From: an uncultured bacterium | GTDB lineage: Bacteria > Cyanobacteriota > Vampirovibrionia > Gastranaerophilales > Gastranaerophilaceae | DNA: 64,000 bases | NCBI GenBank assembly: GCA_902792085.1 | Contig: CADAYE010000012.1 | Span: 1 to 64,000 of the forward strand | Reading direction: 5' to 3' | In this document: positions 1 through 64,000 of the stretch, piece after piece | How the letters are laid out: each line of letters begins with the position of its first letter | Position numbering within the stretch: the stretch's first letter is position 1 | Notes under the pieces: generated by a model | Database searches by the model: none | The model's input: only the letters and a program-made list of their open reading frames with translations | Told to the model about the DNA's origin: nothing | Made by a program: the position numbers and the translations under genes

Positions 1-243
1 GGGATAAAAATACATATCAGATGTTTCAATACTTCTAAAACCTTTAATAGAAGAGCCATCAAGCATTATTTCATTATTCATTGCACTTTCCAATTGCTCA
101 GATGGAATTGATAAGTTTTTCATTGTTCCGTTTATATCGCAAAATTCAAGTTTTATAAATTCAATGTTATTTTCTTCAACAATTCTTTTAATTTCTTCTT
201 TAGTCAGTGTCTTTTTGTAATCAATAATACATGCTGTACTCAT
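1..243 (-). CDS. glnA: Glutamine synthetase, N-terminal part (runs off window)
   Basis: The first 81 codons of a type I glutamine synthetase (ATP-dependent ligation of ammonia to glutamate) read leftwards from an ATG at 243-241. Translation shows the beta-grasp N-terminal domain: a KLEFCDINGT stretch, then IMLDGSSIKGF and ETSDMYFYP, which are family hallmarks. The catalytic domain lies outside the window. An AGGAG ribosome site sits 7 nt upstream, and a good promoter lies at 271-300. The Mu-like module upstream is on the same strand, so glnA may receive read-through from it. Identification is from recognisable motifs only. Confidence 0.9.
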   Translation of the reverse strand, partial: MSTACIIDYKKTLTKEEIKRIVEENNIEFIKLEFCDINGTMKNLSIPSEQLESAMNNEIMLDGSSIKGFRSIETSDMYFYP

Positions 244-270
244 AATATTTTCTCCTTTATCATGAGTTAA

Positions 271-300
271 ATTATATATTGATATATTTTTAAAAGTCAA
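271..300 (-). promoter_or_regulatory. Probable sigma70-type promoter of glnA
   Basis: On the minus strand TTGACT (300-295) and TATAAT (276-271) are separated by 18 nt, about 28 nt ahead of the glnA start. The rest of 301-492 is very AT-rich and shows nothing else convincing; no clear transposon end was found there. Confidence 0.7.
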
Positions 301-492
301 AAACCATAGGAATTACACGAATTGTAAAGTTTTATAAAATTAATAAAAATTTTCGAATTATATAATTTATTTAATTTGTTTTGGGTAAATTTTTAGTCTT
401 TTTTATATATTTTGAAAATTTTGACAAAAATTTATAAAATTTCTGCAAATTTTATAGCTTCTTTACGTTTCTTAATGTTAATAATTTGTTTG

Positions 493-900
493 TTATTCCA
501 TTCCCAAAATTTCTCTTTCAATTTGTCTAACAATATCCGGAGTTAAGCCTTTCTTTTCAGTTTTTTGTTCCGATTGCAGAGATTCCGTATATTGTTTTAC
601 AAGCGGAATGTTTTTCAGAATATTTATCAATGAATAAATTTCCGGTGGTGGTGTTTTTTGATTGTTATCAATATCCGCAGAAATTTTATTCATCATTTTT
701 CTTGCAAATTCCAAAAGTTCTTCACTAAATTTATCTTTATTGTGTTCCGCATCAAACCGCTTTTTATCCCAGTTGTATTCCTTTTTCCAATAAAAAAGTA
801 TCCTGCGGGAAAGTCCGAGTTCCATTCCAATCTCCGCCAGAAATTTTTTATCGTATATGTACATGCGTTCGGCTTGTGCCAGTTGGTTGTATTTTGTCAT
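493..900 (-). CDS. Phage-type HTH protein (DUF1804/terminase small subunit-like)
   Basis: A 135-aa soluble protein and the last gene of the Mu-like module, starting 2 nt after the preceding gene. Residues about 10-50 form a helix-turn-helix with the pattern YIYDKKFLAEIGMELGLS followed by WKKEYNWDKKR, the layout of small terminase or DUF1804 proteins of Mu-like phages. The C-terminal half is charged and helical. The HTH suggests DNA binding, perhaps of element ends or target DNA. No phage packaging or structural genes are visible nearby, so a packaging role is doubtful. The exact role is unknown. Confidence 0.6.
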   Translation of the reverse strand: MTKYNQLAQAERMYIYDKKFLAEIGMELGLSRRILFYWKKEYNWDKKRFDAEHNKDKFSEELLEFARKMMNKISADIDNNQKTPPPEIYSLINILKNIPLVKQYTESLQSEQKTEKKGLTPDIVRQIEREILGME

Positions 901-902
901 AG

Positions 903-1457
903 TTATGCCTCCATAATAATTCTATCTAATGTAAAATTTGTCTTATCAGATAATCTCCGAACCTGAAAATTACAAGTTCTATCAATTATTCCGAGATTTT
1001 GAAAATATTTAATCATCTGATTTAGAAGTGCTAATGTGTTTTTCAAAACTTTTGGTGGTAAATTTCTACTTTTACAAAAATAATAAAATTCATGAATATC
1101 GTTACAAGTAATATCATTTAAATTTTTATTTTTGAAAAATGGAGAAATATAGTATTTTAACATTCTGCGATATCTCCTGTAAGTATTATATTTACAATTG
1201 TTTTTGACATAATTTTCCAAAAAATAATCAATCGCAGCATCAATTGTAATAATCTGATAATTTGTGGTTTGTTTTGTGCAAATAATATATTCTTGCCTTG
1301 GCTTTTCTTCCTGATATTTATACAAACCCTGTTCAAATACCAATTTATTCTCGTTCAAAAGGCGTTCAAGTTGTGTTTTACAATCACATTCAGCTATCAT
1401 TTCAATTTCATCTAAGGTAAATTCTTTTAAGTGTTTGGCGAGCTTTTCTATGTTCAT
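903..1457 (-). CDS. SAM-like core-binding domain protein of the Mu-like module (no catalytic domain)
   Basis: A 184-aa protein overlapping the upstream ATPase gene by 4 nt (ATGA), implying translational coupling. Residues about 70-165 resemble the N-terminal SAM-like (core-binding) domain of tyrosine recombinases: a TIDAAIDYFLENYV helix, TYRRYRRMLKYYISPFF, a central LNDITCNDIHEFYYF, then a helix ending in MIKYFQNLGII. The C-terminal catalytic domain with its R-H-R-Y residues is absent and the gene ends cleanly. It is therefore probably an accessory DNA-binding or adaptor protein rather than a recombinase. The function is inferred and the family is not recognised with certainty. Confidence 0.5.
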   Translation of the reverse strand: MNIEKLAKHLKEFTLDEIEMIAECDCKTQLERLLNENKLVFEQGLYKYQEEKPRQEYIICTKQTTNYQIITIDAAIDYFLENYVKNNCKYNTYRRYRRMLKYYISPFFKNKNLNDITCNDIHEFYYFCKSRNLPPKVLKNTLALLNQMIKYFQNLGIIDRTCNFQVRRLSDKTNFTLDRIIMEA

Positions 1458-2134
1458 ATAATCTGCTCCATAATTTCTTTTGTAATTTCGGTTAAATTAT
1501 TGTCTTTGGCAAATGTTTCCATTTGATTTATAAGCTGAACAATTTGCCTAAATCTATTAAATTTTGAGTGGATATACTCAACAGTATCGGGTGTAAATGG
1601 TATTTCGGATAATTGGCTTATAATTTGTCTAATATCATTTACTCCAAAAGTTTCAAATTTTAAAATCTCTGAAAATCTGTCATAAAGGTGTCTGTACCTT
1701 TCGAGCTTTCTGTGTGCCAAGCCCATTCCGATAAAAATTATCGGACAGTTGGTTTCATCGTGGATATCTCGCAAAGTTTCAATGGTTTTGTAATTATTCA
1801 TAAGGTAGTCAATCTCGTCAATAAAAATGACTTGCGGATTTTGTTTCAGCTTTTTTACAACGATATTAAAGTTATCCGAAGTCAAAAATCTCGGTATTTC
1901 ATCAAGCTCTTTAACCATTTCTTCAAGCAGCCATCTGCCTGTCATAAGATTTGATGCTCTTAAATAAATCCCGTCATATTTGCACGTAAGCCATAAAGCA
2001 GTCTGTGATTTTCCAAGTCCCGGCTCACCATAAACCAATCCCATTTTTGGAATATTTTTTGGTTTGTTTATCAGATTTTCAACAAGTCCGATAAAGTTTT
2101 TGACGTTCTGAGTTTTCACAAAAATCTTATTCAT
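1454..2134 (-). CDS. MuB/TniB/IstB-like AAA+ ATPase, transposition target selector
   Basis: A 226-aa AAA+ ATPase with Walker A GEPGLGKS at residues 36-43 and Walker B IFIDEID at about 103-109. In Mu, Tn5053 and IS21 systems this partner binds target DNA in an ATP-dependent way and activates the DDE transposase. At 226 aa it is shorter than MuB (about 310 aa), so the N-terminal DNA-binding HTH domain appears missing. It overlaps the transposase gene by 8 nt and the next gene by 4 nt, so the module is one tightly coupled operon. Confidence 0.85.
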   Translation of the reverse strand: MNKIFVKTQNVKNFIGLVENLINKPKNIPKMGLVYGEPGLGKSQTALWLTCKYDGIYLRASNLMTGRWLLEEMVKELDEIPRFLTSDNFNIVVKKLKQNPQVIFIDEIDYLMNNYKTIETLRDIHDETNCPIIFIGMGLAHRKLERYRHLYDRFSEILKFETFGVNDIRQIISQLSEIPFTPDTVEYIHSKFNRFRQIVQLINQMETFAKDNNLTEITKEIMEQII

Positions 2135-3833
2135 AAAGCAATTTATACTCCTTTGTATTTTTAAATTCCGTTATCCAAGAATTATTCGGATCGTTTTTTA
2201 TCAGGTACTCATATTTTTCTGAATTATTTTTGAACAGCATTTGAACCCTTTTTGAATCCGTTTTGAACGGGGTTTGAAGGGGTAAATGAGAAATAGCTTG
2301 TTCTACTTGGGTTTCAAGCAATTTTATATCCTCACATTGAAGATATTTTTTGACAGATTCTACAGTTTTCTTTTTTAGCTGGCGCTGCTTTACAATTTTT
2401 TGTTTGTAATCTTCATAATCTTTGACATCACCAAGTAATTTTGCCATCGGGTGCGTTTCTGATACTCTTTCTGCGGTGCATAAATATTCGCCTTTAGGGG
2501 TGTAAACTTTAATGCTAGTCAGGTCAAAAAGGTTGTATTTTATAAGAACTTTGCTCTTAAAACCGTATAATCTTTCATCAAAATAATCACAATTCAAAAA
2601 CCTGATACCATTCCGCTGAATTGTTTTTACTTTGGTTGCAAGCATTAAATTATCAAGAATACTAATATCAATATTTTGTCTTTTTCTTTCGGATAATACT
2701 TCTGCTATTGTTTTATCCGGAGCATTTGGACAAGGTTGAGAATTCTTAAAACTCAGCCACATATCAATCATTTTTATAGTTTCTTCAATAGTTGGAATAA
2801 AATCATTATGAAGATTCTTATGGAATTTTTCATTCCGCATCATAAAAGCAGGTTTATTATTTATTGATGAACCAATATAACTCGGTAAAAGTTTTTCAAA
2901 ACCTTCCTGAAATTCTTTGAAAAATCTTTCTATAACTTTGGCTCTTGCGTTATATGGTTGTGCAAAAACTGTTTCTATGCCGAGTTTTGAATACAACCCC
3001 TGAAATCCTAATTCAGTGAATCCTTTGTCATCGGTAAAATATTTTGCCCTGAAAGCTCTCCCGTTATCCTGATATACGACTTTAGGTATCATATCAAGAT
3101 TTATAATTGCATTCCTGAGAGCCGATGCTATACACTGCGTATTTTCTTCAAGCATAATTTCATAACCGACTAACGCTGTTGATTTCCAATCCAAAAATCC
3201 GACTAATGTTGCTCGGCAGGGTTTACCTGTGAATGGATTTATTACTTGAAACGCTAATTTATGCCCGTCGGCTACGAGAATATCCCCGACTTCTAGCAAA
3301 CTTGCATCACGTTTTATGTAGGGTTCGACTTTATCCGATAATGCTTTTTCTCCGTCACGAGATAGAATCCATTTGTCGTAATTATTATCTTTAAACCATT
3401 TTGCATATCTTCTGAATGTAATATCAGCAGGAATAAAACTTTGTCCCTGCTCTTTTAATCTGTATTTTGTTAATGCGATTGCTTTTCCGATTGAAATTCT
3501 ATTCGGGTGCAAAAGCAACCCCATAAATATTTTTATTTCTTCATCATTTAGTACAGTTCTATAATCATTAACACTACTGTATTTATATTGTGGCAAAAGT
3601 TTTGTATAATCTTCTGTTCCGTTTAGCATCGCATACCAGCGGTGCAAACTTCCACGAGATATTTCCCCTAAAATTTCAAAAAGGTGAGAATTTGAAGTAT
3701 TATGCAATTTCACAAAATCATAATCGGCTTGGAGTTTATTTTGAGATTTCTTCCTAAACTCAAGCCATTGATGAATAATGTCTAATCTTGCTAAAGCTAT
3801 TTGTTTACATTTTTCTGGAGTAAAATCTGCCAT
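2127..3833 (-). CDS. Mu-type DDE transposase (MuA-like)
   Basis: A 568-aa retroviral-integrase-fold transposase. The catalytic triad is readable: D189 in ILVADGHK, D256 in VVYQDNGRA and E302 in ARAKVIERFF. The residues before about 175 hold helical DNA-binding regions (an HTH around 50-70, RRYAKWFKD around 141-149). After the core comes a Mu-C-like beta-barrel (about 400-465) and a basic coiled tail ending in the segment expected to contact the ATPase. The start has an AAGGA site 8 nt upstream. The gene looks intact, so the element could be active. Length and layout fit MuA/TniA rather than IS21 IstA. Confidence 0.88.
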   Translation of the reverse strand: MADFTPEKCKQIALARLDIIHQWLEFRKKSQNKLQADYDFVKLHNTSNSHLFEILGEISRGSLHRWYAMLNGTEDYTKLLPQYKYSSVNDYRTVLNDEEIKIFMGLLLHPNRISIGKAIALTKYRLKEQGQSFIPADITFRRYAKWFKDNNYDKWILSRDGEKALSDKVEPYIKRDASLLEVGDILVADGHKLAFQVINPFTGKPCRATLVGFLDWKSTALVGYEIMLEENTQCIASALRNAIINLDMIPKVVYQDNGRAFRAKYFTDDKGFTELGFQGLYSKLGIETVFAQPYNARAKVIERFFKEFQEGFEKLLPSYIGSSINNKPAFMMRNEKFHKNLHNDFIPTIEETIKMIDMWLSFKNSQPCPNAPDKTIAEVLSERKRQNIDISILDNLMLATKVKTIQRNGIRFLNCDYFDERLYGFKSKVLIKYNLFDLTSIKVYTPKGEYLCTAERVSETHPMAKLLGDVKDYEDYKQKIVKQRQLKKKTVESVKKYLQCEDIKLLETQVEQAISHLPLQTPFKTDSKRVQMLFKNNSEKYEYLIKNDPNNSWITEFKNTKEYKLLYE

Positions 3834-3940
3834 GTGAGTTTTCCTTCGCTCTCACATTAATCGCTCTTGTTCGCAGAAACATCAAGTCCTAAATCTCAAT
3901 ATCAGAGACATTTAGACACATATCAGAATGGAAGATAATT

Positions 3941-4057
3941 TATTTTTGCACTATATTGCAATTTATTGCACTCCGCTTAAAGTTAAATTCCATGCTAAAT
4001 AGACCCTGAAACAAGTTCAGGGTGACAAGTTTTTGGTGCAAAATAGTGCAAAAAATA
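3941..4057. repeat. TGCA-rich inverted repeats upstream of the Mu-like operon
   Basis: The arm at 3941-3960 (TATTTTTGCACTATATTGCA) is matched in inverse orientation by 4037-4057. More TGCA(A) units lie at 3961-3972 and 4064-4071. Repeated short sites like this beside a Mu-type transposase could be transposase-binding sites at an element end or operators for the early promoter. A REP-like hairpin (gaccctgaa/ttcagggtga, about 4001-4025) sits between the arms. No matching array was found at 244-492, and no target duplication could be established. The remaining sequence to 4234 holds only repeat fragments. Confidence 0.5.
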
Positions 4058-4188
4058 GGACAAAAGTGCAAGAATAGTCCGGTAAATCTCTACACTATAA
4101 ATCTGCCTCAAATCCCCGACAATTCGGCATCATAGCCAAGAAAAACGCATCTAAACTGTCCTGAAAACCTATAGTTGAACATAATTTA

Positions 4189-4224
4189 AACGGCTGGATT
4201 GCTTCACTTCGTTCGCAATGACAG
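4189..4224. repeat. Fragment of interspersed 'cggctggattgc...gcaatgac' repeat
   Basis: This segment is nearly identical to the right half of the MITE-like element at 10904-11075 (about 11009-11043). It lacks the terminal repeats, so it looks like a decayed or truncated copy between the Mu-like region and the tRNA. Confidence 0.6.
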
Positions 4225-4234
4225 ATAACAAAAA

Positions 4235-4307
4235 AGCCGATAGCGAGACTCGAACTCGCGACCTGCTCATTACGAATGAGCTGCTCTACCAACTGAGCCA
4301 TATCGGC
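4235..4307 (-). tRNA. tRNA-Thr (anticodon CGU)
   Basis: A 73-nt cloverleaf on the minus strand. The 7-bp acceptor stem is GCCGATA/TATCGGC, the D stem GCTC/GAGC, the anticodon stem GCTCA/TGAGC with loop TTCGTAA (anticodon CGT), and the T arm GCGAG-TTCGAGT-CTCGC. CCA is not encoded. Anticodon CGU reads ACG, so this is threonine. A promoter lies at 4322-4350 and a T-run follows the gene. Confidence 0.95.
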
Positions 4308-4321
4308 TTTTCTATACTAAT

Positions 4322-4350
4322 AGTTTAACAAAATGCAAAATAAGTGTCAA
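4322..4350 (-). promoter_or_regulatory. Promoter of tRNA-Thr
   Basis: On the minus strand TTGACA (4350-4345) and TAAACT (4327-4322) are separated by 17 nt, with the tRNA 5' end 15 nt further on. Confidence 0.75.
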
Positions 4351-4352
4351 AT

Positions 4353-4380
4353 AAAAAGGCAGACATCTGTCCGCCTTTTT
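4353..4380 (-). terminator. Rho-independent terminator of the first Gly-rich gene
   Basis: A hairpin of GGCGGACAGATGTCTGCC flanked by A and T runs, about 35 nt past the stop of the gene at 4417. A sister copy lies at 5156-5183, and the similarity extends beyond the hairpin into the flanking ttagatatgtatcttg. Confidence 0.85.
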
Positions 4381-4416
4381 AGATATGTATCTTGTTTCAG
4401 GCAATTGTTTGGCACA

Positions 4417-5061
4417 CTAACTATCTGAATCTGTGTTTGCCTTTTCTTGTTTATCAAAACACTTGTTGTCTGCGTCCCATGTGTATTCATTGCCATCTGC
4501 ATCTTTCCACTTACCATCATCACTTTTTGTTAATGGTGGTTTGTGAGTTTTTGCCTTTGCTTCAGGAGTATCCGCTGTTTCAGTGGTCGTTACATCAGCA
4601 AGTTCGCTTAACTGTGTTTTTACATCATCATATTTACCGTTAGCAACAATTTTTCCATCCTTTGCTGCCGTATAAGTGCCATCTTTTTCTTGGCGTATTA
4701 CATAACCCTTTCCGCCAAAAAAGGCATTCAAGTTGTCTAAATCAGGGTTCTTTTGTTCACTTGTGCCTTGGGAAGTAGTCGCAACTTGGGCAGTATTCAA
4801 ATACGCATAAGCATTGTTATTCCAACCTAAGAAATTATTCAAACCATACATGCTACCACCAAGTCCAAACCTGCCACAACCGAACAGACTTTCATTTAAA
4901 CCGGTCATAAAGCCCCAAAATCCTGATGGGCCATTTTTTATATTAATATTTTCAGTAATGCTTACATTTCCGCCTCGCGGCATCATAAAACCGCCGCTTC
5001 GAAAACGAAAATGCTGAGGTATAAATTGATCATGTGCTCTGAAAAAATTAAAATAAGACAT
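4417..5061 (-). CDS. Gly-rich orphan protein with GPSGFWGFMTGL motif
   Basis: A 214-aa protein of unknown function. Residues about 30-80 carry an aromatic/Gly-rich segment (ITENINIKNGPSGFWGFMTGL, then FGCGRFGLGGSMYGL). Then come a QKNPDLDNLNAFF segment, a short YVIRQEKDGTYTAAKDG unit, a Thr-rich linker, and a repeat-like DGKWKDADGNEYTWD unit near the C-terminus. There is no classical signal peptide. It has a paralogue immediately upstream (5230-6275), with the C-terminal DNA far more alike than the N-terminal. A TACTTTATAT box (about 5092-5102) lies 28 nt before the start, and the SD is GGAG. It may be a structural or surface protein, but this is a guess. Confidence 0.7.
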   Translation of the reverse strand: MSYFNFFRAHDQFIPQHFRFRSGGFMMPRGGNVSITENINIKNGPSGFWGFMTGLNESLFGCGRFGLGGSMYGLNNFLGWNNNAYAYLNTAQVATTSQGTSEQKNPDLDNLNAFFGGKGYVIRQEKDGTYTAAKDGKIVANGKYDDVKTQLSELADVTTTETADTPEAKAKTHKPPLTKSDDGKWKDADGNEYTWDADNKCFDKQEKANTDSDS

Positions 5062-5091
5062 TGTTCTCTCTCCATATTACTTCTTTGTATA

Positions 5092-5102
5092 TATAAAGTA
5101 TT
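5092..5102 (-). promoter_or_regulatory. TACTTTATATA box upstream of Gly-rich gene 1
   Basis: Minus-strand TACTTTATATA ends 28 nt before the ATG at 5061. Equivalent boxes lie at similar distances before four other orphan genes in this window (5230-6275, 8833, 20324-20788, 59258-59641), so it may be a shared -10-like or regulatory element. Confidence 0.5.
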
Positions 5103-5155
5103 TTTATTATGTCTTATTTCAATAATGGAAAATTTTGTAATATTTGTTTACAAAT

Positions 5156-5183
5156 AAAAAGGCAGACTTATGTCTGCCTTTTT
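5156..5183 (-). terminator. Rho-independent terminator of the frameshifted Gly-rich gene
   Basis: GGCAGACTTATGTCTGCC hairpin with flanking A/T runs, about 47 nt past the stop at 5230. It is a near-copy of the terminator at 4353-4380. Confidence 0.85.
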
Positions 5184-5229
5184 AGATATGTATCTTGTGT
5201 CAGACAATTGCCTAACCACTGACTTTTAT

Positions 5230-6275
5230 TTAAATTGTATATTGGTCTGCTAAGCCTGCACTTTCTAATTGTGCTCGTAAATTATCCGCAAGTATTTCCT
5301 TAAAACGAGCCTCAGTTGTACCAACTATTGCATGCCAACCGTTTTGCTCTGCCTTAAATGAATGGAATTTACCTTTACTATCTGTAAACTGAATTACTGC
5401 TTCGCCTGAGAAACCTATTGTACCGCCAATAGGTGAAGTCTTTTTCCTAATATTCCACTTGATTGGAAGTTTTGTTATATGTTGATTATTTGTACTTGTG
5501 ACTGGTGAACCAGCACTATTTCCTTGTGCTCTTGTAGGCCTACGCCTTGATGTCGGTGTAGTGGTATTGTTAGTTGTAGTGGTATTGTTAGTTGTAGTGG
5601 TATTGTCAGTCGTCGTTGTTGGCGTGTCGTCTGCTGGTGTTGTTGGGTCCGCAGGTGTTTCAACTTTATCAAAACACTTGTTGTCTGCGTCCCATGTGTA
5701 TTCATTGCCATTTGTATCTTTCCACTTGCCATCATCATCCTTTGTTAATGGTGGTTTGTGAGTTTTTGCCTTTGCTTCCGGAGTGTCTGCGGATTCATCA
5801 GTTGTTGTTGCATCTGCAAGTTCGCTTAACTGTGTTTTTACATCATCATATTTACCGCTGCAACAATTTTTCCATCCTTTGCTGCCGTATAAGTGCCATC
5901 TTTTTCTTGGCGTATTACATAACCTTTTGAACCAAAAAAGGCATTCAAATTATCTAAATCCGGATTCTTTTGGTCGCCTGTACCTTGCGAAACTGCTGTC
6001 TGATGGGAATTTAGCAAACCGAAAATTCCGCCGCCCATGCCTAATCCGCCACCAAGTCCAAACATACCGCCGCCAAACAGACCTTGACTTAATCCGGTCA
6101 TAAAGCCCCAAAATCCTGACGGGCCATTTTGAATATTAACATTTTCGGTGTAAGAATAGTTTCCGCCGCCAAACATACCAATCTGTGGCATTGGTCTGTG
6201 ATAACAATTTGTTCTCAACGGACCGTTTGGCATAAATCTTAAATTAAAGGCTCTGCCCAAACCATATAAACTCAT
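5230..6275 (-). pseudogene. Frameshifted Gly-rich paralogue with Thr/Asn linker and extra C-terminal domain
   Basis: This reads in frame from ATG 6275 (SD GAGGAG 8 nt upstream; the ATG at 6281 is too close to the SD) to about 5860, where it falls out of frame. The paralogue has GTTGCTAACGGT and this copy GTTGCAGCGGT, one base shorter. With the base restored, the frame stays open to a TAA at 5230, about 349 aa. Domains are an aromatic/Gly-rich N-terminus with GPSGFWGFMTGL, the YVIRQEKDGTYTAAKDG unit, the DGKWKDTNGNEYTWD unit, a Thr/Asn linker from three 18-bp repeats, and an about 90-aa C-terminal domain absent from the neighbour. As written only a short product (about 145 aa) is made. There is no homopolymer at the site, so a simple sequencing slip is not obvious. 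Confidence 0.75.
5558..5611 (-). repeat. Three 18-bp tandem repeats encoding a Thr/Asn linker
   Basis: The unit gtagtggtattgttagtt (+ strand) occurs at 5558-5575, 5576-5593 and, with a change at its end, 5594-5611. In the restored frame it encodes NTTTTN-type units. The 18-bp period preserves frame, so copy number may vary between strains. Confidence 0.8.
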
Positions 6276-6390
6276 AAGCATGTCTCCTCTTGTATTTACT
6301 TTCGATTAAATATATAAAGTATATAAAGAGTATATAATTGCTTATATAATGAAAATTGTTTACAATTTGTTACAATAACTAAACATTAAG

Positions 6391-6546
6391 TTTAGGCAAT
6401 TATATATTATTTATCACTAAATTTTGGCAAAACGGATATCCCTAACGGGGAATCACCCACCCAAATTTCTAAATTTCACATTCTGTTCAATTTGAAATTT
6501 CTCCCTCCCTCACGAGGTGTGGTAACTCCTTTATAGTTACCTAATT
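6391..6546. mobile_element. MITE-like element, internal type A, overlapping the mrnC stop
   Basis: Terminal inverted repeats: left TTTAGGCAATTATATATTAT and right, read inward on the minus strand, TTAGGTAACTATAAAGG. The interior (ccctaacggggaatcacc and following) is almost identical to 32990-33040. There is no coding capacity. The right terminal repeat supplies the final AGG TAA codons of mrnC. Confidence 0.65.
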
Positions 6547-6896
6547 TTATTTGAGACAAAAGATAAAATAAAGTCATATCTTGGCTTATCGTTTAAATAC
6601 CACCAGCCGATTAGGGCTTCAAATGCTGTTGCCTGTCTGTACTCATGCTGAATATTTTTTCTGCCGACAGGGATGGGCAAATTTCTTGCTCTTTTAGCAA
6701 GTTCAAGTTCTTCGTCTGTTAAATTCGGCTCTATGTAATGCAATAACTCACATTGGAACTGCGTTTTGACCATTGAAGTTGTTAATTGATGCAACTTTTT
6801 TGCGTTATTGGTCATAAGAATTGTCTTTTCACGGATAAACAATTCCCACACAGCATCGCCTAAATACGCATAATTTCTTAAATTAATTTCCTGCAT
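6537..6896 (-). CDS. mrnC: Mini-ribonuclease III (23S rRNA maturation)
   Basis: A 119-aa protein consisting of an RNase III catalytic domain without a double-stranded RNA-binding domain. YLGDAVWEL (residues about 11-19) and EYRQATAFEALIGWWYL (about 85-101) are the family's metal-binding signatures. In Bacillus this enzyme trims 23S rRNA precursor ends. The C-terminus ends KIR-stop, with the AGG TAA codons lying inside the terminal repeat of a MITE, so the original 3' end may have been altered. Confidence 0.88.
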   Translation of the reverse strand: MQEINLRNYAYLGDAVWELFIREKTILMTNNAKKLHQLTTSMVKTQFQCELLHYIEPNLTDEELELAKRARNLPIPVGRKNIQHEYRQATAFEALIGWWYLNDKPRYDFILSFVSNKIR

Positions 6897-6966
6897 ATAT
6901 GAATTTTACTACAAAATAGCCTGTTGTAGTATTTAACAAGTAAAAAATTTATGAGAAGTTATTTTA

Positions 6967-7254
6967 ATGAGATATTTTTTTATTATTTTAATTTTGTTTA
7001 GTCAAATATATATCAAAGCAATTGCGGATGTAGAAAATATTGATTTTACCCCTTTATATTATAATGTATTAGACCTGAATAAAGAGCAAATTTCGCAATT
7101 TGATAATGGAAACGAGAATATATTGGATAAAAGACAAAAAGCACAGTATCGAATCTTAAAACATCTTGAAAAACACGAAAAAAAACAAAAATCGAAAGAT
7201 TATTACAAATCAAACCCGAGAATGAGTGTTTTTGGAGATTTAAAAAAGAAATAG
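6967..7254 (+). CDS. Small secreted or anchored hypothetical protein
   Basis: A 95-aa protein with an N-terminal hydrophobic stretch (residues about 3-20, FFIILILFSQIYIKAIA) likely to be a signal peptide. It is followed by a charged, lysine-rich helical region (KHLEKHEKKQKSKDYY). The family is not recognised. It stands alone, divergent from mrnC and 126 nt before miaB. Nothing indicates its function. Confidence 0.55.
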   Translation: MRYFFIILILFSQIYIKAIADVENIDFTPLYYNVLDLNKEQISQFDNGNENILDKRQKAQYRILKHLEKHEKKQKSKDYYKSNPRMSVFGDLKKK

Positions 7255-7380
7255 GGCTATGTTTATAGTAAAATGAAATTGAGTACAAACCCTCACCAGC
7301 ATTTGTACGGCTCATACTTCTCCCTGCAACTGCTCCCTTTCACAAAGGTAGAGGGGGAAGAAGTCTAAAAAAGGAAGATT

Positions 7381-8706
7381 ATGAAAAAAGTTTATATAGA
7401 AACAATGGGATGCCAAATGAATAAGTCTGATACAGAACGCATGCTCGGCATGTTATACAATTTTGGCTATGAAGAAACAACAGAACCCAAACAAGCAGAT
7501 TTATTGATGGTAAATACCTGTTCAATAAGACAGTTAAGCGAAGATAAAGCATACAGTTTAATCGGTTTGTGGGGGAAATGGAAAAAGAAAAGACCTGAAT
7601 TGAAAATCGGATTTTGCGGATGTGTTGCACAACAAAAGGCACAACAGATATTCAAACGAGCACACTATGTAGATTTTGTACTCGGCACACACAAAATTTA
7701 TTCGTTACCAAATATAATAAAAAAAATAGAACAGGGTGAAAAAGTTTGTGAATGTGAAGAAACACATTCAACTGAGGATAATGAAGCTGTAAAATATAAT
7801 ATTAATCGTGTAAAATCTGTTAATGCATGGATACCTATAACTGAAGGCTGTAACAATTTCTGCACATATTGTATCGTTCCGTACACAAGGGGGCGCGAGC
7901 GTTCAAGACTACCCGAAACAATATTGAAAGAAGTCAAGGATGCACTAAGCTCAGGGTTTAAAGAAATTACTTTATTGGGGCAAAATGTTGACAGTTACGG
8001 TAAGGATTTTAAAGACAGGAATTACAGACTTGCGGATTTACTGCGTGAAGTAAACTCAATAGAGGGTCAATTCAGAATCCGCTTTGTAACATCTTACCCG
8101 ACAGATATCACAGATGAACTTATACAGACAACACTTGAACTTGATAAAGTTTGTGAATACTTCCATATTCCCATGCAGTCAGGTGACAGTACGGTTTTGA
8201 AAGCAATGAACAGACGCTATGACAGAGAAAAATACTTTGAGATAGCAAACAAAATAAGAAAAATGGTTCCTGATGTAACAATCACAAGCGATTTTATAGC
8301 AGGTTTTCCGGGAGAAACGGAAGAACAATTTCAAAACACCCTTTCTGCAATGGAAGAACTCTGCCTTGATTATTCAAATACCGCTGCCTATTCTCCAAGA
8401 GAAAAAACTGTTGCGGCAAAATGGACTGATAAATTTATTGATGAGGAGACAAAATTTGAGCGACTTGAAAGACTAAACGAACAAAACCGCAAGTGCTGTC
8501 TTGCTTCAAACAAAAAATTTGTCGGGCGAACAATGGAAGTCCTGATAGAAAATTTTGAAGAACACAAGGGCAAAAAAGTTATTTCAGGCAGGACAAGAAA
8601 CAACAAAATTGTTCATATCCCATGCGAAAAAGATTTAACAGGGGAATTTATTAATGTAAAAATTATCGGCTGCAAAACTTGGTACCTGAATGGTGAAATC
8701 GTATAG
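7381..8706 (+). CDS. miaB: tRNA-2-methylthio-N6-dimethylallyladenosine synthase
   Basis: A 441-aa radical SAM methylthiotransferase that adds the 2-methylthio group to i6A37 of tRNAs reading UNN codons. The N-terminal MTTase domain holds the auxiliary-cluster cysteines C11 (GCQMNKSD), C47 (NTCSIR) and C81 (CGCVAQ). The radical SAM motif CNNFCTYC has C157, C161 and C164. A C-terminal TRAM domain (about 380-441) binds tRNA. The length is normal. An AAGG-type SD precedes the ATG. The 126 nt upstream contain a fragment resembling the 'ctccctccctc' repeat interior. Confidence 0.95.
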   Translation: MKKVYIETMGCQMNKSDTERMLGMLYNFGYEETTEPKQADLLMVNTCSIRQLSEDKAYSLIGLWGKWKKKRPELKIGFCGCVAQQKAQQIFKRAHYVDFVLGTHKIYSLPNIIKKIEQGEKVCECEETHSTEDNEAVKYNINRVKSVNAWIPITEGCNNFCTYCIVPYTRGRERSRLPETILKEVKDALSSGFKEITLLGQNVDSYGKDFKDRNYRLADLLREVNSIEGQFRIRFVTSYPTDITDELIQTTLELDKVCEYFHIPMQSGDSTVLKAMNRRYDREKYFEIANKIRKMVPDVTITSDFIAGFPGETEEQFQNTLSAMEELCLDYSNTAAYSPREKTVAAKWTDKFIDEETKFERLERLNEQNRKCCLASNKKFVGRTMEVLIENFEEHKGKKVISGRTRNNKIVHIPCEKDLTGEFINVKIIGCKTWYLNGEIV

Positions 8707-8794
8707 CCTTTATTTTTAATGCTTTTGCTCTAATATATTAAGAAATGTAAACTTAATTTTAACAAAAAAGGCAATTATTTTAAAAATATATACT

Positions 8795-8805
8795 TTATAT
8801 CTATG
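8795..8805 (+). promoter_or_regulatory. TACTTTATAT box upstream of the 78-aa gene
   Basis: TATATACTTTATATC lies about 31 nt before the ATG at 8833. It matches the boxes upstream of four other orphan genes. Confidence 0.5.
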
Positions 8806-8832
8806 TAAGAGATAAGAGAGAGATTAAGCATT

Positions 8833-9069
8833 ATGGCTACAGGACAATTCGGAACAATTATTAAACCATCAGCACACAGAAAAGGTGCAGTTAAGGAATT
8901 TCAATATTTGCAGCATAAAGACAGAAGAATGAGATTCAACAATGCTCAGGATCCGATTTATTACATCTTCGATTGTATCGAAAATCGTCCTGTAAGCAAG
9001 TTGGCAAAAGAATTTGTTGAAGATGCTATATTTGATACAATGAATTTTATTTCAAAAATGGTTGGATAA
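8833..9069 (+). CDS. Small basic hypothetical protein
   Basis: A 78-aa soluble protein, rich in basic residues in its first half (HRKGAVKEFQYLQHKDRRMRF) and helical in its second. There is no signal peptide. The family is not recognised. It is monocistronic, with a strong terminator at 9126-9148 and the TACTTTATAT box upstream, so it is probably well expressed under its own control. A nucleic-acid-binding or structural role is possible but unsupported. Confidence 0.6.
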   Translation: MATGQFGTIIKPSAHRKGAVKEFQYLQHKDRRMRFNNAQDPIYYIFDCIENRPVSKLAKEFVEDAIFDTMNFISKMVG

Positions 9070-9125
9070 TCATAAGGAAAAAGAGAAAAGAAAAAGTTTG
9101 GAAAAGGATAGGAAAAACATTAAAC

Positions 9126-9148
9126 AAGCGGTCAAAAGACCGCTTTTT
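9126..9148 (+). terminator. Rho-independent terminator
   Basis: AAGCGGTC-AAAA-GACCGCTTTTT hairpin plus T-run, 56 nt after the stop at 9069. Confidence 0.9.
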
Positions 9149-9169
9149 ATTTTACATAAACTATATTAG

Positions 9170-9320
9170 TTTAGGTAACTATATACAATGTTACAGTAAA
9201 TATGTCTGACATTGCGAGGAGGAAATGGCTTTCCGACGAAGCAATCCAGTTATTTCATCATTATCGACAAATTAAACGGCTGGATTGCCACGCCCTAACG
9301 GGCAGTTAAATTACCTTAGT
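9170..9320. mobile_element. MITE-like element, internal type B, overlapping the GNAT stop
   Basis: The left end TTTAGGTAACTATATACAAT is identical to that of the element at 10904. The interior has 'gacattgcgaggag' and 'cggctggattgccacgccc' arms. The right end read inward (CTAAGGTAATTTAA) supplies the AGG TAA end of the acetyltransferase gene. There is no coding capacity. Confidence 0.65.
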
Positions 9321-9799
9321 TTATATTCCATAATATAATCATCCATCACAAAACCGTTACCAATATCAGTTACTACAGCGTTTACAATCTCAAATCCCCA
9401 TTTTTTATAAGCATTTATACTTCTTTCGTTACTTTTATTTACTGTTAACAGAATTTTATTATATTTCTGTATTCTTGCACATTCTTTTATAAATGCGAAA
9501 GTTTTTGTGCCAATGCCCTGATGTCGAACTTCTTTTTTTAGGTAGAATTTTGATAAAAATAAATAATCATCTTTATTGGAAAGCCCTATATATCCAACCA
9601 TTTGACGATTTAAATAAATATAATAATATGTATAGTTTTCGTTTTGAATTTGGTTTTCTATCGCATCTCTTGACTGAAATTTTTCAATCATATAGTCAAT
9701 TTGGGCATCAGACAAGTATTCTTTCCAATATTCATGCCAAATTTGAGATGACAATGTAACAAGTTTATCAATATTAACGGCTTTTTCATATTTAATCAT
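9311..9799 (-). CDS. GNAT-family N-acetyltransferase
   Basis: A 162-aa acetyl-CoA-dependent acetyltransferase. The GNAT core is visible: VGYIGLSNKDDYLFLSKFYLKKEVRHQGIGTK (motif A with RHQGIGTK binding the CoA pyrophosphate), then NERSINAYKKWGFE (motif B). The substrate is unknown. It overlaps nadK by 8 nt and is therefore co-transcribed with it. The C-terminal KLR-stop comes from a MITE terminal repeat. Confidence 0.85.
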   Translation of the reverse strand: MIKYEKAVNIDKLVTLSSQIWHEYWKEYLSDAQIDYMIEKFQSRDAIENQIQNENYTYYYIYLNRQMVGYIGLSNKDDYLFLSKFYLKKEVRHQGIGTKTFAFIKECARIQKYNKILLTVNKSNERSINAYKKWGFEIVNAVVTDIGNGFVMDDYIMEYKLR

Positions 9800-10589
9800 T
9801 TAATAACTCCTTAGATGGCTTAATCCCCCAATGAAGTTTGTTCCGCAAAACAGAATAAAAATCATTCCCGCTTAACAGTACAAGTTTTGCGCTAAATTCA
9901 GATTTATTTATCAAAATATCATCATTGGAATTAAATACTTCCTGCCCGTCAGCGCTTATGCAATATTTTTGACCTTTTATTTTTATTTTTGATGATGAAG
10001 GCACAACAATAGGCCTTGCGCTAAATGTATGAGGACAAATAGGAACAATCTCTAATACCTCAGAATCAGGCGACAAAACAGGTCCGCCAGATGCCATACC
10101 ATAGGCAGTCGAACCGGTCGGAGTAGATACAATAAGCCCGTCAGCAAAATATTCACAAACAAATTTGTCATCTATTTCAAGAGAAAAATTTGTAGCACGA
10201 GAAGATTCAACCCCTTTTATAACAAAATCGTTTAATGCAGTATAGGCACCACATTCAAGCATTGTGCGGGTTTCAATTTTATAATCTTCTTTCATAATTT
10301 TTTCAAGTGCATTTCCCAAATCTTGAACCGAAGCCTGAGAAAGAAACCCCAAATGCCCGAGATTTATACCAAACACAGGGACATTAAGTTTTGAATAAAA
10401 CCTTGCCGTTTTTAAAATTGTACCGTCTCCGCCTATTACAAAAACAAAATCGCAATCAGATTGCAAATCCTCCACACTAAAAACATTATATTTTGCATTG
10501 TAAAGATTGAGCAAATTTTTTAAAGTTTCAATTATACTTAAATAACCTGATATTTCAGAATTATAACAAATACCATAATAATTTTTCAT
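9792..10589 (-). CDS. nadK: NAD kinase
   Basis: A 265-aa ATP-NAD kinase that makes NADP. GGDGT (residues 53-57) is the catalytic/ATP-binding motif, followed by FGINLGHLGFLSQ. The central STPTGSTAYGMASGGPVLSP segment forms the NAD-binding site. The length is typical. It is the first gene of a two-gene operon with the GNAT. Confidence 0.93.
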   Translation of the reverse strand: MKNYYGICYNSEISGYLSIIETLKNLLNLYNAKYNVFSVEDLQSDCDFVFVIGGDGTILKTARFYSKLNVPVFGINLGHLGFLSQASVQDLGNALEKIMKEDYKIETRTMLECGAYTALNDFVIKGVESSRATNFSLEIDDKFVCEYFADGLIVSTPTGSTAYGMASGGPVLSPDSEVLEIVPICPHTFSARPIVVPSSSKIKIKGQKYCISADGQEVFNSNDDILINKSEFSAKLVLLSGNDFYSVLRNKLHWGIKPSKELLND

Positions 10590-10636
10590 ACATTCAGTTT
10601 ATACCAAATACACAAAAAAAGTAATAAAATAATAAA

Positions 10637-10912
10637 ATGAGCGAAAAATTCTATGTATATATGCTTTTGACACAAGACAATACCCTATATTGCGGATACA
10701 CTGACAATGTTGAAAAACGCTTTGAACTTCACAAGTCCGGAAAAGGAGCAAAATATACAAGAGCGCATAAACCGTTGAAAATTGTTTATACTAAGGAATA
10801 TTCCTCAAAATCCGAAGCGCAAAAAGAAGAATACCGAATTAAACATAACTTAACCAGAAAAGAAAAATTGCAACTAATTTCTGCGTCAACCGCTAATAAA
10901 AATTTTAGGTAA
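10637..10912 (+). CDS. GIY-YIG domain protein (UPF0213/YhbQ-like)
   Basis: A 91-aa single-domain GIY-YIG nuclease. FYVYMLLTQDNTLYCGYTDN holds the GIY...YIG-equivalent segment (YVYML and YCGYT). Then come an arginine (KRFELHKSGKGAKYTRAHKP) and the conserved glutamate in SKSEAQKEEYRIK. Short proteins of this family are linked to DNA repair or structure-specific cleavage; their role is poorly known. The last codons AGG TAA belong to a MITE end. Confidence 0.87.
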   Translation: MSEKFYVYMLLTQDNTLYCGYTDNVEKRFELHKSGKGAKYTRAHKPLKIVYTKEYSSKSEAQKEEYRIKHNLTRKEKLQLISASTANKNFR

Positions 10913-11075
10913 CTATATACAATGTTACAGTAAATATGTTTGTCATTGCAAGGAGTTGACAAAGTCAACGACGCGCGACAATCCATAATACATACAACAG
11001 CCAAACACAAACGGCTGGATTGCTTCACTTCGTTCGCAATGACATGTGACTGTACAATAGTATATAATTACTAAA
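10904..11075. mobile_element. MITE-like element, internal type B, overlapping the GIY-YIG stop
   Basis: About 26-bp terminal inverted repeats: TTTAGGTAACTATATACAAT on the left and TTTAGTAATTATATACTATT read inward from the right, each followed by a TTACAG/GTACAG box. The interior arms (gtcattgcaagg, then ttcgttcgcaatgac) can pair. There is no ORF. The left repeat gives the GIY-YIG gene its FR-stop ending. The remainder of 11076-11254 holds a hairpin at 11167-11193 and nothing else recognised. Confidence 0.7.
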
Positions 11076-11166
11076 TTTTATATAAAAAGAGGGGGGATAC
11101 ACTAACTCCATTTTTGATAAAAATATTTTAACTCAAGGCTTTGCCGAAAGTTATAAATCTGAGAAA

Positions 11167-11193
11167 GGGTAAGGTTTGTTCCAAACCTTACCC
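11167..11193 (-). terminator. Hairpin, possible terminator of the speB-ligA operon
   Basis: GGGTAAGGTTTG-ttc-CAAACCTTACCC is a near-perfect 12-bp stem, 60 nt past the SIMPL stop. The following T-run on the minus strand is short (TTTCTC), so termination is likely but not certain. Confidence 0.6.
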
Positions 11194-11254
11194 TTCCCCA
11201 TTGTGTATGAACTTAACTGTATTTTATCAGGCAATTGCCGAACCTGCACTATCA

Positions 11255-12013
11255 CTATTTTAAATACAAAGTAGCATCGACATTTGCATAAATAGTCATA
11301 TTGCCAACTTCAATATTTGTTGCTGCTTCAGGAACGGCTGCATCCATTGAAGCCCCTGACGCACGCATCAATTTCATATTTGCATAAGCAAAACTTACAT
11401 TTCTTTGATTTAGAGAACAAGATGTATTTACGCTTTTATATCCTGCAACGCTCGTCCCTAAAGCACCTGCAACAGCATCCGCTCTGCCTTTAATCTGTTT
11501 TGCGGCAGTGGATAAAAGTTCTGCACATGCTTTATCTTTATTTGACAAAGAGAAATTCAATCTGTTCACATCAGTTGCACCCATTGAAATTGCCTTATCA
11601 ATCAAAGATGAAACTTTGTCTAAAGATTTTGTATGAACAATTATATTATTTGAAACCTCATATCTGTCAAATACACGCTTATTATTTACATAATTATAAA
11701 CAGGAGTAGCGTTGAAATTTGAAGTTTTAATGTAATCTCCGCCAGCAGTATTTATATTAGCCTTAAAGTATTCATATATTTTGTTTGAAATTTCCTTATT
11801 TTTTCTTGATGCTTCCTGCATCGCCTTTTTATCGGTTGTTTTAACGCTCACGGAAAATTCTACCGTATCAGGCGAAACTTCTTTATCTGTTGAATAAGAT
11901 ACAGACAAAGTACCTTTTTGACATGCAGGAGTAGAATCCGCACCAACAGGTAATGCCAAAGGTAATACAAACAATGATGCCGTTATAAAAGACACTGCAA
12001 TAAATTTTTTCAT
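11255..12013 (-). CDS. SIMPL-domain (DUF541) secreted protein
   Basis: A 252-aa exported protein. A signal peptide (residues 1-25, ending LPVGADS) is followed by the SIMPL fold: TLSVSYSTDKEVSPDTVEFSVSV, a middle RYEVSNNIIVHTKSLDKVSSLIDKAISMGA, and a C-terminal IYANVDATLYL strand. Bacterial homologues (YggE-type) are periplasmic oligomers of unclear, stress-related role. It is the last gene of the speB-ligA-149aa operon, 18 nt after its neighbour. Confidence 0.83.
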   Translation of the reverse strand: MKKFIAVSFITASLFVLPLALPVGADSTPACQKGTLSVSYSTDKEVSPDTVEFSVSVKTTDKKAMQEASRKNKEISNKIYEYFKANINTAGGDYIKTSNFNATPVYNYVNNKRVFDRYEVSNNIIVHTKSLDKVSSLIDKAISMGATDVNRLNFSLSNKDKACAELLSTAAKQIKGRADAVAGALGTSVAGYKSVNTSCSLNQRNVSFAYANMKLMRASGASMDAAVPEAATNIEVGNMTIYANVDATLYLK

Positions 12014-12031
12014 AACTTTCTCCTTAATAAA

Positions 12032-12481
12032 CTATTTTAAATTACCAATTTTTATATTTTCTTCATCATCTTGTTTTTCAGACATGGGTGAAGTCATCCC
12101 GTTCTTGTTATCAGATTTTAATGTTGCTTTATTAAATGTATCTCCACGCTTCATTATGGAATTGATTTTTCTTAAATCAGAACTTATACGAGCCTGTTTC
12201 ATTATCATATTTAATTCCGCATCACTCAAAGAATCAGGTGTTTCAAATGATACGGGAAGTTTACCGTTAGAAATTATAAAGTATGAAACCGCAACAATTC
12301 CCCACAACAAAACGCCCTGAAAAAGACTTAATGTCGGGAATGAAAGCAAATTCACCAGATATTTGTTCCACAAATACATCGCAACAACTCCTGGAAAAAC
12401 TACAAATCCCGCAAACAGACAACATACAATAAATGCTGTCATCACTAAACCTCTGAATCCGTTTATCTGAAAAATTTTCAT
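12032..12481 (-). CDS. Two-helix membrane protein of unknown function
   Basis: A 149-aa protein with two hydrophobic segments (about 12-35, VMTAFIVCCLFAGFVVFPGVVAM, and 51-71). A cytosolic-type helical tail follows (SDAELNMIMKQARISSDLRKINSIMKRGD) with an acidic end. No family is recognised. It lies 15 nt after ligA and 18 nt before the SIMPL gene, so the three are co-transcribed, but nothing links the functions. Confidence 0.6.
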   Translation of the reverse strand: MKIFQINGFRGLVMTAFIVCCLFAGFVVFPGVVAMYLWNKYLVNLLSFPTLSLFQGVLLWGIVAVSYFIISNGKLPVSFETPDSLSDAELNMIMKQARISSDLRKINSIMKRGDTFNKATLKSDNKNGMTSPMSEKQDDEENIKIGNLK

Positions 12482-12496
12482 ACTACCTTAGTCCTT

Positions 12497-14476
<1,980 letters not shown>

Positions 14477-14491
14477 TTATAAAAATTTCCC

Positions 14492-15328
14492 CTACATAGC
14501 CATTAAAAGTTCTCTGATAACTTTGGTTGCAACAGCAGTTGAAGCACCGCTTGCATCATAATCGGGAGCAAGTTCAACAACATCTGCACCGACGATATTA
14601 AAATCTTTCAGATAATAAAACCATTCATTAAGTTCCTTAAATGTCATTCCTCCCGCTTCAGGAGTACCTGTTCCGGGCATAATTGAAGTATCAAGGCAGT
14701 CTAAATCGACCGTTACAAAAATGTTTTTATCTTTAAAACAATCTATGTCAGAAAATTTATGACAAAGCGTATTATGTTCTTTCATAAACTCCCATTCTTC
14801 TTTCATACCTGAGCGAATTCCAATTTGTTTGATATTGTCTGCCCCGACAATTTTTGAGCAATGTCTGATAACCGCACTATGCGACATTTCTTCGCCTAAA
14901 TATTCTTCCCGTAAATCAGTATGGGCATCAAAATGTACTATCGCAAGATTATCAACATACTTTGAAACGGCCTCTATTTCAGGTAAGGTTACAAGATGTT
15001 CTCCGCCGATACCAAAAACTCTTTTACCGTCTTTATAAATATCTTCAACATTTTCTCTGATTTGTTCTAAGGTTTTGTAAGTATTACCGAGCGGAAATTC
15101 TAAATCTCCGGCATCATGAAAATTCACATCAGCAAGTTCTTTATCAAAAACAGGAGAATATTCTTCTAACCCCCAACTTGCAAGTCTGATTTGTTCAGGC
15201 GCAAATCTTGAACCTGAACGATATGAAACGGTACCGTCAAACGGTAAACCGAGCATAACAATATCTGACGAATTATAATCAGGATTTTGCGCCATCCAAT
15301 TTCTGTCTAAAAACGGTCCTCTAAGCAT
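14492..15328 (-). CDS. speB: Agmatinase/ureohydrolase
   Basis: A 278-aa manganese ureohydrolase that splits agmatine to putrescine and urea. Metal ligands are visible: H111 in GIGGEH, the DAHTD motif (D134, H136, D138) and DLDCLD near 220. GTGTPEAGGM closes the active site. Members of this family can use other guanidino substrates, so agmatine is the likely but unproven substrate. It is the first gene of a four-gene operon. Confidence 0.88.
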   Translation of the reverse strand: MLRGPFLDRNWMAQNPDYNSSDIVMLGLPFDGTVSYRSGSRFAPEQIRLASWGLEEYSPVFDKELADVNFHDAGDLEFPLGNTYKTLEQIRENVEDIYKDGKRVFGIGGEHLVTLPEIEAVSKYVDNLAIVHFDAHTDLREEYLGEEMSHSAVIRHCSKIVGADNIKQIGIRSGMKEEWEFMKEHNTLCHKFSDIDCFKDKNIFVTVDLDCLDTSIMPGTGTPEAGGMTFKELNEWFYYLKDFNIVGADVVELAPDYDASGASTAVATKVIRELLMAM

Positions 15329-15429
15329 ACAAAATACTCCTTATGAATAAGTTATATTCTACCACGAAAAGAAACAACAAACTATCTATAATATATGTTA
15401 TGTATATTATTAAAAAATGTATTTTGTTG

Positions 15430-15435
15430 TATAAT
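15430..15435 (+). promoter_or_regulatory. -10 box directly upstream of a probable leaderless start
   Basis: TATAAT ends 7 nt before the GTG at 15443, so transcription should start at or next to the initiation codon. No Shine-Dalgarno sequence lies between, and the -35 is not clear. Confidence 0.55.
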
Positions 15436-15442
15436 TTTTTTT

Positions 15443-16174
15443 GTGAGAGAAGATTTAAAAATTTCAATAGCGCATTTATATCCGAAATTACTCAATCTAT
15501 ACGGAGATTTGGGTAATATTATTACATTCAAAAAACGCTGTGAATGGCGCGGAATAGAGGTTGAATTTGAACAGATTAATATTGGCGATAAAATAGGAGT
15601 TCACGACTTATATTTTATTGGCGGAGGTCAAGATAGACAACAGGAAGAAGTAGTAGAAGAACTCTATTCTCATAAAGATAACCTACTTTCGCAAAGAGAT
15701 GATGGTGCGGTATTTTTGGGTATTTGCGGCGGCTATCAACTTTTTGGGCACTATTATCAGCCGCATGGTAAGGATAAATTGCAGGGCTTATCACTGATGG
15801 ATGCTTTTACAGTTGCGGGCAACAAAAGATTTATTGGTAATGTCACCGTAGAAACCGAATTTTTAACCCCGAAAACTCTTGTCGGATTTGAAAACCACAG
15901 CGGTTTAACCTATCTTGAAGGAGAATCAAAGCCGTTAGGTAAAATATCAGTTGGCAATGGTAATAATGGTAAAGACGGGTTTGAAGGTGGCAGATACAAA
16001 AATGTTTTCGGTACTTATCTTCATGGTTCTTTATTACCTAAAAACCCACATTTTGCCGATTATTTAATCTCGCTTGCCCTTGAAAAACGCTACGGCGAAA
16101 AGATAGAATTATCTCCGCTAAATGATAAGTTTGAACTTGATGCACATTATAATGTTGTCGGAAAAATGTACTAA
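15443..16174 (+). CDS. gatD: GatD-like class I glutamine amidotransferase (CobB/CobQ type)
   Basis: A 243-aa glutaminase domain. The nucleophile is C95 in FLGICGGYQLFG, and a C-terminal TYLHGSLLPKNPHFAD carries the catalytic His. It matches GatD, which with MurT amidates the peptidoglycan stem glutamate. MurT would be expected next door but is not in this window. The start at GTG 15443 is chosen because homology begins at LKISIAHLYPKLLNLYGDLGN and a -10 box lies 7 nt upstream; the longer reading from 15395 would include the promoter. The mRNA is therefore probably leaderless. Confidence 0.8.
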   Translation: MREDLKISIAHLYPKLLNLYGDLGNIITFKKRCEWRGIEVEFEQINIGDKIGVHDLYFIGGGQDRQQEEVVEELYSHKDNLLSQRDDGAVFLGICGGYQLFGHYYQPHGKDKLQGLSLMDAFTVAGNKRFIGNVTVETEFLTPKTLVGFENHSGLTYLEGESKPLGKISVGNGNNGKDGFEGGRYKNVFGTYLHGSLLPKNPHFADYLISLALEKRYGEKIELSPLNDKFELDAHYNVVGKMY

Positions 16175-16215
16175 AATTTGCCTAATGGTTCAGTATGACA
16201 AATCTGTTATATTTT

Positions 16216-17547
16216 TTAGTGCAAAAATCTGAAATATAAATATACGGAACTCAATATTAAAGAAATAAATGTTACCAATGCTCCGTATTTCATAAATCTC
16301 ATAAATGAAATTTTATGTCCTTTTGATGCTGCGGTTTCACTAACCAAAACATTTGCAGCCGCCCCGATTATTGTGAGGTTTCCGCCAAGACATGCGCCTA
16401 AAGATAAAGCCCACCATAGTGCGTGAGTGTGTCCTGTTATTGCATGCGGATTTGCAGGGTTAATAAGTTCCGAAATCAATGGCGCCATTGTTGCTGTGTA
16501 TGGGATGTTATCAATAATTCCCGATAAAATACCTGAAGCCCACAGAATTACAAATGTTGCGGCATTCAGACTGCCATGAGTAAGAGTAATTAAACCGTCA
16601 GCAAGGAATTTTATGCCGCCGTTCGCTTCAAAACCACCGATTATTATGAATAAACCGACAAAGAAAAAGATTGTAAGCCATTCAACATCACGGTAAATTT
16701 CTTTCGGTTTTTCAAACAATAGTAAAAATGCCGCCCCTGACACTGCAAAAACAAATGCCGGAATGTGTGTTATATCATGGGTTACAAACCCTAAAATTAC
16801 AAGTAATATTGTCACAACTGAGCGAATCATAAGGCTTTTATCAGTTATTGTTTTTGTGTTATCAATGGTTGCAATTCTTTGCATTGTTTCAGGTGTTGCT
16901 TTTAAGCCTTTTCTGAATAAGAAAATTAAAACTGCAATTGAAACTAAAAATATTGTTGTAACAATAGGTGTAAGTTCCATAACAAAATCCATAAAACTTA
17001 ATCCTGCTCTTGTACCGATAATAATATTGGGCGGATCACCGATAAGTGTAGCCGTTCCTCCGATATTTGATGCCAAAACTTCTGTTATCAAAAACGGTAC
17101 AGGGTCGGTATCAAATTCTTTTGCGATAACAAATGTAATAGGCATCATAAGAACAACGGTTGTAACATTATCCAAAAATGCCGAAGCAATGGCGGTAAAC
17201 GCTGCAAGAGAGAATAAAACCGTTTTCGGGTGACCTTTTGTTAAATGTAAAAGTTCTAACGCAAGCCACTTGAATACTCCGCTCCTGCTTGAGATATGAA
17301 CAATAATCATCATGCCGATAAGCAAAAATATTACCTGAAAATCAACATGTTGAAATACCCCTTTTATTAAAGTATTTGTCGTTTTGTCAAAATGTGTTTC
17401 AAACGGTATCAGCCCGAGTAACATTGTAAGCGCAGCACCTGCAAGTGAAACGACAGATTTTTGTATCTTTTCGCTTGCTATAAAAATATAAGCAATCAAA
17501 AGTATCAAGCCTGATATCAACATCCCGTGAGTATGAATAAATTCCAT
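16216..17547 (-). CDS. ArsB/NhaD-type ion transporter (IT superfamily)
   Basis: A 443-aa integral membrane protein with about eleven hydrophobic segments. Family marks are FLDNVTTVVLMMPIT (about 125-139), NIGGTATLIGDPPNIIIG and a second-half DNIPYTATMAPLI plus SLGACLGGNLTIIGAAANV, an inverted-repeat architecture. Relatives move arsenite, sodium/protons or dicarboxylates; the GDPPN and NDN-type motifs favour the ArsB/NhaD branch. No arsenic genes lie nearby, so the substrate is open. Confidence 0.8.
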   Translation of the reverse strand: MEFIHTHGMLISGLILLIAYIFIASEKIQKSVVSLAGAALTMLLGLIPFETHFDKTTNTLIKGVFQHVDFQVIFLLIGMMIIVHISSRSGVFKWLALELLHLTKGHPKTVLFSLAAFTAIASAFLDNVTTVVLMMPITFVIAKEFDTDPVPFLITEVLASNIGGTATLIGDPPNIIIGTRAGLSFMDFVMELTPIVTTIFLVSIAVLIFLFRKGLKATPETMQRIATIDNTKTITDKSLMIRSVVTILLVILGFVTHDITHIPAFVFAVSGAAFLLLFEKPKEIYRDVEWLTIFFFVGLFIIIGGFEANGGIKFLADGLITLTHGSLNAATFVILWASGILSGIIDNIPYTATMAPLISELINPANPHAITGHTHALWWALSLGACLGGNLTIIGAAANVLVSETAASKGHKISFMRFMKYGALVTFISLILSSVYLYFRFLH

Positions 17548-17651
17548 AAAATCCTTCTCTCTTGTAATAAATGTATATTAATCATGTTCATTCTATCACA
17601 AACATATTTTAAAATGTTACAAATCCTTAATAATACTATGTATAATAATAT

Positions 17652-17728
17652 TGTCATTCCGAACTCGTTTCGGAATCTCCCGCTTAACGCCTTTAGGATG
17701 AGATGCTGAAACAAGTTCAGCATGACAG
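17652..17728. repeat. REP-like palindromic repeat
   Basis: Starts gtcattccgaac and ends gttcagcatgac, with hairpin arms such as gctgaaacaagttcagc. Related units occur at about 20177, 20898, 21686 and 55699. The rest of the gap 17548-17766 shows nothing else. Confidence 0.7.
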
Positions 17729-17766
17729 TTTTAGATGATTTTAACAGGCAATATTGAAGGTGCGTA

Positions 17767-18408
17767 TTAACGCACTTTTTTTAATTCTTCAATTTCTGCT
17801 TTCAGATTATCAATTTCAGTTTTGACAGGGTCAGGAATTTTGTTGTGCATAAGGTTGCCGTCCTCGTCAACAGTTGCTCTCTGGACAATTCTGCCCGGAA
17901 CACCGACGACCGTTGAATGTGACGGAACATCAGCAATAACAACCGAGCCTGCACCTATTCGGACATGATCGGCAATAATAATATCACCTAAAACCTTTGC
18001 TCCTGCTCCGATAATGACATGATTTCCTATTGTTGGGTGGCGCTTACCACTGTCATTTCCTGTTCCGCCAAGAGTTACCTGTTGATAAAGCAAAACATCA
18101 TCGCCGATAATTGTCGTTTCTCCGATTACAACACCTTCACCATGGTCGATAAAAAATCTTCTGCCGATTTGCGCCGCAGGATGAATTTCAATCCCCGTTA
18201 TAATTCTTGTTAAATACGAAATCATTCGGGCAAGCAGTTTTAAACCCCATTTGTGGAACTTATGCGCAAGTCTGTATGCAATAATTGCGTGCAGACCCGG
18301 ATAACAGAGTATTACTTCTGCTAAATTTCTTGCAGCAGGGTCGTTATCGTAAATTACCTGTATATCCTCTTTAACTTTTGAGAAGCCTCGTTTTATTGTT
18401 TCAAACAT
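17767..18408 (-). CDS. cysE: Serine O-acetyltransferase
   Basis: A 213-aa CysE/EpsC-type enzyme making O-acetylserine for cysteine synthesis. The N-terminal helical part ([27 protein letters not shown]) precedes a left-handed beta helix of hexapeptide repeats with the catalytic [14 protein letters not shown] and [21 protein letters not shown]. It overlaps the tyrS stop codon by one base (TAATG), implying coupled translation. Confidence 0.93.
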
Positions 18409-19634
18409 TAGTGCACCAGTTTTGCAAATTTGCGTTTTCCTGCCTGTAATACTACACTTTCATCAAACTCAACGATATAGGTCATATCGGCAATTTTTTC
18501 TCCGTTAATTTTTACTCCGCCGCCCTGAATTAAACGCTTTGCTTCACCTTTACTTGATGTAAAACCAAGTTCAACAATTAAGTCTAAAATCCCTTTGCCG
18601 TTTTCAACTTTGACTTGCGCTATATCATCAGGAATACCTTTATTTGAAACAACATTGATAAAATCTTCCTGCGCTTTGTCTGCGCCGTCTTTGCCATGAT
18701 ATTCTTCTGTAATTGTATGAGCAAGTTGCATTTTCAAATTACGAGGGTTGATTGAACCATCAGAAATTTCTTTGTCATAGCGTTCCAAATCTTCTTTTGA
18801 GGTATCTGTTAATAAACTAAAGTATCTTGTAATCATATTGTCAGGAATACTCATCAACTTGCCAAACATATCCTTTGCGCTGTCGGTTAGAGATATGCAA
18901 TGTTCAGGATAAGTTTTTGACATCTTAACAACCCCGTCTGTCCCTTCCAAAAGCGGTAAAAGTACAACAAGTTGAGGGTATTTTTTGCCGTAAGCACTCT
19001 GAATATCACGACCTAACAAAGTATTGAATCTCTGGTCTGTCCCGCCCAATTCGATATCCGCATCAATCGCAACAGAATCATAAGCCTGCATCAAAGGATA
19101 ATAAAATTCAACAATAGATATCGGTTTGCCTTCGGCATAACGTTTTGCAAAATCATCTCTTGTCATCATTTGTGCAACGGTTACTTTCCCTGCGAGAGCG
19201 AGAAGTTCAGTAAATTTCATCGGATGCAGCCAATCAGCATTATTAACAACCTCAGCCTTTGAAACATCAAGAACTTTAGCCATTTGCTCAAAGTATGTTT
19301 TTGCGTTTTCTTCAACCTGTTCTTTTGTAAGTGCAGGTCTTGTTTCGGATTTGCCTGACGGGTCACCTATCATAGCAGTAGCTCCGCCGACAAGAAGTAC
19401 AATTTTATGCCCTAATGCCTGAAATTCTTTTAATTTCCTCATTACTACCGTATGACCTAAATGCAAATCGGGTCTTGTCGGGTCCATACCGAGTTTTACT
19501 CGCAAAGGAGTATTTGTATCGCTTGCGTGTTGCAATTTCGCTGCAAGTTCTTCTACTCCGCCCGGTAATACTTCTGCATTTCTTGCTATATACATTGCTT
19601 GGTCTATAAATTCTTGTCTGATTCCTGTTGTCAT
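18408..19634 (-). CDS. tyrS: Tyrosyl-tRNA synthetase
   Basis: A 408-aa class I aminoacyl-tRNA synthetase. HLGH (58-61) is the HIGH motif and KMSKT (about 236-240) the KMSKS loop. [14 protein letters not shown] is the family's substrate-binding region. A C-terminal S4 RNA-binding domain (about 345-408) is present. The sequence belongs to the shorter, TyrZ-like branch. It is in an operon with yajQ upstream (18-nt gap) and cysE downstream. Confidence 0.95.
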
Positions 19635-19652
19635 TGATGTTTCCTTTATTGT

Positions 19653-20153
19653 TTATCTGTAATTTGTGAATTGCAAAGGTGTATTGTAGTTATCTTCGTT
19701 CTGTCTGAGAACCTGAATTACTGCCTGCAAATCATCTCTGCTTTTGCCTGAAACTCTGATTTGTTCGCCCTGAATAGATGCCTGAACTTTTAGTTTTGTG
19801 TTTTTAATATCATTTGTAATCTTTTTTGCAAGTTCTTGAGTTAAACCTTTTTTAAGATTTACAACCTGACGAACATTTCCACCTAAGGCATTTTCAATTT
19901 TTTGTGGGTCTAATATTTTAAGACTAAGATTTCTTTTTGAAAATTTTGACTGCAAAATATCATTGATGTTGCGCAGTTTCATTTCATCTTCGGTGGTAAT
20001 TGTAATTGCTTTTCCTTCTTCGAGTTCAACTGTTGATTTTGAGTTTTTAAAATCAAAGCGTGAAGCGAGTTCTTTTTTTACCTGCTCTACCGCATTAACA
20101 ACTTCCTGTTTGTCGTACTCAGATACGATATCAAAACTGCAATCTTTAGCCAT
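19653..20153 (-). CDS. yajQ: YajQ-family nucleotide-binding protein
   Basis: A 166-aa two-domain protein of the UPF0234/YajQ family. It starts AKDCSFDIVSEYDKQEVVNAVEQVKKE, has a central FSKRNLSLKILDPQKIENALGGNVRQ and ends QAVIQVLRQNEDNYNTPLQFTNYR, all family signatures. Homologues bind nucleotides, and some bind cyclic-di-GMP and act as regulators. It is the first gene of the yajQ-tyrS-cysE operon. Confidence 0.92.
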   Translation of the reverse strand: MAKDCSFDIVSEYDKQEVVNAVEQVKKELASRFDFKNSKSTVELEEGKAITITTEDEMKLRNINDILQSKFSKRNLSLKILDPQKIENALGGNVRQVVNLKKGLTQELAKKITNDIKNTKLKVQASIQGEQIRVSGKSRDDLQAVIQVLRQNEDNYNTPLQFTNYR

Positions 20154-20176
20154 AATATTACCCTCTTATTATTAAG

Positions 20177-20247
20177 GAGATTCTTCGCTTTCGTCATTCT
20201 GAGGGCATCTCCCGAAGAATCTCATAACATTCGCTCAGAATGACGAT
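20177..20247. repeat. REP-like palindromic repeat
   Basis: gtcattctgagggcat ... ttcgctcagaatgacga: the outer arms are complementary and enclose a cccgaagaatctc core. It lies between yajQ and the terminator at 20273. Confidence 0.75.
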
Positions 20248-20272
20248 TTTATTTTATCATAAACAAAAAGAA

Positions 20273-20298
20273 AGGTAGAATTTTATAAAATCCTACCT
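20273..20298 (-). terminator. Rho-independent terminator
   Basis: AGGTAG/CTACCT stem with an ATTTTATAAAAT inner stem, followed on the minus strand by TTCTTTTTG, 26 nt past the stop of the gene at 20324. Confidence 0.75.
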
Positions 20299-20323
20299 GC
20301 TAAATCACACTAACTATTTTCTA

Positions 20324-20788
20324 TTACGGGGAAATTTTGGTTTTAATTTTATTAAATAAATTTATAATGCAGTTTTTACCCTTGTTGAACAAATTAATTA
20401 CTATATTTTTACATTTTGTGAAAATTTTTTTTACTGAACCTGTACTCGGTGTTGGTGTAACAGGTGTGGTCTTTCCGCCTTTAAACAAATTTTTGACGTA
20501 ATTGTATGCATTTTTAATTCCTTTTGTCCCTTTTCTTAATCCGAGAATACCAAGGGCAACAACACCTAAACCGACAAGGACTTTTTTTATTATTGAATAT
20601 TCTTTTTCGCGCTTTGTCTGGAATGTATCAGCATAAGGCTGTTCAAAATATGCGGATTTATTTGTAACATTTGCCGGAGTATAACCTAACGGTGTAATAT
20701 TTGTCGGATATTGTCTTTCTATCATAGACATTCCGATATCTTCAGTCATTGCAGGATTTCTTAATCCGTATAAAATACTATTGTCCAT
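20324..20788 (-). CDS. Orphan hypothetical with one membrane segment and basic tail
   Basis: A 154-aa protein. The N-terminal 50 residues are polar (PTNITPLGYTPANVTNKSAYF). One hydrophobic segment (about 68-82, KKVLVGLGVVALGILGLRKG) follows, then a very basic, cysteine-containing tail with repeats of the type LFNKGKNCIINLFNK. The family is not recognised. It has its own terminator, and a TACTTTATAT box (about 20820-20830) 32 nt before the ATG. Membrane association is likely; the function is unknown. Confidence 0.6.
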   Translation of the reverse strand: MDNSILYGLRNPAMTEDIGMSMIERQYPTNITPLGYTPANVTNKSAYFEQPYADTFQTKREKEYSIIKKVLVGLGVVALGILGLRKGTKGIKNAYNYVKNLFKGGKTTPVTPTPSTGSVKKIFTKCKNIVINLFNKGKNCIINLFNKIKTKISP

Positions 20789-20820
20789 AAAATTTATAAC
20801 CTACTTATAACCTTTACATT

Positions 20821-20831
20821 TATATAAAGTA
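20821..20831 (-). promoter_or_regulatory. TACTTTATATA box
   Basis: Minus-strand TACTTTATATA ends about 32 nt before the start at 20788, as at four other orphan genes. Confidence 0.5.
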
Positions 20832-20897
20832 TTTTTTCGTAAAATAATTTACTTTTTTGCAAAAATTTGGTTAAATAAACTTAACAATTTATTCTAT

Positions 20898-20970
20898 TTC
20901 GTCATTCCGAGCGATGTATATAAGATTCTTCGGCTAAAGCCTCTGAATGACGGGAGCGAAGAATCTTATC
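20898..20970. repeat. REP-like palindromic repeat
   Basis: gtcattccgagcgatg ... gaatgacgggagcgaagaatct, a relative of the units at 20177 and 21686; it lies just before the gene at 20991. Confidence 0.7.
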
Positions 20971-20990
20971 AAAAACACGAGGAACTAATA

Positions 20991-21293
20991 ATGAACATGT
21001 TCAAACGCTGGTACGATGCTGACGCAGTCGTTAGTAAAACAATCAATGATATGGAAAAGATGCCTGAAGAGTATCAGATTAGATGCGCAGAATATATTAT
21101 TGACGACTTGTTAAAAGATGTTGAATTGCCGAATATGAGCCTTGAAGATCAGTACAATTACATCATGCGTCGTTGGTATGATAAAAATATCAAAGTCTCT
21201 CATGCCATTGAGTATTTAAGGCTTTGCCCCGATGATATAAGACGTGATACAGCATTAAAAGTTCAGAAGTTTATGAAAAATCTTAACAAATAG
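20991..21293 (+). CDS. Small helical hypothetical protein
   Basis: A 100-aa soluble, mostly helical protein containing two similar halves: FKRWYDADAVVSKTINDMEKMPEEYQIRCAEYIIDDLL and MRRWYDKNIKVSHAIEYLRLCPDDIRRDTALKVQKFM. This is a clear internal duplication of about 45 residues with RWYD...S..I..L...P as the shared pattern. The family is not recognised. An SD (GAGGAAC) precedes the ATG. The duplication suggests a two-fold binding module. Confidence 0.65.
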   Translation: MNMFKRWYDADAVVSKTINDMEKMPEEYQIRCAEYIIDDLLKDVELPNMSLEDQYNYIMRRWYDKNIKVSHAIEYLRLCPDDIRRDTALKVQKFMKNLNK

Positions 21294-21338
21294 ACTTTAA
21301 TTCAAATATATTGTTTAATATATTTTGGAGGGGTATTT

Positions 21339-21686
21339 GTGTCTGAAGAAATTAATAAAAAGGTTATAAATTTATTTTCAAGTCACAGTAAGAATAAATT
21401 GCCTGAAAAAGACCAAAAACAGATAAAATATTATGCAGGTTTTGGTTATGTCAAAGTTAAAAAAGATTCTAACGGCAAAAAGTTCCGTAAGGATTTTTTG
21501 TTGAAATATGCTTCCGGTTGTCATTATATGGTGACCGTTATGCGAGAAGTAGATGGGGAAGTCATACTTTATTCTTACGATGTTCCGAATGAAGATTTGT
21601 TTAAATTTATGAAATCTTTTGAGGAAAATACTTTGGACGGTACAATTATCGAGATAAACAAATATTTTCCGAATGAAATAGTGTAA
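21339..21686 (+). CDS. Hypothetical protein (GTG start)
   Basis: A 115-aa soluble protein starting at GTG with an excellent SD (GGAGGGG). It contains KYYAGFGYVKVKKDSNGKKFRKDFLLKYASGCHYMVTVMREVDGEVILYSYDVPNEDLFKFM, which looks like an alpha/beta domain. The family is not recognised. It sits between REP-like repeats and is probably expressed independently or with the 20991 gene (46-nt gap). Confidence 0.6.
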   Translation: MSEEINKKVINLFSSHSKNKLPEKDQKQIKYYAGFGYVKVKKDSNGKKFRKDFLLKYASGCHYMVTVMREVDGEVILYSYDVPNEDLFKFMKSFEENTLDGTIIEINKYFPNEIV

Positions 21687-21759
21687 TGTCATTCTGAGGC
21701 GTTCTATTATGAGATTCTTCGCCTAAAAGCTCAGAATGACAAAAGCCGAAGAATCTCCC
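21686..21759. repeat. REP-like palindromic repeat
   Basis: gtcattctgaggcgttct ... agctcagaatgac followed by gccgaagaatctccc; related to 20177 and 20898. Confidence 0.75.
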
Positions 21760-21773
21760 ACAGAAAGTTTTAA

Positions 21774-24302
21774 ATGTGTTTTTTTACGAAATATAATGAG
21801 AGTTTGTATAAATGTTTCAAACCTTACCAATATGTAGGGGGCGAGTTTTTGTCGCACAATAAAGATTTTGAAAAGTCAAAAGTTCGTGTTGCAATGGCTT
21901 TTCCAGATAAATACGAAATAGGTATTTCAAATTTAGGTGTCAGAGTTCTATATGAACTTATAAATAAAGAGCCTGATTATATGTGTGACAGGGTTTATGC
22001 ACCTGAAAAAGATTTTGTTCCCGAGCCTTTGTATGCGCTTGAATCAAAAAGGTCATTAAAAGATTTTGATGCGATTGGATTCTCTTTGCAGTACGAAATG
22101 GGTTATCCTACAGTTTTAAAAATGCTTGAAATGGCAGATATCCCTTATCGAAATGAAGATAGGACTGATGATGATCCGATAATTATTGCAGGTGGTCCTT
22201 GTACATTTAACCCTTTGCCGATGTCTGATTTTATTGATGTATTTACGATAGGCGATGGTGAAGATACTATTATTGAAATTTGCAGAATTTTGGAGGAAAC
22301 AAAAGGTCTGCCGAGAAAAGAGCGGATTAAAAAACTATGTGAAAACCCTGCAAACGGACGTTGGTCAAAGGGGGTAAATGACAAGGTTGATAAGCGTATT
22401 GCACAACTAAAAAAAGAAACGGCATTAACATCTTACCCTATACCGTTTTCATCATCAATTCAGGACAGGGCGGTGGTTGAGATTCGCAGAGGCTGCGGAA
22501 GAATGTGTCGCTTTTGTCAGCCCGGGCATGTGACTTTGCCAGTCAGAGAACGCAGTGCGCAGGATATTATAAATATTTCAAAGGAACTTGTAAAAAATAC
22601 GGGGTACGAAGAATATTCGCTTTTGTCCCTATCTTCAAACGATTATGCAAATATCAATGAAGTAATAAAAGAATTAAGCCTTGATTTTAATGAGAAAAAA
22701 GTATCTGTTACTTTGCCAAGCCAAAGGATTGACGGATTTAATCTTGAACTTGCAAATCTTGTTCAAAGTGTTCGCAAATCTACCATGACACTTGCGCCTG
22801 AGGCAGGAAGCCAAAGACTTCGTGATGTAATTAAGAAGAATATAACAAAAGAGCAAATTGAAAATGCTGTTCTGACTTTGTATGAAAACGGCTGGAGTCG
22901 TGTAAAGCTTTATTTTATATGCGGTTTACCGACAGAAACTATTGAAGATATGGACGAGATGGCAAATCTTCTGTCAGGACTGAGGTATAAATCAAAACTT
23001 ATAAAAAAAGAAAAAGGGCTAAAGCATACACTTGAACTTACATGCACTCTGTCAATTTTTGTCCCCAAGCCTTTCACTCCGTTTCAATGGTGTCCGCAAA
23101 TGCCTTTAGACGAAGTAAAGGCACATATTGATTATCTTATGGAGCGCATTAAAAAAGTAAAGTGCGTAAAAATAAATTACAGCGATAAATATTTGTCCTT
23201 ACTTGAAGCCGTTTTAACAAGAGGGGATGAGTCTCTTTGCAAATTTATTGAGGCACTTTATAAAAAAGGCTCTTATCTTGCATCATGGGGCGAAAATTTC
23301 AGTTGGAAACTGTGGAATGAAACTGCACATGAATGTGGGTTGGATTTGGTACAACTCGCTCAGAAACAATATGATATACATTTACCCCTGCCTTGGGATT
23401 TTATAAATGTCGGACTGAATAAGCAATGGCTGATTGATGAGTATAAAAAAGCGTATGAGGTTGATGAAAATTCATCTCATGTTGTTCCGACATGTCAGAC
23501 GCAGTGTGTAAATTGCGGAGTATGTAAGAATTTTAATACTCATAAAGTTATGGCAGAACATTTTGTTGCATCCGATAAGGCACAACTGCTTGCGTCTGCG
23601 CCAAAAAGACATATAGAAGATATTCACCAAAAAGATATTAAACCTGTTTACAGATACAGAATAAAACTCTCAAAAACCGGAATTTTAAGATATTTTTCAC
23701 ACTTAGACTGGCAAAATACTTTTCTTAAAGCAATGCAGAGAACAAATCTTAAAGTCGCTTATTCTTACGGCTATAATCCGAAAATGAAAATATCAATGGG
23801 AATTGCGTTACCTTTATTCTGTGAAAGCGAAGCGGAGCTTGTGGATATTTGTTTGTGGGAAGATGCCGATATTAATTATGTAAGAAATGAAATTCAAAAA
23901 GTTCTTCCGCAGGGTTCTGAAATTATTGAAGTAAAACAAATTGATGTAAGCGCACCTGCTATTGAGGAAGAAGTATATTGGGCGGAATATCGGATTAAGA
24001 TTTTTGACGAAAGTGTTTACGATTTTGGTCAATTCGTGTATAATACTCTCAGAGTTTTGGAGTCTGAAAATATTTTTATTGACAAAAAAACTAAAAAAGG
24101 TTTAGAGAAAACAATAGACTATAAGCATTCAATCGGAGAGTACAGATTTGAGAGCGGAAGTCTGTTTATAGTATTAAAAGCAGGTAAGAGTACGGCAATA
24201 CCTCCTTTGAGAGCAGATGCACTTATGAGTGCCATAGCGCCTGAGGTTATGTTCGACATAAAGCGTACGAAGTTTTTAACGGAAAACCTGCACGAGTTAT
24301 AA
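21774..24302 (+). CDS. B12-binding-type radical SAM protein fused to DUF2344
   Basis: An 842-aa fusion. The N-terminal cobalamin-binding-like domain (about 25-190) precedes a radical SAM core with the cluster motif GCGRMCRFCQPG (about 240-251). A C-terminal DUF2344 domain (about 625-820) contains SKTGILRYFSHLDWQNTFLKAMQRTNLKVAYSYGYNPKMK. This two-part protein is commonly encoded just before rne/rng in bacteria, as here (16-nt gap), which suggests an RNA or ribosome role, but the reaction is unknown. The SD is weak, so the exact start is uncertain; homology begins near LYKCFKPYQYVGGE. Confidence 0.88.
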   Translation: MCFFTKYNESLYKCFKPYQYVGGEFLSHNKDFEKSKVRVAMAFPDKYEIGISNLGVRVLYELINKEPDYMCDRVYAPEKDFVPEPLYALESKRSLKDFDAIGFSLQYEMGYPTVLKMLEMADIPYRNEDRTDDDPIIIAGGPCTFNPLPMSDFIDVFTIGDGEDTIIEICRILEETKGLPRKERIKKLCENPANGRWSKGVNDKVDKRIAQLKKETALTSYPIPFSSSIQDRAVVEIRRGCGRMCRFCQPGHVTLPVRERSAQDIINISKELVKNTGYEEYSLLSLSSNDYANINEVIKELSLDFNEKKVSVTLPSQRIDGFNLELANLVQSVRKSTMTLAPEAGSQRLRDVIKKNITKEQIENAVLTLYENGWSRVKLYFICGLPTETIEDMDEMANLLSGLRYKSKLIKKEKGLKHTLELTCTLSIFVPKPFTPFQWCPQMPLDEVKAHIDYLMERIKKVKCVKINYSDKYLSLLEAVLTRGDESLCKFIEALYKKGSYLASWGENFSWKLWNETAHECGLDLVQLAQKQYDIHLPLPWDFINVGLNKQWLIDEYKKAYEVDENSSHVVPTCQTQCVNCGVCKNFNTHKVMAEHFVASDKAQLLASAPKRHIEDIHQKDIKPVYRYRIKLSKTGILRYFSHLDWQNTFLKAMQRTNLKVAYSYGYNPKMKISMGIALPLFCESEAELVDICLWEDADINYVRNEIQKVLPQGSEIIEVKQIDVSAPAIEEEVYWAEYRIKIFDESVYDFGQFVYNTLRVLESENIFIDKKTKKGLEKTIDYKHSIGEYRFESGSLFIVLKAGKSTAIPPLRADALMSAIAPEVMFDIKRTKFLTENLHEL

Positions 24303-24318
24303 AGAAGGAAAGATTTTT

Positions 24319-26079
24319 ATGGGTAACAACAGAAACAACAATCAAAGACAAAATCAACAGATTGACAAAAAAATTGTGATAGCAGAGCGTGATAATATCG
24401 CCGCATTGTTAGAAAACAAAAAGGTTACAGACTTTTTTATTCAAAGAGGGGATGTTTTATTAGGTGATGTTTATCTTGCAAGTGTAGATAACATTTTGCC
24501 AAGTATTGATGCGGCATTTGTAAATGTCGGAACTGACAAGATGGGATTTTTGCATGCAGAAGATGTCATGGGCAAAGGTTCATTAAAAGAAAAACTTTCT
24601 CCGAAACAAAAACTTGTAGTTCAGGTTGTAAAAGAACCGACAGGGCACAAAGGTCCGAGAGTTACAACAGAAATCAGTCTTCCCGGAAGATTTTTGGTTT
24701 TAATGCCTTATGAACCGGGGATAAGCGTTTCTAAAAAGATAGAAAATTCAAAGGAAAGAGCAAGATTAAAGGCTATTGTCAATTTGATTAAGCCTGTCGG
24801 GGTCGGTGTTATTATCAGAACAGAAGCAGAAGGACAATCTGAAGCGGATATTCAGGAAGATTTGGAAATTCTTTTGGAAAAATGGAATAATATCATTACA
24901 TCTTCTGAAACTCTTGATGCTCCAAGTTTAATTTATCGTGATCAGGATTTGCTCTATAAGGTAATTCGTGAAGCCTGCACGGAAGATGTTTCTGAAATTA
25001 TTGTTGATACTCCATTTGCACTGAACAGAGTTCAGAACATATTGCAAAACTGGCACATCAATAAAGGGGTAAAAGTTACCCTGTATAAAGGAAATGAACC
25101 GTTATTGATTGCTATGGATATACACAAAGAAATTAAAGCTGCTTTGAATGTAAAAGTTAATATGCCTTCAGGCGGATATTTGTTCATTCAGCAGACTGAA
25201 GCATTAACTGTAATTGATGTAAACAGCGGTAAATTTATCAGTTCTGCTACTCAGGATGAAACAATTTTAAAAACAAATATTGAAGCGGTGCATGAAATTG
25301 CAAGACAACTTCGTTTGAGAAATATCGGCGGTATGGTCATTGTTGACTTTATTGATATGACAAGCAGAGCCGACAAACTTGCTATGCTCGAAGAACTTGA
25401 AATCGCGCTTGAAGCGGATAAAGCCAAACCTCAGGTTGGACAGTTGTCTGATTTAGGGCTTGTAGAATTGACAAGACACAGACAAGGTCAGTCTTTAGCG
25501 GAAATATTTACTAAAAAATGTCCTCACTGTCAGGGTTCAGGGTGTTCCGTTATTGATTTCAATTTCGCAACTCCTGTTGCAGAAGGAGAGTACAGAGCAA
25601 AAGCAGCAAAAGTTAAACTCCCGTCAGGTGCGTTCAAAAAGAATAATAAATTTAATAAAAATAACAAACCTCAAACTGAGGAAACACCTGTTGAAACAAT
25701 TGACGAAACAATTGAAAGACCGACAGTTGATACAGAACCCGCAGTTGTAGCATCTGAAGAAACAACAAGAAAAGAAAATAACAGACGCAACAGAAAAAAT
25801 CGTTTCAATAAAAATAACAAACCTCAAACTGAAGAAATCCCTGTTGAAACAGTAGAAGCTGAAGTTCAAACTGAGATTCCGACGGAAACTCCAAAAGAAG
25901 AAAAGAAAAAGCCAACAAGACGCAGAACTTCTAAAAAAGCAGTTGCGGAAGAAACTCCTGCTGTAACTGAAGAACCTAAAACTGTCGAAGAAGTTAAAGA
26001 GGAAAAACCTAAAAAACGCCCAAACAGAGGTGCTTCAAAAAGAAAAACTACAAAGAAAAAGGCTGAAAATGAAGAATAA
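24319..26079 (+). CDS. rng: Ribonuclease E/G family protein
   Basis: A 586-aa endoribonuclease for rRNA processing and mRNA decay. The S1 domain (GDVLLGDVYLASVDNILPSIDAAFVNVG, about 45-75) is followed by the RNase H-like/DNase I-like core with TVIDVNSGKF and GGMVIVDFIDM (catalytic aspartates) and a zinc-link CPHCQGSG (about 400). The last 160 residues are low-complexity, Lys/Glu/Thr-rich, with the unit FNKNNKPQTEE repeated twice, probably a disordered RNA- or partner-binding tail. GAAGGAAAG precedes the ATG. Confidence 0.92.
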   Translation: MGNNRNNNQRQNQQIDKKIVIAERDNIAALLENKKVTDFFIQRGDVLLGDVYLASVDNILPSIDAAFVNVGTDKMGFLHAEDVMGKGSLKEKLSPKQKLVVQVVKEPTGHKGPRVTTEISLPGRFLVLMPYEPGISVSKKIENSKERARLKAIVNLIKPVGVGVIIRTEAEGQSEADIQEDLEILLEKWNNIITSSETLDAPSLIYRDQDLLYKVIREACTEDVSEIIVDTPFALNRVQNILQNWHINKGVKVTLYKGNEPLLIAMDIHKEIKAALNVKVNMPSGGYLFIQQTEALTVIDVNSGKFISSATQDETILKTNIEAVHEIARQLRLRNIGGMVIVDFIDMTSRADKLAMLEELEIALEADKAKPQVGQLSDLGLVELTRHRQGQSLAEIFTKKCPHCQGSGCSVIDFNFATPVAEGEYRAKAAKVKLPSGAFKKNNKFNKNNKPQTEETPVETIDETIERPTVDTEPAVVASEETTRKENNRRNRKNRFNKNNKPQTEEIPVETVEAEVQTEIPTETPKEEKKKPTRRRTSKKAVAEETPAVTEEPKTVEEVKEEKPKKRPNRGASKRKTTKKKAENEE

Positions 26080-26365
26080 TTTTTACAGAATAATAATGAT
26101 GGCTATGGCGGTATTATTTACGGCCATGCCGTCATTTGCATCAAAATTGACTCCTGAAATGAAAACGGTTATGTCAAAGTTCGGGCTTGCAATGGGCGGA
26201 GTTGTTGCATTTTCTCTGATTCTGTATATTGGTTTATCTTTATATAATAAGTTTTTTGTCGGAGAACAGATTAAAGATTTTAAATTGAGAAAAGATTCAT
26301 TGCGTACACCTGCGGATAAAGATGAAGCGGTTATGATGTTTATTGCAAAAAATCGTTTGAGGTAG
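26069..26365 (+). CDS. Small exported membrane protein
   Basis: A 98-aa protein overlapping the RNase gene by 11 nt. A signal peptide (about 1-22, ending MPSFAS) is followed by a second hydrophobic helix (about 39-56, GLAMGGVVAFSLILYIGLSL) and a charged tail. The upstream in-frame ATG at 26030 lies deep inside the RNase gene, so ATG 26069 is preferred. The family is not recognised. The operon position before a pilin-like gene could mean a shared envelope function. Confidence 0.65.
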   Translation: MKNNFYRIIMMAMAVLFTAMPSFASKLTPEMKTVMSKFGLAMGGVVAFSLILYIGLSLYNKFFVGEQIKDFKLRKDSLRTPADKDEAVMMFIAKNRLR

Positions 26366-26367
26366 AT

Positions 26368-26589
26368 GTGAAAAAAGGTTTTTCGGCATTAGAAATAATA
26401 ATAGTTCTTATTATTTTGCTTACCTGCTTTTTTATTTTTAAAGGTGCTAATCCTGTTAAATCAGTAATAAAAGAGCATAAAGAAATTAAAACAAGACAAG
26501 AATATGTAAACCATCAACTTGATGAACTGCAAAAAGCAAAAAATCTTCGGGATGAGCGATTAAAACAAGAATTGGAGCGGAGTTATTAA
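26368..26589 (+). CDS. Type IV pilin-like small protein
   Basis: A 73-aa protein (GTG start). Its N-terminus MKKG-FSALEIIIVLIILL fits the class III prepilin signal: a short basic leader, G before the cut, F at +1, E at +5 and a hydrophobic helix of about 18 residues. After the helix only a charged coiled segment remains (VIKEHKEIKTRQEYVNHQLDELQKAKNLRDE), with no globular pilin head. It could be a minor pseudopilin or a regulator. It overlaps sdaAB by one base (TAATG). Confidence 0.65.
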   Translation: MKKGFSALEIIIVLIILLTCFFIFKGANPVKSVIKEHKEIKTRQEYVNHQLDELQKAKNLRDERLKQELERSY

Positions 26590-27257
26590 TGAAAAAATCG
26601 ACTTTGTTTGATATAATTTCGCCCGTAATGGCGGGACCTTCAAGTTCTCATACTGCTGGTGCTGTTCGTCTCGGTCTTCTTGCAAGAAATATTTATAAAT
26701 CTGTGCCTAAAAAAGTTGTGTTTAAACTTTATAATTCTTACGCACATACAGGCAAAGGTCATGGAACAGATAAAGGTCTGCTTGCAGGAATTTTAGGTTT
26801 AAGTGTTTCAGACAGAAGAATTAAAGATATTTTCAATGATGAGATTTCTAAAAATATTGAATATAAATTTGAGTATTTTGACAATTTTCGAAGACATCCA
26901 AATGCCGTAGATATTGAACTTTACGGGGATTATAATATGAAAATTTCAGGCGATAGTGTTGGCGCGGGAGAAATTCTTATTACAAAAATCAATGATTTCA
27001 ATGTGGCTTTGTCCGGTAACTATAACACATTGATTATTGTTTATAAAGATAAACCCGGTATGATTTCAAGCGTAACCTCTCAACTTCAGGATGCAAACAT
27101 AAATATTGCATCGCTAAATTGCGACAGAAGTGCAAAAGGACAGGATGCTTCAATGATTATTTGTATTGACGGGAATCTAAAAGACGAAATTGTCCAAAGT
27201 ATTGAAAAAACTGATGATATTTATTTTGTAACTTATGTAAAAAAATTGGAAAATTAA
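26589..27257 (+). CDS. sdaAB: L-serine dehydratase, beta subunit
   Basis: A 222-aa subunit of the iron-sulfur L-serine ammonia-lyase that converts serine to pyruvate and ammonia. PVMAGPSSSHTAGAVRLG (about 13-30) is the family signature. A C-terminal ACT domain (about 150-220, LIIVYKDKPGMISSVTSQLQDANINIAS) probably senses serine. It starts on the stop codon of the pilin-like gene and ends one base before sdaAA. Confidence 0.94.
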   Translation: MKKSTLFDIISPVMAGPSSSHTAGAVRLGLLARNIYKSVPKKVVFKLYNSYAHTGKGHGTDKGLLAGILGLSVSDRRIKDIFNDEISKNIEYKFEYFDNFRRHPNAVDIELYGDYNMKISGDSVGAGEILITKINDFNVALSGNYNTLIIVYKDKPGMISSVTSQLQDANINIASLNCDRSAKGQDASMIICIDGNLKDEIVQSIEKTDDIYFVTYVKKLEN

Positions 27258-27258
27258 A

Positions 27259-28140
27259 ATGGATATAAATATAAGCACATTTGAACAACTTTATAATGTC
27301 TGTATATCTAATGATAAAAAGATTTATGAAATAGCGCAAGAGGTTATGGCTACATCTCAGGATATAACTGTTGATGAAGTTCGTGTCTTTGCAAATAAAA
27401 GTCTTTTTGCGATGAAAGAAGCGATAAATTCCGGTTTAAACAGTTGTGAACCTTCTTTTAGCGGTATGTGCGGAACTGACTGTAATAAATTACAAAAAAG
27501 ATTTGAAAAAGAGAGTTCAATGTTTGGTTCTTTATTTGAAAAAATAGTTGAATATGCACTTGCAACAAGTGAGGAAAATATTAGAATGGGAACTATTGTT
27601 GCCTGTCCGACTGCAGGTTCTTGCGGAATTTTGCCCGCCGCACTGGTAGGGGTGAGCAGACAGTATAATTATTCTGAAACCGAGCAGTTAAATGCGCTTA
27701 TTACCGCTGGTGAAATCGGCAGAATTATTTCAATAAAAGTTGCGCTTGCAGGTGCGGTTGCCGGTTGTCAGGCAGAATGCGGAACGGCATCTGCGATGGC
27801 TGCGGCTGCTGTATGTCAGTTGAGAGGCGGAAGTGTAAAACAAATACTCAATGCCTCTGCGCTTGCGCTAAAAAATCTTTTGGGGTTAACCTGTGACCCT
27901 GTTGCCGGACTGGTTGAAGTTCCTTGTGTTAAACGCAACCCGTTTCTTGCAGTTCATTCAATTACTGCGGTCGAACTTGCGCTCTCAGGTGTAGAATCAA
28001 AAATTCCGTTTGATGAGGTAGTTGATTCCATGGCTCAAACAGGTGCGTTGATGTCACCGATGTTAAAAGAAAGTTCGCAAGCGGGACTTGCAACGACAAA
28101 AACAGGTTTAAAAATCAAAGCACAGGTTTTTGGAGGTTAA
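27259..28140 (+). CDS. sdaAA: L-serine dehydratase, alpha subunit
   Basis: A 293-aa catalytic subunit. The cysteines expected to hold the 4Fe-4S cluster are visible in CGTDCNKLQ, CPTAGSCGILPA, GCQAECGTASAMAAAA and TCDPVAGLVEVPCVKRN. The oxygen-sensitive cluster fits an anaerobe. It works with the beta subunit immediately upstream. Confidence 0.94.
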   Translation: MDINISTFEQLYNVCISNDKKIYEIAQEVMATSQDITVDEVRVFANKSLFAMKEAINSGLNSCEPSFSGMCGTDCNKLQKRFEKESSMFGSLFEKIVEYALATSEENIRMGTIVACPTAGSCGILPAALVGVSRQYNYSETEQLNALITAGEIGRIISIKVALAGAVAGCQAECGTASAMAAAAVCQLRGGSVKQILNASALALKNLLGLTCDPVAGLVEVPCVKRNPFLAVHSITAVELALSGVESKIPFDEVVDSMAQTGALMSPMLKESSQAGLATTKTGLKIKAQVFGG

Positions 28141-29022
28141 ATGAAGCAAAATATAATTATTTGTATTTTGATAGCAGTAATTGTAGTTCTTTTATATATC
28201 ATTTTTCATCCGTCACCTGTTACGCAAAGAAAAACAGAACAGACTTCGCAAATTACCCCTCAAACTTCATTGGAACAGCCAGAATCGTTTATTGAAAATT
28301 CTCCCCAAACTCAATCTAATCCTTCACCGCTTGTGCCTGAATTCAGAATAAATGACGAACACAATTCAAATAAATATAATCAACAGTCAGAATTATCATC
28401 TGATAAATATTTTACAAAATCCGAACCGCAAAATTATAACCGTTCTTATCGTGCCGAACCGGAACAAAATTATGCACAAATTTTCAAAGAGCCAAATATC
28501 CTATCTAACAGGGACAGAGATGCAGGGGTATCAGTATTGCCACACGTTCCCGTTGTAAAACGCCAGAAAAATTTTGAAAATAATTTGTCAATGTGTGAGC
28601 CTTATAAGGAAACTATGACAACAGAATATATGGGGATGAAAATGAGGTATAACATTGAAATTGCAGGGTGGATAAATAATAAATGCGTCCTGAATTTTGA
28701 TGCAAGTATGCTTGATGCCGGTACGACATTTGAAGATACTTACGGTTTTGAACCGGGCAGTGTTGAAGTTTTTGGTTTTGCACCAAAAGTTCGCTGTGAA
28801 TTTACCAAAAAACAACTTTTATATGTTGGAGATAATATTCTTCAAGAAAAGAGTAAAGATCGCAAAATGCTCAAAGACCCCAATCAGATTGAATTTCCCG
28901 AAATGAAAGATATGTCGATTTCTGATATAAAACTTTTGCAGATTATTTTAAACGACTGTGCCTGCAAAGTTATAAACGCAAATGATTTTATTCAGATTTT
29001 TCAAAGTTTGTTTGAATTTTAA
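28141..29022 (+). CDS. Membrane-anchored periplasmic hypothetical protein
   Basis: A 293-aa protein with an N-terminal anchor (about 4-23, IIICILIAVIVVLLYIIFHP) and a long Gln/Ser/Asn-rich disordered linker (about 25-140). The C-terminal domain of about 150 residues contains CEPYKETMTTEYMGMKMRYNIEIAGW and two further cysteine-bearing segments (VRCEFTKKQL, NDCACKVINA). The family is not recognised. It starts directly after the sdaAA stop, so it is the last gene of the operon beginning at 21774. Confidence 0.65.
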   Translation: MKQNIIICILIAVIVVLLYIIFHPSPVTQRKTEQTSQITPQTSLEQPESFIENSPQTQSNPSPLVPEFRINDEHNSNKYNQQSELSSDKYFTKSEPQNYNRSYRAEPEQNYAQIFKEPNILSNRDRDAGVSVLPHVPVVKRQKNFENNLSMCEPYKETMTTEYMGMKMRYNIEIAGWINNKCVLNFDASMLDAGTTFEDTYGFEPGSVEVFGFAPKVRCEFTKKQLLYVGDNILQEKSKDRKMLKDPNQIEFPEMKDMSISDIKLLQIILNDCACKVINANDFIQIFQSLFEF

Positions 29023-29042
29023 ATATTATTATGTATCAAAAA

Positions 29043-29071
29043 TTGACTTTACTTTGAAATAATGTTAAGTT
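29043..29071 (+). promoter_or_regulatory. Promoter of the restriction-modification gene
   Basis: TTGACT (29043-29048), 17 nt, TAAGTT (29066-29071). The expected start site (about 29078) lies downstream of a possible TTG at 29075, supporting initiation at TTG 29105 instead. Confidence 0.6.
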
Positions 29072-29104
29072 AAATTGGTAGTATTTAAATTAAGGGATAA
29101 ATGC

Positions 29105-32100
29105 TTGGATTATAAGATAATATTGAGCCAAATGGGGTTTAAACCTAAAGATGGCGCACTTAATACTTATAAAAAAGATTACAAACAGCACGATTATTCT
29201 ATTGAAGTTGACTTTTCAAAAGAAAAAATTTGCTATGGGGATTTAATCGGTGCTGATTGTAAGACTACACAAAACTTTTCACAGGCTGAAAATTGGGTTG
29301 TTTTAGAGTGTGTTAACAGACTTCTTGAAAAAGGTTATAAACCACAAAATATAATATTAGAGAAAACATGGCCTGCGGGGCACGGTACATCCGGCAGGCT
29401 TGATATTTGCGTAAATCGTGACGACGGCTCTGAATATCTGCTAATTGAATGCAAAACATATGGCAAAGAATTTGACAAAGCCGTATCTAAACTAAATAAA
29501 GACGGTGGTCAATTATTCACATATTTCAAATTCAGTAATAAAGCAGATATCTTAATGCTTTATGCTTCAGAATTACAAGGCGATAAACTTATATATAGAA
29601 ATGAAATTGTAAAAATTGAAGATGATTACAGGGCAGGGAATGTTAAAGATTTTTACGACAAATGGAATAAATTAACAAAAGATAATGGTATTTTTGAAAC
29701 TTGGGTTAAACCTTATTGCTTTGAAAGTAAAGCCTTAACTATTGATGATTTAAAGAAAATTACACAAGAGGATTCAAGCTTTATTTTTAATCGTTTTCTT
29801 GAAATCTTAAGGCATAATGTAGTTTCAGATAAAGGCAATGCATTTAATAAGATATTTACATTATTTTTGTGCAAAGTGTATGATGAAACAACAAAAATTG
29901 AAGGAGATGGACAAGAACTTGATTTTCAATGGAAAGAGGGCATTGATAATGATGTAGATTTTCAGCTTCGTTTAACAGATTTGTATAAAAAAGGCATGGA
30001 AGTATTTTTATCAAGAATTGTCAGCGATTTTAACGAAAACGATTTTCAAAAAAGATGTAATGACTTGAATGATGAAACGAAAAAATATTTATTGTATGAA
30101 GTAAATAAATTAAGACTTGAAAAAAATAATGAATTTGCTTTTAAAGAAGTATATGATCACGATTCATTTGTTGAAAATGCAAAAATTGTAAAAGAGGTTG
30201 TGGAACTTTTGCAAGGTTATCGCATTAGATACAACAAAAGACAGCAGTATTTATCTGATTTCTTTGAATTATTGCTTACAACAGGTTTAAAGCAAGAGGC
30301 AGGTCAGTTTTTTACCCCTGTTCCTATTGCACAATTTATAATTAAAAGTTTGCCGTTAGAGCGTATTGTTGACGAAAAATTAAAACAGCAAAATGGTGAA
30401 ATTTTGCCATATATGATAGATTATGCAGCAGGTTCAGGGCATTTTATTACTGAATATATGCACGAAGTTCAAAATATTATAGAAAAGAAATCTCCGGCAA
30501 AATATATAGCAAGCACAAGAAATAATATTCAATACTGGCAAACTGCGAAATATGAATGGGCTACAAACTATGTTTACGGTATAGAAAAAGATTACAGACT
30601 TGTTAAAGTCGGAAAAGTCGGTTGTTATTTGCATGGCGATGGTTTAGCAAATGTTATTTTAAGCGACGGTCTTGGAAATTTTGTAAATACTAAAGATTAC
30701 AAAGGCAAATTGCATAAAGATAATGATGATAATTCAAAAGATAATCAGCAATTTGATATAATTTTAAGCAATCCTCCGTATTCCGTATCCGCATTCAGAC
30801 AAACAACGCGAGATTATTATACGAATAAAGATTTTGATTTGTATGACAAATTAACGGATAACAGTTCGGAAATTGAATGTTTGTTCGTTGAAAGAACAAA
30901 ACAACTGCTTAAAGATGGTGGTGTAGCAGGTATAATTTTACCGAGTTCAATACTTACAAATACAGGTATATATACAAAGACAAGAGAACTGTTGCTAAAA
31001 TATTTTGAAATTGTAGGCATAACAGAACTTGGTTCAAATACATTCATGGCGACGGGAACAAATACGGTTGTACTATTCTTACGCAGAAGAAATAATTATG
31101 AGTGTATAAATCTTGAAAAATCCGTTGATAAATTTTTCTCAAATCACACAGATGTTACTATTAACGCAATAGAAACACCTGTTGCAAAATATGTAAATTA
31201 TGTTTGGGAAGGCTTGTCATTTGAAGATTATTTAACTTTATTAGACCAAAATCCAAATGACAAAGTAAAAAATCATGATTTGTTTAAAGAATATTCAAAC
31301 AAAATCAAAACAGATAAAGATTTTTGGAAAAAGGTTTTAGAACTTGAAAAAGAAAAGATTTATTATTTTATTCTTTGCTATCCTCAAAGGCTTGTAATAG
31401 TCAAAACCGGAGAAAAAGAAGCAGAAAAACAATTCTTGGGCTATGAATTTTCAAACCGCAGAGGTGCGGAAGGTATTCACGCAATTCAAAGAAACAAATC
31501 AATTGATGAATGTACAAAACTGTTTGATATAAACTCTTTTGATAACCCACAAAAAGCAAGCACATATATTCATAAGGCATTTGAGAATGATTTTAATTTC
31601 GCTATTGATGAAACACTAAAAGATAATGTTTCAAGAGTTGATTTACTCGACATGATGACTTTTGACAGAACTGATTTTGAGAAAAACATCAACTTAAATT
31701 CTAAAAAAAAAGTAAAAATTGAGAGTAAATTTGAACTTTATAATTTAGGTGAATTAGTCGAAAATTTAGACAATAAGAGAATTCCATTAAGTAAAAATGA
31801 ACGAATATCAGGAGAAATACCATATTATGGTGCTACAGGTATCATAGATTATGTTTCAGAATATATATTTAATGAAAAACTTGTCTTAATTGGTGAAGAT
31901 GGTGCAAAGTGGGGTGCAAATGAAAACTCAGCGTTTTCAATAAAAGGTAAGACTTGGGTCAACAACCATGCACATGTATTAAGACCAAAAAGAAATAAAA
32001 TTTTAGATACATATCTAATTGAAATTTTGAATAAATATGACTTGTCTTCATATATAACTGGACAAAATGTTCCAAAGTTAAATCAAGCTAACTTAAATAG

Positions 32101-32740
32101 CATTCAAATACCATTACCGCCACTTGATATTCAGCAAAAAATTGTTGATGAAATTGAAAAAGTTGAAAAAGAAAAGTCAATTAGTTTAGACAATATAAAT
32201 AGACTTAAAAGTAATATTAAATCTACACTAAACTCAAAGCAAACAAAAAAATACAGGATTGGTCAGTTAATAACACTAGAATATGGTAAAGCATTACCTA
32301 AATCAAAAAGAATAGAAGGAAATTATCCTGTCGTCGGTTCAAATGGAATAGATGGTTACCATGATGAATATATGCTAAAGGCACCAAATATTATTATTGG
32401 AAGAAAGGGTTCCGTCGGTAAAGTTAATTGGATAGAGAAAAATTGTACACCTATAGACACTTGCTTTTATGTAAAAGCTAATAGCAATATTATTGATTTC
32501 AAATATTGCTATTATATGTTGAAAAATGCAAACTTAGAAAATTTAAATACAGGTTTAGGACCTGGAGGATTAAATCGTAATACCGCTTATAATGTAGAAG
32601 TTAACATTCCAGATTTAAAAGAACAACAAAAAATTGTTTCACAAATTGAAGAACTTGAAAAACAAATTGCGGAAGCGCAAAAGGTAATCGACAATTCAAA
32701 ACAGCAAAAACAAGCAATTTTAGATAAATATTTAAAATAA
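29105..32740 (+). CDS. Single-chain restriction-modification-specificity enzyme (type IIG-like)
   Basis: A 1211-aa fusion, numbered from TTG 29105 (AAGGG 8 nt upstream; the TTG at 29075 lies before the expected transcript start). An N-terminal HsdR_N-like PD-(D/E)xK nuclease has D100 in SGRLD and E115/K117 in LIECKTYG. An HsdM-like N6-adenine methyltransferase has GQFFTP near 400, SAM-binding AAGSGH at 441-446 and catalytic NPPY at 556-559. Two HsdS-type target-recognition domains (about 875-1030 and 1048-1190) are each followed by a coiled-coil spacer. No helicase motor is present, unlike type I enzymes. Both activities and specificity in one chain should give a self-contained system. The last codon is 1 nt from a MITE. 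Confidence 0.88.
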   Translation: MDYKIILSQMGFKPKDGALNTYKKDYKQHDYSIEVDFSKEKICYGDLIGADCKTTQNFSQAENWVVLECVNRLLEKGYKPQNIILEKTWPAGHGTSGRLDICVNRDDGSEYLLIECKTYGKEFDKAVSKLNKDGGQLFTYFKFSNKADILMLYASELQGDKLIYRNEIVKIEDDYRAGNVKDFYDKWNKLTKDNGIFETWVKPYCFESKALTIDDLKKITQEDSSFIFNRFLEILRHNVVSDKGNAFNKIFTLFLCKVYDETTKIEGDGQELDFQWKEGIDNDVDFQLRLTDLYKKGMEVFLSRIVSDFNENDFQKRCNDLNDETKKYLLYEVNKLRLEKNNEFAFKEVYDHDSFVENAKIVKEVVELLQGYRIRYNKRQQYLSDFFELLLTTGLKQEAGQFFTPVPIAQFIIKSLPLERIVDEKLKQQNGEILPYMIDYAAGSGHFITEYMHEVQNIIEKKSPAKYIASTRNNIQYWQTAKYEWATNYVYGIEKDYRLVKVGKVGCYLHGDGLANVILSDGLGNFVNTKDYKGKLHKDNDDNSKDNQQFDIILSNPPYSVSAFRQTTRDYYTNKDFDLYDKLTDNSSEIECLFVERTKQLLKDGGVAGIILPSSILTNTGIYTKTRELLLKYFEIVGITELGSNTFMATGTNTVVLFLRRRNNYECINLEKSVDKFFSNHTDVTINAIETPVAKYVNYVWEGLSFEDYLTLLDQNPNDKVKNHDLFKEYSNKIKTDKDFWKKVLELEKEKIYYFILCYPQRLVIVKTGEKEAEKQFLGYEFSNRRGAEGIHAIQRNKSIDECTKLFDINSFDNPQKASTYIHKAFENDFNFAIDETLKDNVSRVDLLDMMTFDRTDFEKNINLNSKKKVKIESKFELYNLGELVENLDNKRIPLSKNERISGEIPYYGATGIIDYVSEYIFNEKLVLIGEDGAKWGANENSAFSIKGKTWVNNHAHVLRPKRNKILDTYLIEILNKYDLSSYITGQNVPKLNQANLNSIQIPLPPLDIQQKIVDEIEKVEKEKSISLDNINRLKSNIKSTLNSKQTKKYRIGQLITLEYGKALPKSKRIEGNYPVVGSNGIDGYHDEYMLKAPNIIIGRKGSVGKVNWIEKNCTPIDTCFYVKANSNIIDFKYCYYMLKNANLENLNTGLGPGGLNRNTAYNVEVNIPDLKEQQKIVSQIEELEKQIAEAQKVIDNSKQQKQAILDKYLK

Positions 32741-32741
32741 T

Positions 32742-32942
32742 TTTAGGCAATAATATATTATTTTACAGTAGAATGTCATTGCGATACAAAGCGAACAGGC
32801 GAAATAATAATGAGCCTTGTGAGCCTGTATGTGTCGGCGAAGCCGTTAACTGCCCGATAGGGCGTGGCAATCCAGCCTTTTATTTTATTCATTCGAATTA
32901 CTCCATCGATTTTTACTGTAACATTGTACATAAATCCCTAAT
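32742..32942. mobile_element. MITE-like element, internal type B, abutting the R-M gene
   Basis: Left end TTTTAGGCAATAATATATTA and right end, read inward, TTAGGGATTTATGTACAATG then TTACAG. The interior holds tgtcattgcgatac and gggcgtggcaatccagcc arms shared with 9170-9320. It begins 1-2 nt after the R-M stop codon. It contains no plausible gene. Confidence 0.65.
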
Positions 32943-32946
32943 TTTA

Positions 32947-33284
32947 ATTAAGGCAATTATATATTATTTACCACAAAATTTTGGCAAAATGGTTATCCCT
33001 AACGGGGAATCACCCACCCAAATTTCTAAATTTCACATTCTGTTATTTTTGTGGTAATTCCTATATAGAATGCAGGGTGCGTTTATACATTTGAAATTTC
33101 TCCCTCCCTCACAAGGGAGGGTTGGGGTGGGTGCTGATTTTAACCTATTTTTGTGGTAATTCCTATATAGAATGCAAGGTGCGTTTATACATTTGAAATT
33201 TCTCCCTCCCTCACGAGGGAGGGTTGGGGTGGGTGCTGATTTTAACTTATTTTTGTGGTAACTCCTATATAGTTACCTTAATTG
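32947..33284. mobile_element. MITE-like element, internal type A, with internal duplication
   Basis: Left end ATTAAGGCAATTATATATTA and right end, read inward, ATTAAGGTAACTATATAGGA, both leading into a TTACCAC box. The interior matches 6410-6500 and then carries two near-identical tandem units of about 104 bp (about 33046-33149 and 33150-33253) with the palindrome ctccctccctcac/gagggaggg. With the neighbouring element it fills the 635-nt gap, which otherwise holds only the promoter at 33327-33355. Confidence 0.65.
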
Positions 33285-33326
33285 AAATTCCATTCATATT
33301 TTGTTACCAAAAGTTATGTAATTTTC

Positions 33327-33355
33327 TTGCACTATGAGTATTTTGATAGTAAAAT
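33327..33355 (+). promoter_or_regulatory. Promoter of the envelope operon
   Basis: TTGCAC (33327-33332), 17 nt, TAAAAT (33350-33355), about 22 nt before the small membrane-protein gene. Confidence 0.65.
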
Positions 33356-33376
33356 ATTTGTTATAGGGGAGAAATT

Positions 33377-33487
33377 ATGGAATTTTTCAGAAAACACCAA
33401 AAAGCCTTTATAATAGTGATGGGAACTTGTTTTCTATTATGGACTTTCGGGTCTATGCTGTTTATGGCTATATCTCTAATGAAATAA
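33377..33487 (+). CDS. 36-aa single-helix membrane peptide
   Basis: A short ORF, MEFFRKHQKAFIIVMGTCFL and on to a stop at 33485-33487, with an excellent SD (GGGGAG, 6 nt) and a promoter upstream. A basic N-terminus and one hydrophobic helix (about 10-34) predict an inner-membrane peptide with the N-terminus in the cytoplasm. It ends 7 nt before the M23 gene, so it heads that operon. The family is not recognised; the start resembles the membrane anchor of SurA/PpiD-like proteins. Confidence 0.65.
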   Translation: MEFFRKHQKAFIIVMGTCFLLWTFGSMLFMAISLMK

Positions 33488-33494
33488 TCGAAGT

Positions 33495-34670
33495 ATGAAG
33501 ATTAAAAATATATTAAAATATGTATTTGTGTGCATTATTGCATTCGGTATCATCGGATTGGTCGGTGAGCCTGTTTTGAGTGCTCCTGCGCAATCTTCCG
33601 CTCAATTAAAACAGAAATTAAGACAGACAAATAATAAAAGAAATTATTTGCAACAACAAAAGAAAAAAGCAGATTTACGTCTGCGCAGAGAACAAAATAA
33701 ACTTAGCAGCAATCAGCAAAAACTTGAAGTTGCTCACGAAAAATTACAAAAAAATACTATCCGTTATAACAATCTTGTAACAAATCTTTCGTCTATGGAA
33801 GTGCAATTAAATCACGCTCTTGACGAGTTTCAAAAACTTGATGCCGCTATGAAACAGCGTATTAGACAAGTTTTTATGCACCAGAGAACAGGAATGTTTG
33901 ATTCAATATTGAATGCGAGAGATGTTAATTCGCTTTTAGACACATTCTATTTTGAAAAAATTGTTATTATGGAAGATTACAGGCGTATTCAGGCACTTAA
34001 AGCAAAAGCACAGCATATTGCGGCTCTGAAATCTCAGGTTGAGCGTCAAAAACGAATGATTGAATCTTCTATAAGAGATATCAATAATCAGCGTACGGCT
34101 ATTCAAAATTCAATCGCAGCAAATAAATCAATGATTGAAAGACTAAAAAAAGATAAAGCGTATTACGAAAAAACCGAAAAAGAACTTGCTAATCAGTCTG
34201 CAAACATTCAAAACATGATAGCAAAACTGTCTAAAAACAATGCAGGTTCATCATCTCAGGTTAAAATAACATCAACAGGATTTATCAGACCGATTTCCGG
34301 ACCTATAACATCTCCGTTCGGTTACAGAATACACCCAATATTCAAAAGCAGAATATTTCATTCGGGTATAGATATCGGAGGACCTAACGGCGGTGCGATA
34401 AGGGCTTCAAATGACGGTAAGGTAATATATTCAGGCTGGTACGGCGGTTACGGTAAAGTTGTAATATTAGACCACGGTGTCGTAAACGGTCAGCCAATAA
34501 CGACTCTATACGCTCACATGTCATCTATCGGTGTTTCAAACGGTCAGATGGTTAAAAAAGGGCAAACTCTTGGCAGAGAGGGTTCAACAGGGTACAGTAC
34601 AGGCCCTCATTGTCACTTTGAGGTTCGTGTAAACGGTAAACCTGTAAATCCGCTTAATTACGTTAGATAA
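33495..34670 (+). CDS. EnvC-like murein hydrolase activator / M23 peptidase
   Basis: A 391-aa exported protein. A signal peptide (about 1-30, ending VLSAPAQ) is followed by a long coiled coil (about 35-245) and a C-terminal LytM/M23 domain. The zinc-site residues are present: HSGIDIGGPNGG (H and D) and GPHCHFEVRVNG (HxH), plus YAHMSS. It could therefore be an active endopeptidase rather than a degenerate activator. The coiled-coil/LytM layout is that of EnvC, which activates amidases during cell division. Confidence 0.88.
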   Translation: MKIKNILKYVFVCIIAFGIIGLVGEPVLSAPAQSSAQLKQKLRQTNNKRNYLQQQKKKADLRLRREQNKLSSNQQKLEVAHEKLQKNTIRYNNLVTNLSSMEVQLNHALDEFQKLDAAMKQRIRQVFMHQRTGMFDSILNARDVNSLLDTFYFEKIVIMEDYRRIQALKAKAQHIAALKSQVERQKRMIESSIRDINNQRTAIQNSIAANKSMIERLKKDKAYYEKTEKELANQSANIQNMIAKLSKNNAGSSSQVKITSTGFIRPISGPITSPFGYRIHPIFKSRIFHSGIDIGGPNGGAIRASNDGKVIYSGWYGGYGKVVILDHGVVNGQPITTLYAHMSSIGVSNGQMVKKGQTLGREGSTGYSTGPHCHFEVRVNGKPVNPLNYVR

Positions 34671-34681
34671 GGAACAGATAA

Positions 34682-36925
34682 TTGAAAAAATACTTAATTC
34701 TTATAATTTTATTTATGTTTATGGCAATGATGCCTGCAATTGCGCAAGAAGGCATTGATGCATCAGTACAAGAACCCGAAGATATTATATTTCAGTCTTC
34801 AGCGAGCAAATTGATGGATGCATTGGATAGTGATGTTAATTTTGACCCGATACATGCACCTTTTAGCGGAAAATCTTACGATTCCTCAGATACTGATCCG
34901 ACACGAATGCCGTTTTTTAAGCAAATTCGATTAAGAAGTACATACAAATACAGACAAATTGTTTCAAGAGATAAATCTCAACCTTCCGAACATAAACCTT
35001 TCTGGAGAAGAAACGAAGTTAAATTAGAACCTGTAAAAATTGAAGATGATTCCGATAATTCTTCAAATGAATTGTTAAATTCAATTGATAATGCAGCAAA
35101 TATTGAGACTTCTGATGTTTCGCTTGAAGCAGGTATAAGCGAAGAAAATGTTGAAAAGCAACTGTTACTTGACGCATCTAATATCAATTATGACAACCAA
35201 ACAGGACAGATGGTTGCAACAGGTCGTCCGATATTGTTTTTACCTCCGCAAAATACTAAAATTATCGCAGATAAAATGACTTATGATGATCAGGGCAATA
35301 TTCTAAATGCCGAAGGTAATGTTGTAACAATAAGAGACGGTAAGGAAACTCATTCTGATTATCTTGTTGTTAATTTAAACGAAGAAACAATTGATGCGGA
35401 TAATATTTTTTCGGAATTTCCGAACCTGAATATAACAGCTGAACATGGTACTCAGCAAGACGGTCTTTTGATATTTAAAAATGGTAAGATGTATTCAGAG
35501 AACGACACAATTTATCGTTTAAGAACCCAAATGGTTGGTCCGCGAATATCAGATATGATTATTAATGAAGATGAAAAGGCTCTATTCTTCGGGCATCCCG
35601 ACCATACTATAGATATAAAGGTTAAGAGTCTTGAAATTGATGCACGAAAAAATCATGATGTAATCAAGGCAAAAGGTATAAAAATCGGTCACAATGATAA
35701 GTATTTCTTCAAATGGCCATCAATAACCATGTACACAAATAAAGAACGTGATTATTTTGAAGGTAATTATCCGGAGTTTGGTTCACAGAGAAAAATTGGA
35801 ATGTTTGCCGGTCCCGGACTTGCATTTAGTGGACCGTTCGGCTCTGTGTTAAAAGTTATTCCTATGGTAACTTATAAAAACGGTTTTGGTTTTGGCGGTA
35901 TTGTAAAATATGTCAATAAATTTAATCGTACTGAGTTTGGTTACTCTACAAGAAGAAGTACTTTTATTTTGAGAGGTCGTCAACAACTTGATGATGATTT
36001 GTATTTGCATTATGCGTATAACAATTATGTTGATGAATGGTTTACCGGGGCAAGAATGCCAAAATATATTGCTGAAATTGTTTATAATAAAGGCTTTATG
36101 CACAGAGGATTCTTGGGTGGTAATAGAGATATGACATTTTCTCATCGTGCAAGTTTCGGCTTTATGAAAGATGATAATGAAAATTCTAATGGAGAACATT
36201 TCAAAAACGATACAAACTTCTCAACTACAAGAACAAAATACATGGCTCAGATTTACCAAACATTGTATCATTATGCTAACCCCAATACAAGAATTGCGTT
36301 TAGGGCTGGTGTTTCTATGCAAGGGTCTGCAGCAATTTATGGTAATGGCGATACTCAGTTTATTGGTAGGGTTGGACCAAATATACGCTCACAATACAAA
36401 AATTGGATTCAGAGTATTACATATTATCTTTCAGGGTATCAAGATGGTACTCCAATGCCTCACTATGATGCATACCGATATGGGTCCGGTAGTTTGCGTA
36501 TATCCGAAGCATTAAGGCTAAGCAAATATATAACTGTTGCTTGGCAGACAAATATAAATTTAACTCACGATGCTCCAAACAAAAAGACTTTTCAAGAAAA
36601 TGCATTTCTTGTATCTTTAGGACCTGATGATTTTAAAGTTATATTAGGATACGATTTTATAAGAGAAAGGACCTATTTTGGAGTTGATGTGGCATTTAAT
36701 CCCAAAGGTACAACTATAAAATATGATAAAATGGTCATTAAAAATCCTGAAAGATTAGGTAAAGATTCTGATAATGAAAAATCAGTTGCGTACATTCGTC
36801 CTGTTTCTATAGAACCAGAAAATAAGATGTTGTCATTATTCGATAAACCTGAAAAAGAAGCCCGAGTTTTGAAATATGCCGAAGTTATTGACTTGGAGGA
36901 TCCTGATAAGGAAAGGATTGATTAG
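34682..36925 (+). CDS. LptD/OstA-like outer-membrane LPS assembly protein
   Basis: A 747-aa exported protein (TTG start with AAGGA upstream). A signal peptide (about 1-21, ending PAIAQ) leads into an acidic linker. An OstA/LptA-like beta-jellyroll region (about 165-270) contains LLDASNINYDNQTGQMVATGRP and KIIADKMTYDDQGNILNAEGN. A predicted beta-barrel with alternating aromatic strands fills about 320-680. It probably inserts LPS in the outer membrane; lpxI and lpxB follow in the same operon. The assignment rests on architecture and context. Confidence 0.75.
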   Translation: MKKYLILIILFMFMAMMPAIAQEGIDASVQEPEDIIFQSSASKLMDALDSDVNFDPIHAPFSGKSYDSSDTDPTRMPFFKQIRLRSTYKYRQIVSRDKSQPSEHKPFWRRNEVKLEPVKIEDDSDNSSNELLNSIDNAANIETSDVSLEAGISEENVEKQLLLDASNINYDNQTGQMVATGRPILFLPPQNTKIIADKMTYDDQGNILNAEGNVVTIRDGKETHSDYLVVNLNEETIDADNIFSEFPNLNITAEHGTQQDGLLIFKNGKMYSENDTIYRLRTQMVGPRISDMIINEDEKALFFGHPDHTIDIKVKSLEIDARKNHDVIKAKGIKIGHNDKYFFKWPSITMYTNKERDYFEGNYPEFGSQRKIGMFAGPGLAFSGPFGSVLKVIPMVTYKNGFGFGGIVKYVNKFNRTEFGYSTRRSTFILRGRQQLDDDLYLHYAYNNYVDEWFTGARMPKYIAEIVYNKGFMHRGFLGGNRDMTFSHRASFGFMKDDNENSNGEHFKNDTNFSTTRTKYMAQIYQTLYHYANPNTRIAFRAGVSMQGSAAIYGNGDTQFIGRVGPNIRSQYKNWIQSITYYLSGYQDGTPMPHYDAYRYGSGSLRISEALRLSKYITVAWQTNINLTHDAPNKKTFQENAFLVSLGPDDFKVILGYDFIRERTYFGVDVAFNPKGTTIKYDKMVIKNPERLGKDSDNEKSVAYIRPVSIEPENKMLSLFDKPEKEARVLKYAEVIDLEDPDKERID

Positions 36926-37545
36926 TGTTTGAAGAAATAAAAGATGAAATAATAAAGTATGGCAAAATTGCCGGAGACAGAAATCTGACTCCAGGAATTT
37001 CGGGGAATATTTCGGTCAGATGCGGAGATAAAATCGTTATCACATCATCAGGTAGCGCCAACTCTTTTTTAACAAGAGATGATATGTGTGTAATAGATTT
37101 TGACGGTAATTTGATTGATGGTACAAGAAAAGCATCAAGCGAAAAGTTTGTCCATATAGAATTTTATAAAAAGCGCTCTGATATTTGTGCAATATGTCAT
37201 TTTCACAGTCCGTATCTTACATCATTTGCTTCAAGCGGGATATCTATTAGTGAAAAGGTTTTACCGGAAATTGTTTTTATGTTTGATGAAATTCCGCTTG
37301 CATCTTATGCAATTCCAGGATCAAAATTGTTAGCTCAAGAAACTGCAAAATATTTTGACAAGTATAGTGTTGTTTTAATGCAAAATCATGGTGCAATAGC
37401 AGGCGGAAAAGATTTAAAAGAAGCATATCTGAATATTGAATTATGCGAAACTTATGCACAAACATTGTTACTTTCAAAAATTCTTGGAGGTGCTAAAATG
37501 TTATCAGAAGAACAGGTGAAAGAGATTTATTCGTTAAAGAACTAA
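36925..37545 (+). CDS. Class II aldolase/adducin family protein
   Basis: A 206-aa zinc-dependent aldolase-type protein starting at a GTG overlapping the previous stop by one base. The family pattern is visible: GNISVRCGDKIVITSSGS (phosphate-binding), CHFHSPYLTSFA (two zinc His) and LMQNHGAIAGG (third His). Relatives act on fuculose-1-phosphate, ribulose-phosphate or methylthioribulose-phosphate. The position between LPS genes does not fit a known LPS step, so the substrate is open. Confidence 0.83.
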   Translation: MFEEIKDEIIKYGKIAGDRNLTPGISGNISVRCGDKIVITSSGSANSFLTRDDMCVIDFDGNLIDGTRKASSEKFVHIEFYKKRSDICAICHFHSPYLTSFASSGISISEKVLPEIVFMFDEIPLASYAIPGSKLLAQETAKYFDKYSVVLMQNHGAIAGGKDLKEAYLNIELCETYAQTLLLSKILGGAKMLSEEQVKEIYSLKN

Positions 37546-37565
37546 GTTATAAAAGGGAATATAAA

Positions 37566-38381
37566 GTGAGTATTACATTAGAAAATAAGCAGGGATTAAT
37601 TGCAGGTGACGGGATTTTGCCTATAAGGATGGCTCAGCATGCAAAAGAAAACGGTTTTGAGGTTGTTTGTATTTCGCTTGCACAGGATAATTATTCCGAG
37701 TTAAAAAAATATTGTTCAAAAATTTATTCTTGCCACCCCGGAGAAGTTGACAAAATTGAAAATATTTTAAAAGATGAAGAGATAAAGCAACTTACATTTT
37801 TGGGAAAAGTTCATAAAAAAGTTTTGTTGCAATTAAATAAATTTGATAAAAGGGCTGTTGAATTTATAAAGGCTGCAGTTCGTTTAAATGATGATCAAGT
37901 TATGCTTATGATTGTTGAAGAATTGCAAAAAATCGGTGTTGAAGTTCTTGACCAGACAATCTTTATTAAAAATTTAATGATTCCTGCAGGTGTACTTGGT
38001 AAAGTTAAACCAACAAAAGAGCAGATGGATGACGTAAATTATGGCTTTTGGCTTGCAAAAGAAATGGGCAGATTGGATGTTGGTCAATCTGTTGTAATTA
38101 AAGATAAAATGATTATGGCAGTTGAAGCACTTGAAGGTACGGATGCCTGTATAAAAAGAGGTGCCAAACTTGCAAAATCAGGCGCAGTTGTTGTTAAAGT
38201 TTCTAAGCCGAAACAGGATAAAAGATTTGATATTCCTGCAATCGGTATGCGTACTCTAAAAGGTATGCACAGGAAAAAGGCATCTTTAATTGCGGTTGAA
38301 GCAAATGAAACAATTATTGTAGACCAGGAAAAAGTTATAGAGTATGCGAATAAGCACAATATAGTTGTAATGGCGGTATAA
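37566..38381 (+). CDS. lpxI: UDP-2,3-diacylglucosamine pyrophosphatase, LpxI type
   Basis: A 271-aa enzyme of lipid A synthesis that forms 2,3-diacylglucosamine-1-phosphate (lipid X). It is the LpxI (DUF1009) family rather than LpxH. GLIAGDGILPIRMAQHAKENG opens the N-terminal domain, and GTDACIKRGAKLAKSGAVVVKVSKPKQDKRFDIPAIG is the catalytic C-terminal signature. It starts at GTG and overlaps lpxB by one base, the next enzyme in the pathway. Confidence 0.92.
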   Translation: MSITLENKQGLIAGDGILPIRMAQHAKENGFEVVCISLAQDNYSELKKYCSKIYSCHPGEVDKIENILKDEEIKQLTFLGKVHKKVLLQLNKFDKRAVEFIKAAVRLNDDQVMLMIVEELQKIGVEVLDQTIFIKNLMIPAGVLGKVKPTKEQMDDVNYGFWLAKEMGRLDVGQSVVIKDKMIMAVEALEGTDACIKRGAKLAKSGAVVVKVSKPKQDKRFDIPAIGMRTLKGMHRKKASLIAVEANETIIVDQEKVIEYANKHNIVVMAV

Positions 38382-39508
38382 TGAAAAAGAAAATTTTTAT
38401 TGTTACGGGGGAATATTCAGGTGAAATGCATGCGGCAAATGTAGTCAAAATGCTTCGCCAGATAAGCAAAGACTATGTTATTGAAGGAATTGGCGGAGAT
38501 AATATGAGTGCGCAAGGAGTAAAACTTTTTGAGCATATTCGCAATTTGTCCGCAGTCGGTCTTTCCCCTCAAATCATCTGGCATCATTTCAAGCTTGGCA
38601 AAAAACTTGTAAAGTATCTGAAAGAAACATTTAAACCTGATTTGGTTTTGCTTGTAGATTACGGCGGTTTTAATCTATCAATAGCAAAATATTTAAAAGA
38701 ATCAGGAATAAAAGTTTTTTATTATATTCCTCCTCAAGTTTGGGCAAGCAGACAATATAGAATTAAAAAAATCAAAAAATATGTTGATAAAGTACTTTGT
38801 ATTTTTCCGTTTGAAGAACCTTTATATAAAAGTTACGGTATAGATGTTCATTATTGCGGGCATCCGCTTGTGTATGGACTAAATCCTCCGGCGTATAAAA
38901 AAGGATTTTATGAAAAATATAATCTTGATATGAATAAGAAACTTGTTTCTGTTTTTCCCGGTTCAAGAGTTTTTGAATTAAAGTATTTGATGAATATATT
39001 TAAAAAATCTATTGAAATTTTGCAAAAGAAACACCCGGATATTCAGATATGTATTTCTCAGGCTCCGAATATTTCGGATGCGTTGTTTGATAAATATTTA
39101 GGTAGAAGTGATTTGAAAGTTATAAAAGGTGATAATCAGGCACTTTTAAGTGTTTCTGATGCGCTGATTTTAGCTTCCGGTACGGTTGCATTAGAGGCAT
39201 GTTTATATAAAACACCAATGGTTATTGTTTATAATGCACCAAGATTTTTCTATTGGATTTATTTACTTGTAAGATGTATAGATAAAGTGTCTTTACCAAA
39301 TATTATCGCAAATAAATTCATATTACCCGAACTTATTGTAAAAGATGCAAAATCAGAACTTATTGTTAAAAAAATTGAAGATGTTTTGTATGACAGTACA
39401 AAACGATTGATTATGGTTAGTGAGTTGTCTAATGTAGGTAAATTATTATCCGATAAAAACTCTGCATTAGAAGCAGCAAAAGTTATTGATAGGGAACTTC
39501 TTCCTTAA
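38381..39508 (+). CDS. lpxB: Lipid-A-disaccharide synthase
   Basis: A 375-aa GT19 glycosyltransferase joining lipid X and UDP-diacylglucosamine. TGEYSGEMHAANVVKML near the N-terminus, PPQVWASRQYRIKKIKKYVDKVLCIFPFE and the C-terminal SGTVALEACLYKTPMVIVY donor-binding segment are family signatures. Lipid A synthesis shows that the host has a Gram-negative outer membrane. Confidence 0.94.
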   Translation: MKKKIFIVTGEYSGEMHAANVVKMLRQISKDYVIEGIGGDNMSAQGVKLFEHIRNLSAVGLSPQIIWHHFKLGKKLVKYLKETFKPDLVLLVDYGGFNLSIAKYLKESGIKVFYYIPPQVWASRQYRIKKIKKYVDKVLCIFPFEEPLYKSYGIDVHYCGHPLVYGLNPPAYKKGFYEKYNLDMNKKLVSVFPGSRVFELKYLMNIFKKSIEILQKKHPDIQICISQAPNISDALFDKYLGRSDLKVIKGDNQALLSVSDALILASGTVALEACLYKTPMVIVYNAPRFFYWIYLLVRCIDKVSLPNIIANKFILPELIVKDAKSELIVKKIEDVLYDSTKRLIMVSELSNVGKLLSDKNSALEAAKVIDRELLP

Positions 39509-39567
39509 TATATCTTTACTGTAGCATAATCAGAAGCAAATTATTCATTACTTTCGTTTTATTATAA

Positions 39568-41274
39568 ATGAAGGCAAGTGTAATGATAAACTCAATAAAT
39601 GGCACAATTCAACCAAAGAATAATCCCTTTGGTAATGTTTCAAAACGCAATTCGGTTGCGGATTATTGGCTTGAAAATAATTCGCAACCAAATAATAACA
39701 TTTCAAATACACTTAGTGCTATTTTGCCTGAAACTATAATTTTAAATCCTGAAGAAGCGAGAAAAACAAACAATCTGAAAATTATCGGGGTATCAATTGC
39801 AAGTGCCACAGTTCTTGTCGCAGCAGGAATATTTTTCGTATTAAGAGGCGGACCTAAAGGAGTCGCTAAAGGCTTTCAGTCATTAAGAAATTTTTTGGAA
39901 CGCAAAGTTCAAAAATCAAAATTATATGGTGTCAGAGCATCCGGTTATGAATATCTTTTGGGAAAAGCAGATTATTTGCTCAACAAAGCGCAGGCAATTA
40001 ATAATTTTACAACAATAAAAGATTTCACATTTAAAAAATTGATGTATGGTGGAAACTGGAATTGGAAATATACAAGAAAAATCCACAATGGTATAACTGA
40101 TATTTTTGAAAAGTTGGGACTAAAAACTGTTGCAAAATCTTATAAGAATTCTATATCAAAATTTAATAATCTTTCTGAACGCAACTTATCAATAATTGCC
40201 GAACTTGAAAAAAATACTGATTTGTCAGAAACAGTACATATGTATGGCGGAACAATTACCAAAAAAGAATTGGTCGAATTTTTAAAAAGGCGCAATAAAG
40301 AAACGGATAAACTTATTAAAGAGAATTTTAGTGAAGATACCAGAAAAGCAAGATATCTGAATATTCAAAAAATTACAAAAGAACTTGAACAGAGTTTTGA
40401 AGAAAAGGGAACATTTTGGTTTTTATCAAAAGATACTTTAAAGGATTTTGTCGCCGAGGCAGAAATACTTCCTAAAAAACTTGAAATTCAGAAACAAATT
40501 CTTGATAGTAAAAAGAGTATTTCTTATTCACCGCGTGCTTTATATAATGATGCAGATGAAATAATAATGAAAATATCATCTACACTGAAAGTAACGGATA
40601 ATGATGCATTAAAATCATTGAACAAAGTGCGTGAAGATTTTAAATCATTTTCAAAAACAGGGAAAATAGATATTCATAAAATGACAGAAGATTTAGCCGT
40701 AATGGAATATCAGATATCCAATAAATCATCTGCGATGCTAAATGATAATGTTTTAAAAATGGTACAAAATCTTAAATCTTTGTATATGGATTATAAACAA
40801 GGAAAAATTGAAGATATTTTAGAGGTATATAAGGTTTTATTACCTAAAGAACAATATGTAAAAATTGAAAAAGAATTTAAGGGCGCAATAAAATCGCTAA
40901 ATAAATCAATAAAACTTGAAACTGAGGATTTTATAAACAAATCAAGAGATTTGACTATGGGTAGTGCGCCGACTGATATTTTGACTGTGTTAGGAGGTTT
41001 TGGAACACTGGCATATTATCTTGGAAAATCTGACAATCAACAGGAACGAACTGCTATTACTTTAAAATACGGAATACCCGCCCTTGTCGGTATTGGGGTA
41101 TCATTATACGGAAATGCAAGGCTCTTTGCAGGTTCAAAATCACTGATGTTTGCAACAATATCCTCGTTTTTGGCAAACAGAATCGGAACTTTTGCAAATA
41201 ATTTGTATGAGAAGCACTTAAAAAACACCGGTAAATTTATTGAGCCCTCGGATAAATCATCTCAAAATGCCTAA
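39568..41274 (+). CDS. Large helical orphan protein with membrane segments
   Basis: A 568-aa protein of unrecognised family. The N-terminal 65 residues are Asn-rich (MINSINGTIQPKNNPFGN). A hydrophobic segment (about 71-92, IIGVSIASATVLVAAGIFFVLRGG) precedes a long helical, Lys-rich middle (about 100-465). Two more hydrophobic stretches appear near 470-545 (DILTVLGGFGTLAYYLG, YGIPALVGIGVSLYGNARLFAG). The layout resembles the protein at 44457 (N-terminal and C-terminal membrane segments). It is probably monocistronic. The function is unknown. Confidence 0.65.
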   Translation: MKASVMINSINGTIQPKNNPFGNVSKRNSVADYWLENNSQPNNNISNTLSAILPETIILNPEEARKTNNLKIIGVSIASATVLVAAGIFFVLRGGPKGVAKGFQSLRNFLERKVQKSKLYGVRASGYEYLLGKADYLLNKAQAINNFTTIKDFTFKKLMYGGNWNWKYTRKIHNGITDIFEKLGLKTVAKSYKNSISKFNNLSERNLSIIAELEKNTDLSETVHMYGGTITKKELVEFLKRRNKETDKLIKENFSEDTRKARYLNIQKITKELEQSFEEKGTFWFLSKDTLKDFVAEAEILPKKLEIQKQILDSKKSISYSPRALYNDADEIIMKISSTLKVTDNDALKSLNKVREDFKSFSKTGKIDIHKMTEDLAVMEYQISNKSSAMLNDNVLKMVQNLKSLYMDYKQGKIEDILEVYKVLLPKEQYVKIEKEFKGAIKSLNKSIKLETEDFINKSRDLTMGSAPTDILTVLGGFGTLAYYLGKSDNQQERTAITLKYGIPALVGIGVSLYGNARLFAGSKSLMFATISSFLANRIGTFANNLYEKHLKNTGKFIEPSDKSSQNA

Positions 41275-41339
41275 AATACATTAAAGACATGATAACAAAC
41301 CAGATTTATTACTTTAAACTGTAGTAAAGTGAGGTTTTT

Positions 41340-42365
41340 ATGTCAGAAAATATAAGAGAGCAATTGGAAAAAAGAGAACACGAATTTTTAAGTCCTTATG
41401 CAACAAAGGTGTCACAGTCAAAAGGTCGAAAAGAGTTTGAACAAAAGGATGAACTTCGTACTGATTTTCAGCGTGACAGGGACAGAATTTTACATTCAAA
41501 GGCTTTCAGGCGATTGAAACACAAAACTCAAGTGTTTTTATCTCCGTTTGATGACCATTTCAGAACTCGTTTAACCCATACTCTTGAAGTTTCTCAAATT
41601 GCAAGAACACTTGCTCGCTCCCTAAATTTAAATGAAGATTTAACTGAAGCAATCGCACTTGGTCACGATTTGGGACATACTCCTTTTGGGCATTGCGGAG
41701 AAGGTGTTTTAAACGAACTTGTAGAAGGCGGCTTTTTCCACAATCTTCAAAGTGTAAGGGTAGTAGAAGTTTTAGAAAATCTTAATCTTTGTCAGGAAAC
41801 CATTGATGGTATAAGAACTCACAGTTGGGGCTTTAAACCACTAACGCTTGAAGCAAAAGCTGTTCAACTTGCTGATAAGATTGCATATATAAATCACGAT
41901 ATTGAAGATTCTATTAGGGCAGGAGTTATATCAGAAAGTGATTTACCCAAGGATTGCATCGAATATTTTTCGTCAAATCCAAGTGAAAGATTGAATAAAA
42001 TGATAACTGAAATAGTTTATAATTCCATTGGAAAACCTGATGTATCAATGAGTGAAGAAGGCTGGGAATATACAACAAAACTGCGCAGTTGGATGTTTGA
42101 TAATGTTTATATCGAATCTCCTGCTAAACTTGAAGAAAGTAAGGCAAGACATGTTGTAAAAGAACTTTATTATCTCTATATGGATATGATAAAAGATATT
42201 TGTCCGCCTGAAAAAGCGCAAAGAGTGGTTGTTGATTATATTTCAGGCATGACGGATCGTTATGCGATAGAAAGATTTAAGCGTAACTTTATACCTGAAG
42301 GTTTTAAAAACAGTACAAAAGATGATTTTCTGTATAAACTTGCCAATATGGCTGATAAGATTTAA
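41340..42365 (+). CDS. dgt: dGTP triphosphohydrolase-like HD protein
   Basis: A 341-aa HD-domain enzyme expected to cleave dNTPs to deoxynucleoside and triphosphate. RTRLTHTLEVSQIARTLAR supplies the first metal His and ALGHDLGHTPFGHCGE the HD pair. DKIAYINHDIEDS holds the last Asp. FRRLKHKTQVF is also typical of Dgt. It is the first gene of a dgt-xer-bioD operon (2-nt gap). Confidence 0.92.
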   Translation: MSENIREQLEKREHEFLSPYATKVSQSKGRKEFEQKDELRTDFQRDRDRILHSKAFRRLKHKTQVFLSPFDDHFRTRLTHTLEVSQIARTLARSLNLNEDLTEAIALGHDLGHTPFGHCGEGVLNELVEGGFFHNLQSVRVVEVLENLNLCQETIDGIRTHSWGFKPLTLEAKAVQLADKIAYINHDIEDSIRAGVISESDLPKDCIEYFSSNPSERLNKMITEIVYNSIGKPDVSMSEEGWEYTTKLRSWMFDNVYIESPAKLEESKARHVVKELYYLYMDMIKDICPPEKAQRVVVDYISGMTDRYAIERFKRNFIPEGFKNSTKDDFLYKLANMADKI

Positions 42366-42367
42366 TA

Positions 42368-43240
42368 ATGGACATACAATATTTAAGTGAATATCTTGAA
42401 TTTATTGAAATAGAGAAAGGATTGAGTGAAAATACAATCAATGCCTATCGCAGAGATTTGAGCGGTTTTCTTGACTTTTGCACAAATAAAGGTATTCTCG
42501 GGGTTGAATATATCACAAGAAATCATCTTAATTCATATATCTTGAATTTAAGGCAGGACAGTCTTAATCCCCGTTCTGTTGTTCGTAAAATAGCATCATT
42601 AAGAGGCTTTTTTAAATGGCTTTGTGCGAATTCTTATATTCAAAATAATCCTGCATCTTCAATCGAACAGCCCAAATTACCCAAAAGGTTGCCTAAGGTT
42701 ATGACATTACAAGAGATAAAAGAAGTTTTCCATTCCAATCTGAATTCAAGAGAAAATTTGATAGTTGAACTTCTTTATGACTGTGGTTTGAGAGTCTCGG
42801 AACTTGTTAATCTTAAAACAAGTGATATTGATTTAAAGTCAAGATATATTCAATGTTTTGGCAAAGGCTCAAAAGAAAGACTTGTTCCGTTTGGCAAAAA
42901 AGCAAAAGAATCGTTTAATAAATATTATAAAGAAAGAGAAATTATTTTGGCAAAATATAATCTTGACTCAAAGCGTCTTTTAATAAATGACAGCGGTCGA
43001 TTTATTACAAGGCAGGATGTATATAATTTTGTGCGTAAACTCGGTGAAAAAATTCACAAACATATTTCCCCGCATACATTACGCCATACTTTTGCCACTC
43101 ATCTTCTTGAAAATGGTGCGGATTTGAGAATTGTTCAGGAACTTTTGGGACACAGTGATGTATCAACAACCCAACTTTATACTCATATAACTAAAAAGCG
43201 ATTAAAAGAAGTTTACTTTGCAATCAATAATAAGTCGTGA
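42368..43240 (+). CDS. XerC/XerD-type tyrosine recombinase
   Basis: A 290-aa site-specific recombinase, probably resolving chromosome dimers at dif. The SAM-like core-binding domain (about 1-85) is followed by the catalytic domain with Arg in YDCGLRVSEL, HTLRHTFATHLL (H-x-x-R), GHSDVSTTQLYTH with the final His and the nucleophile Tyr in TTQLYTH. Length and SALR-type spacing fit Xer rather than phage integrases. XerC and XerD cannot be told apart here. Confidence 0.9.
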   Translation: MDIQYLSEYLEFIEIEKGLSENTINAYRRDLSGFLDFCTNKGILGVEYITRNHLNSYILNLRQDSLNPRSVVRKIASLRGFFKWLCANSYIQNNPASSIEQPKLPKRLPKVMTLQEIKEVFHSNLNSRENLIVELLYDCGLRVSELVNLKTSDIDLKSRYIQCFGKGSKERLVPFGKKAKESFNKYYKEREIILAKYNLDSKRLLINDSGRFITRQDVYNFVRKLGEKIHKHISPHTLRHTFATHLLENGADLRIVQELLGHSDVSTTQLYTHITKKRLKEVYFAINNKS

Positions 43241-43252
43241 TATTATGTTGCT

Positions 43253-43957
43253 ATGTTAAGCGTCTATATTGCCGGAATAAAGAAAGGAACGGGTAAAACC
43301 CTTTTGTGCGCAGGGCTTGCAGGAACAATGCAAAGCCTGAATTATGCCGTGAGTTATTATAAACCGATTCAGACAGGTGCAAATTTGCTCAATGATGATA
43401 CCGAATTTATAAATCGTATAGACAAGCACATAAAATCATCTTCAACCTATAAACTCCAAAGTTCTTCTAACCCCCTTATAGCATCATATCTTGAAGGGAT
43501 TAGACAAATAGATACAATGAAAATTATGCATGATTATAAACAAAATATTATGCTTACAGAGTGTCATATTGTAGAGGGTAATAATGGAGTAACTTCTCCT
43601 TATGATGTAAAAAAGACGGAAACAAACCTTATAGAACATTTTTGTTTGCCGGTTATTCTGGTTGCTAATCCTAATATCAATACAATTGATGAAGTTATTA
43701 GTGCCGTAAATTATATTCATTCAAAGCATGTTACCCTTATGGGTATAGTGATTAATGACTTTGATGATAACAGTCCGAATCTGGAAATTAAATATTATCC
43801 GCAACTGATAAAAGAATATACAGGAGCGAAAATTTTAGGGACTTTGCCTCACTACGAAAATTTTGACAATATTTCTCCCCAGACACTTATTGCTGATATT
43901 CTGAACAGACTTAATGTAGAAGAGATTTTTAGCCTAAAAATTTCAAAACTTTGTTAA
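43253..43957 (+). CDS. bioD: Dethiobiotin synthetase-like protein
   Basis: A 234-aa P-loop protein. AGIKKGTGKTLLCAGLAG (about 7-24) is a deviant-Walker P-loop, YKPIQTGANLLNDD and HIVEGNNGVTSPYD match BioD substrate regions, and NPNINTIDEVISAVNYI follows. BioD makes dethiobiotin from DAPA, CO2 and ATP. No other biotin genes lie nearby, and the P-loop has KK where GTDT is usual, so a related role (such as a CobB-like step) is possible. Confidence 0.75.
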   Translation: MLSVYIAGIKKGTGKTLLCAGLAGTMQSLNYAVSYYKPIQTGANLLNDDTEFINRIDKHIKSSSTYKLQSSSNPLIASYLEGIRQIDTMKIMHDYKQNIMLTECHIVEGNNGVTSPYDVKKTETNLIEHFCLPVILVANPNINTIDEVISAVNYIHSKHVTLMGIVINDFDDNSPNLEIKYYPQLIKEYTGAKILGTLPHYENFDNISPQTLIADILNRLNVEEIFSLKISKLC

Positions 43958-43985
43958 AGTGTTTCTATAAACATAGATTTTTTTA

Positions 43986-44014
43986 TTGACATTTTGTTAG
44001 GTTTACCTTACAAT
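43986..44014 (+). promoter_or_regulatory. Promoter with DtxR/MntR-type operator
   Basis: TTGACA (43986-43991), 17 nt, TACAAT (44009-44014). In the spacer and -10 lies TTAGGT-TT-ACCTTA (43997-44010), an inverted repeat like known DtxR/MntR boxes with one mismatch. It fits autorepression of the regulator gene that follows. Confidence 0.7.
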
Positions 44015-44034
44015 CAGTTTGAGGAGAACGTAGA

Positions 44035-44457
44035 GTGACAAATTCATTATCATCAGGATTGCAGGATTATATAGAAACAATCTATGTTTCAACTGAAAAC
44101 GGGGAAGGTTTGAAGGCTGTTGATTTGTCAAGAAAGTTAAATATATCCCGTGCTTCTGTTTCTGAAGCATTGTCACGGCTAATTTCAAAAGATTTGGTTC
44201 AATATAACGCATATAAAACTATTTCGCTGACTAAAAAAGGACTAACAGAGGCAAAAAAAGTTTATGCAAAACACCATGCCTTAAAAGATTTTTTTGAAAA
44301 TGTTTTGAATGTAACACCAGCCGAAGCAAGTGAAAATGCCTGCAAAATTGAACATATAGTTTCAGAAAATATATTAAACAAAATGGAAAAATTTACCAAA
44401 TTTTTTAAAACTCACAAAAAGATTTTAGATTTATACATAGAAGAAAGTGAAAAATAA
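44035..44457 (+). CDS. DtxR/MntR-family metal-dependent regulator
   Basis: A 140-aa regulator (GTG start, SD GAGGAG). The winged HTH (about 8-60, LQDYIETIYVSTENGEGLKAVDLSRKLNISRASVSEALSRL) is followed by the dimerisation/metal-binding domain with H82/H83-region HHALKDFFENVLNV and ENACKIEHIVS. There is no C-terminal SH3-like domain, so it has MntR size rather than DtxR/IdeR size. Manganese is likely but not proven; iron is possible. It starts behind its own operator and is coupled to the next gene by a one-base overlap. Confidence 0.87.
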   Translation: MTNSLSSGLQDYIETIYVSTENGEGLKAVDLSRKLNISRASVSEALSRLISKDLVQYNAYKTISLTKKGLTEAKKVYAKHHALKDFFENVLNVTPAEASENACKIEHIVSENILNKMEKFTKFFKTHKKILDLYIEESEK

Positions 44458-45443
44458 TGCCCCAAATCAGTGCTATAGGAAAATATTTAGATCAGCCGTT
44501 ATTAACCGCAAAGATAAACAAAAATGTACCTGCGATGCTTACCTTAGGTGCCGGTGCAGTGTTTACGGATACTGTTAAAAATTCCCCAAAGGATGAGCGA
44601 AAGAAAAATGCACTAAAAATAGGGGCAACACTTACTGCGACCGCAATTTCTGCTGCCATGGCTCCAAAAATTGCTGCTTATATAACTGGCAGAACTGCAA
44701 CAAAATCACTTTCACAAATCAAGAAATATAATACTGAAATTGTTGATGAATATATCAAAAATAATGAAGTAAGTGATAATCTAAAAAATATTCTTCAAAA
44801 GGCTAAGAAAAATGTCTTATCACTCAAAGATATCAAAGAATTGTTTAAAGACAAAAAACATTCGGAAATTGCAAATAAACTTATTCCGCCGCCTGATAAT
44901 ATCAGTTCAAAAGATATTTTCAGAGAAATCGGGTGGCTTTCAATTTATGGTGCTGTTCCCGTTGCAGGCGGTATTGCAGGCGGAATTATTGGCGATAAAA
45001 TTACGGAATCAAAGTGGAAAGACAATGTTCCGAATAAATTAAAAGAAGGCATTTATCAATATCTTGCAAATATATTTCTTTGTAACATAGGTGCAGGCGC
45101 TGCTTTGGGTATATTAGAAAAATTTAACATAAAATCAAAGACTGCGAGATGCCTTGGTATGCTTGGCGGAATTCTTACAACAGGTGTCATTGGCGGAAGC
45201 GTTATTGCAAATTATATCAGCAAAAAAATTATTAATCCGCTCGTATCAAAAGATAATAAAAATGATGTAAGAACTCCGGAATTACTTGATTTAAGTCTTC
45301 ATACGGACGATATAGCAACTATTTCGCTTCTTTCAGGACTGAAATGGATTGAACCATCTTTACCTCTTTTATATTCCATATCCGGTTACAGAGCCGGTAT
45401 AGGTTACCGCAACAATAAAGCGCATGATTCAAAACTCAAGTAG
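44457..45443 (+). CDS. Orphan multi-helix membrane protein co-transcribed with the metal regulator
   Basis: A 328-aa protein starting on the regulator's stop codon. Several hydrophobic, Gly/Ala-rich segments are seen (about 25-40; 59-79, GATLTATAISAAMAPKIAAYI; 158-178, WLSIYGAVPVAGGIAGGIIG; 205-225; 238-258, CLGMLGGILTTGVIGGSVIANYI), with helical linkers between. The family is not recognised and it matches no standard metal transporter. Context suggests control by the metal regulator; the function is unknown. Confidence 0.65.
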   Translation: MPQISAIGKYLDQPLLTAKINKNVPAMLTLGAGAVFTDTVKNSPKDERKKNALKIGATLTATAISAAMAPKIAAYITGRTATKSLSQIKKYNTEIVDEYIKNNEVSDNLKNILQKAKKNVLSLKDIKELFKDKKHSEIANKLIPPPDNISSKDIFREIGWLSIYGAVPVAGGIAGGIIGDKITESKWKDNVPNKLKEGIYQYLANIFLCNIGAGAALGILEKFNIKSKTARCLGMLGGILTTGVIGGSVIANYISKKIINPLVSKDNKNDVRTPELLDLSLHTDDIATISLLSGLKWIEPSLPLLYSISGYRAGIGYRNNKAHDSKLK

Positions 45444-45515
45444 ACTTTATTAAAGAAAAGTCAGGTATTCCTAACATAAAATCTTATTTTTATTTAACCA
45501 CAACTTTACATTTAA

Positions 45516-45540
45516 AGGGACAATTTGTCCCTTTCTTTTT
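45516..45540. terminator. Bidirectional terminator
   Basis: AAAGGGACA-ATT-TGTCCCTTT hairpin followed by CTTTTTA on the plus strand and preceded by A-rich sequence. It separates the convergent genes ending at 45443 and 45539. Confidence 0.85.
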
Positions 45541-45916
45541 ATTTTTCACCATACCAAAGCCCGTGAATATTACAGTATTCAAATGCCGAATTAAAATTAT
45601 CATCAGCATTAATTGTCATTGAAGGCTCTTGGTTTATATTTAAAAATTTAGTTTTTATACATTTTTTATCTTCGCTTATTGCCTGAATAAATTCAATATG
45701 GTGTTCTTCTATCATTGGATGAAATTCTGAACCGATCTGAATTTTGTTTTCAATAAAAACCGGTACATGTTTTTCACCTTTCTCGTCAGTTTGTGAAAAA
45801 GGTTTTAAAAGTGACATAGGCTTTCCACAACAAACAAGTTCTCCTGCTCCTGCATGCATAACCTGAACAATGTTACCGCAAATTTCGCAGCGGTAAAACT
45901 CTAAATGATTTGTCAT
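45539..45916 (-). CDS. dfx: Desulfoferrodoxin / superoxide reductase (two-iron type)
   Basis: A 125-aa enzyme reducing superoxide to peroxide. The N-terminal desulforedoxin domain has C10, C13, C29 and C30 binding one iron. The superoxide-reductase domain has its His ligands in KHVPVF, EFHPMIEEHHIEF and CNIHGLW (Cys and His near 117-120). Both centres look complete. It indicates an oxygen-sensitive metabolism. Confidence 0.94.
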   Translation of the reverse strand: MTNHLEFYRCEICGNIVQVMHAGAGELVCCGKPMSLLKPFSQTDEKGEKHVPVFIENKIQIGSEFHPMIEEHHIEFIQAISEDKKCIKTKFLNINQEPSMTINADDNFNSAFEYCNIHGLWYGEK

Positions 45917-45963
45917 AATGTAAACTCCTTAAAAATAGACCTTAATATCATGCTAAACTCAAA

Positions 45964-46132
45964 CCGACACCGGCTCACCATATCGGCTAACGCATTTTCC
46001 GCCTGTGCAATCAAAGATTGCTTCGTTCACTTCACATTCGTTCCGTTCGCAACGGCGGTGGTATTATGTTTCGAGCCCTGCTCGTCTTGCTTACCGCAAG
46101 CCGACACCGGCTCTCCACATCGGCTTACGCAT
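45964..46132. repeat. Pair of 32-bp direct repeats beside the SRP RNA gene
   Basis: ccgacaccggctcaccatat... at 45964-45995 and ccgacaccggctctccacat... at 46101-46132 differ at three positions. Each can form an AGCCGA/TCGGCT hairpin. The 105 bases between hold a 'ttcgttcactt...cgttcgcaacgg' stretch. The second copy ends at the 3' end of the SRP RNA. The nature is unknown; there is no gene here. Confidence 0.6.
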
Positions 46133-46393
46133 AAAAACCGTGCCACTGTCTATCGAAATTTACAAATACGAAATCTTTTAATGTCCTCTACTTTAACAAA
46201 TATGACACCCGTAAAGGTTTTCTTAGTGCTGCTGAGTTTCCCCCCTGACACGGTTCGAAATTTTACGCCGCCATAAGTGTTAATATCAACAATTTCATTA
46301 AATTCTTACGCACTCATAAAGCCCTCACAACAGGCTCTGCACCCCGCATTAGCTTCGGGTCGAGAGTTCGCAACAACCCCGTGGAGCACGGCA
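46133..46393 (-). ncRNA. ffs: Signal recognition particle RNA, large bacterial type
   Basis: About 260 nt on the minus strand. The 5' end TGCCGTGCTCCACGGGG and 3' end GTGGCACGG pair as in long bacterial SRP RNAs with an Alu domain. Domain IV is explicit: GTCAGG (46249-46244), stem GGG, loop GAAA (46240-46237), stem CTC, AGCAGC (46233-46228), the binding site for Ffh. A T-run ends the gene. The tetraloop is GAAA where GGAA is usual. Found by motif and pairing, so exact ends are approximate. Confidence 0.85.
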
Positions 46394-46398
46394 ATTTT

Positions 46399-46407
46399 AT
46401 TATAACA
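46399..46407 (-). promoter_or_regulatory. Extended -10 promoter of the SRP RNA
   Basis: Minus-strand TGTTATAAT (TGn-TATAAT) ends about 6 nt before the RNA 5' end. The -35 is weak (TTTAAA), which an extended -10 can tolerate. Confidence 0.7.
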
Positions 46408-46534
46408 TAAACTTTTCGCTTTTAAATAGTTATTTCGGATAATTTTTAAAGTGTAAATCCTACAATCCTTTTATAGTGTATATTTACCACTATTTAGTTT
46501 TGTAAAATTATTGATATAACAGGATTGAGAATAC

Positions 46535-46563
46535 TTGAGAATAATGTTAAAATATGTTACAAT
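46535..46563 (+). promoter_or_regulatory. Promoter of the phosphodiester glycosidase gene
   Basis: TTGAGA (46535-46540), 17 nt, TACAAT (46558-46563), leaving an untranslated leader of about 104 nt. Confidence 0.65.
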
Positions 46564-46569
46564 AGTAGT

Positions 46570-46626
46570 AGGAGAATCCTATAGACCCAAATAGGTCTTC
46601 GATGAGTGTTATACCCCACACCACTC
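46570..46626 (+). promoter_or_regulatory. Structured 5' leader of unknown type
   Basis: Consecutive potential stems lie in the leader: AGGAttCCT-type (46570-46580), AGACC-CAAATA-GGTCT (46583-46598) and GAGTG...CACTC (46604-46626), the last followed by TTTAATAAAAAA. It matches no riboswitch class I recognise. Confidence 0.4.
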
Positions 46627-46673
46627 TTTAATAAAAAAGGTATCCGGTTACTCTTAAACTTAAAGGCGCAACT

Positions 46674-47939
46674 ATGGATACGTTATTTTTTAACCATCAG
46701 ATTGAACGTTATGGACAGGCAGGAGAATTTTTGCTCGCAATTGCGATATTGCTGGCATTGGTTTTATCGCAATTTGCATTTCATCCTCCAATTTATGCCA
46801 ATGATTTAATTGCGAATACAGTTATTTCAAACCCATCAATATATAGTGCCGGAGATAAATTGAGAGCAGATTTTGATACTGATTATCAAAAACATCTTTT
46901 TGATCAAAGAATAGATATAAAGTATTCCGGTTATAAGGTTAATAATGTTACTGACGGCATAAAACATGTAAAAATGGTTAAATATTATGCAGGCCGTCCT
47001 GTCAGAATAAATGTAGTTGAGATGAATCCTAAAATCGCAAAGGATTATGAACTTATGCCTGCAATGGCTTCAAATTATTCACTCAATTCAAAATCAACCG
47101 TCAGAAATATTGCAGGGCGAACTAATTCGATTGTCGCAATAAATGGCGGTTTTTTCAAACCGCAAACGGGGGTACCTTTAGGTACACTTGTTATAAACGG
47201 CAAAATTTACACAGGTCCTATTTATAACAGGGTCGCACTTGGAATTTTTGAAGATGGATATGATGTAAGTAGAGTTGCATTTGACGGAGTAATAAAAGGT
47301 AATGACGCAGAAATTAAAATTGATAATATAAATCAGCCAAGAATGTTATCGTCATACGTAATTGCTTATACTCGGGATTGGGGGAAATATGCACCTGTAT
47401 CTCCTAAAGGCGGAGTTCAACTCCAAATTTCAGGTGACAGAATTATTTCTGCTTCCGCCAATCCTCTTTCTATTCCAAGTGACGGCTATGTTCTTGTAGG
47501 ACCGAAAGAAAAATTGAAAGCACTTTTTGGAGCCCCCTATGTTGAAATGAAATTGGGATTTACTCCAAAATGGGATAATGTGAAACATATAATCAGCGGA
47601 GGTCCGTATCTTGTCAAAAACGGGGAGGTTTATGTTGACTTGTCAGAAGAAAAACTCCTTGCCATCGGTGGCAGAAATCCCCGTAGTGCAATCGGATATA
47701 CAAGAGATAACGATTTGATAATCGTCGCAGTTGACGGAAGAGAGGGAAGTTCTATCGGTTTAACTCTGAATGAACTTGCCTCTCTTATGAAATCTTTAGG
47801 CTGCGTTAATGCTATAAATTTAGACGGAGGAGGTTCAACCGTTATGTATGTAAACGGTGAAATAGTAAACAAACCGCCTCAACCCGGAGGAATAGCAATT
47901 TCTAATGCGGTTGTAATTTCAAAAAGAACTATTGATTAA
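46674..47939 (+). CDS. Exported phosphodiester glycosidase (NAGPA) family protein
   Basis: A 421-aa protein with an N-terminal anchor or signal (about 18-38, FLLAIAILLALVLSQFAFHPP). The NAGPA domain (about 150-420) shows SIVAINGGFFKPQTGVPLGTLVINGK, ISGGPYLVKNGEVYVD, NPRSAIGYTRDNDLIIVAVDGR and INLDGGGSTVMYVNGEIVN, a very clear family match. Relatives cleave GlcNAc-phosphodiesters or act on exopolysaccharide and cell-wall polymers. The substrate here is unknown. It converges on the protease gene with an 11-bp tail overlap. Confidence 0.88.
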   Translation: MDTLFFNHQIERYGQAGEFLLAIAILLALVLSQFAFHPPIYANDLIANTVISNPSIYSAGDKLRADFDTDYQKHLFDQRIDIKYSGYKVNNVTDGIKHVKMVKYYAGRPVRINVVEMNPKIAKDYELMPAMASNYSLNSKSTVRNIAGRTNSIVAINGGFFKPQTGVPLGTLVINGKIYTGPIYNRVALGIFEDGYDVSRVAFDGVIKGNDAEIKIDNINQPRMLSSYVIAYTRDWGKYAPVSPKGGVQLQISGDRIISASANPLSIPSDGYVLVGPKEKLKALFGAPYVEMKLGFTPKWDNVKHIISGGPYLVKNGEVYVDLSEEKLLAIGGRNPRSAIGYTRDNDLIIVAVDGREGSSIGLTLNELASLMKSLGCVNAINLDGGGSTVMYVNGEIVNKPPQPGGIAISNAVVISKRTID

Positions 47940-49236
47940 CTTTTTCTATTGTTTCTTCTATATCATTTACCAAAGCATTAGTTCTCTCGTCATTTTTTAT
48001 TGCCAAAGCATCTTTGGCACTGTTTAGCGCAGATTTAAAATCCTGATTGTTGTAATAAAGAATAGCTCTGTTATAATTGATTAAATATTTTTCATCATTA
48101 TTTGTTGCAAGTTCGTTTGCCTTGTCAAGTGCGTTTTGTGCTTTTTTATTATTCCCCATACTTGAATAAACGGTTGCAATATTTATATAACCTCCGCAGT
48201 AATTAGGGTATTTGTCAATATAGTTTTGGTATTCGTCAAGTTTTTTCTTTAAAACTTCTTCATCATTACCCAATATCAAAGGCGGATAATACAGGTTCTC
48301 GTAGTACCAGCCTTTTGAATTTGTTATTGATGGTGCGAGTCTATATAGAAGTGCAAGGGTATTCAAATCCCTTTTTGACAGATAAATTATTTTGTGAGAA
48401 TAAGGCGAAAATACTCCTGAAATTTTATGATTACTTGCATACATAACATCATGCGGATTATCACTGTGCCCTGATATACCAAGAGTGTGACCTATTTCGT
48501 GCAGAGCGGTATTATAAATTTCTGACGGTGAAAATTCTTCTCCAAAAGGATTAGTCTTATAAAAATTTATAATCATTTTATCAAGTCTGTTGTATCTGTC
48601 TGTCGAATTTGTTGTTGTTGCAATAACATAGTTGCAGTTTGCGCTTGTGCATTTTGGACCGGCATAATTTGAAAATTTTATTTCAATATTTGCATCTTCA
48701 GGTTTATAAACTTCCTGAAACTGCAAAAAACCGCTTGCTTTAGCCCATTGTTCAAAGGCTTTCTTAATGTTTACCCTGTATGCGGGTGTTGTTTGTTCAA
48801 AATAAACTTTTAAAGGAAATGACTCTATATTCCAACGCAAAATATCCTTGTTTAGAACTGCACTGTATATATAATTATCTTCCATTCCTTCAATTAATCG
48901 TTCTTTAAGTCCGAAAAGTTGTGATTTTGCATAACTTTGAGCAATATCTTTATTTTTTGAATTAGCAATTAGATATAGAGCCTGCTGATTTGAGTATGTC
49001 GGAGTTCCTTTTGTCAGAGCAAGTGTAAGAAAATATCTTGAGGCAGAATTATCGGGATTTGCCTGAAGCGAACGTTCAAAAAACTTTATTGAAGCATCAT
49101 ATTGACCGGCATTATATAAGGTTTTTCCTTTACTAAAATAATAAGGGCTACATAAACCTGTATGATTCCACACATACGAACCTAAAAAAATTACTATACC
49201 TGTCAGGAGTATGGTATTAATTATCTTTTTTATCAT
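47929..49236 (-). CDS. Matrixin-like metalloprotease with TPR repeats
   Basis: A 435-aa exported protein. A signal anchor (about 5-22) is followed by TPR-like repeats (AGQYDASIKFFERSLQANPDN). The protease domain carries the metzincin zinc motif HEIGHTLGISGH and a Met-turn HDVMYAS. Further TPRs occupy the C-terminus (NKKAQNALDKANELA...). The start is placed at ATG 49236 rather than 49263 because it has a GAGA site and a signal-like N-terminus. It overlaps scpB by 20 nt and so belongs to the smc operon, an odd place for a secreted protease. Confidence 0.85.
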   Translation of the reverse strand: MIKKIINTILLTGIVIFLGSYVWNHTGLCSPYYFSKGKTLYNAGQYDASIKFFERSLQANPDNSASRYFLTLALTKGTPTYSNQQALYLIANSKNKDIAQSYAKSQLFGLKERLIEGMEDNYIYSAVLNKDILRWNIESFPLKVYFEQTTPAYRVNIKKAFEQWAKASGFLQFQEVYKPEDANIEIKFSNYAGPKCTSANCNYVIATTTNSTDRYNRLDKMIINFYKTNPFGEEFSPSEIYNTALHEIGHTLGISGHSDNPHDVMYASNHKISGVFSPYSHKIIYLSKRDLNTLALLYRLAPSITNSKGWYYENLYYPPLILGNDEEVLKKKLDEYQNYIDKYPNYCGGYINIATVYSSMGNNKKAQNALDKANELATNNDEKYLINYNRAILYYNNQDFKSALNSAKDALAIKNDERTNALVNDIEETIEKVNQ

Positions 49237-49726
49237 TAATTTCTCTTTCCATTTGAGCGGCAAGTTGATCTATATCGCCGGTAATTTTGAAATATTCTTT
49301 GAATTTTGCAGTTGTTTTAAGATTAATACTTCTTCCGTTTTTGTCTTTTTGTTTTGAAACAAGACCTTTTTCAACAAGTTCTGCAATATGTTCATACGCA
49401 TTAGAGCGAAGTTTCACAAGATCTGATTGCCTTATAGTTTTTTTAAGAGCAATAATTGATAAAGTCCTTAATACAGCCGCAGACAAGTCAATTGGACAAA
49501 TTCGTTCAACAATATCCGAATAATCTTCCTTTACCTGTAAAATATAACCATCTTCATCATCAATTTCTAATGCGCCGTCACGGGAAGAATAGTCCATAAT
49601 AAGCTCAAGCAGTGCTTGCTCAACCTCTTCAGGTTCTTTATCAACAAAAACACAAATTTCATCAAGTGTCAGCGCTCTTGCGGTTACAAACAAAATAGCT
49701 TCAATTCTTGACTTAAGTTGTTGCAT
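49217..49726 (-). CDS. scpB: Segregation and condensation protein B
   Basis: A 169-aa winged-helix kite subunit of the SMC-ScpAB condensin. RIEAILFVTARALTLDEICVFV opens the first winged helix, and AAVLRTLSIIALKKTIRQSDLVKLR with HIAELVEKGLVSKQKD gives the second. It is slightly short for the family, with the C-terminus truncated by the overlapping protease gene. It overlaps scpA by 14 nt. Confidence 0.92.
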   Translation of the reverse strand: MQQLKSRIEAILFVTARALTLDEICVFVDKEPEEVEQALLELIMDYSSRDGALEIDDEDGYILQVKEDYSDIVERICPIDLSAAVLRTLSIIALKKTIRQSDLVKLRSNAYEHIAELVEKGLVSKQKDKNGRSINLKTTAKFKEYFKITGDIDQLAAQMEREINDKKDN

Positions 49727-50525
49727 AAGTGCCTCCTTTTACAACAAATAAATCAGAATAAAATTCTTTTTGTTCAAGTTGATAATCAGTATCACGACTT
49801 AAAAATAGTAACGCCATATATGATGTAACTCTGTCCATCCCTAAAATATACAAATCCGAAAGTTCAATTTTTTCTTTATTTTGGAAAATTTGCTCAATAT
49901 TATCTTTTAATTTCAAAACCGCTTCTTCAATCATCACATCATTAGACATGTTGTTGATAATATCGTGGGTAGTCATTCTTGAGAAATCACGAACTCTACG
50001 TCTTGCTCTTTGTTGTGCATCTTTAAGATTTGCTCTTGCCTCAATTTTTTCATAAAATTCAAGTTGTTTAATGAGGTCTTTCAAAGTTACAACTCTGTTA
50101 CGGTTTAATCTTACACTTGTTCTGCGCTTCAGGGCTTCATCCCATCTGACAATGTTATTTGTCGGGATAAAATCATCTTCAGGCATATAGTCATTAATCG
50201 GCAATCCGTCTTCATCATATATCATTTCAGGTTCTTCATTGTCCTGGAATTCTTCTAATGTCAAATCCGCAAGAACATTAGACTGCAAACGAACCAAAAT
50301 TGATGCAAATAAAAATGTTCTGCTTGCAACTTTAAGGTTGAGCGATTTTAATTCCATCATCTTTTGAAGATATTTTTCTGTTACATCAACAATATCTATA
50401 TTCCAAGGGTCGATTTTCCCTGACTTGGCCATTTCAACAAGAATTCCAATTCCGTCATGGCTGTCTTTGGAACTCAGTCCAGCGTATATTTCTATATCTT
50501 CTCCGTTTACTATTGCATTATCCAT
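49713..50525 (-). CDS. scpA: Segregation and condensation protein A
   Basis: A 270-aa kleisin subunit. The N-terminal part (GIGILVEMAKSGKIDPWNIDIVDVTEKYLQKMMELKSLNLKVASRTFLFASILVRLQS) is the SMC-neck-binding domain; the C-terminal winged helix contains LSDLYILGMDRVTSYMALLFLS. It bridges the SMC dimer and recruits ScpB. It overlaps smc by 8 nt. Confidence 0.93.
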   Translation of the reverse strand: MDNAIVNGEDIEIYAGLSSKDSHDGIGILVEMAKSGKIDPWNIDIVDVTEKYLQKMMELKSLNLKVASRTFLFASILVRLQSNVLADLTLEEFQDNEEPEMIYDEDGLPINDYMPEDDFIPTNNIVRWDEALKRRTSVRLNRNRVVTLKDLIKQLEFYEKIEARANLKDAQQRARRRVRDFSRMTTHDIINNMSNDVMIEEAVLKLKDNIEQIFQNKEKIELSDLYILGMDRVTSYMALLFLSRDTDYQLEQKEFYSDLFVVKGGTYATT

Positions 50526-53500
50526 TATTCTGAATACCTGTTACTTTTGTTTTACCTTTTTCCTTTTGGGTAACACCTACTACTCTATGTGCCGCTCCTA
50601 CCATCAATGGTTTGTGGGTTACAACTAAAAATTGTGTATCATTAGATTGTTTTTTAATCATATCTGCTATTCGTTCAACATTCATTGCATCTAAACTTGC
50701 ATCAACTTCATCAAGAGCATAAAAAGGCGCAGGCAGATATCTTTGAATAGAAAATACAAGTGCAAGTGCCGTAAGCGCTTTTTCTCCACCGGAAAGAGCG
50801 CCAAGTTTATTATTTGTAATTTTATCTCTCGGTTTAGCTTCTATTGTCATACCGCCGGATAATGGGTCTTTCTCATTTTCAAGAATAAGTTTGCCTTCTC
50901 CTTCAGATAACTCATGATAAATATCTTTAAAGTTTTCATTTATGGCTGTATATGTCGTCATAAATGCTTCTTTTTTCTCTTTTTCAAAACCGTTCATTTT
51001 TTCTAAAATAGCGGTTCTTTCTGTTGTAAGCGTACTGATTTGTTCATCAAGTTCAGTTTTACGTGCGGATTTTTCTTCATAACTTGTGATTGCACGCATA
51101 TTAACATCCCCTAAATCTTGCATACGCTTTTCAAGACGCTGAATTTTTGTATTCAGTTCGTCTATAGAAATTTCAACCGGCTCTAATTTTTCAATATCAA
51201 TTCCGCCGTCTTTAAGAATCTGACGGGCATCCTCAAGTTGCGGTTCAAGTTCTTTGCGTCTTGTTTTGAATGATTCAATCTGTTCTTCTACGCTTTCAAT
51301 GTCTTTTAGGTTAACTGCTTTATCGGATTTTAACTGAACCAGATTTGTATTTATTTCTTCTTTTTCTTTCACCAACGCACCGATTTTTGTATCAATAACC
51401 TTTATTTTATCAGACAGGGCGCTTAATTGTTCCTCTAACTGACTGATTTCCTTCTTGTAAGTTTCAATGTCATTTTTAAGGTTTTCATTAGTTTGATTAT
51501 TATTCGTAATATCGGTATTTCTTGCTTCAATCAAGGTTTCGTTAAATGTAATTTGAGTTTCAAAACCATTAATCTCATTTTTTACATTCATATGATTGTC
51601 CTTAAGATTACGAATTTCATCTTCTATGCCTTGTGTTTTCTCTTTGAGTTCGGTCAAATTCTTATCACCAAGAAGTTCATCAAGTTCGTTTAACCTGTCT
51701 TGCGCCGTTTGAATTTTATCTGATAATTCAATTCTTTGGCTCTCAATTTTGTCAAGTTCTTTGTTTAATTTTTCAATATTTGGTTCATTTTCCTCAATAA
51801 ATTTTTGTTTTGTATCAATTAGCCCCTGACTGTTTTCAAATTGCGAAACCATGTTATTAAGTTCAATTTTCGCCTTTGAATATTCGGTTGAAGCATTTGA
51901 ATAAGATACCCTGATTTGTTCTAATTTATCCTCTAATTCCTTGCGTTTAATTTTTGCTTCCTGATATTTCTTTTGAAGTTCTTCTACTTTTTTCTTTGCA
52001 TTTTCAAGGTCTTTGTCTTCGTTTTTACCAAATCCTAACATTCCTTGTTTAATATAACCACCTGTGATTGCGGCAGATTTTTCATACAATTTGCCGTCTA
52101 AAGTTACCATTCTGTATTTGCCGATTAATTTTTCCGCTGTTTCAGAATCTTCAACAATGAGCGTTTCGCCTACTGCGTGGAAAAAAGCATCAATATATAT
52201 ATCGTCAAAATCAACAAGATTTATCGCAAAATCAATTACTCCTTTGTCTTTTGGCAGATGCAGGCTCGATGGTGCTTTGCGGATTTTGTTCATAGGAATA
52301 AATGTCGCAGTTCCTGCATGAGATGAACGCAATATTTCTATTGCAACATTAGCCGCATGGGTATCGTCAACAACAATATTTGCCAATCTACCACCAAATG
52401 CAATATTTAATGCGGTAGAATATTCATCATCAACTTTACCTAACTGCATAATAGGAGCATGAACACCCTCTAATTTTGCATTCATAACCGTCGATATTGC
52501 AACTGTTGTTCCGGAGCCTCCGCCTGCAGATTTTTGCGCCTCTAATTCTGTCAATTTTCTGTATGCGGCACGAACATCATATTCATAATCATCTATTTCG
52601 GTTTTTATATCATCATATTTTTTGTATGTGGAAGTTTGTGCGCTTTTCAAATCTTCCATATCTTTTTTCAGAGTTTCAACTTCAAGTTCTTTATCGGATT
52701 TTTTTCCTGCAAATTCTTCTTTGCTTTGAAGAGCATTTTTTATAAATTCTTTAGCATCTTCAATATCCTGCTTAAGGTTTTTTAGTTCGTTTTCTTTTGG
52801 TAAAGAAATTTTTAGCAGTTCGTTATCTTTATCTTTCAGATTATCTAAATTTTTTGATGTTTCGTTTCTTTCCTGAATATACTTATCTGCTGTAGAACTT
52901 AAACCTGACAAATCTTTTAATTTTTGCGCAAGTTCTTCTTCTTTTGCTTTAATTTGACCTTTTATAATTTCAGATTTATCATTTGCAAGTTTTATATTAA
53001 GTTTTTCTTCTTCAATCTTTTTCTTGAATTGTTCTATCCCGTTTTTGGCATTCTCTATTGACTGAAGATTTTTTTGAATTTGCTTTTCGGAATAATCGAT
53101 AGCACTTTTTTTAGACTGAATTTGAGCAGAAAGATTACTTTCTTCATTTTTTAATTTATCTCTTTCATCCTGTCCCTGTTCTTTGAGTTTTTTGTCAAGT
53201 TCTTCGTACTTTTCCGTTATTAAGGCTATGCGTTCTTCCAAATCTTTGGATAACGAAACTTTTTGCTGTCTTTCTTTATTTGCCTTAAGAATATTTTCAT
53301 GAGCAATTTCAAGACTGCGTTTCAGGTCAAAAAATCTTACCGTCCCAATTTGTGCTTCAAGTCCCTGTTTTTCGTCCTGAAGTTTTTTATACTTTATAGC
53401 AATTTCTCGTTCTTCTTTAAGTTGTTCAAGTTGAGATGCAACTTCAGATAAAATTAAACTTGCAGCCTGAACTCTTTGTTCAACCTTTTCAAGTTCACCT

Positions 53501-54015
53501 TTTGCCTGATCTATACGACGATCAAAATCCGCAACACCTGCTATTTCGTCTATCATTGCACGGCGGTTTTTAGAAGTTGCACCGATAATAGAATTTATAT
53601 CATACTGCATAACGACATTGTAACTGTTTGGGGTTACATTGTATTCTTCCAAAAGCGCCTTGATATTTGTTAATGTTTCAACTTTGTCATTGAGATAGTA
53701 TGTTGAATTATAGCCTTGCGAACCTTTTTTGATGCGTCTTGAAATAGTAAGTTCGTCAAAATCTTTAATCCCACCAAAAGTTACTTTTACATATGCTTCG
53801 TTACGATTATTAAAGGCAGTAATATAATCGGCTGCATTTTCAATACGCAGAGCACTGCCGTTGCGCAGTCCTAACGCAAACATTATGCTGTCTATAATAT
53901 TACTTTTACCTGAACCGTTCGGACCTGTTATTGAGGTAAAGCCTTCAAGTAACGGGATTTCGGTCTTATTGGCAAAAGATTTAAAGTTATCTATTTCCAA
54001 CTTTTTTATAAACAT
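50518..54015 (-). CDS. smc: Chromosome segregation ATPase SMC
   Basis: A 1165-aa condensin ATPase. Walker A GPNGSGKSNIIDSIMFALG lies at about 32-50. Two long coiled coils flank the hinge (about 500-640, LEGVHAPIMQLGKVDDEYSTALNIAFGGRLANIVVDD). The C-terminal head has the signature LSGGEKALTALAL and Walker B FYALDEVDASLD. Full length. With ScpA and ScpB it compacts and segregates the chromosome. Confidence 0.96.
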   Translation of the reverse strand: MFIKKLEIDNFKSFANKTEIPLLEGFTSITGPNGSGKSNIIDSIMFALGLRNGSALRIENAADYITAFNNRNEAYVKVTFGGIKDFDELTISRRIKKGSQGYNSTYYLNDKVETLTNIKALLEEYNVTPNSYNVVMQYDINSIIGATSKNRRAMIDEIAGVADFDRRIDQAKGELEKVEQRVQAASLILSEVASQLEQLKEEREIAIKYKKLQDEKQGLEAQIGTVRFFDLKRSLEIAHENILKANKERQQKVSLSKDLEERIALITEKYEELDKKLKEQGQDERDKLKNEESNLSAQIQSKKSAIDYSEKQIQKNLQSIENAKNGIEQFKKKIEEEKLNIKLANDKSEIIKGQIKAKEEELAQKLKDLSGLSSTADKYIQERNETSKNLDNLKDKDNELLKISLPKENELKNLKQDIEDAKEFIKNALQSKEEFAGKKSDKELEVETLKKDMEDLKSAQTSTYKKYDDIKTEIDDYEYDVRAAYRKLTELEAQKSAGGGSGTTVAISTVMNAKLEGVHAPIMQLGKVDDEYSTALNIAFGGRLANIVVDDTHAANVAIEILRSSHAGTATFIPMNKIRKAPSSLHLPKDKGVIDFAINLVDFDDIYIDAFFHAVGETLIVEDSETAEKLIGKYRMVTLDGKLYEKSAAITGGYIKQGMLGFGKNEDKDLENAKKKVEELQKKYQEAKIKRKELEDKLEQIRVSYSNASTEYSKAKIELNNMVSQFENSQGLIDTKQKFIEENEPNIEKLNKELDKIESQRIELSDKIQTAQDRLNELDELLGDKNLTELKEKTQGIEDEIRNLKDNHMNVKNEINGFETQITFNETLIEARNTDITNNNQTNENLKNDIETYKKEISQLEEQLSALSDKIKVIDTKIGALVKEKEEINTNLVQLKSDKAVNLKDIESVEEQIESFKTRRKELEPQLEDARQILKDGGIDIEKLEPVEISIDELNTKIQRLEKRMQDLGDVNMRAITSYEEKSARKTELDEQISTLTTERTAILEKMNGFEKEKKEAFMTTYTAINENFKDIYHELSEGEGKLILENEKDPLSGGMTIEAKPRDKITNNKLGALSGGEKALTALALVFSIQRYLPAPFYALDEVDASLDAMNVERIADMIKKQSNDTQFLVVTHKPLMVGAAHRVVGVTQKEKGKTKVTGIQNNG

Positions 54016-54206
54016 GTACTATCCCAAGTATGATATATCTATTCTATTATGAAGTGAAGTCGCCAGCTTGTCAAACTATTAACATTAAATTTTCATTACT
54101 TACAAATGCTTATTGAACCGCAAATTTATAGTTTCATCTCTTTCATTGTTGTAATAATAAAATAGTTATGATTTTTATACTTACCTACAATATACCAAAT
54201 TTAATT

Positions 54207-55565
54207 TCAGGCAATTGGGGTTTCATAGTATTTTGATATATCAAGGTCTATTTGTCCTTTGGAAACCTTATAAATTGTATCCTTAAATTCTTCTATATAT
54301 TTTGGATTAATTCTGTTTTTTTCAAAAACGCCCTCGTGGTAAAGATCAATAAGTTTATTTACATATTTTTGGCAGTAGTATGGAGTATTCGGACGAAGTT
54401 TCATTTGCTCTGTAAAATCAATACTTTTTCTTATGGAATTTTCTCTTGTTGTTGCCCCTGCGAAGTTTGCCATAATATCAGGTCCGCCTTCCGATTTTGG
54501 GAAAATATGTTCAACAGATGCAAGATACGGCCAAAGAATTCTTGATGCAATTTTGTCAGAATTTTCGCCTGATATTTTTACCATATACGCAGAAAAATCC
54601 TCGTTTGATGTCGGAAGTTTAAACGCTTCCTGCATAATTTTTTCGCGCATTTTTTTATCGGGTAAATCGTCTATTATTCTGCCTAAATCGTATATGAAAG
54701 ATTTTCTTGAAAACGGTGCAATGATTTCTTTGTTTGTCAATCTGGCTTTTGATGTTCCGATAAGTTCTTTTAGTTCGGCATTATTTTTCAGAACGGATTT
54801 TTTCAGAATCCAGTCTAACATTCCCATTACTTTAATTTGTTTGTCTATTGTTGCAGGGTTTGTGGTATTTGAAAGGCGCTTTGATTCTTTCATAAGTTTA
54901 TTCATTACTTTTTTTGATTTCAAATCGTTTTCGTTTACAATATTGTCTTTAATTTTTGCAAGTTTATACTTAAATTCGTAAGATGAAAACGGTATCAGGA
55001 CAGGTCGTTCGTTCAACCTTTTATCTGTTTCTTTCATTAAAAGTGAAAATTTTTGGCGGTACTCTTGAGGCAGTTGGATGAAAGTTGCCTGCAAATTGCG
55101 AAATACTCCGCTTTGTTTTTTACGCAAATCCCGTCTGTAAACAGGTTCAATTTCACATAAAAGTTGCTTTAAATTCATATCGGGATGAACTTTTGAACGG
55201 GCAGAAATTATACCCATTATTCGTTCTTCCATACCTGAATAACTGTCTTTGTATCTTGAAAGTATTGCCACGGATTCTTTTGACGGTTTTTCAAAAACAC
55301 CGCTTTTAATGAGTTTTGATACTTGTTTAGGATCTATCATTGGTACACCACTGTAAATACAGGGTAAATTGTATTTAAATAAGGCTCTAAGTTTTGATGA
55401 ATTTTGGATAGAGGTAAAAGGAATTTGATATGTCGGCATCAGAGATAAATCGCTAATATTTCTGTAATTATCAAGTATAATACTGTCCCTTTTGCTCTTT
55501 GTTTGGACAGCAGGGATCGGATTATACCCGTTTACACCGTTGAGACTGATTGCCGAAATTCTCAT
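54207..55565 (-). CDS. Orphan protein with HNH-like nuclease motif
   Basis: A 452-aa protein with no obvious signal peptide. Near residue 70 LPCIYSGVPM resembles the first strand of an HNH zinc-knuckle nuclease, and at 350-381 SVEHIFPKSEGGPDIMANF...TTRENSIRKS matches the catalytic H-N half (EHI-P-S-GG-D-N; H353). The two parts are separated by about 280 helical, Lys-rich residues, which is unusual. The N-terminal 60 residues are low-complexity (SAISLNGVNGYNPIPAV), as in other orphans here. It may be a nuclease or effector, but only motif-level evidence exists. Confidence 0.6.
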   Translation of the reverse strand: MRISAISLNGVNGYNPIPAVQTKSKRDSIILDNYRNISDLSLMPTYQIPFTSIQNSSKLRALFKYNLPCIYSGVPMIDPKQVSKLIKSGVFEKPSKESVAILSRYKDSYSGMEERIMGIISARSKVHPDMNLKQLLCEIEPVYRRDLRKKQSGVFRNLQATFIQLPQEYRQKFSLLMKETDKRLNERPVLIPFSSYEFKYKLAKIKDNIVNENDLKSKKVMNKLMKESKRLSNTTNPATIDKQIKVMGMLDWILKKSVLKNNAELKELIGTSKARLTNKEIIAPFSRKSFIYDLGRIIDDLPDKKMREKIMQEAFKLPTSNEDFSAYMVKISGENSDKIASRILWPYLASVEHIFPKSEGGPDIMANFAGATTRENSIRKSIDFTEQMKLRPNTPYYCQKYVNKLIDLYHEGVFEKNRINPKYIEEFKDTIYKVSKGQIDLDISKYYETPIA

Positions 55566-55698
55566 AAATGTTCTCTACATTGTACCACTACATCTTTTAT
55601 CGGTATAATTTGTAAAAAACTTTAATAAATATGAATTTTTATGTGGATGTTATACGATTAGCAATTTTCTTTTTACGGATTTTGTAATATGATATCAA

Positions 55699-55757
55699 TG
55701 TCATGCAGAACTTGTTTCAGCATCTGCCAATTGGTTAGATTCCGAAACAAGTTTGGT
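55699..55757. repeat. REP-like repeat fragment
   Basis: gtcatgcagaacttgtttcagcatc ... gattccgaaacaagtttgg, with inverted acttgtttc/gaaacaagt arms, related to 17652-17728. Confidence 0.6.
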
Positions 55758-55788
55758 ATTGCAATTTCACGACGAAAGGGATATTAAA

Positions 55789-56226
55789 ATGCAAGTACAA
55801 AGAGTCCAAAATAATAACTACAAAACAAATTTCACTTTTTCGAGTTTAACATTAAAAAACGAAATTGCTAAATTAAAAAATCCGACAAAGGAAATGGTAC
55901 AAGATATGTACGGTACTTTTGGATTGGATATATTTCAAGGTAAAGAGCATTTGACTATACTCACTGATAAAGAATTTAAAAAATCGAAAAGTTTTATAAC
56001 AAAAATTGTAAATTCAATTACAGAGCAAGAGTTATTTGATTATAAAGAAGTAGATACTCTTACTGATATCATTAATAAATATATAAGGAATAAAAAAATA
56101 GGATTTGTAAAAGACATTGAAAATATGTTTGGAAGAAGAGGTCTTGAAAAACTGAAAGATCCAGATGTATATATCTTCACTTTTAATTCCAACGGTGATA
56201 CGAGATTTATAAATTTACATGATTAG
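55789..56226 (+). CDS. Small orphan protein
   Basis: A 145-aa soluble protein from ATG 55789 (AAGGG upstream); the earlier in-frame ATG at 55753 lies in a REP-like repeat and lacks an SD. The N-terminus QVQRVQNNNYKTNFTFSSL resembles the low-complexity starts of neighbouring orphans. The rest is helical and charged, with IVNSITEQELFDYKEVDTLTDIINKYIRN and a final VYIFTFNSNGDTRFINL strand. The family is not recognised. Confidence 0.6.
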   Translation: MQVQRVQNNNYKTNFTFSSLTLKNEIAKLKNPTKEMVQDMYGTFGLDIFQGKEHLTILTDKEFKKSKSFITKIVNSITEQELFDYKEVDTLTDIINKYIRNKKIGFVKDIENMFGRRGLEKLKDPDVYIFTFNSNGDTRFINLHD

Positions 56227-56331
56227 TTGGCAGAAGACATTTTCGCGTTTTAATAATTTTAAATACTTTTCACAGAAATTTATCCTTTTTAATGCAGTAG
56301 CATGAAAATAAAAACAGAATTTATTGGTTTG

Positions 56332-56340
56332 TGTTATAAT
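56332..56340 (+). promoter_or_regulatory. Extended -10 promoter of the heptose kinase operon
   Basis: TGTTATAAT (TGn-TATAAT) ends 23 nt before the ATG at 56364; no good -35 is seen. Confidence 0.55.
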
Positions 56341-56363
56341 CTTAGAGGTAAGAAGGATAGATT

Positions 56364-57368
56364 ATGAATTTTGATAAAGATAAACTTGTTTCGTCCATAA
56401 AAAGACTTGCAAAAGCAAAAGTTCTTGTGGTTGGCGATTTGGCGCTTGATGAAATGATATACGGGGATGCGGAAAGAATTTCAAGAGAAGCACCTGTTTT
56501 AATATTACAGCATACAAAAACAAAGCATATATTAGGCGGAGCCTCAAATGCTGCGCACAACGTTGCAACATTGAACGACGGTAATGTTGGAGTTGTCGGT
56601 GTTGCAGGGGAAGATTACCACCGAGGTTTTTTGTTTGATACTTTTAAAGATGCCAAAATAAATTGTGACGGAATCGTAATTGATAAAGATCGTAAAACTA
56701 TTGTAAAAACAAGAATTTCAGGTTCTATTACAACATCAATAACTCAACAGATAGTGAGAATTGACAGACAATCAAAAGGTTTTATTTCGGAAGAAACAGA
56801 AAATAAAATTATTGAAAAAATTGAAAAACTTTTGCCTGAATATGATGCTGTTATATTGTCAAATTATCATATCGGAACGCTTACTGATAAAATTATCAGT
56901 TATACAACAGAACTTGCAAATAAACTTGGTAAAATTGTTGTTGTTGATGCTCAAATGGATTTGGGTTCATATAAAAATGTAACTTCAATGACCCCGAATT
57001 TACCTGATACTGAAAAATCAGTCGGGTTTGAAATCCATAGTGAAGAAGATTTGAAACGGGCAGGTGATTTGTTGCTTGCACAGACAAATGCAAAATCAAT
57101 TTTGATAACCTGCGGTGCTGATGGGATGTTTGTAACTGAGCCAAATAAAAAATATCAAAAAATTCCGGTATTTAATAAGTCGGAAGTGTTTGATGTTACT
57201 GGTGCCGGTGATACTGTTACAGCGGTTTATTCTCTTGCTTTGGCTTCAGGAATTGACCCTGTATATTCGGCAATAATCGGTAATGTCGCTGCAAGTATTG
57301 TTGTAAGACAGTTTGGCTGTGCAACAACAACAATTCAGGATTTACTTAATGCCGTTGAAAAATTGTAG
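56364..57368 (+). CDS. hldE: D-glycero-beta-D-manno-heptose-7-phosphate kinase (RfaE1/HldE kinase domain)
   Basis: A 334-aa PfkB-type sugar kinase equivalent to the N-terminal domain of HldE, acting in ADP-heptose synthesis for the LPS core. VVGDLALDEMIYGDAERISREAPVLILQ is typical of RfaE, GGASNAAHNVATL is the sugar-binding loop and DVTGAGDTVTAVYSLAL the catalytic GAGD site. The cytidylyltransferase half is absent, so a separate enzyme should exist elsewhere. It is the first gene of a three-gene operon. Confidence 0.9.
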   Translation: MNFDKDKLVSSIKRLAKAKVLVVGDLALDEMIYGDAERISREAPVLILQHTKTKHILGGASNAAHNVATLNDGNVGVVGVAGEDYHRGFLFDTFKDAKINCDGIVIDKDRKTIVKTRISGSITTSITQQIVRIDRQSKGFISEETENKIIEKIEKLLPEYDAVILSNYHIGTLTDKIISYTTELANKLGKIVVVDAQMDLGSYKNVTSMTPNLPDTEKSVGFEIHSEEDLKRAGDLLLAQTNAKSILITCGADGMFVTEPNKKYQKIPVFNKSEVFDVTGAGDTVTAVYSLALASGIDPVYSAIIGNVAASIVVRQFGCATTTIQDLLNAVEKL

Positions 57369-57385
57369 TATATAAGGAGAATTAT

Positions 57386-57952
57386 ATGGAAAAATTTAAA
57401 GAAATTATGAAAAAAATCAGACTTGTTGATTTTATAATAATTGCTTTTTGTATTGTTGCGTTATGCGTTGGGTTCTACACTTATAAAGGATTCAGGCAGA
57501 CTGCAGATAAACAAATTGAAGCAACATCAAAGATTGTTTTTAAGGTATTTATGAGAGGGGTTACTTTCTCAGGAGAACAAATTCCAATTAAAAAAGGAGA
57601 AAAGACTTTTATCAGTATAAGAAATGTCCCTTACTCAAATCTTGATGTGGTTGATGTAAATGCTGACAGAAGAAAGATTGTTATTCCGACTCCGACAGGA
57701 CAAAAGGTTTTGACTGTAACAGATGCCGCACAACCGGATTTGTATGATGTTGTTGTAACACTGACAGATACTGCAAAAATCACAAAAGACGGTGCAGTAG
57801 TCGGCGGTAATAAAATTAAAATGGGTTTACCTATTACTTTAGAGGGGGCGGATTATAAATTTACCGGTTCGGTGTCTGATTTGAAAGTTATTGATGCCGT
57901 TGATGATGAAAAAGTAAACAGAGATATGAATACAACCGATGATGTTCAATAG
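57386..57952 (+). CDS. DUF4330-family membrane-anchored protein
   Basis: A 188-aa protein with one N-terminal membrane helix (about 12-29, LVDFIIIAFCIVALCVGFYTY) and an extracytoplasmic beta-rich domain (KIVFKVFMRGVTFSGEQIPIKKGEKTFISIRNVPYSNLDVVDV). This layout and sequence fit DUF4330, of unknown function. It overlaps the O-antigen ligase-like gene by 14 nt, which suggests a shared envelope polysaccharide role. Confidence 0.8.
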   Translation: MEKFKEIMKKIRLVDFIIIAFCIVALCVGFYTYKGFRQTADKQIEATSKIVFKVFMRGVTFSGEQIPIKKGEKTFISIRNVPYSNLDVVDVNADRRKIVIPTPTGQKVLTVTDAAQPDLYDVVVTLTDTAKITKDGAVVGGNKIKMGLPITLEGADYKFTGSVSDLKVIDAVDDEKVNRDMNTTDDVQ

Positions 57953-59261
57953 TATTTTAAAATTTTCACAAGATAAACTAAATTATTTTTACAGCAACAG
58001 TTTAATTTTGCAAAATATTGATAAAATTATTTTGCCGTTTATATTGCTGACTTTTATATCATCAATGTTTATGAACTCTGATTATATAGGGTTTATTGCA
58101 TTGATAGTAATGTTTTTGACTTTTATCAAATTTATTTTTTGTAAAGGGCAAAAATTTGAACTAAAATCATTTGAACTATTTTTGCTGATATATTTTATGA
58201 TTGTTATTGTCAGTCTTTTTGGCTCAACTCTTTTTTCTTTGAGTTTAAAAGGATTTTTTAAGACTTTTGTTTATATCGGATTTTATTTTTCAGTAAGCAG
58301 GTATTTAAAGGATAATAAAAAACATATTCCTTTAATTTTGGGTACAATAGCGGGGTGTATTACCTTTGAGGCTTTAATCGGAATATTCCAAAGCACTTTG
58401 CATCTTGAACAAATTTCGACCTGGCAGGATACATCAAATCTTAATCCGGAAGATGTAATCTCAAGGGTTTATGGTACATTAAAGCCATTAAATCCAAATC
58501 TTTACGGCGGATATTTGGTATGCGGTTTGCCTGTTGTAATTGGCAGTGTATTTTATTTTTTGTATAAAAAATCTTATAAACTTTTGTTATTTTCGACTTT
58601 GTCCTGCTTATGCGTTTGTTATTCAATACTGCAAACAGGTTGCAGAGGTGCGTATTTATCTATGATACTTGTTTTTGGACTTGTATTTTTGTTGAGTGCA
58701 AAATTTTTCTGGAATACTTATAAAAAAATCTATATTTCTTTAATAAGCGGGGCAACATTATTAATGATTTTTGCTTTGACATTTGTAAATTCTTTGAGAT
58801 TACGATTTTTGTCTATCTTTGCAATGAGAAATGATTCCTCAAATTCCTTCAGGTTTAATGTCTATCATTCATCATTAGAAATGTTTAAGGATAATTGGCT
58901 TTTGGGAATAGGTGTCGGAAACAAAAATTTCAGAGAAATTTACGGTTTATATATGAAAACAGGCTTTGATGCTTTGAGTGCTTATAATATTTATCTCGAA
59001 ACCGCAGTAGAAAGCGGAATTTTTGCTCTTATTTCATTTGTTGCATTTTTAGGTAAACTTATACATGACGCAGTAAAATATGTTTTAACATCAAAAAATA
59101 TCGTTAATGTAATTTTTGTATGTGCGTGTGTAATTTCAATATGTTCAGCGCTTTTTCACGGTCTTGTAGATACGATTTATTTCAGACCTCAACTTCAGTT
59201 TATATTTTGGACTTTTGTGGCTGTTATATACTCAATTCTTTCTGATAATGCGGATGCTTAA
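57939..59261 (+). CDS. O-antigen ligase/polymerase-like membrane protein
   Basis: A 440-aa integral membrane protein with about ten to twelve hydrophobic segments. A large periplasmic loop region contains SRVYGTLKPLNPNLYGGYLVCGLPVVIG, QTGCRGAYLSMILVF and a WLLGIGVGNKNFREIYG motif, typical of the Wzy_C/WaaL family that polymerises or ligates O-antigen. With the heptose kinase it supports LPS core/O-antigen assembly. Ligase and polymerase cannot be told apart. Confidence 0.87.
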   Translation: MMFNSILKFSQDKLNYFYSNSLILQNIDKIILPFILLTFISSMFMNSDYIGFIALIVMFLTFIKFIFCKGQKFELKSFELFLLIYFMIVIVSLFGSTLFSLSLKGFFKTFVYIGFYFSVSRYLKDNKKHIPLILGTIAGCITFEALIGIFQSTLHLEQISTWQDTSNLNPEDVISRVYGTLKPLNPNLYGGYLVCGLPVVIGSVFYFLYKKSYKLLLFSTLSCLCVCYSILQTGCRGAYLSMILVFGLVFLLSAKFFWNTYKKIYISLISGATLLMIFALTFVNSLRLRFLSIFAMRNDSSNSFRFNVYHSSLEMFKDNWLLGIGVGNKNFREIYGLYMKTGFDALSAYNIYLETAVESGIFALISFVAFLGKLIHDAVKYVLTSKNIVNVIFVCACVISICSALFHGLVDTIYFRPQLQFIFWTFVAVIYSILSDNADA

Positions 59262-59641
59262 CAGCAAAAACCGCCCATCCCCCAACCCATACCGTAAGGC
59301 ATCATTCCGTAGCCATAGTTCATTGAATAACTGTAACAACACGGACTATTAAAAAACATCCAAGGGGTGCAGGCACTCATTAGTCCCAATGTCCCTATTG
59401 TATTTGAAACAGGATTACCGTATCCTGTATATAAATTTATTGTGTTTCCGACAGGATTGCCGAATCTCTGCATTTCATAAGCAACTTCGTTTCTTGCAAG
59501 TCCATTAAAAATGTTCCCTGCAAAATTTGCAGTTGCAATTTGCGTAGGTATTCCGTTATTTCGTGCATCAATATAACTTACAAGCGACTGCAAACCGCAA
59601 TTTATACCGCTTAATGTTCTCATATTCTCTGCGTAGCCCAA
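59258..59641 (-). CDS. Gly/Tyr/Cys-rich orphan protein (TTG start)
   Basis: A 127-aa protein starting at TTG 59641 with AGGAG upstream. The N-terminal 70 residues are helical (GINCGLQSLVSYIDARNNGIPTQIATANFAGNIFNGLARNEVAYEMQRFG). Two similar units, GNPVGNTINLYTGYGNPVSNTIGTLG, follow. The last 35 residues are Gly/Met/Tyr/Cys-rich (MNYGYGMMPYGMGWGMGGFCC), like the Gly-rich paralogues at 4417 and 5230. A TACTTTATAT-type box lies about 31 nt upstream. The function is unknown. Confidence 0.65.
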   Translation of the reverse strand: MGYAENMRTLSGINCGLQSLVSYIDARNNGIPTQIATANFAGNIFNGLARNEVAYEMQRFGNPVGNTINLYTGYGNPVSNTIGTLGLMSACTPWMFFNSPCCYSYSMNYGYGMMPYGMGWGMGGFCC

Positions 59642-59672
59642 GTGCCTCTCCTTAAATTTGTTATTACTTATT

Positions 59673-59683
59673 AATATAAAGTT
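59673..59683 (-). promoter_or_regulatory. AACTTTATATT box upstream of the Gly/Tyr/Cys-rich gene
   Basis: Minus-strand AACTTTATATT lies about 31 nt before the TTG at 59641 and differs by two bases from the TACTTTATATA boxes of four other orphan genes. Confidence 0.4.
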
Positions 59684-59853
59684 ATTATTGTTGTAAAAAT
59701 TGCGTATTTTTAATTTAAATGTAAAGATATATTAAGTATATACTTTTTATATAAATAATTCGGGCAGTCAAATTTAATCCTTACGGCAATTATTTTATAT
59801 TTGTGAGAGTTTATAATTTTTTTATAGAGATTTTGTGTATGGAGAAAATTATT

Positions 59854-60159
59854 ATGTTTACAGGGAACAGTTTAAATGAGTGCGTGTTTAATCGCCTGGA
59901 AATGAAAAATATTGATAAAAATTTACTGCCTTGGTTTGAAGATATAATTGATGAAAATAATTGTAAAATTGAACGAAAAGAGTGGAAAAGCAAGTATAAC
60001 AGTTATGTTGTATATGATTATGAGCCGTTTTGCACAGACGGGTTTGAAATTAATCTTTTAATAACCGCAAAAGACTGTGCGCATCTGAATTTTGTCAAAT
60101 ATCTATATGATGAAAAGGTTAGTACAATTGAATATCTGAATAATTGTGTAATGATTTAA
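59854..60159 (+). CDS. Small orphan protein
   Basis: A 101-aa soluble protein from ATG 59854 (GGAG 9 nt upstream), preferred over the GTG at 59803, which has no SD. It contains FTGNSLNECVFNRLEMKNIDKNLLPWFEDIIDENNCKIERKEWKSKYNSYVVYDYEPF and a short C-terminal alpha/beta region with NLLITAKDCAHLNFVKYLYDEK. The family is not recognised. A TATATACTTTTTATAT sequence lies about 110 nt upstream. A terminator follows at once (60166-60192). Confidence 0.6.
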   Translation: MFTGNSLNECVFNRLEMKNIDKNLLPWFEDIIDENNCKIERKEWKSKYNSYVVYDYEPFCTDGFEINLLITAKDCAHLNFVKYLYDEKVSTIEYLNNCVMI

Positions 60160-60165
60160 GCATCA

Positions 60166-60192
60166 AAAAAGCCCTCAATGAAGAGGGCTTTT
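60166..60192. terminator. Bidirectional terminator
   Basis: AAAAGCCCTC-AATGAA-GAGGGCTTTT between convergent genes ending at 60159 and 60205. Confidence 0.92.
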
Positions 60193-60204
60193 ATAAATTT
60201 TATT

Positions 60205-60504
60205 CTATTCTGCTGATTCAGTCGCAGGAGCGGTTTCTCCAATTTCTTTAAAACAGTCTTTGCAGTAAACTTCTCTACCCGGAACAGGTTTAAAAGGGAC
60301 CTGAGTTTGAACTCCGCATTTCGAGCATACAGCATCAAACATTTTTCTTGATTTACGGTGTTGTTTTCTTCTTGCTTTGCGACATTCCGGGCATCTTTTA
60401 GGTTTGTTTACAAGCCCTTTTTCTGCGTAAAACTCTTGTTCTCCCGCGCTAAATACAAACTCCTGACCACAGTCTTCGCAGACTAACTTTTCATCTTCGT
60501 ACAT
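60205..60504 (-). CDS. Zinc-ribbon protein
   Basis: A 99-aa protein with three CxxC pairs arranged as CEDCGQEF...CPECRKARRK, CSKCG and CKDC. The first pair with FVFSAGEQEFYAEKGLVNKPKRC is the zf-trcl-type 'probable zinc-binding domain'; the last two with VPFKPVPGREVYC make the CxxCG_CxxC-type ribbon common in cyanobacteria and Bacillota. The middle is strongly basic, so nucleic-acid binding is plausible. The 5' leader holds a short GGTCTTAAAAAGACC hairpin. Confidence 0.85.
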   Translation of the reverse strand: MYEDEKLVCEDCGQEFVFSAGEQEFYAEKGLVNKPKRCPECRKARRKQHRKSRKMFDAVCSKCGVQTQVPFKPVPGREVYCKDCFKEIGETAPATESAE

Positions 60505-60692
60505 TGTTTTTCTCCTGATTTGTGTACTTTTGGTCTTTTTAAGACCGACTATTCAAGTCTTATTTTACACTTTTTTTAGAATAATGCAAGTTTAAGGTTT
60601 ATTATTTATAAAATTGTAACATGGTATTATTTATTTTTAATGTTTTAATTATAATATAGAAACAATAGCATATATTGATGGAGTTGTTTTAA

Positions 60693-61586
60693 ATGAAAGG
60701 TATTATATTAGCAGCAGGTGCAGGTACAAGGTTATATCCGGCTTCTCAGCCGATATCAAAAATTTTATTGCCGATTTATGATAAGCCTATGATTTATTAT
60801 CCTTTATCAACTTTAATGTTAGCAGGAATCAGAGATATACTTATTATTACAAATGAGGCTGATAATGATAATTTTCAAAAATTGCTCGGTGATGGTTCTC
60901 AGTTTGGCTTAAATATTCAGTATAAAATTCAGTATGTTCAAAGAGGGATTGCTGATGCATTTTTAATTGCCGAAGATTTTATTGAGGGTGATAATGTTGC
61001 ATTAATTTTAGGTGATAATATTTATCATGGTTTTGGTTTTTCTACTTTCTTAAAACAAGTATTGAAAAATAAAGACGGAGCAACTGTTTTTGGGTACAGA
61101 GTAAAAGACCCTGAAAGGTTTGGGGTTGTTGAGTTTGACAGAAACGGTAAAGCGTTATCGTTAGAAGAAAAACCCTCTAAACCGAAATCAAATTATGCGG
61201 TTACAGGTTTGTATTTCTATGACAAGCATGTTTGTCAGTATGCAAGAACTCTTACACCTTCTGCAAGAGGAGAACTTGAAATTACAGATTTGAATAAGGT
61301 TTACCTTGAAAACGGTAAACTTAATGTTGAAATTTTAGGCAGAGGTTTTACTTGGCTTGATACAGGGACTCAGGATTCTATGCTCGAAGCGGCAAATTTT
61401 GTTCGTGCAATGGAAGCAAATAAAGGTCAATTGATTTCCTGTCTTGAAGAAATTGCACTTTATAAAGGATTTATTACTCCTGATGAACTTGAAAACAAAT
61501 TAGAACGCTTTAAAGGCAAAAGTGCATACTACGATTATGTATTTGATTTAATAGAAGCAGAAAAAACTCAAAAAGTAAATTTTTAA
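60693..61586 (+). CDS. rmlA: Glucose-1-phosphate thymidylyltransferase
   Basis: A 297-aa nucleotidyltransferase making dTDP-glucose, the first step to dTDP-rhamnose. ILAAGAGTRLYPASQPISKILLPIYDKPMIYYPLSTLM is the N-terminal signature, LGDNIYHGFGFS binds metal, and GRGFTWLDTGTQDSMLEAANFV is the C-terminal RmlA mark. The sequence has normal length. The other rml genes are not in the window. A TATAAT box lies about 35 nt upstream. Confidence 0.94.
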   Translation: MKGIILAAGAGTRLYPASQPISKILLPIYDKPMIYYPLSTLMLAGIRDILIITNEADNDNFQKLLGDGSQFGLNIQYKIQYVQRGIADAFLIAEDFIEGDNVALILGDNIYHGFGFSTFLKQVLKNKDGATVFGYRVKDPERFGVVEFDRNGKALSLEEKPSKPKSNYAVTGLYFYDKHVCQYARTLTPSARGELEITDLNKVYLENGKLNVEILGRGFTWLDTGTQDSMLEAANFVRAMEANKGQLISCLEEIALYKGFITPDELENKLERFKGKSAYYDYVFDLIEAEKTQKVNF

Positions 61587-62453
61587 TTAGTGATTATTTA
61601 ATTTATATCTTATAACCTGATTGCTGCCTTGCGCGGAAACAAAAAGCAAATCGCCTGTTATGTGCATGCAGTATGGACTTTGAATGTTTGTTATAATTTC
61701 TGAAACTTCTCCGCCTGTATCAACTTTCAGCACATTGTTTTTATTGTAATTTGCTATGTATAAATTTCCCTGATTATCTCTTTCCAAACCTATCGGACCG
61801 TCAATTTTAGGGCTTTTTATATATACCATTTTTTGATTGTCCGGAGATATTTTATAGATAGTATTATCTGAAAATCCTGCAACATAGAGATTCCCAACTG
61901 AGTCGGTTGTAATTCCTGTTGGGCTTGATATATCATTATAAACACCGTTTGAGTTATTCATAGGGTTAGCATCAGTAAATGATTTTGGCTTATTCTGTTC
62001 TGCCTGTGCAGTCGGTATATCCATGTCCAAAGTATCTGCAAGTTCTTTTGCTCTTGAACCTATCAGTGAATCTGTCGGAATCAGCGTGAGATACATCTTT
62101 GCTTTATCAATGTTGCCAAGTTTTTTACTCAATTCTGCGGCTTTGTAAACTGCTTCATAATCATCAGGCTTCCTTAAAATAATTTGTTTGAAAGCGTTAA
62201 GCGCCTGATCATCTTGCTTTAAATATTCCATTAAAGAACCCAAATTAAAATAGGCATCAATATAATTCGGATCAAGTTCTGTTGCCTTCTTAAAACATTC
62301 CGCGGCCTGCTCGTATGAACCAACCTGATAATACTCTATACCTTTATTATACTGAAGTTTTGCTTCACTTGCCAAATCCGCATTAACAGGAATAAATGTT
62401 CCTGTCACAATTGTCAAAGCGATTGCCAACTTCAAAATTTTATTTAATTTCAT
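61587..62453 (-). CDS. Exported TPR plus NHL-type beta-propeller protein
   Basis: A 288-aa protein from ATG 62453 (GAGG 6 nt upstream); the ATG at 62489 would lie inside malQ and without an SD. A signal peptide (ending VNADLAS) is followed by three TPR units (KLQYNKGIEYYQVGSYEQAAECFKKATELDPN and DAYFNLGSLMEYLKQDDQALNAF). The C-terminal NHL-like repeats contain GLERDNQGNLYIANYNKNNVLKV. Likely a periplasmic or outer-membrane protein-interaction scaffold. It overlaps malQ by 14 nt. Confidence 0.82.
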   Translation of the reverse strand: MKLNKILKLAIALTIVTGTFIPVNADLASEAKLQYNKGIEYYQVGSYEQAAECFKKATELDPNYIDAYFNLGSLMEYLKQDDQALNAFKQIILRKPDDYEAVYKAAELSKKLGNIDKAKMYLTLIPTDSLIGSRAKELADTLDMDIPTAQAEQNKPKSFTDANPMNNSNGVYNDISSPTGITTDSVGNLYVAGFSDNTIYKISPDNQKMVYIKSPKIDGPIGLERDNQGNLYIANYNKNNVLKVDTGGEVSEIITNIQSPYCMHITGDLLFVSAQGSNQVIRYKLNNH

Positions 62454-64000
62454 CAAGTTCCTCGATAATTTTTTTGTTTTTATCCGCAAAATCCTTGCCT
62501 CTTGAAATTATAGCCTTTTTCAAAATCTGTGGCAAGTTTATTACGCTCATTTGTTCAAAATTATCAGGCAATCTTAAACTCCAGTTTTTATCTCCTGATG
62601 TTCCAGGAGTATTATATGTCTCAGACATATCAAAAAAGTCAGTAAAGAAAATTTGTATATTTTCTGCTTTGCAGGCAAAAAGTTCTACAAGTTTTGTTTC
62701 TTTTAGAAAATCCTTATCCTTGGTCATTCGTACAATAATATCGTCAGGATTTTGTTCTTCTTTGTACAAATCTTCAACCAAATTCTTTACATGCAAATAA
62801 CCTTCGTGGGTATTAATCAATGATTTTGCCCATTCGTTTATCGGTTTATTGTCGTGAGTTCCAACCATTGCCCAGCAGTGTGGTGTAATGTTCTTGCATC
62901 TGTACGGGTCGAGTGGTTCTGTCGGAACGGTAAACTGTGTTAATCGCATTCCTAAAAGATCATATTCTTTCATTACTGCTGCAACAGGGTTTGTCAAAGT
63001 CCCCAAATCTTCGCATACGATTGAATCTTTTGTTAAACCTTCTTCTTTTGCCGCAGCAATAACGATTCTTTCTATTAGTCTGCCGTATTTTTTTATTTGT
63101 TCCGGAGTAAGATTTTTTACTCTCTTTTCGTTATCTGCAGTATATTCCATGTTCAAATCTTCTATTGACGGAATAGCAAATTTTTTCAAAAATCCGTGTT
63201 CTGGAGATGAAAATAATCTTCCAGCGCCCATTTCAGGCATTGGTTTTGAACCTTTTTTATAAACCCATGGGTCAATTAACCCTACAATGTGGTCAATTCT
63301 TACTCCTCCGGGATTTTCTCTGAACATCTTTTTATAAAGATTCTTCATCAAAATACCTGCTTCACCCAATGTACCATCTGTATTATAAAGTTTATCGGGG
63401 TTTATGACCGGAAATCCCCAAGCCTGACCGTCTTTTGAAAAATAATCAGGAGGGCAGCCTAAACACCAACCTTCTAAAAATAGAGACTGATAAGCCCATT
63501 CATCTCTGTCAGAGAATGCAACCTGCCTGTCTGCAATCATTTTTATATCTCTGTCTTTTGCAAACTTTCTTGTTTCTTCGTTTTGCTTATTTAATACAAA
63601 TTGAATGAATTTGTATCTGTCAATTTCTTTTGAATATTTTTTTGAAATTTCATCTATTCTTTTTGAAAATTCTATTTTTTCTTCATTAGATTTTGGATTT
63701 AATAAATTTTTATCTGTTTCAGACTTCCAATTGTGCCAGTAGTCACATCCGTGTTCAATAGCCAAAGCTTCATACAAACTGTCATTATCAAGCCATATTT
63801 TATTTTGAATTTTATACGATTCAAATTCTTTATTTAATTTCTTATCATTTAGTTTTATAAAATTATCATACGCTTCTGAAAGTGCTTCTTCTTGTTTGTT
63901 CGTGATATATGAATAACTTGTCTTATTTTTGTTTTTATTCGGGTTATTTTCGACAATTTCTTTAAAAGTAGTTTCTGAAAGAATTTTACCCCATTTTTTT
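62440..64000 (-). CDS. malQ: 4-alpha-glucanotransferase, C-terminal 519 codons (start outside window)
   Basis: The reading frame is open to the right edge, so the true start is beyond 64000. Amylomaltase (GH77) signatures are visible: GCPPDYFSKDGQAWGFP, VRIDHIVGLIDPWVY (nucleophile Asp), VCEDLGTLTNPV (acid/base Glu) and MVGTHDNKP (third Asp). It transfers alpha-1,4-glucan segments in glycogen or maltodextrin use. A 40-70-residue insertion-like, Asn/Lys-rich stretch near the edge may be part of the normal N-terminal region. Confidence 0.93.
   Translation of the reverse strand, partial: KKWGKILSETTFKEIVENNPNKNKNKTSYSYITNKQEEALSEAYDNFIKLNDKKLNKEFESYKIQNKIWLDNDSLYEALAIEHGCDYWHNWKSETDKNLLNPKSNEEKIEFSKRIDEISKKYSKEIDRYKFIQFVLNKQNEETRKFAKDRDIKMIADRQVAFSDRDEWAYQSLFLEGWCLGCPPDYFSKDGQAWGFPVINPDKLYNTDGTLGEAGILMKNLYKKMFRENPGGVRIDHIVGLIDPWVYKKGSKPMPEMGAGRLFSSPEHGFLKKFAIPSIEDLNMEYTADNEKRVKNLTPEQIKKYGRLIERIVIAAAKEEGLTKDSIVCEDLGTLTNPVAAVMKEYDLLGMRLTQFTVPTEPLDPYRCKNITPHCWAMVGTHDNKPINEWAKSLINTHEGYLHVKNLVEDLYKEEQNPDDIIVRMTKDKDFLKETKLVELFACKAENIQIFFTDFFDMSETYNTPGTSGDKNWSLRLPDNFEQMSVINLPQILKKAIISRGKDFADKNKKIIEELDEIK

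Follow-up and report, generated by a model that had tools for sequence, protein, structure and literature searches.

An IS1595-type MITE family in a rumen Gastranaerophilales genome and its copies at gene stop codons

MITE copies and gene ends in the window

The DNA analysed here (the window) is a 64,000-nt stretch of contig CADAYE010000012.1 from a rumen Gastranaerophilales genome of 1.92 Mb in 39 contigs (G000). Three short inverted-repeat elements (MITEs) in the window form the ends of an mrnC gene, a GNAT gene and a GIY-YIG gene, and a fourth and a fifth follow an R-M gene. The end pattern of the elements has 13 matches in the window at up to three mismatches, against 3.35 expected. The copies, with their flanking target duplications, and the three gene ends are as follows.

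6395..6541, minus strand: MITE copy, subfamily B, 147 bp; duplications TAAGTTTA (6387-6394) and TAATTTTA (6542-6549), 7/8 matching
6537..6542, minus strand: AGG TAA end of mrnC (TAA 6537-6539); A from the host duplication, GG TAA from the element
9174..9315, minus strand: MITE copy, subfamily A, 142 bp; perfect duplications TTAGTTTA (9166-9173 and 9316-9323)
9311..9316, minus strand: AGG TAA end of the GNAT gene (TAA 9311-9313); the empty site of a relative ends in KLI*
10908..11072, plus strand: MITE copy, subfamily A, 165 bp; perfect duplications AAATTTTA (10900-10907 and 11073-11080)
10907..10912, plus strand: AGG TAA end of the GIY-YIG gene (TAA 10910-10912)
32746..32938, plus strand: fourth MITE copy, subfamily A, 193 bp; perfect duplications TAATTTTA (32738-32745 and 32939-32946)
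32952..33277, plus strand: fifth MITE copy, subfamily B, 326 bp; duplications TTAATTAA and TTAATTGA, 7/8 matching

Both element ends begin GGYAAYTATATA. The original prediction, made from the window alone, gave the repeat as TTAGGTAACTATATA, which is wrong: the element starts at GG and the preceding TTA is the end of the 8-bp duplication. With this boundary the A of AGG is a host base and GGTAA belongs to the element, so that of the three AGG TAA ends placed inside the terminal repeat only the GG and the TAA lie within it. The GNAT-facing end of copy 9174..9315 is degenerate (GGTAATTTAACT, 8/12 to the consensus) and not a perfect repeat. The fourth element had been placed 1-2 nt past the R-M gene stop; the two are five bases apart (stop 32738-32740, element from 32746), and the stop TAA, with which the first duplication opens, is retained. 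The fifth copy landed at the far edge of the fourth and contains an internal tandem duplication of about 102 bp. Elsewhere in the window, positions 4348-6149 hold two diverged tandem copies (blocks about 85-93% identical, spacing about 1.2 kb), apparently duplicated minus-strand genes that share terminator-like repeats.

The same three genes are present in the relatives G004 and G002, and all three sites are empty in G004, the closest relative. MrnC ends in SNKIR* in G000 and in SNKINVK* in G004; the GNAT protein ends in YKLR* and YKLI*, respectively. The GIY-YIG protein ends in KNFR* at the filled site and in KNFK* in G004, and KNFI* is predicted for the reconstructed empty site. The original prediction turned on whether orthologues lacking the element keep the same C-terminal residues, and in G004 all three have other residues. 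Since the empty sites end differently, the Arg and the stop were made by insertion of the element, with one to three C-terminal residues exchanged for one in each gene.

Other copies affect stops in different ways. The G000 copy at C19:36256 supplies a stop that changes the original TAA to TAG and leaves the protein unchanged, and the copy at C18:29126 supplies a stop and replaces the last Ile by MVTI. One copy in a relative (G025, L274) is in the R-stop reading frame by its reconstructed position, the original stop lying five bases beyond the insertion. The C8:14128 copy, which has imperfect duplications, is read through in frame and adds about 80 C-terminal residues (62 element-encoded) to this gene:

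L134:1374-3065 (G000:C8:12676-14367): gene read through the MITE

The R-stop is one of three reading frames at most ends. With one host base before the element an immediate stop follows at 48/50 type A ends and 26/50 type B ends; with two host bases the counts are 14/50 and 33/50, and with none an immediate stop never follows. The element is thus a frequent, not a universal, stop supplier. It was concluded that stop supply is real but incidental.

The family and its putative mobiliser

Copies in G000 were collected with their flanks, ends were paired on the basis of the two inverted ends together with the target duplication, and 53 complete copies were found genome-wide. The target duplication is 8 bp, perfect in 39/53 copies and matching at 7/8 positions or better in 47/53. 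Among the perfect duplications 33/39 are all-A/T, compared with 4.8% of background 8-mers, and the symmetrised target consensus is WWAWWTWW. The copies are short (median about 160 bp), bounded by terminal inverted repeats and without a transposase gene, as MITEs are, and they show the A/T-rich 8-bp duplication expected of an IS1595-mobilised MITE. Two core types can be distinguished, subfamily A and subfamily B with 25 copies each (two further copies are mixed and one is unclassified). Both types fold much more stably than shuffled sequences, with z scores averaging about -5.4 and -6.1. The copies constitute a new and well resolved IS1595-type family of non-autonomous transposons (MITEs), and the first proposal, a mobile MITE family, is supported. 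The end pattern has 107 matches in the genome at up to two mismatches, and a reversed control pattern has 23. Some matches are false: at G000:C22:978-8924 a coding sequence repeats a unit of about 36 residues many times over (DFIGNYI...GGA motif, minus strand), and its codons happen to resemble the MITE end.

Pairing of ends at longer range revealed a partner element, and two other larger elements are listed with it.

G000:C7:84124-89005 (L129:3004-7885): partner element, 4882 bp, perfect duplication TATAATAA
G000:C7:156071-157366 (L131:3001-4296): 1296-bp element, perfect duplication TAAATTAA
G030, L248:2484-3657: 1174-bp element, same ends, perfect duplication; its only gene is DUF3800 (PADLOC PDC-M04A)

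The partner encodes an IS1595-family transposase (L129:6568-7686; PF12762, E=7e-45; NF033547, E=7e-61; both above cutoff), in which the zinc ribbon PF12760 gives a match under its cutoff. Its right end is identical to subfamily B at 25/26 bases; for subfamily A the likeness to the partner is limited to the outermost 12 bp and to GTTAC further in. The transposase has no close homologue among 58 relatives of the same genus; the best matches, at 38-43% identity, come from three genomes, and the one at 43% is disrupted. End matches number 75 in G000 and at most 20 in any other genome. The unique transposase and the largest end-match count in one genome agree with a recent burst driven by this transposase. 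The MITEs are probably mobilised in trans by the C7:84124-89005 transposase.

Besides the transposase, the partner has genes for a Fic protein (PADLOC model SoFic) and a Schlafen-AlbA protein, and a short integrase-like ORF. The SoFic-like Fic and Schlafen-AlbA genes may be defence cargo on the MITE mobiliser. In the 1296-bp element the duplication holds the stops of both convergent neighbours, and its 331-aa passenger ORF matched no family in Pfam, NCBIfam or PADLOC. The DUF3800 protein was considered as a transposase and rejected: no such ends surround its homologues in G018 and G056 (that of G018 lies at a contig end), and DUF3800 is therefore regarded as a passenger. A non-coding stretch beside the DUF3800 gene looks conserved beside the G018 and G056 homologues and may be a structured RNA. 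Rfam gave no match to this stretch; a scan of the G030 DUF3800 locus together with the window yielded a tRNA and SRP RNA and nothing else.

Insertion sites around stop codons

Gene positions were calls from a home-made model, and copies in relatives were sampled by an end pattern that includes flanking bases. Expected numbers were computed over tolerated sites (non-coding positions or the last 15 bases of a gene) within 3 kb, weighted by target sequence. Coding sequence holds 72% of the target weight over all target-matched sites. No copy with perfect duplications interrupts a gene interior; one sits 10 bases inside a predicted start, and the coding insertions seen are only at gene edges. Convergent gaps received 23/61 insertions and make up 13% of intergenic bases. 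Between -12 and +8 of a stop there are 25/54 insertions versus 11.6 expected (p about 1e-5); when the two large G000 elements are counted as well and the fit takes in flanking A/T, the figures are 26/55 versus 14.1 (p=0.0002). The only bin in excess is that in which the duplication overlaps or abuts the stop (19 versus 9.8 expected), and target weights trained on far-from-stop insertions alone lower the expectation to 8.1-8.7. The bin just upstream of the stop, where R-stops originate, is not enriched (4 versus 3.1). Distance to the nearest stop, the check proposed originally, thus gives about a 2-fold enrichment beyond target composition and coding avoidance. Enrichment for the supply of R-stops, which had been suggested, is not supported, because upstream insertions occur at the expected rate. 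The excess lies at existing stops, which are retained.

We consider it likely that mobilisation of MITEs in trans, followed by differential survival, accounts for the pattern as a whole. Insertion duplicates 8 bp of near-pure A/T (WWAWWTWW). Most target-matched sites are genic and insertions there would almost all be lost, so that survivors lie between genes, above all in convergent gaps and at stops. A copy that lands close to the 3' end of a gene with one base of a codon in front of it gives xGG TAA, since the element starts GGTAA. This reads Arg-stop if the last base of the duplication is A, and a single residue then replaces one to three at the C-terminus, probably at little cost. Two comparisons bear on age. 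Duplications are perfect in 13/19 near-stop copies and in 26/28 of the others, and the near-stop share is 10/12 in relatives without a close transposase and 21/49 in G000 (p=0.02). The excess is thus stronger among older survivors, which points to selection, although the copies behind this dating are few and the clock is indirect. The stop excess is probably a product of survival and not of target choice. The original prediction had offered gene-end targeting or selection for a terminal sequence that replaces a stop harmlessly; the stop excess stands, the age data lean to selective survival, and targeting is not needed.

The numbers behind survival are modest, so targeting keeps some probability. 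The excess of 19 versus 8-10 is not fully explained by composition, and a real stop preference could exist. According to such a reading the transposase, or a DNA state at gene ends (convergent stops of the form TAAnnTTA, terminator melting or transcription collisions), steers insertion to stops. The excess at stops persists even with the far-from-stop weights (19/49 versus 8.1-9.8), some duplications cover both stops of a convergent gene pair (as TAAATTAA does at C7:156071), and stop adjacency also holds for the G030 DUF3800 element and for the two larger elements of G000 whose duplications are perfect. However, the target motif does not differ between sites near stops and sites far from them, the placement of TAA/TTA in the far sites matches expectation (10 versus 11.0), and the near-stop share is higher in the very genomes that lack a cognate transposase. 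An IS1595 relative also entered genes freely in E. coli: for ISEc69, which makes 8-bp AT-rich duplications, 23/23 mapped insertions were in genes (PMC7835479). We regard stop-directed transposition as unlikely, and the same holds for the DNA states proposed to guide it. Equally doubtful is its fuller form, in which TAAnnTTA palindromes in particular would provide the IS1595 transposase with a built-in safe site and the element ends would replace the stop if insertion fell early.

Gene-end copies might instead be retained for their hairpins, as transcription terminators or as protection for the mRNA. Their folding stability agrees with this, and their concentration downstream of genes resembles that of pneumococcal SPRITE repeats (PMC3049150); however, such folding follows from the inverted repeats of any MITE, the GNAT copy precedes an apparent native hairpin terminator of the GNAT gene, and numerous copies are found at a distance from any stop or in gaps between divergent genes. 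The elements may act as 3' mRNA structures, but we judge this improbable as the cause of the pattern. Chance, with AT-rich sequence producing the three R-stops of this window by coincidence, is scarcely credible: the elements and their duplications are real and the empty sites in the relative prove the insertion origin of the stops, which refutes chance for the elements, and it is a fair account only of why three R-stops cluster in this window, given truncating insertions near expectation (4 versus 3.1) and an R-stop frame of 1 in 3.

Survival of MITEs mobilised in trans leaves a clear example, as it stands, of selection and A/T targets shaping C-termini, and a measured case of short elements piling up on stop codons. 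With copies, empty sites, an autonomous partner and passengers, the MITE system is complete and recent, and it comes from a gut lineage that has been little studied. If aiming were the cause, safe-site targeting of a new kind would be at hand, and the old question of why MITEs gather at gene ends would become directly testable.

Comparison with known systems

A literature search found no report of stop-directed MITEs, and stop adjacency is not reported in the portions of the IS1595-family papers covered here (PMC7835479, PMC12561309). These papers describe 8-bp A/T-rich duplications for ISEc69 and the ISApl4/IS1016 group, and the present family shares with them this duplication and the DDE transposase domain. 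It differs in its host order, Gastranaerophilales, in its large lineage-specific MITE expansion and in a 4.9-kb partner with Fic and Schlafen-AlbA genes.

MITEs altering gene 3' ends have already been described (PMC2759123, PMC5896051). The Correia/NEMIS, RUP and ERIC/RU-1 elements are likewise short, TIR-bounded, structured and mostly intergenic, and some of their copies are fused to gene 3' ends or alter the stop (PMC2229807, PMC2759123). They have TA termini and other ends, whereas the elements described here have an 8-bp duplication and GGTAA ends. Pneumococcal RUP, BOX and SPRITE repeats are over-represented between convergent genes, which was attributed to weak selection there (PMC3049150); here target-matched controls narrow the excess down to the stop codon. 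In Coxiella, QMITE2 inserted at the 3' end of enhC alters the C-terminus and the stop (PMC5896051). That is one case of extension, whereas the present family provides several terminal-repeat replacements and one read-through extension.
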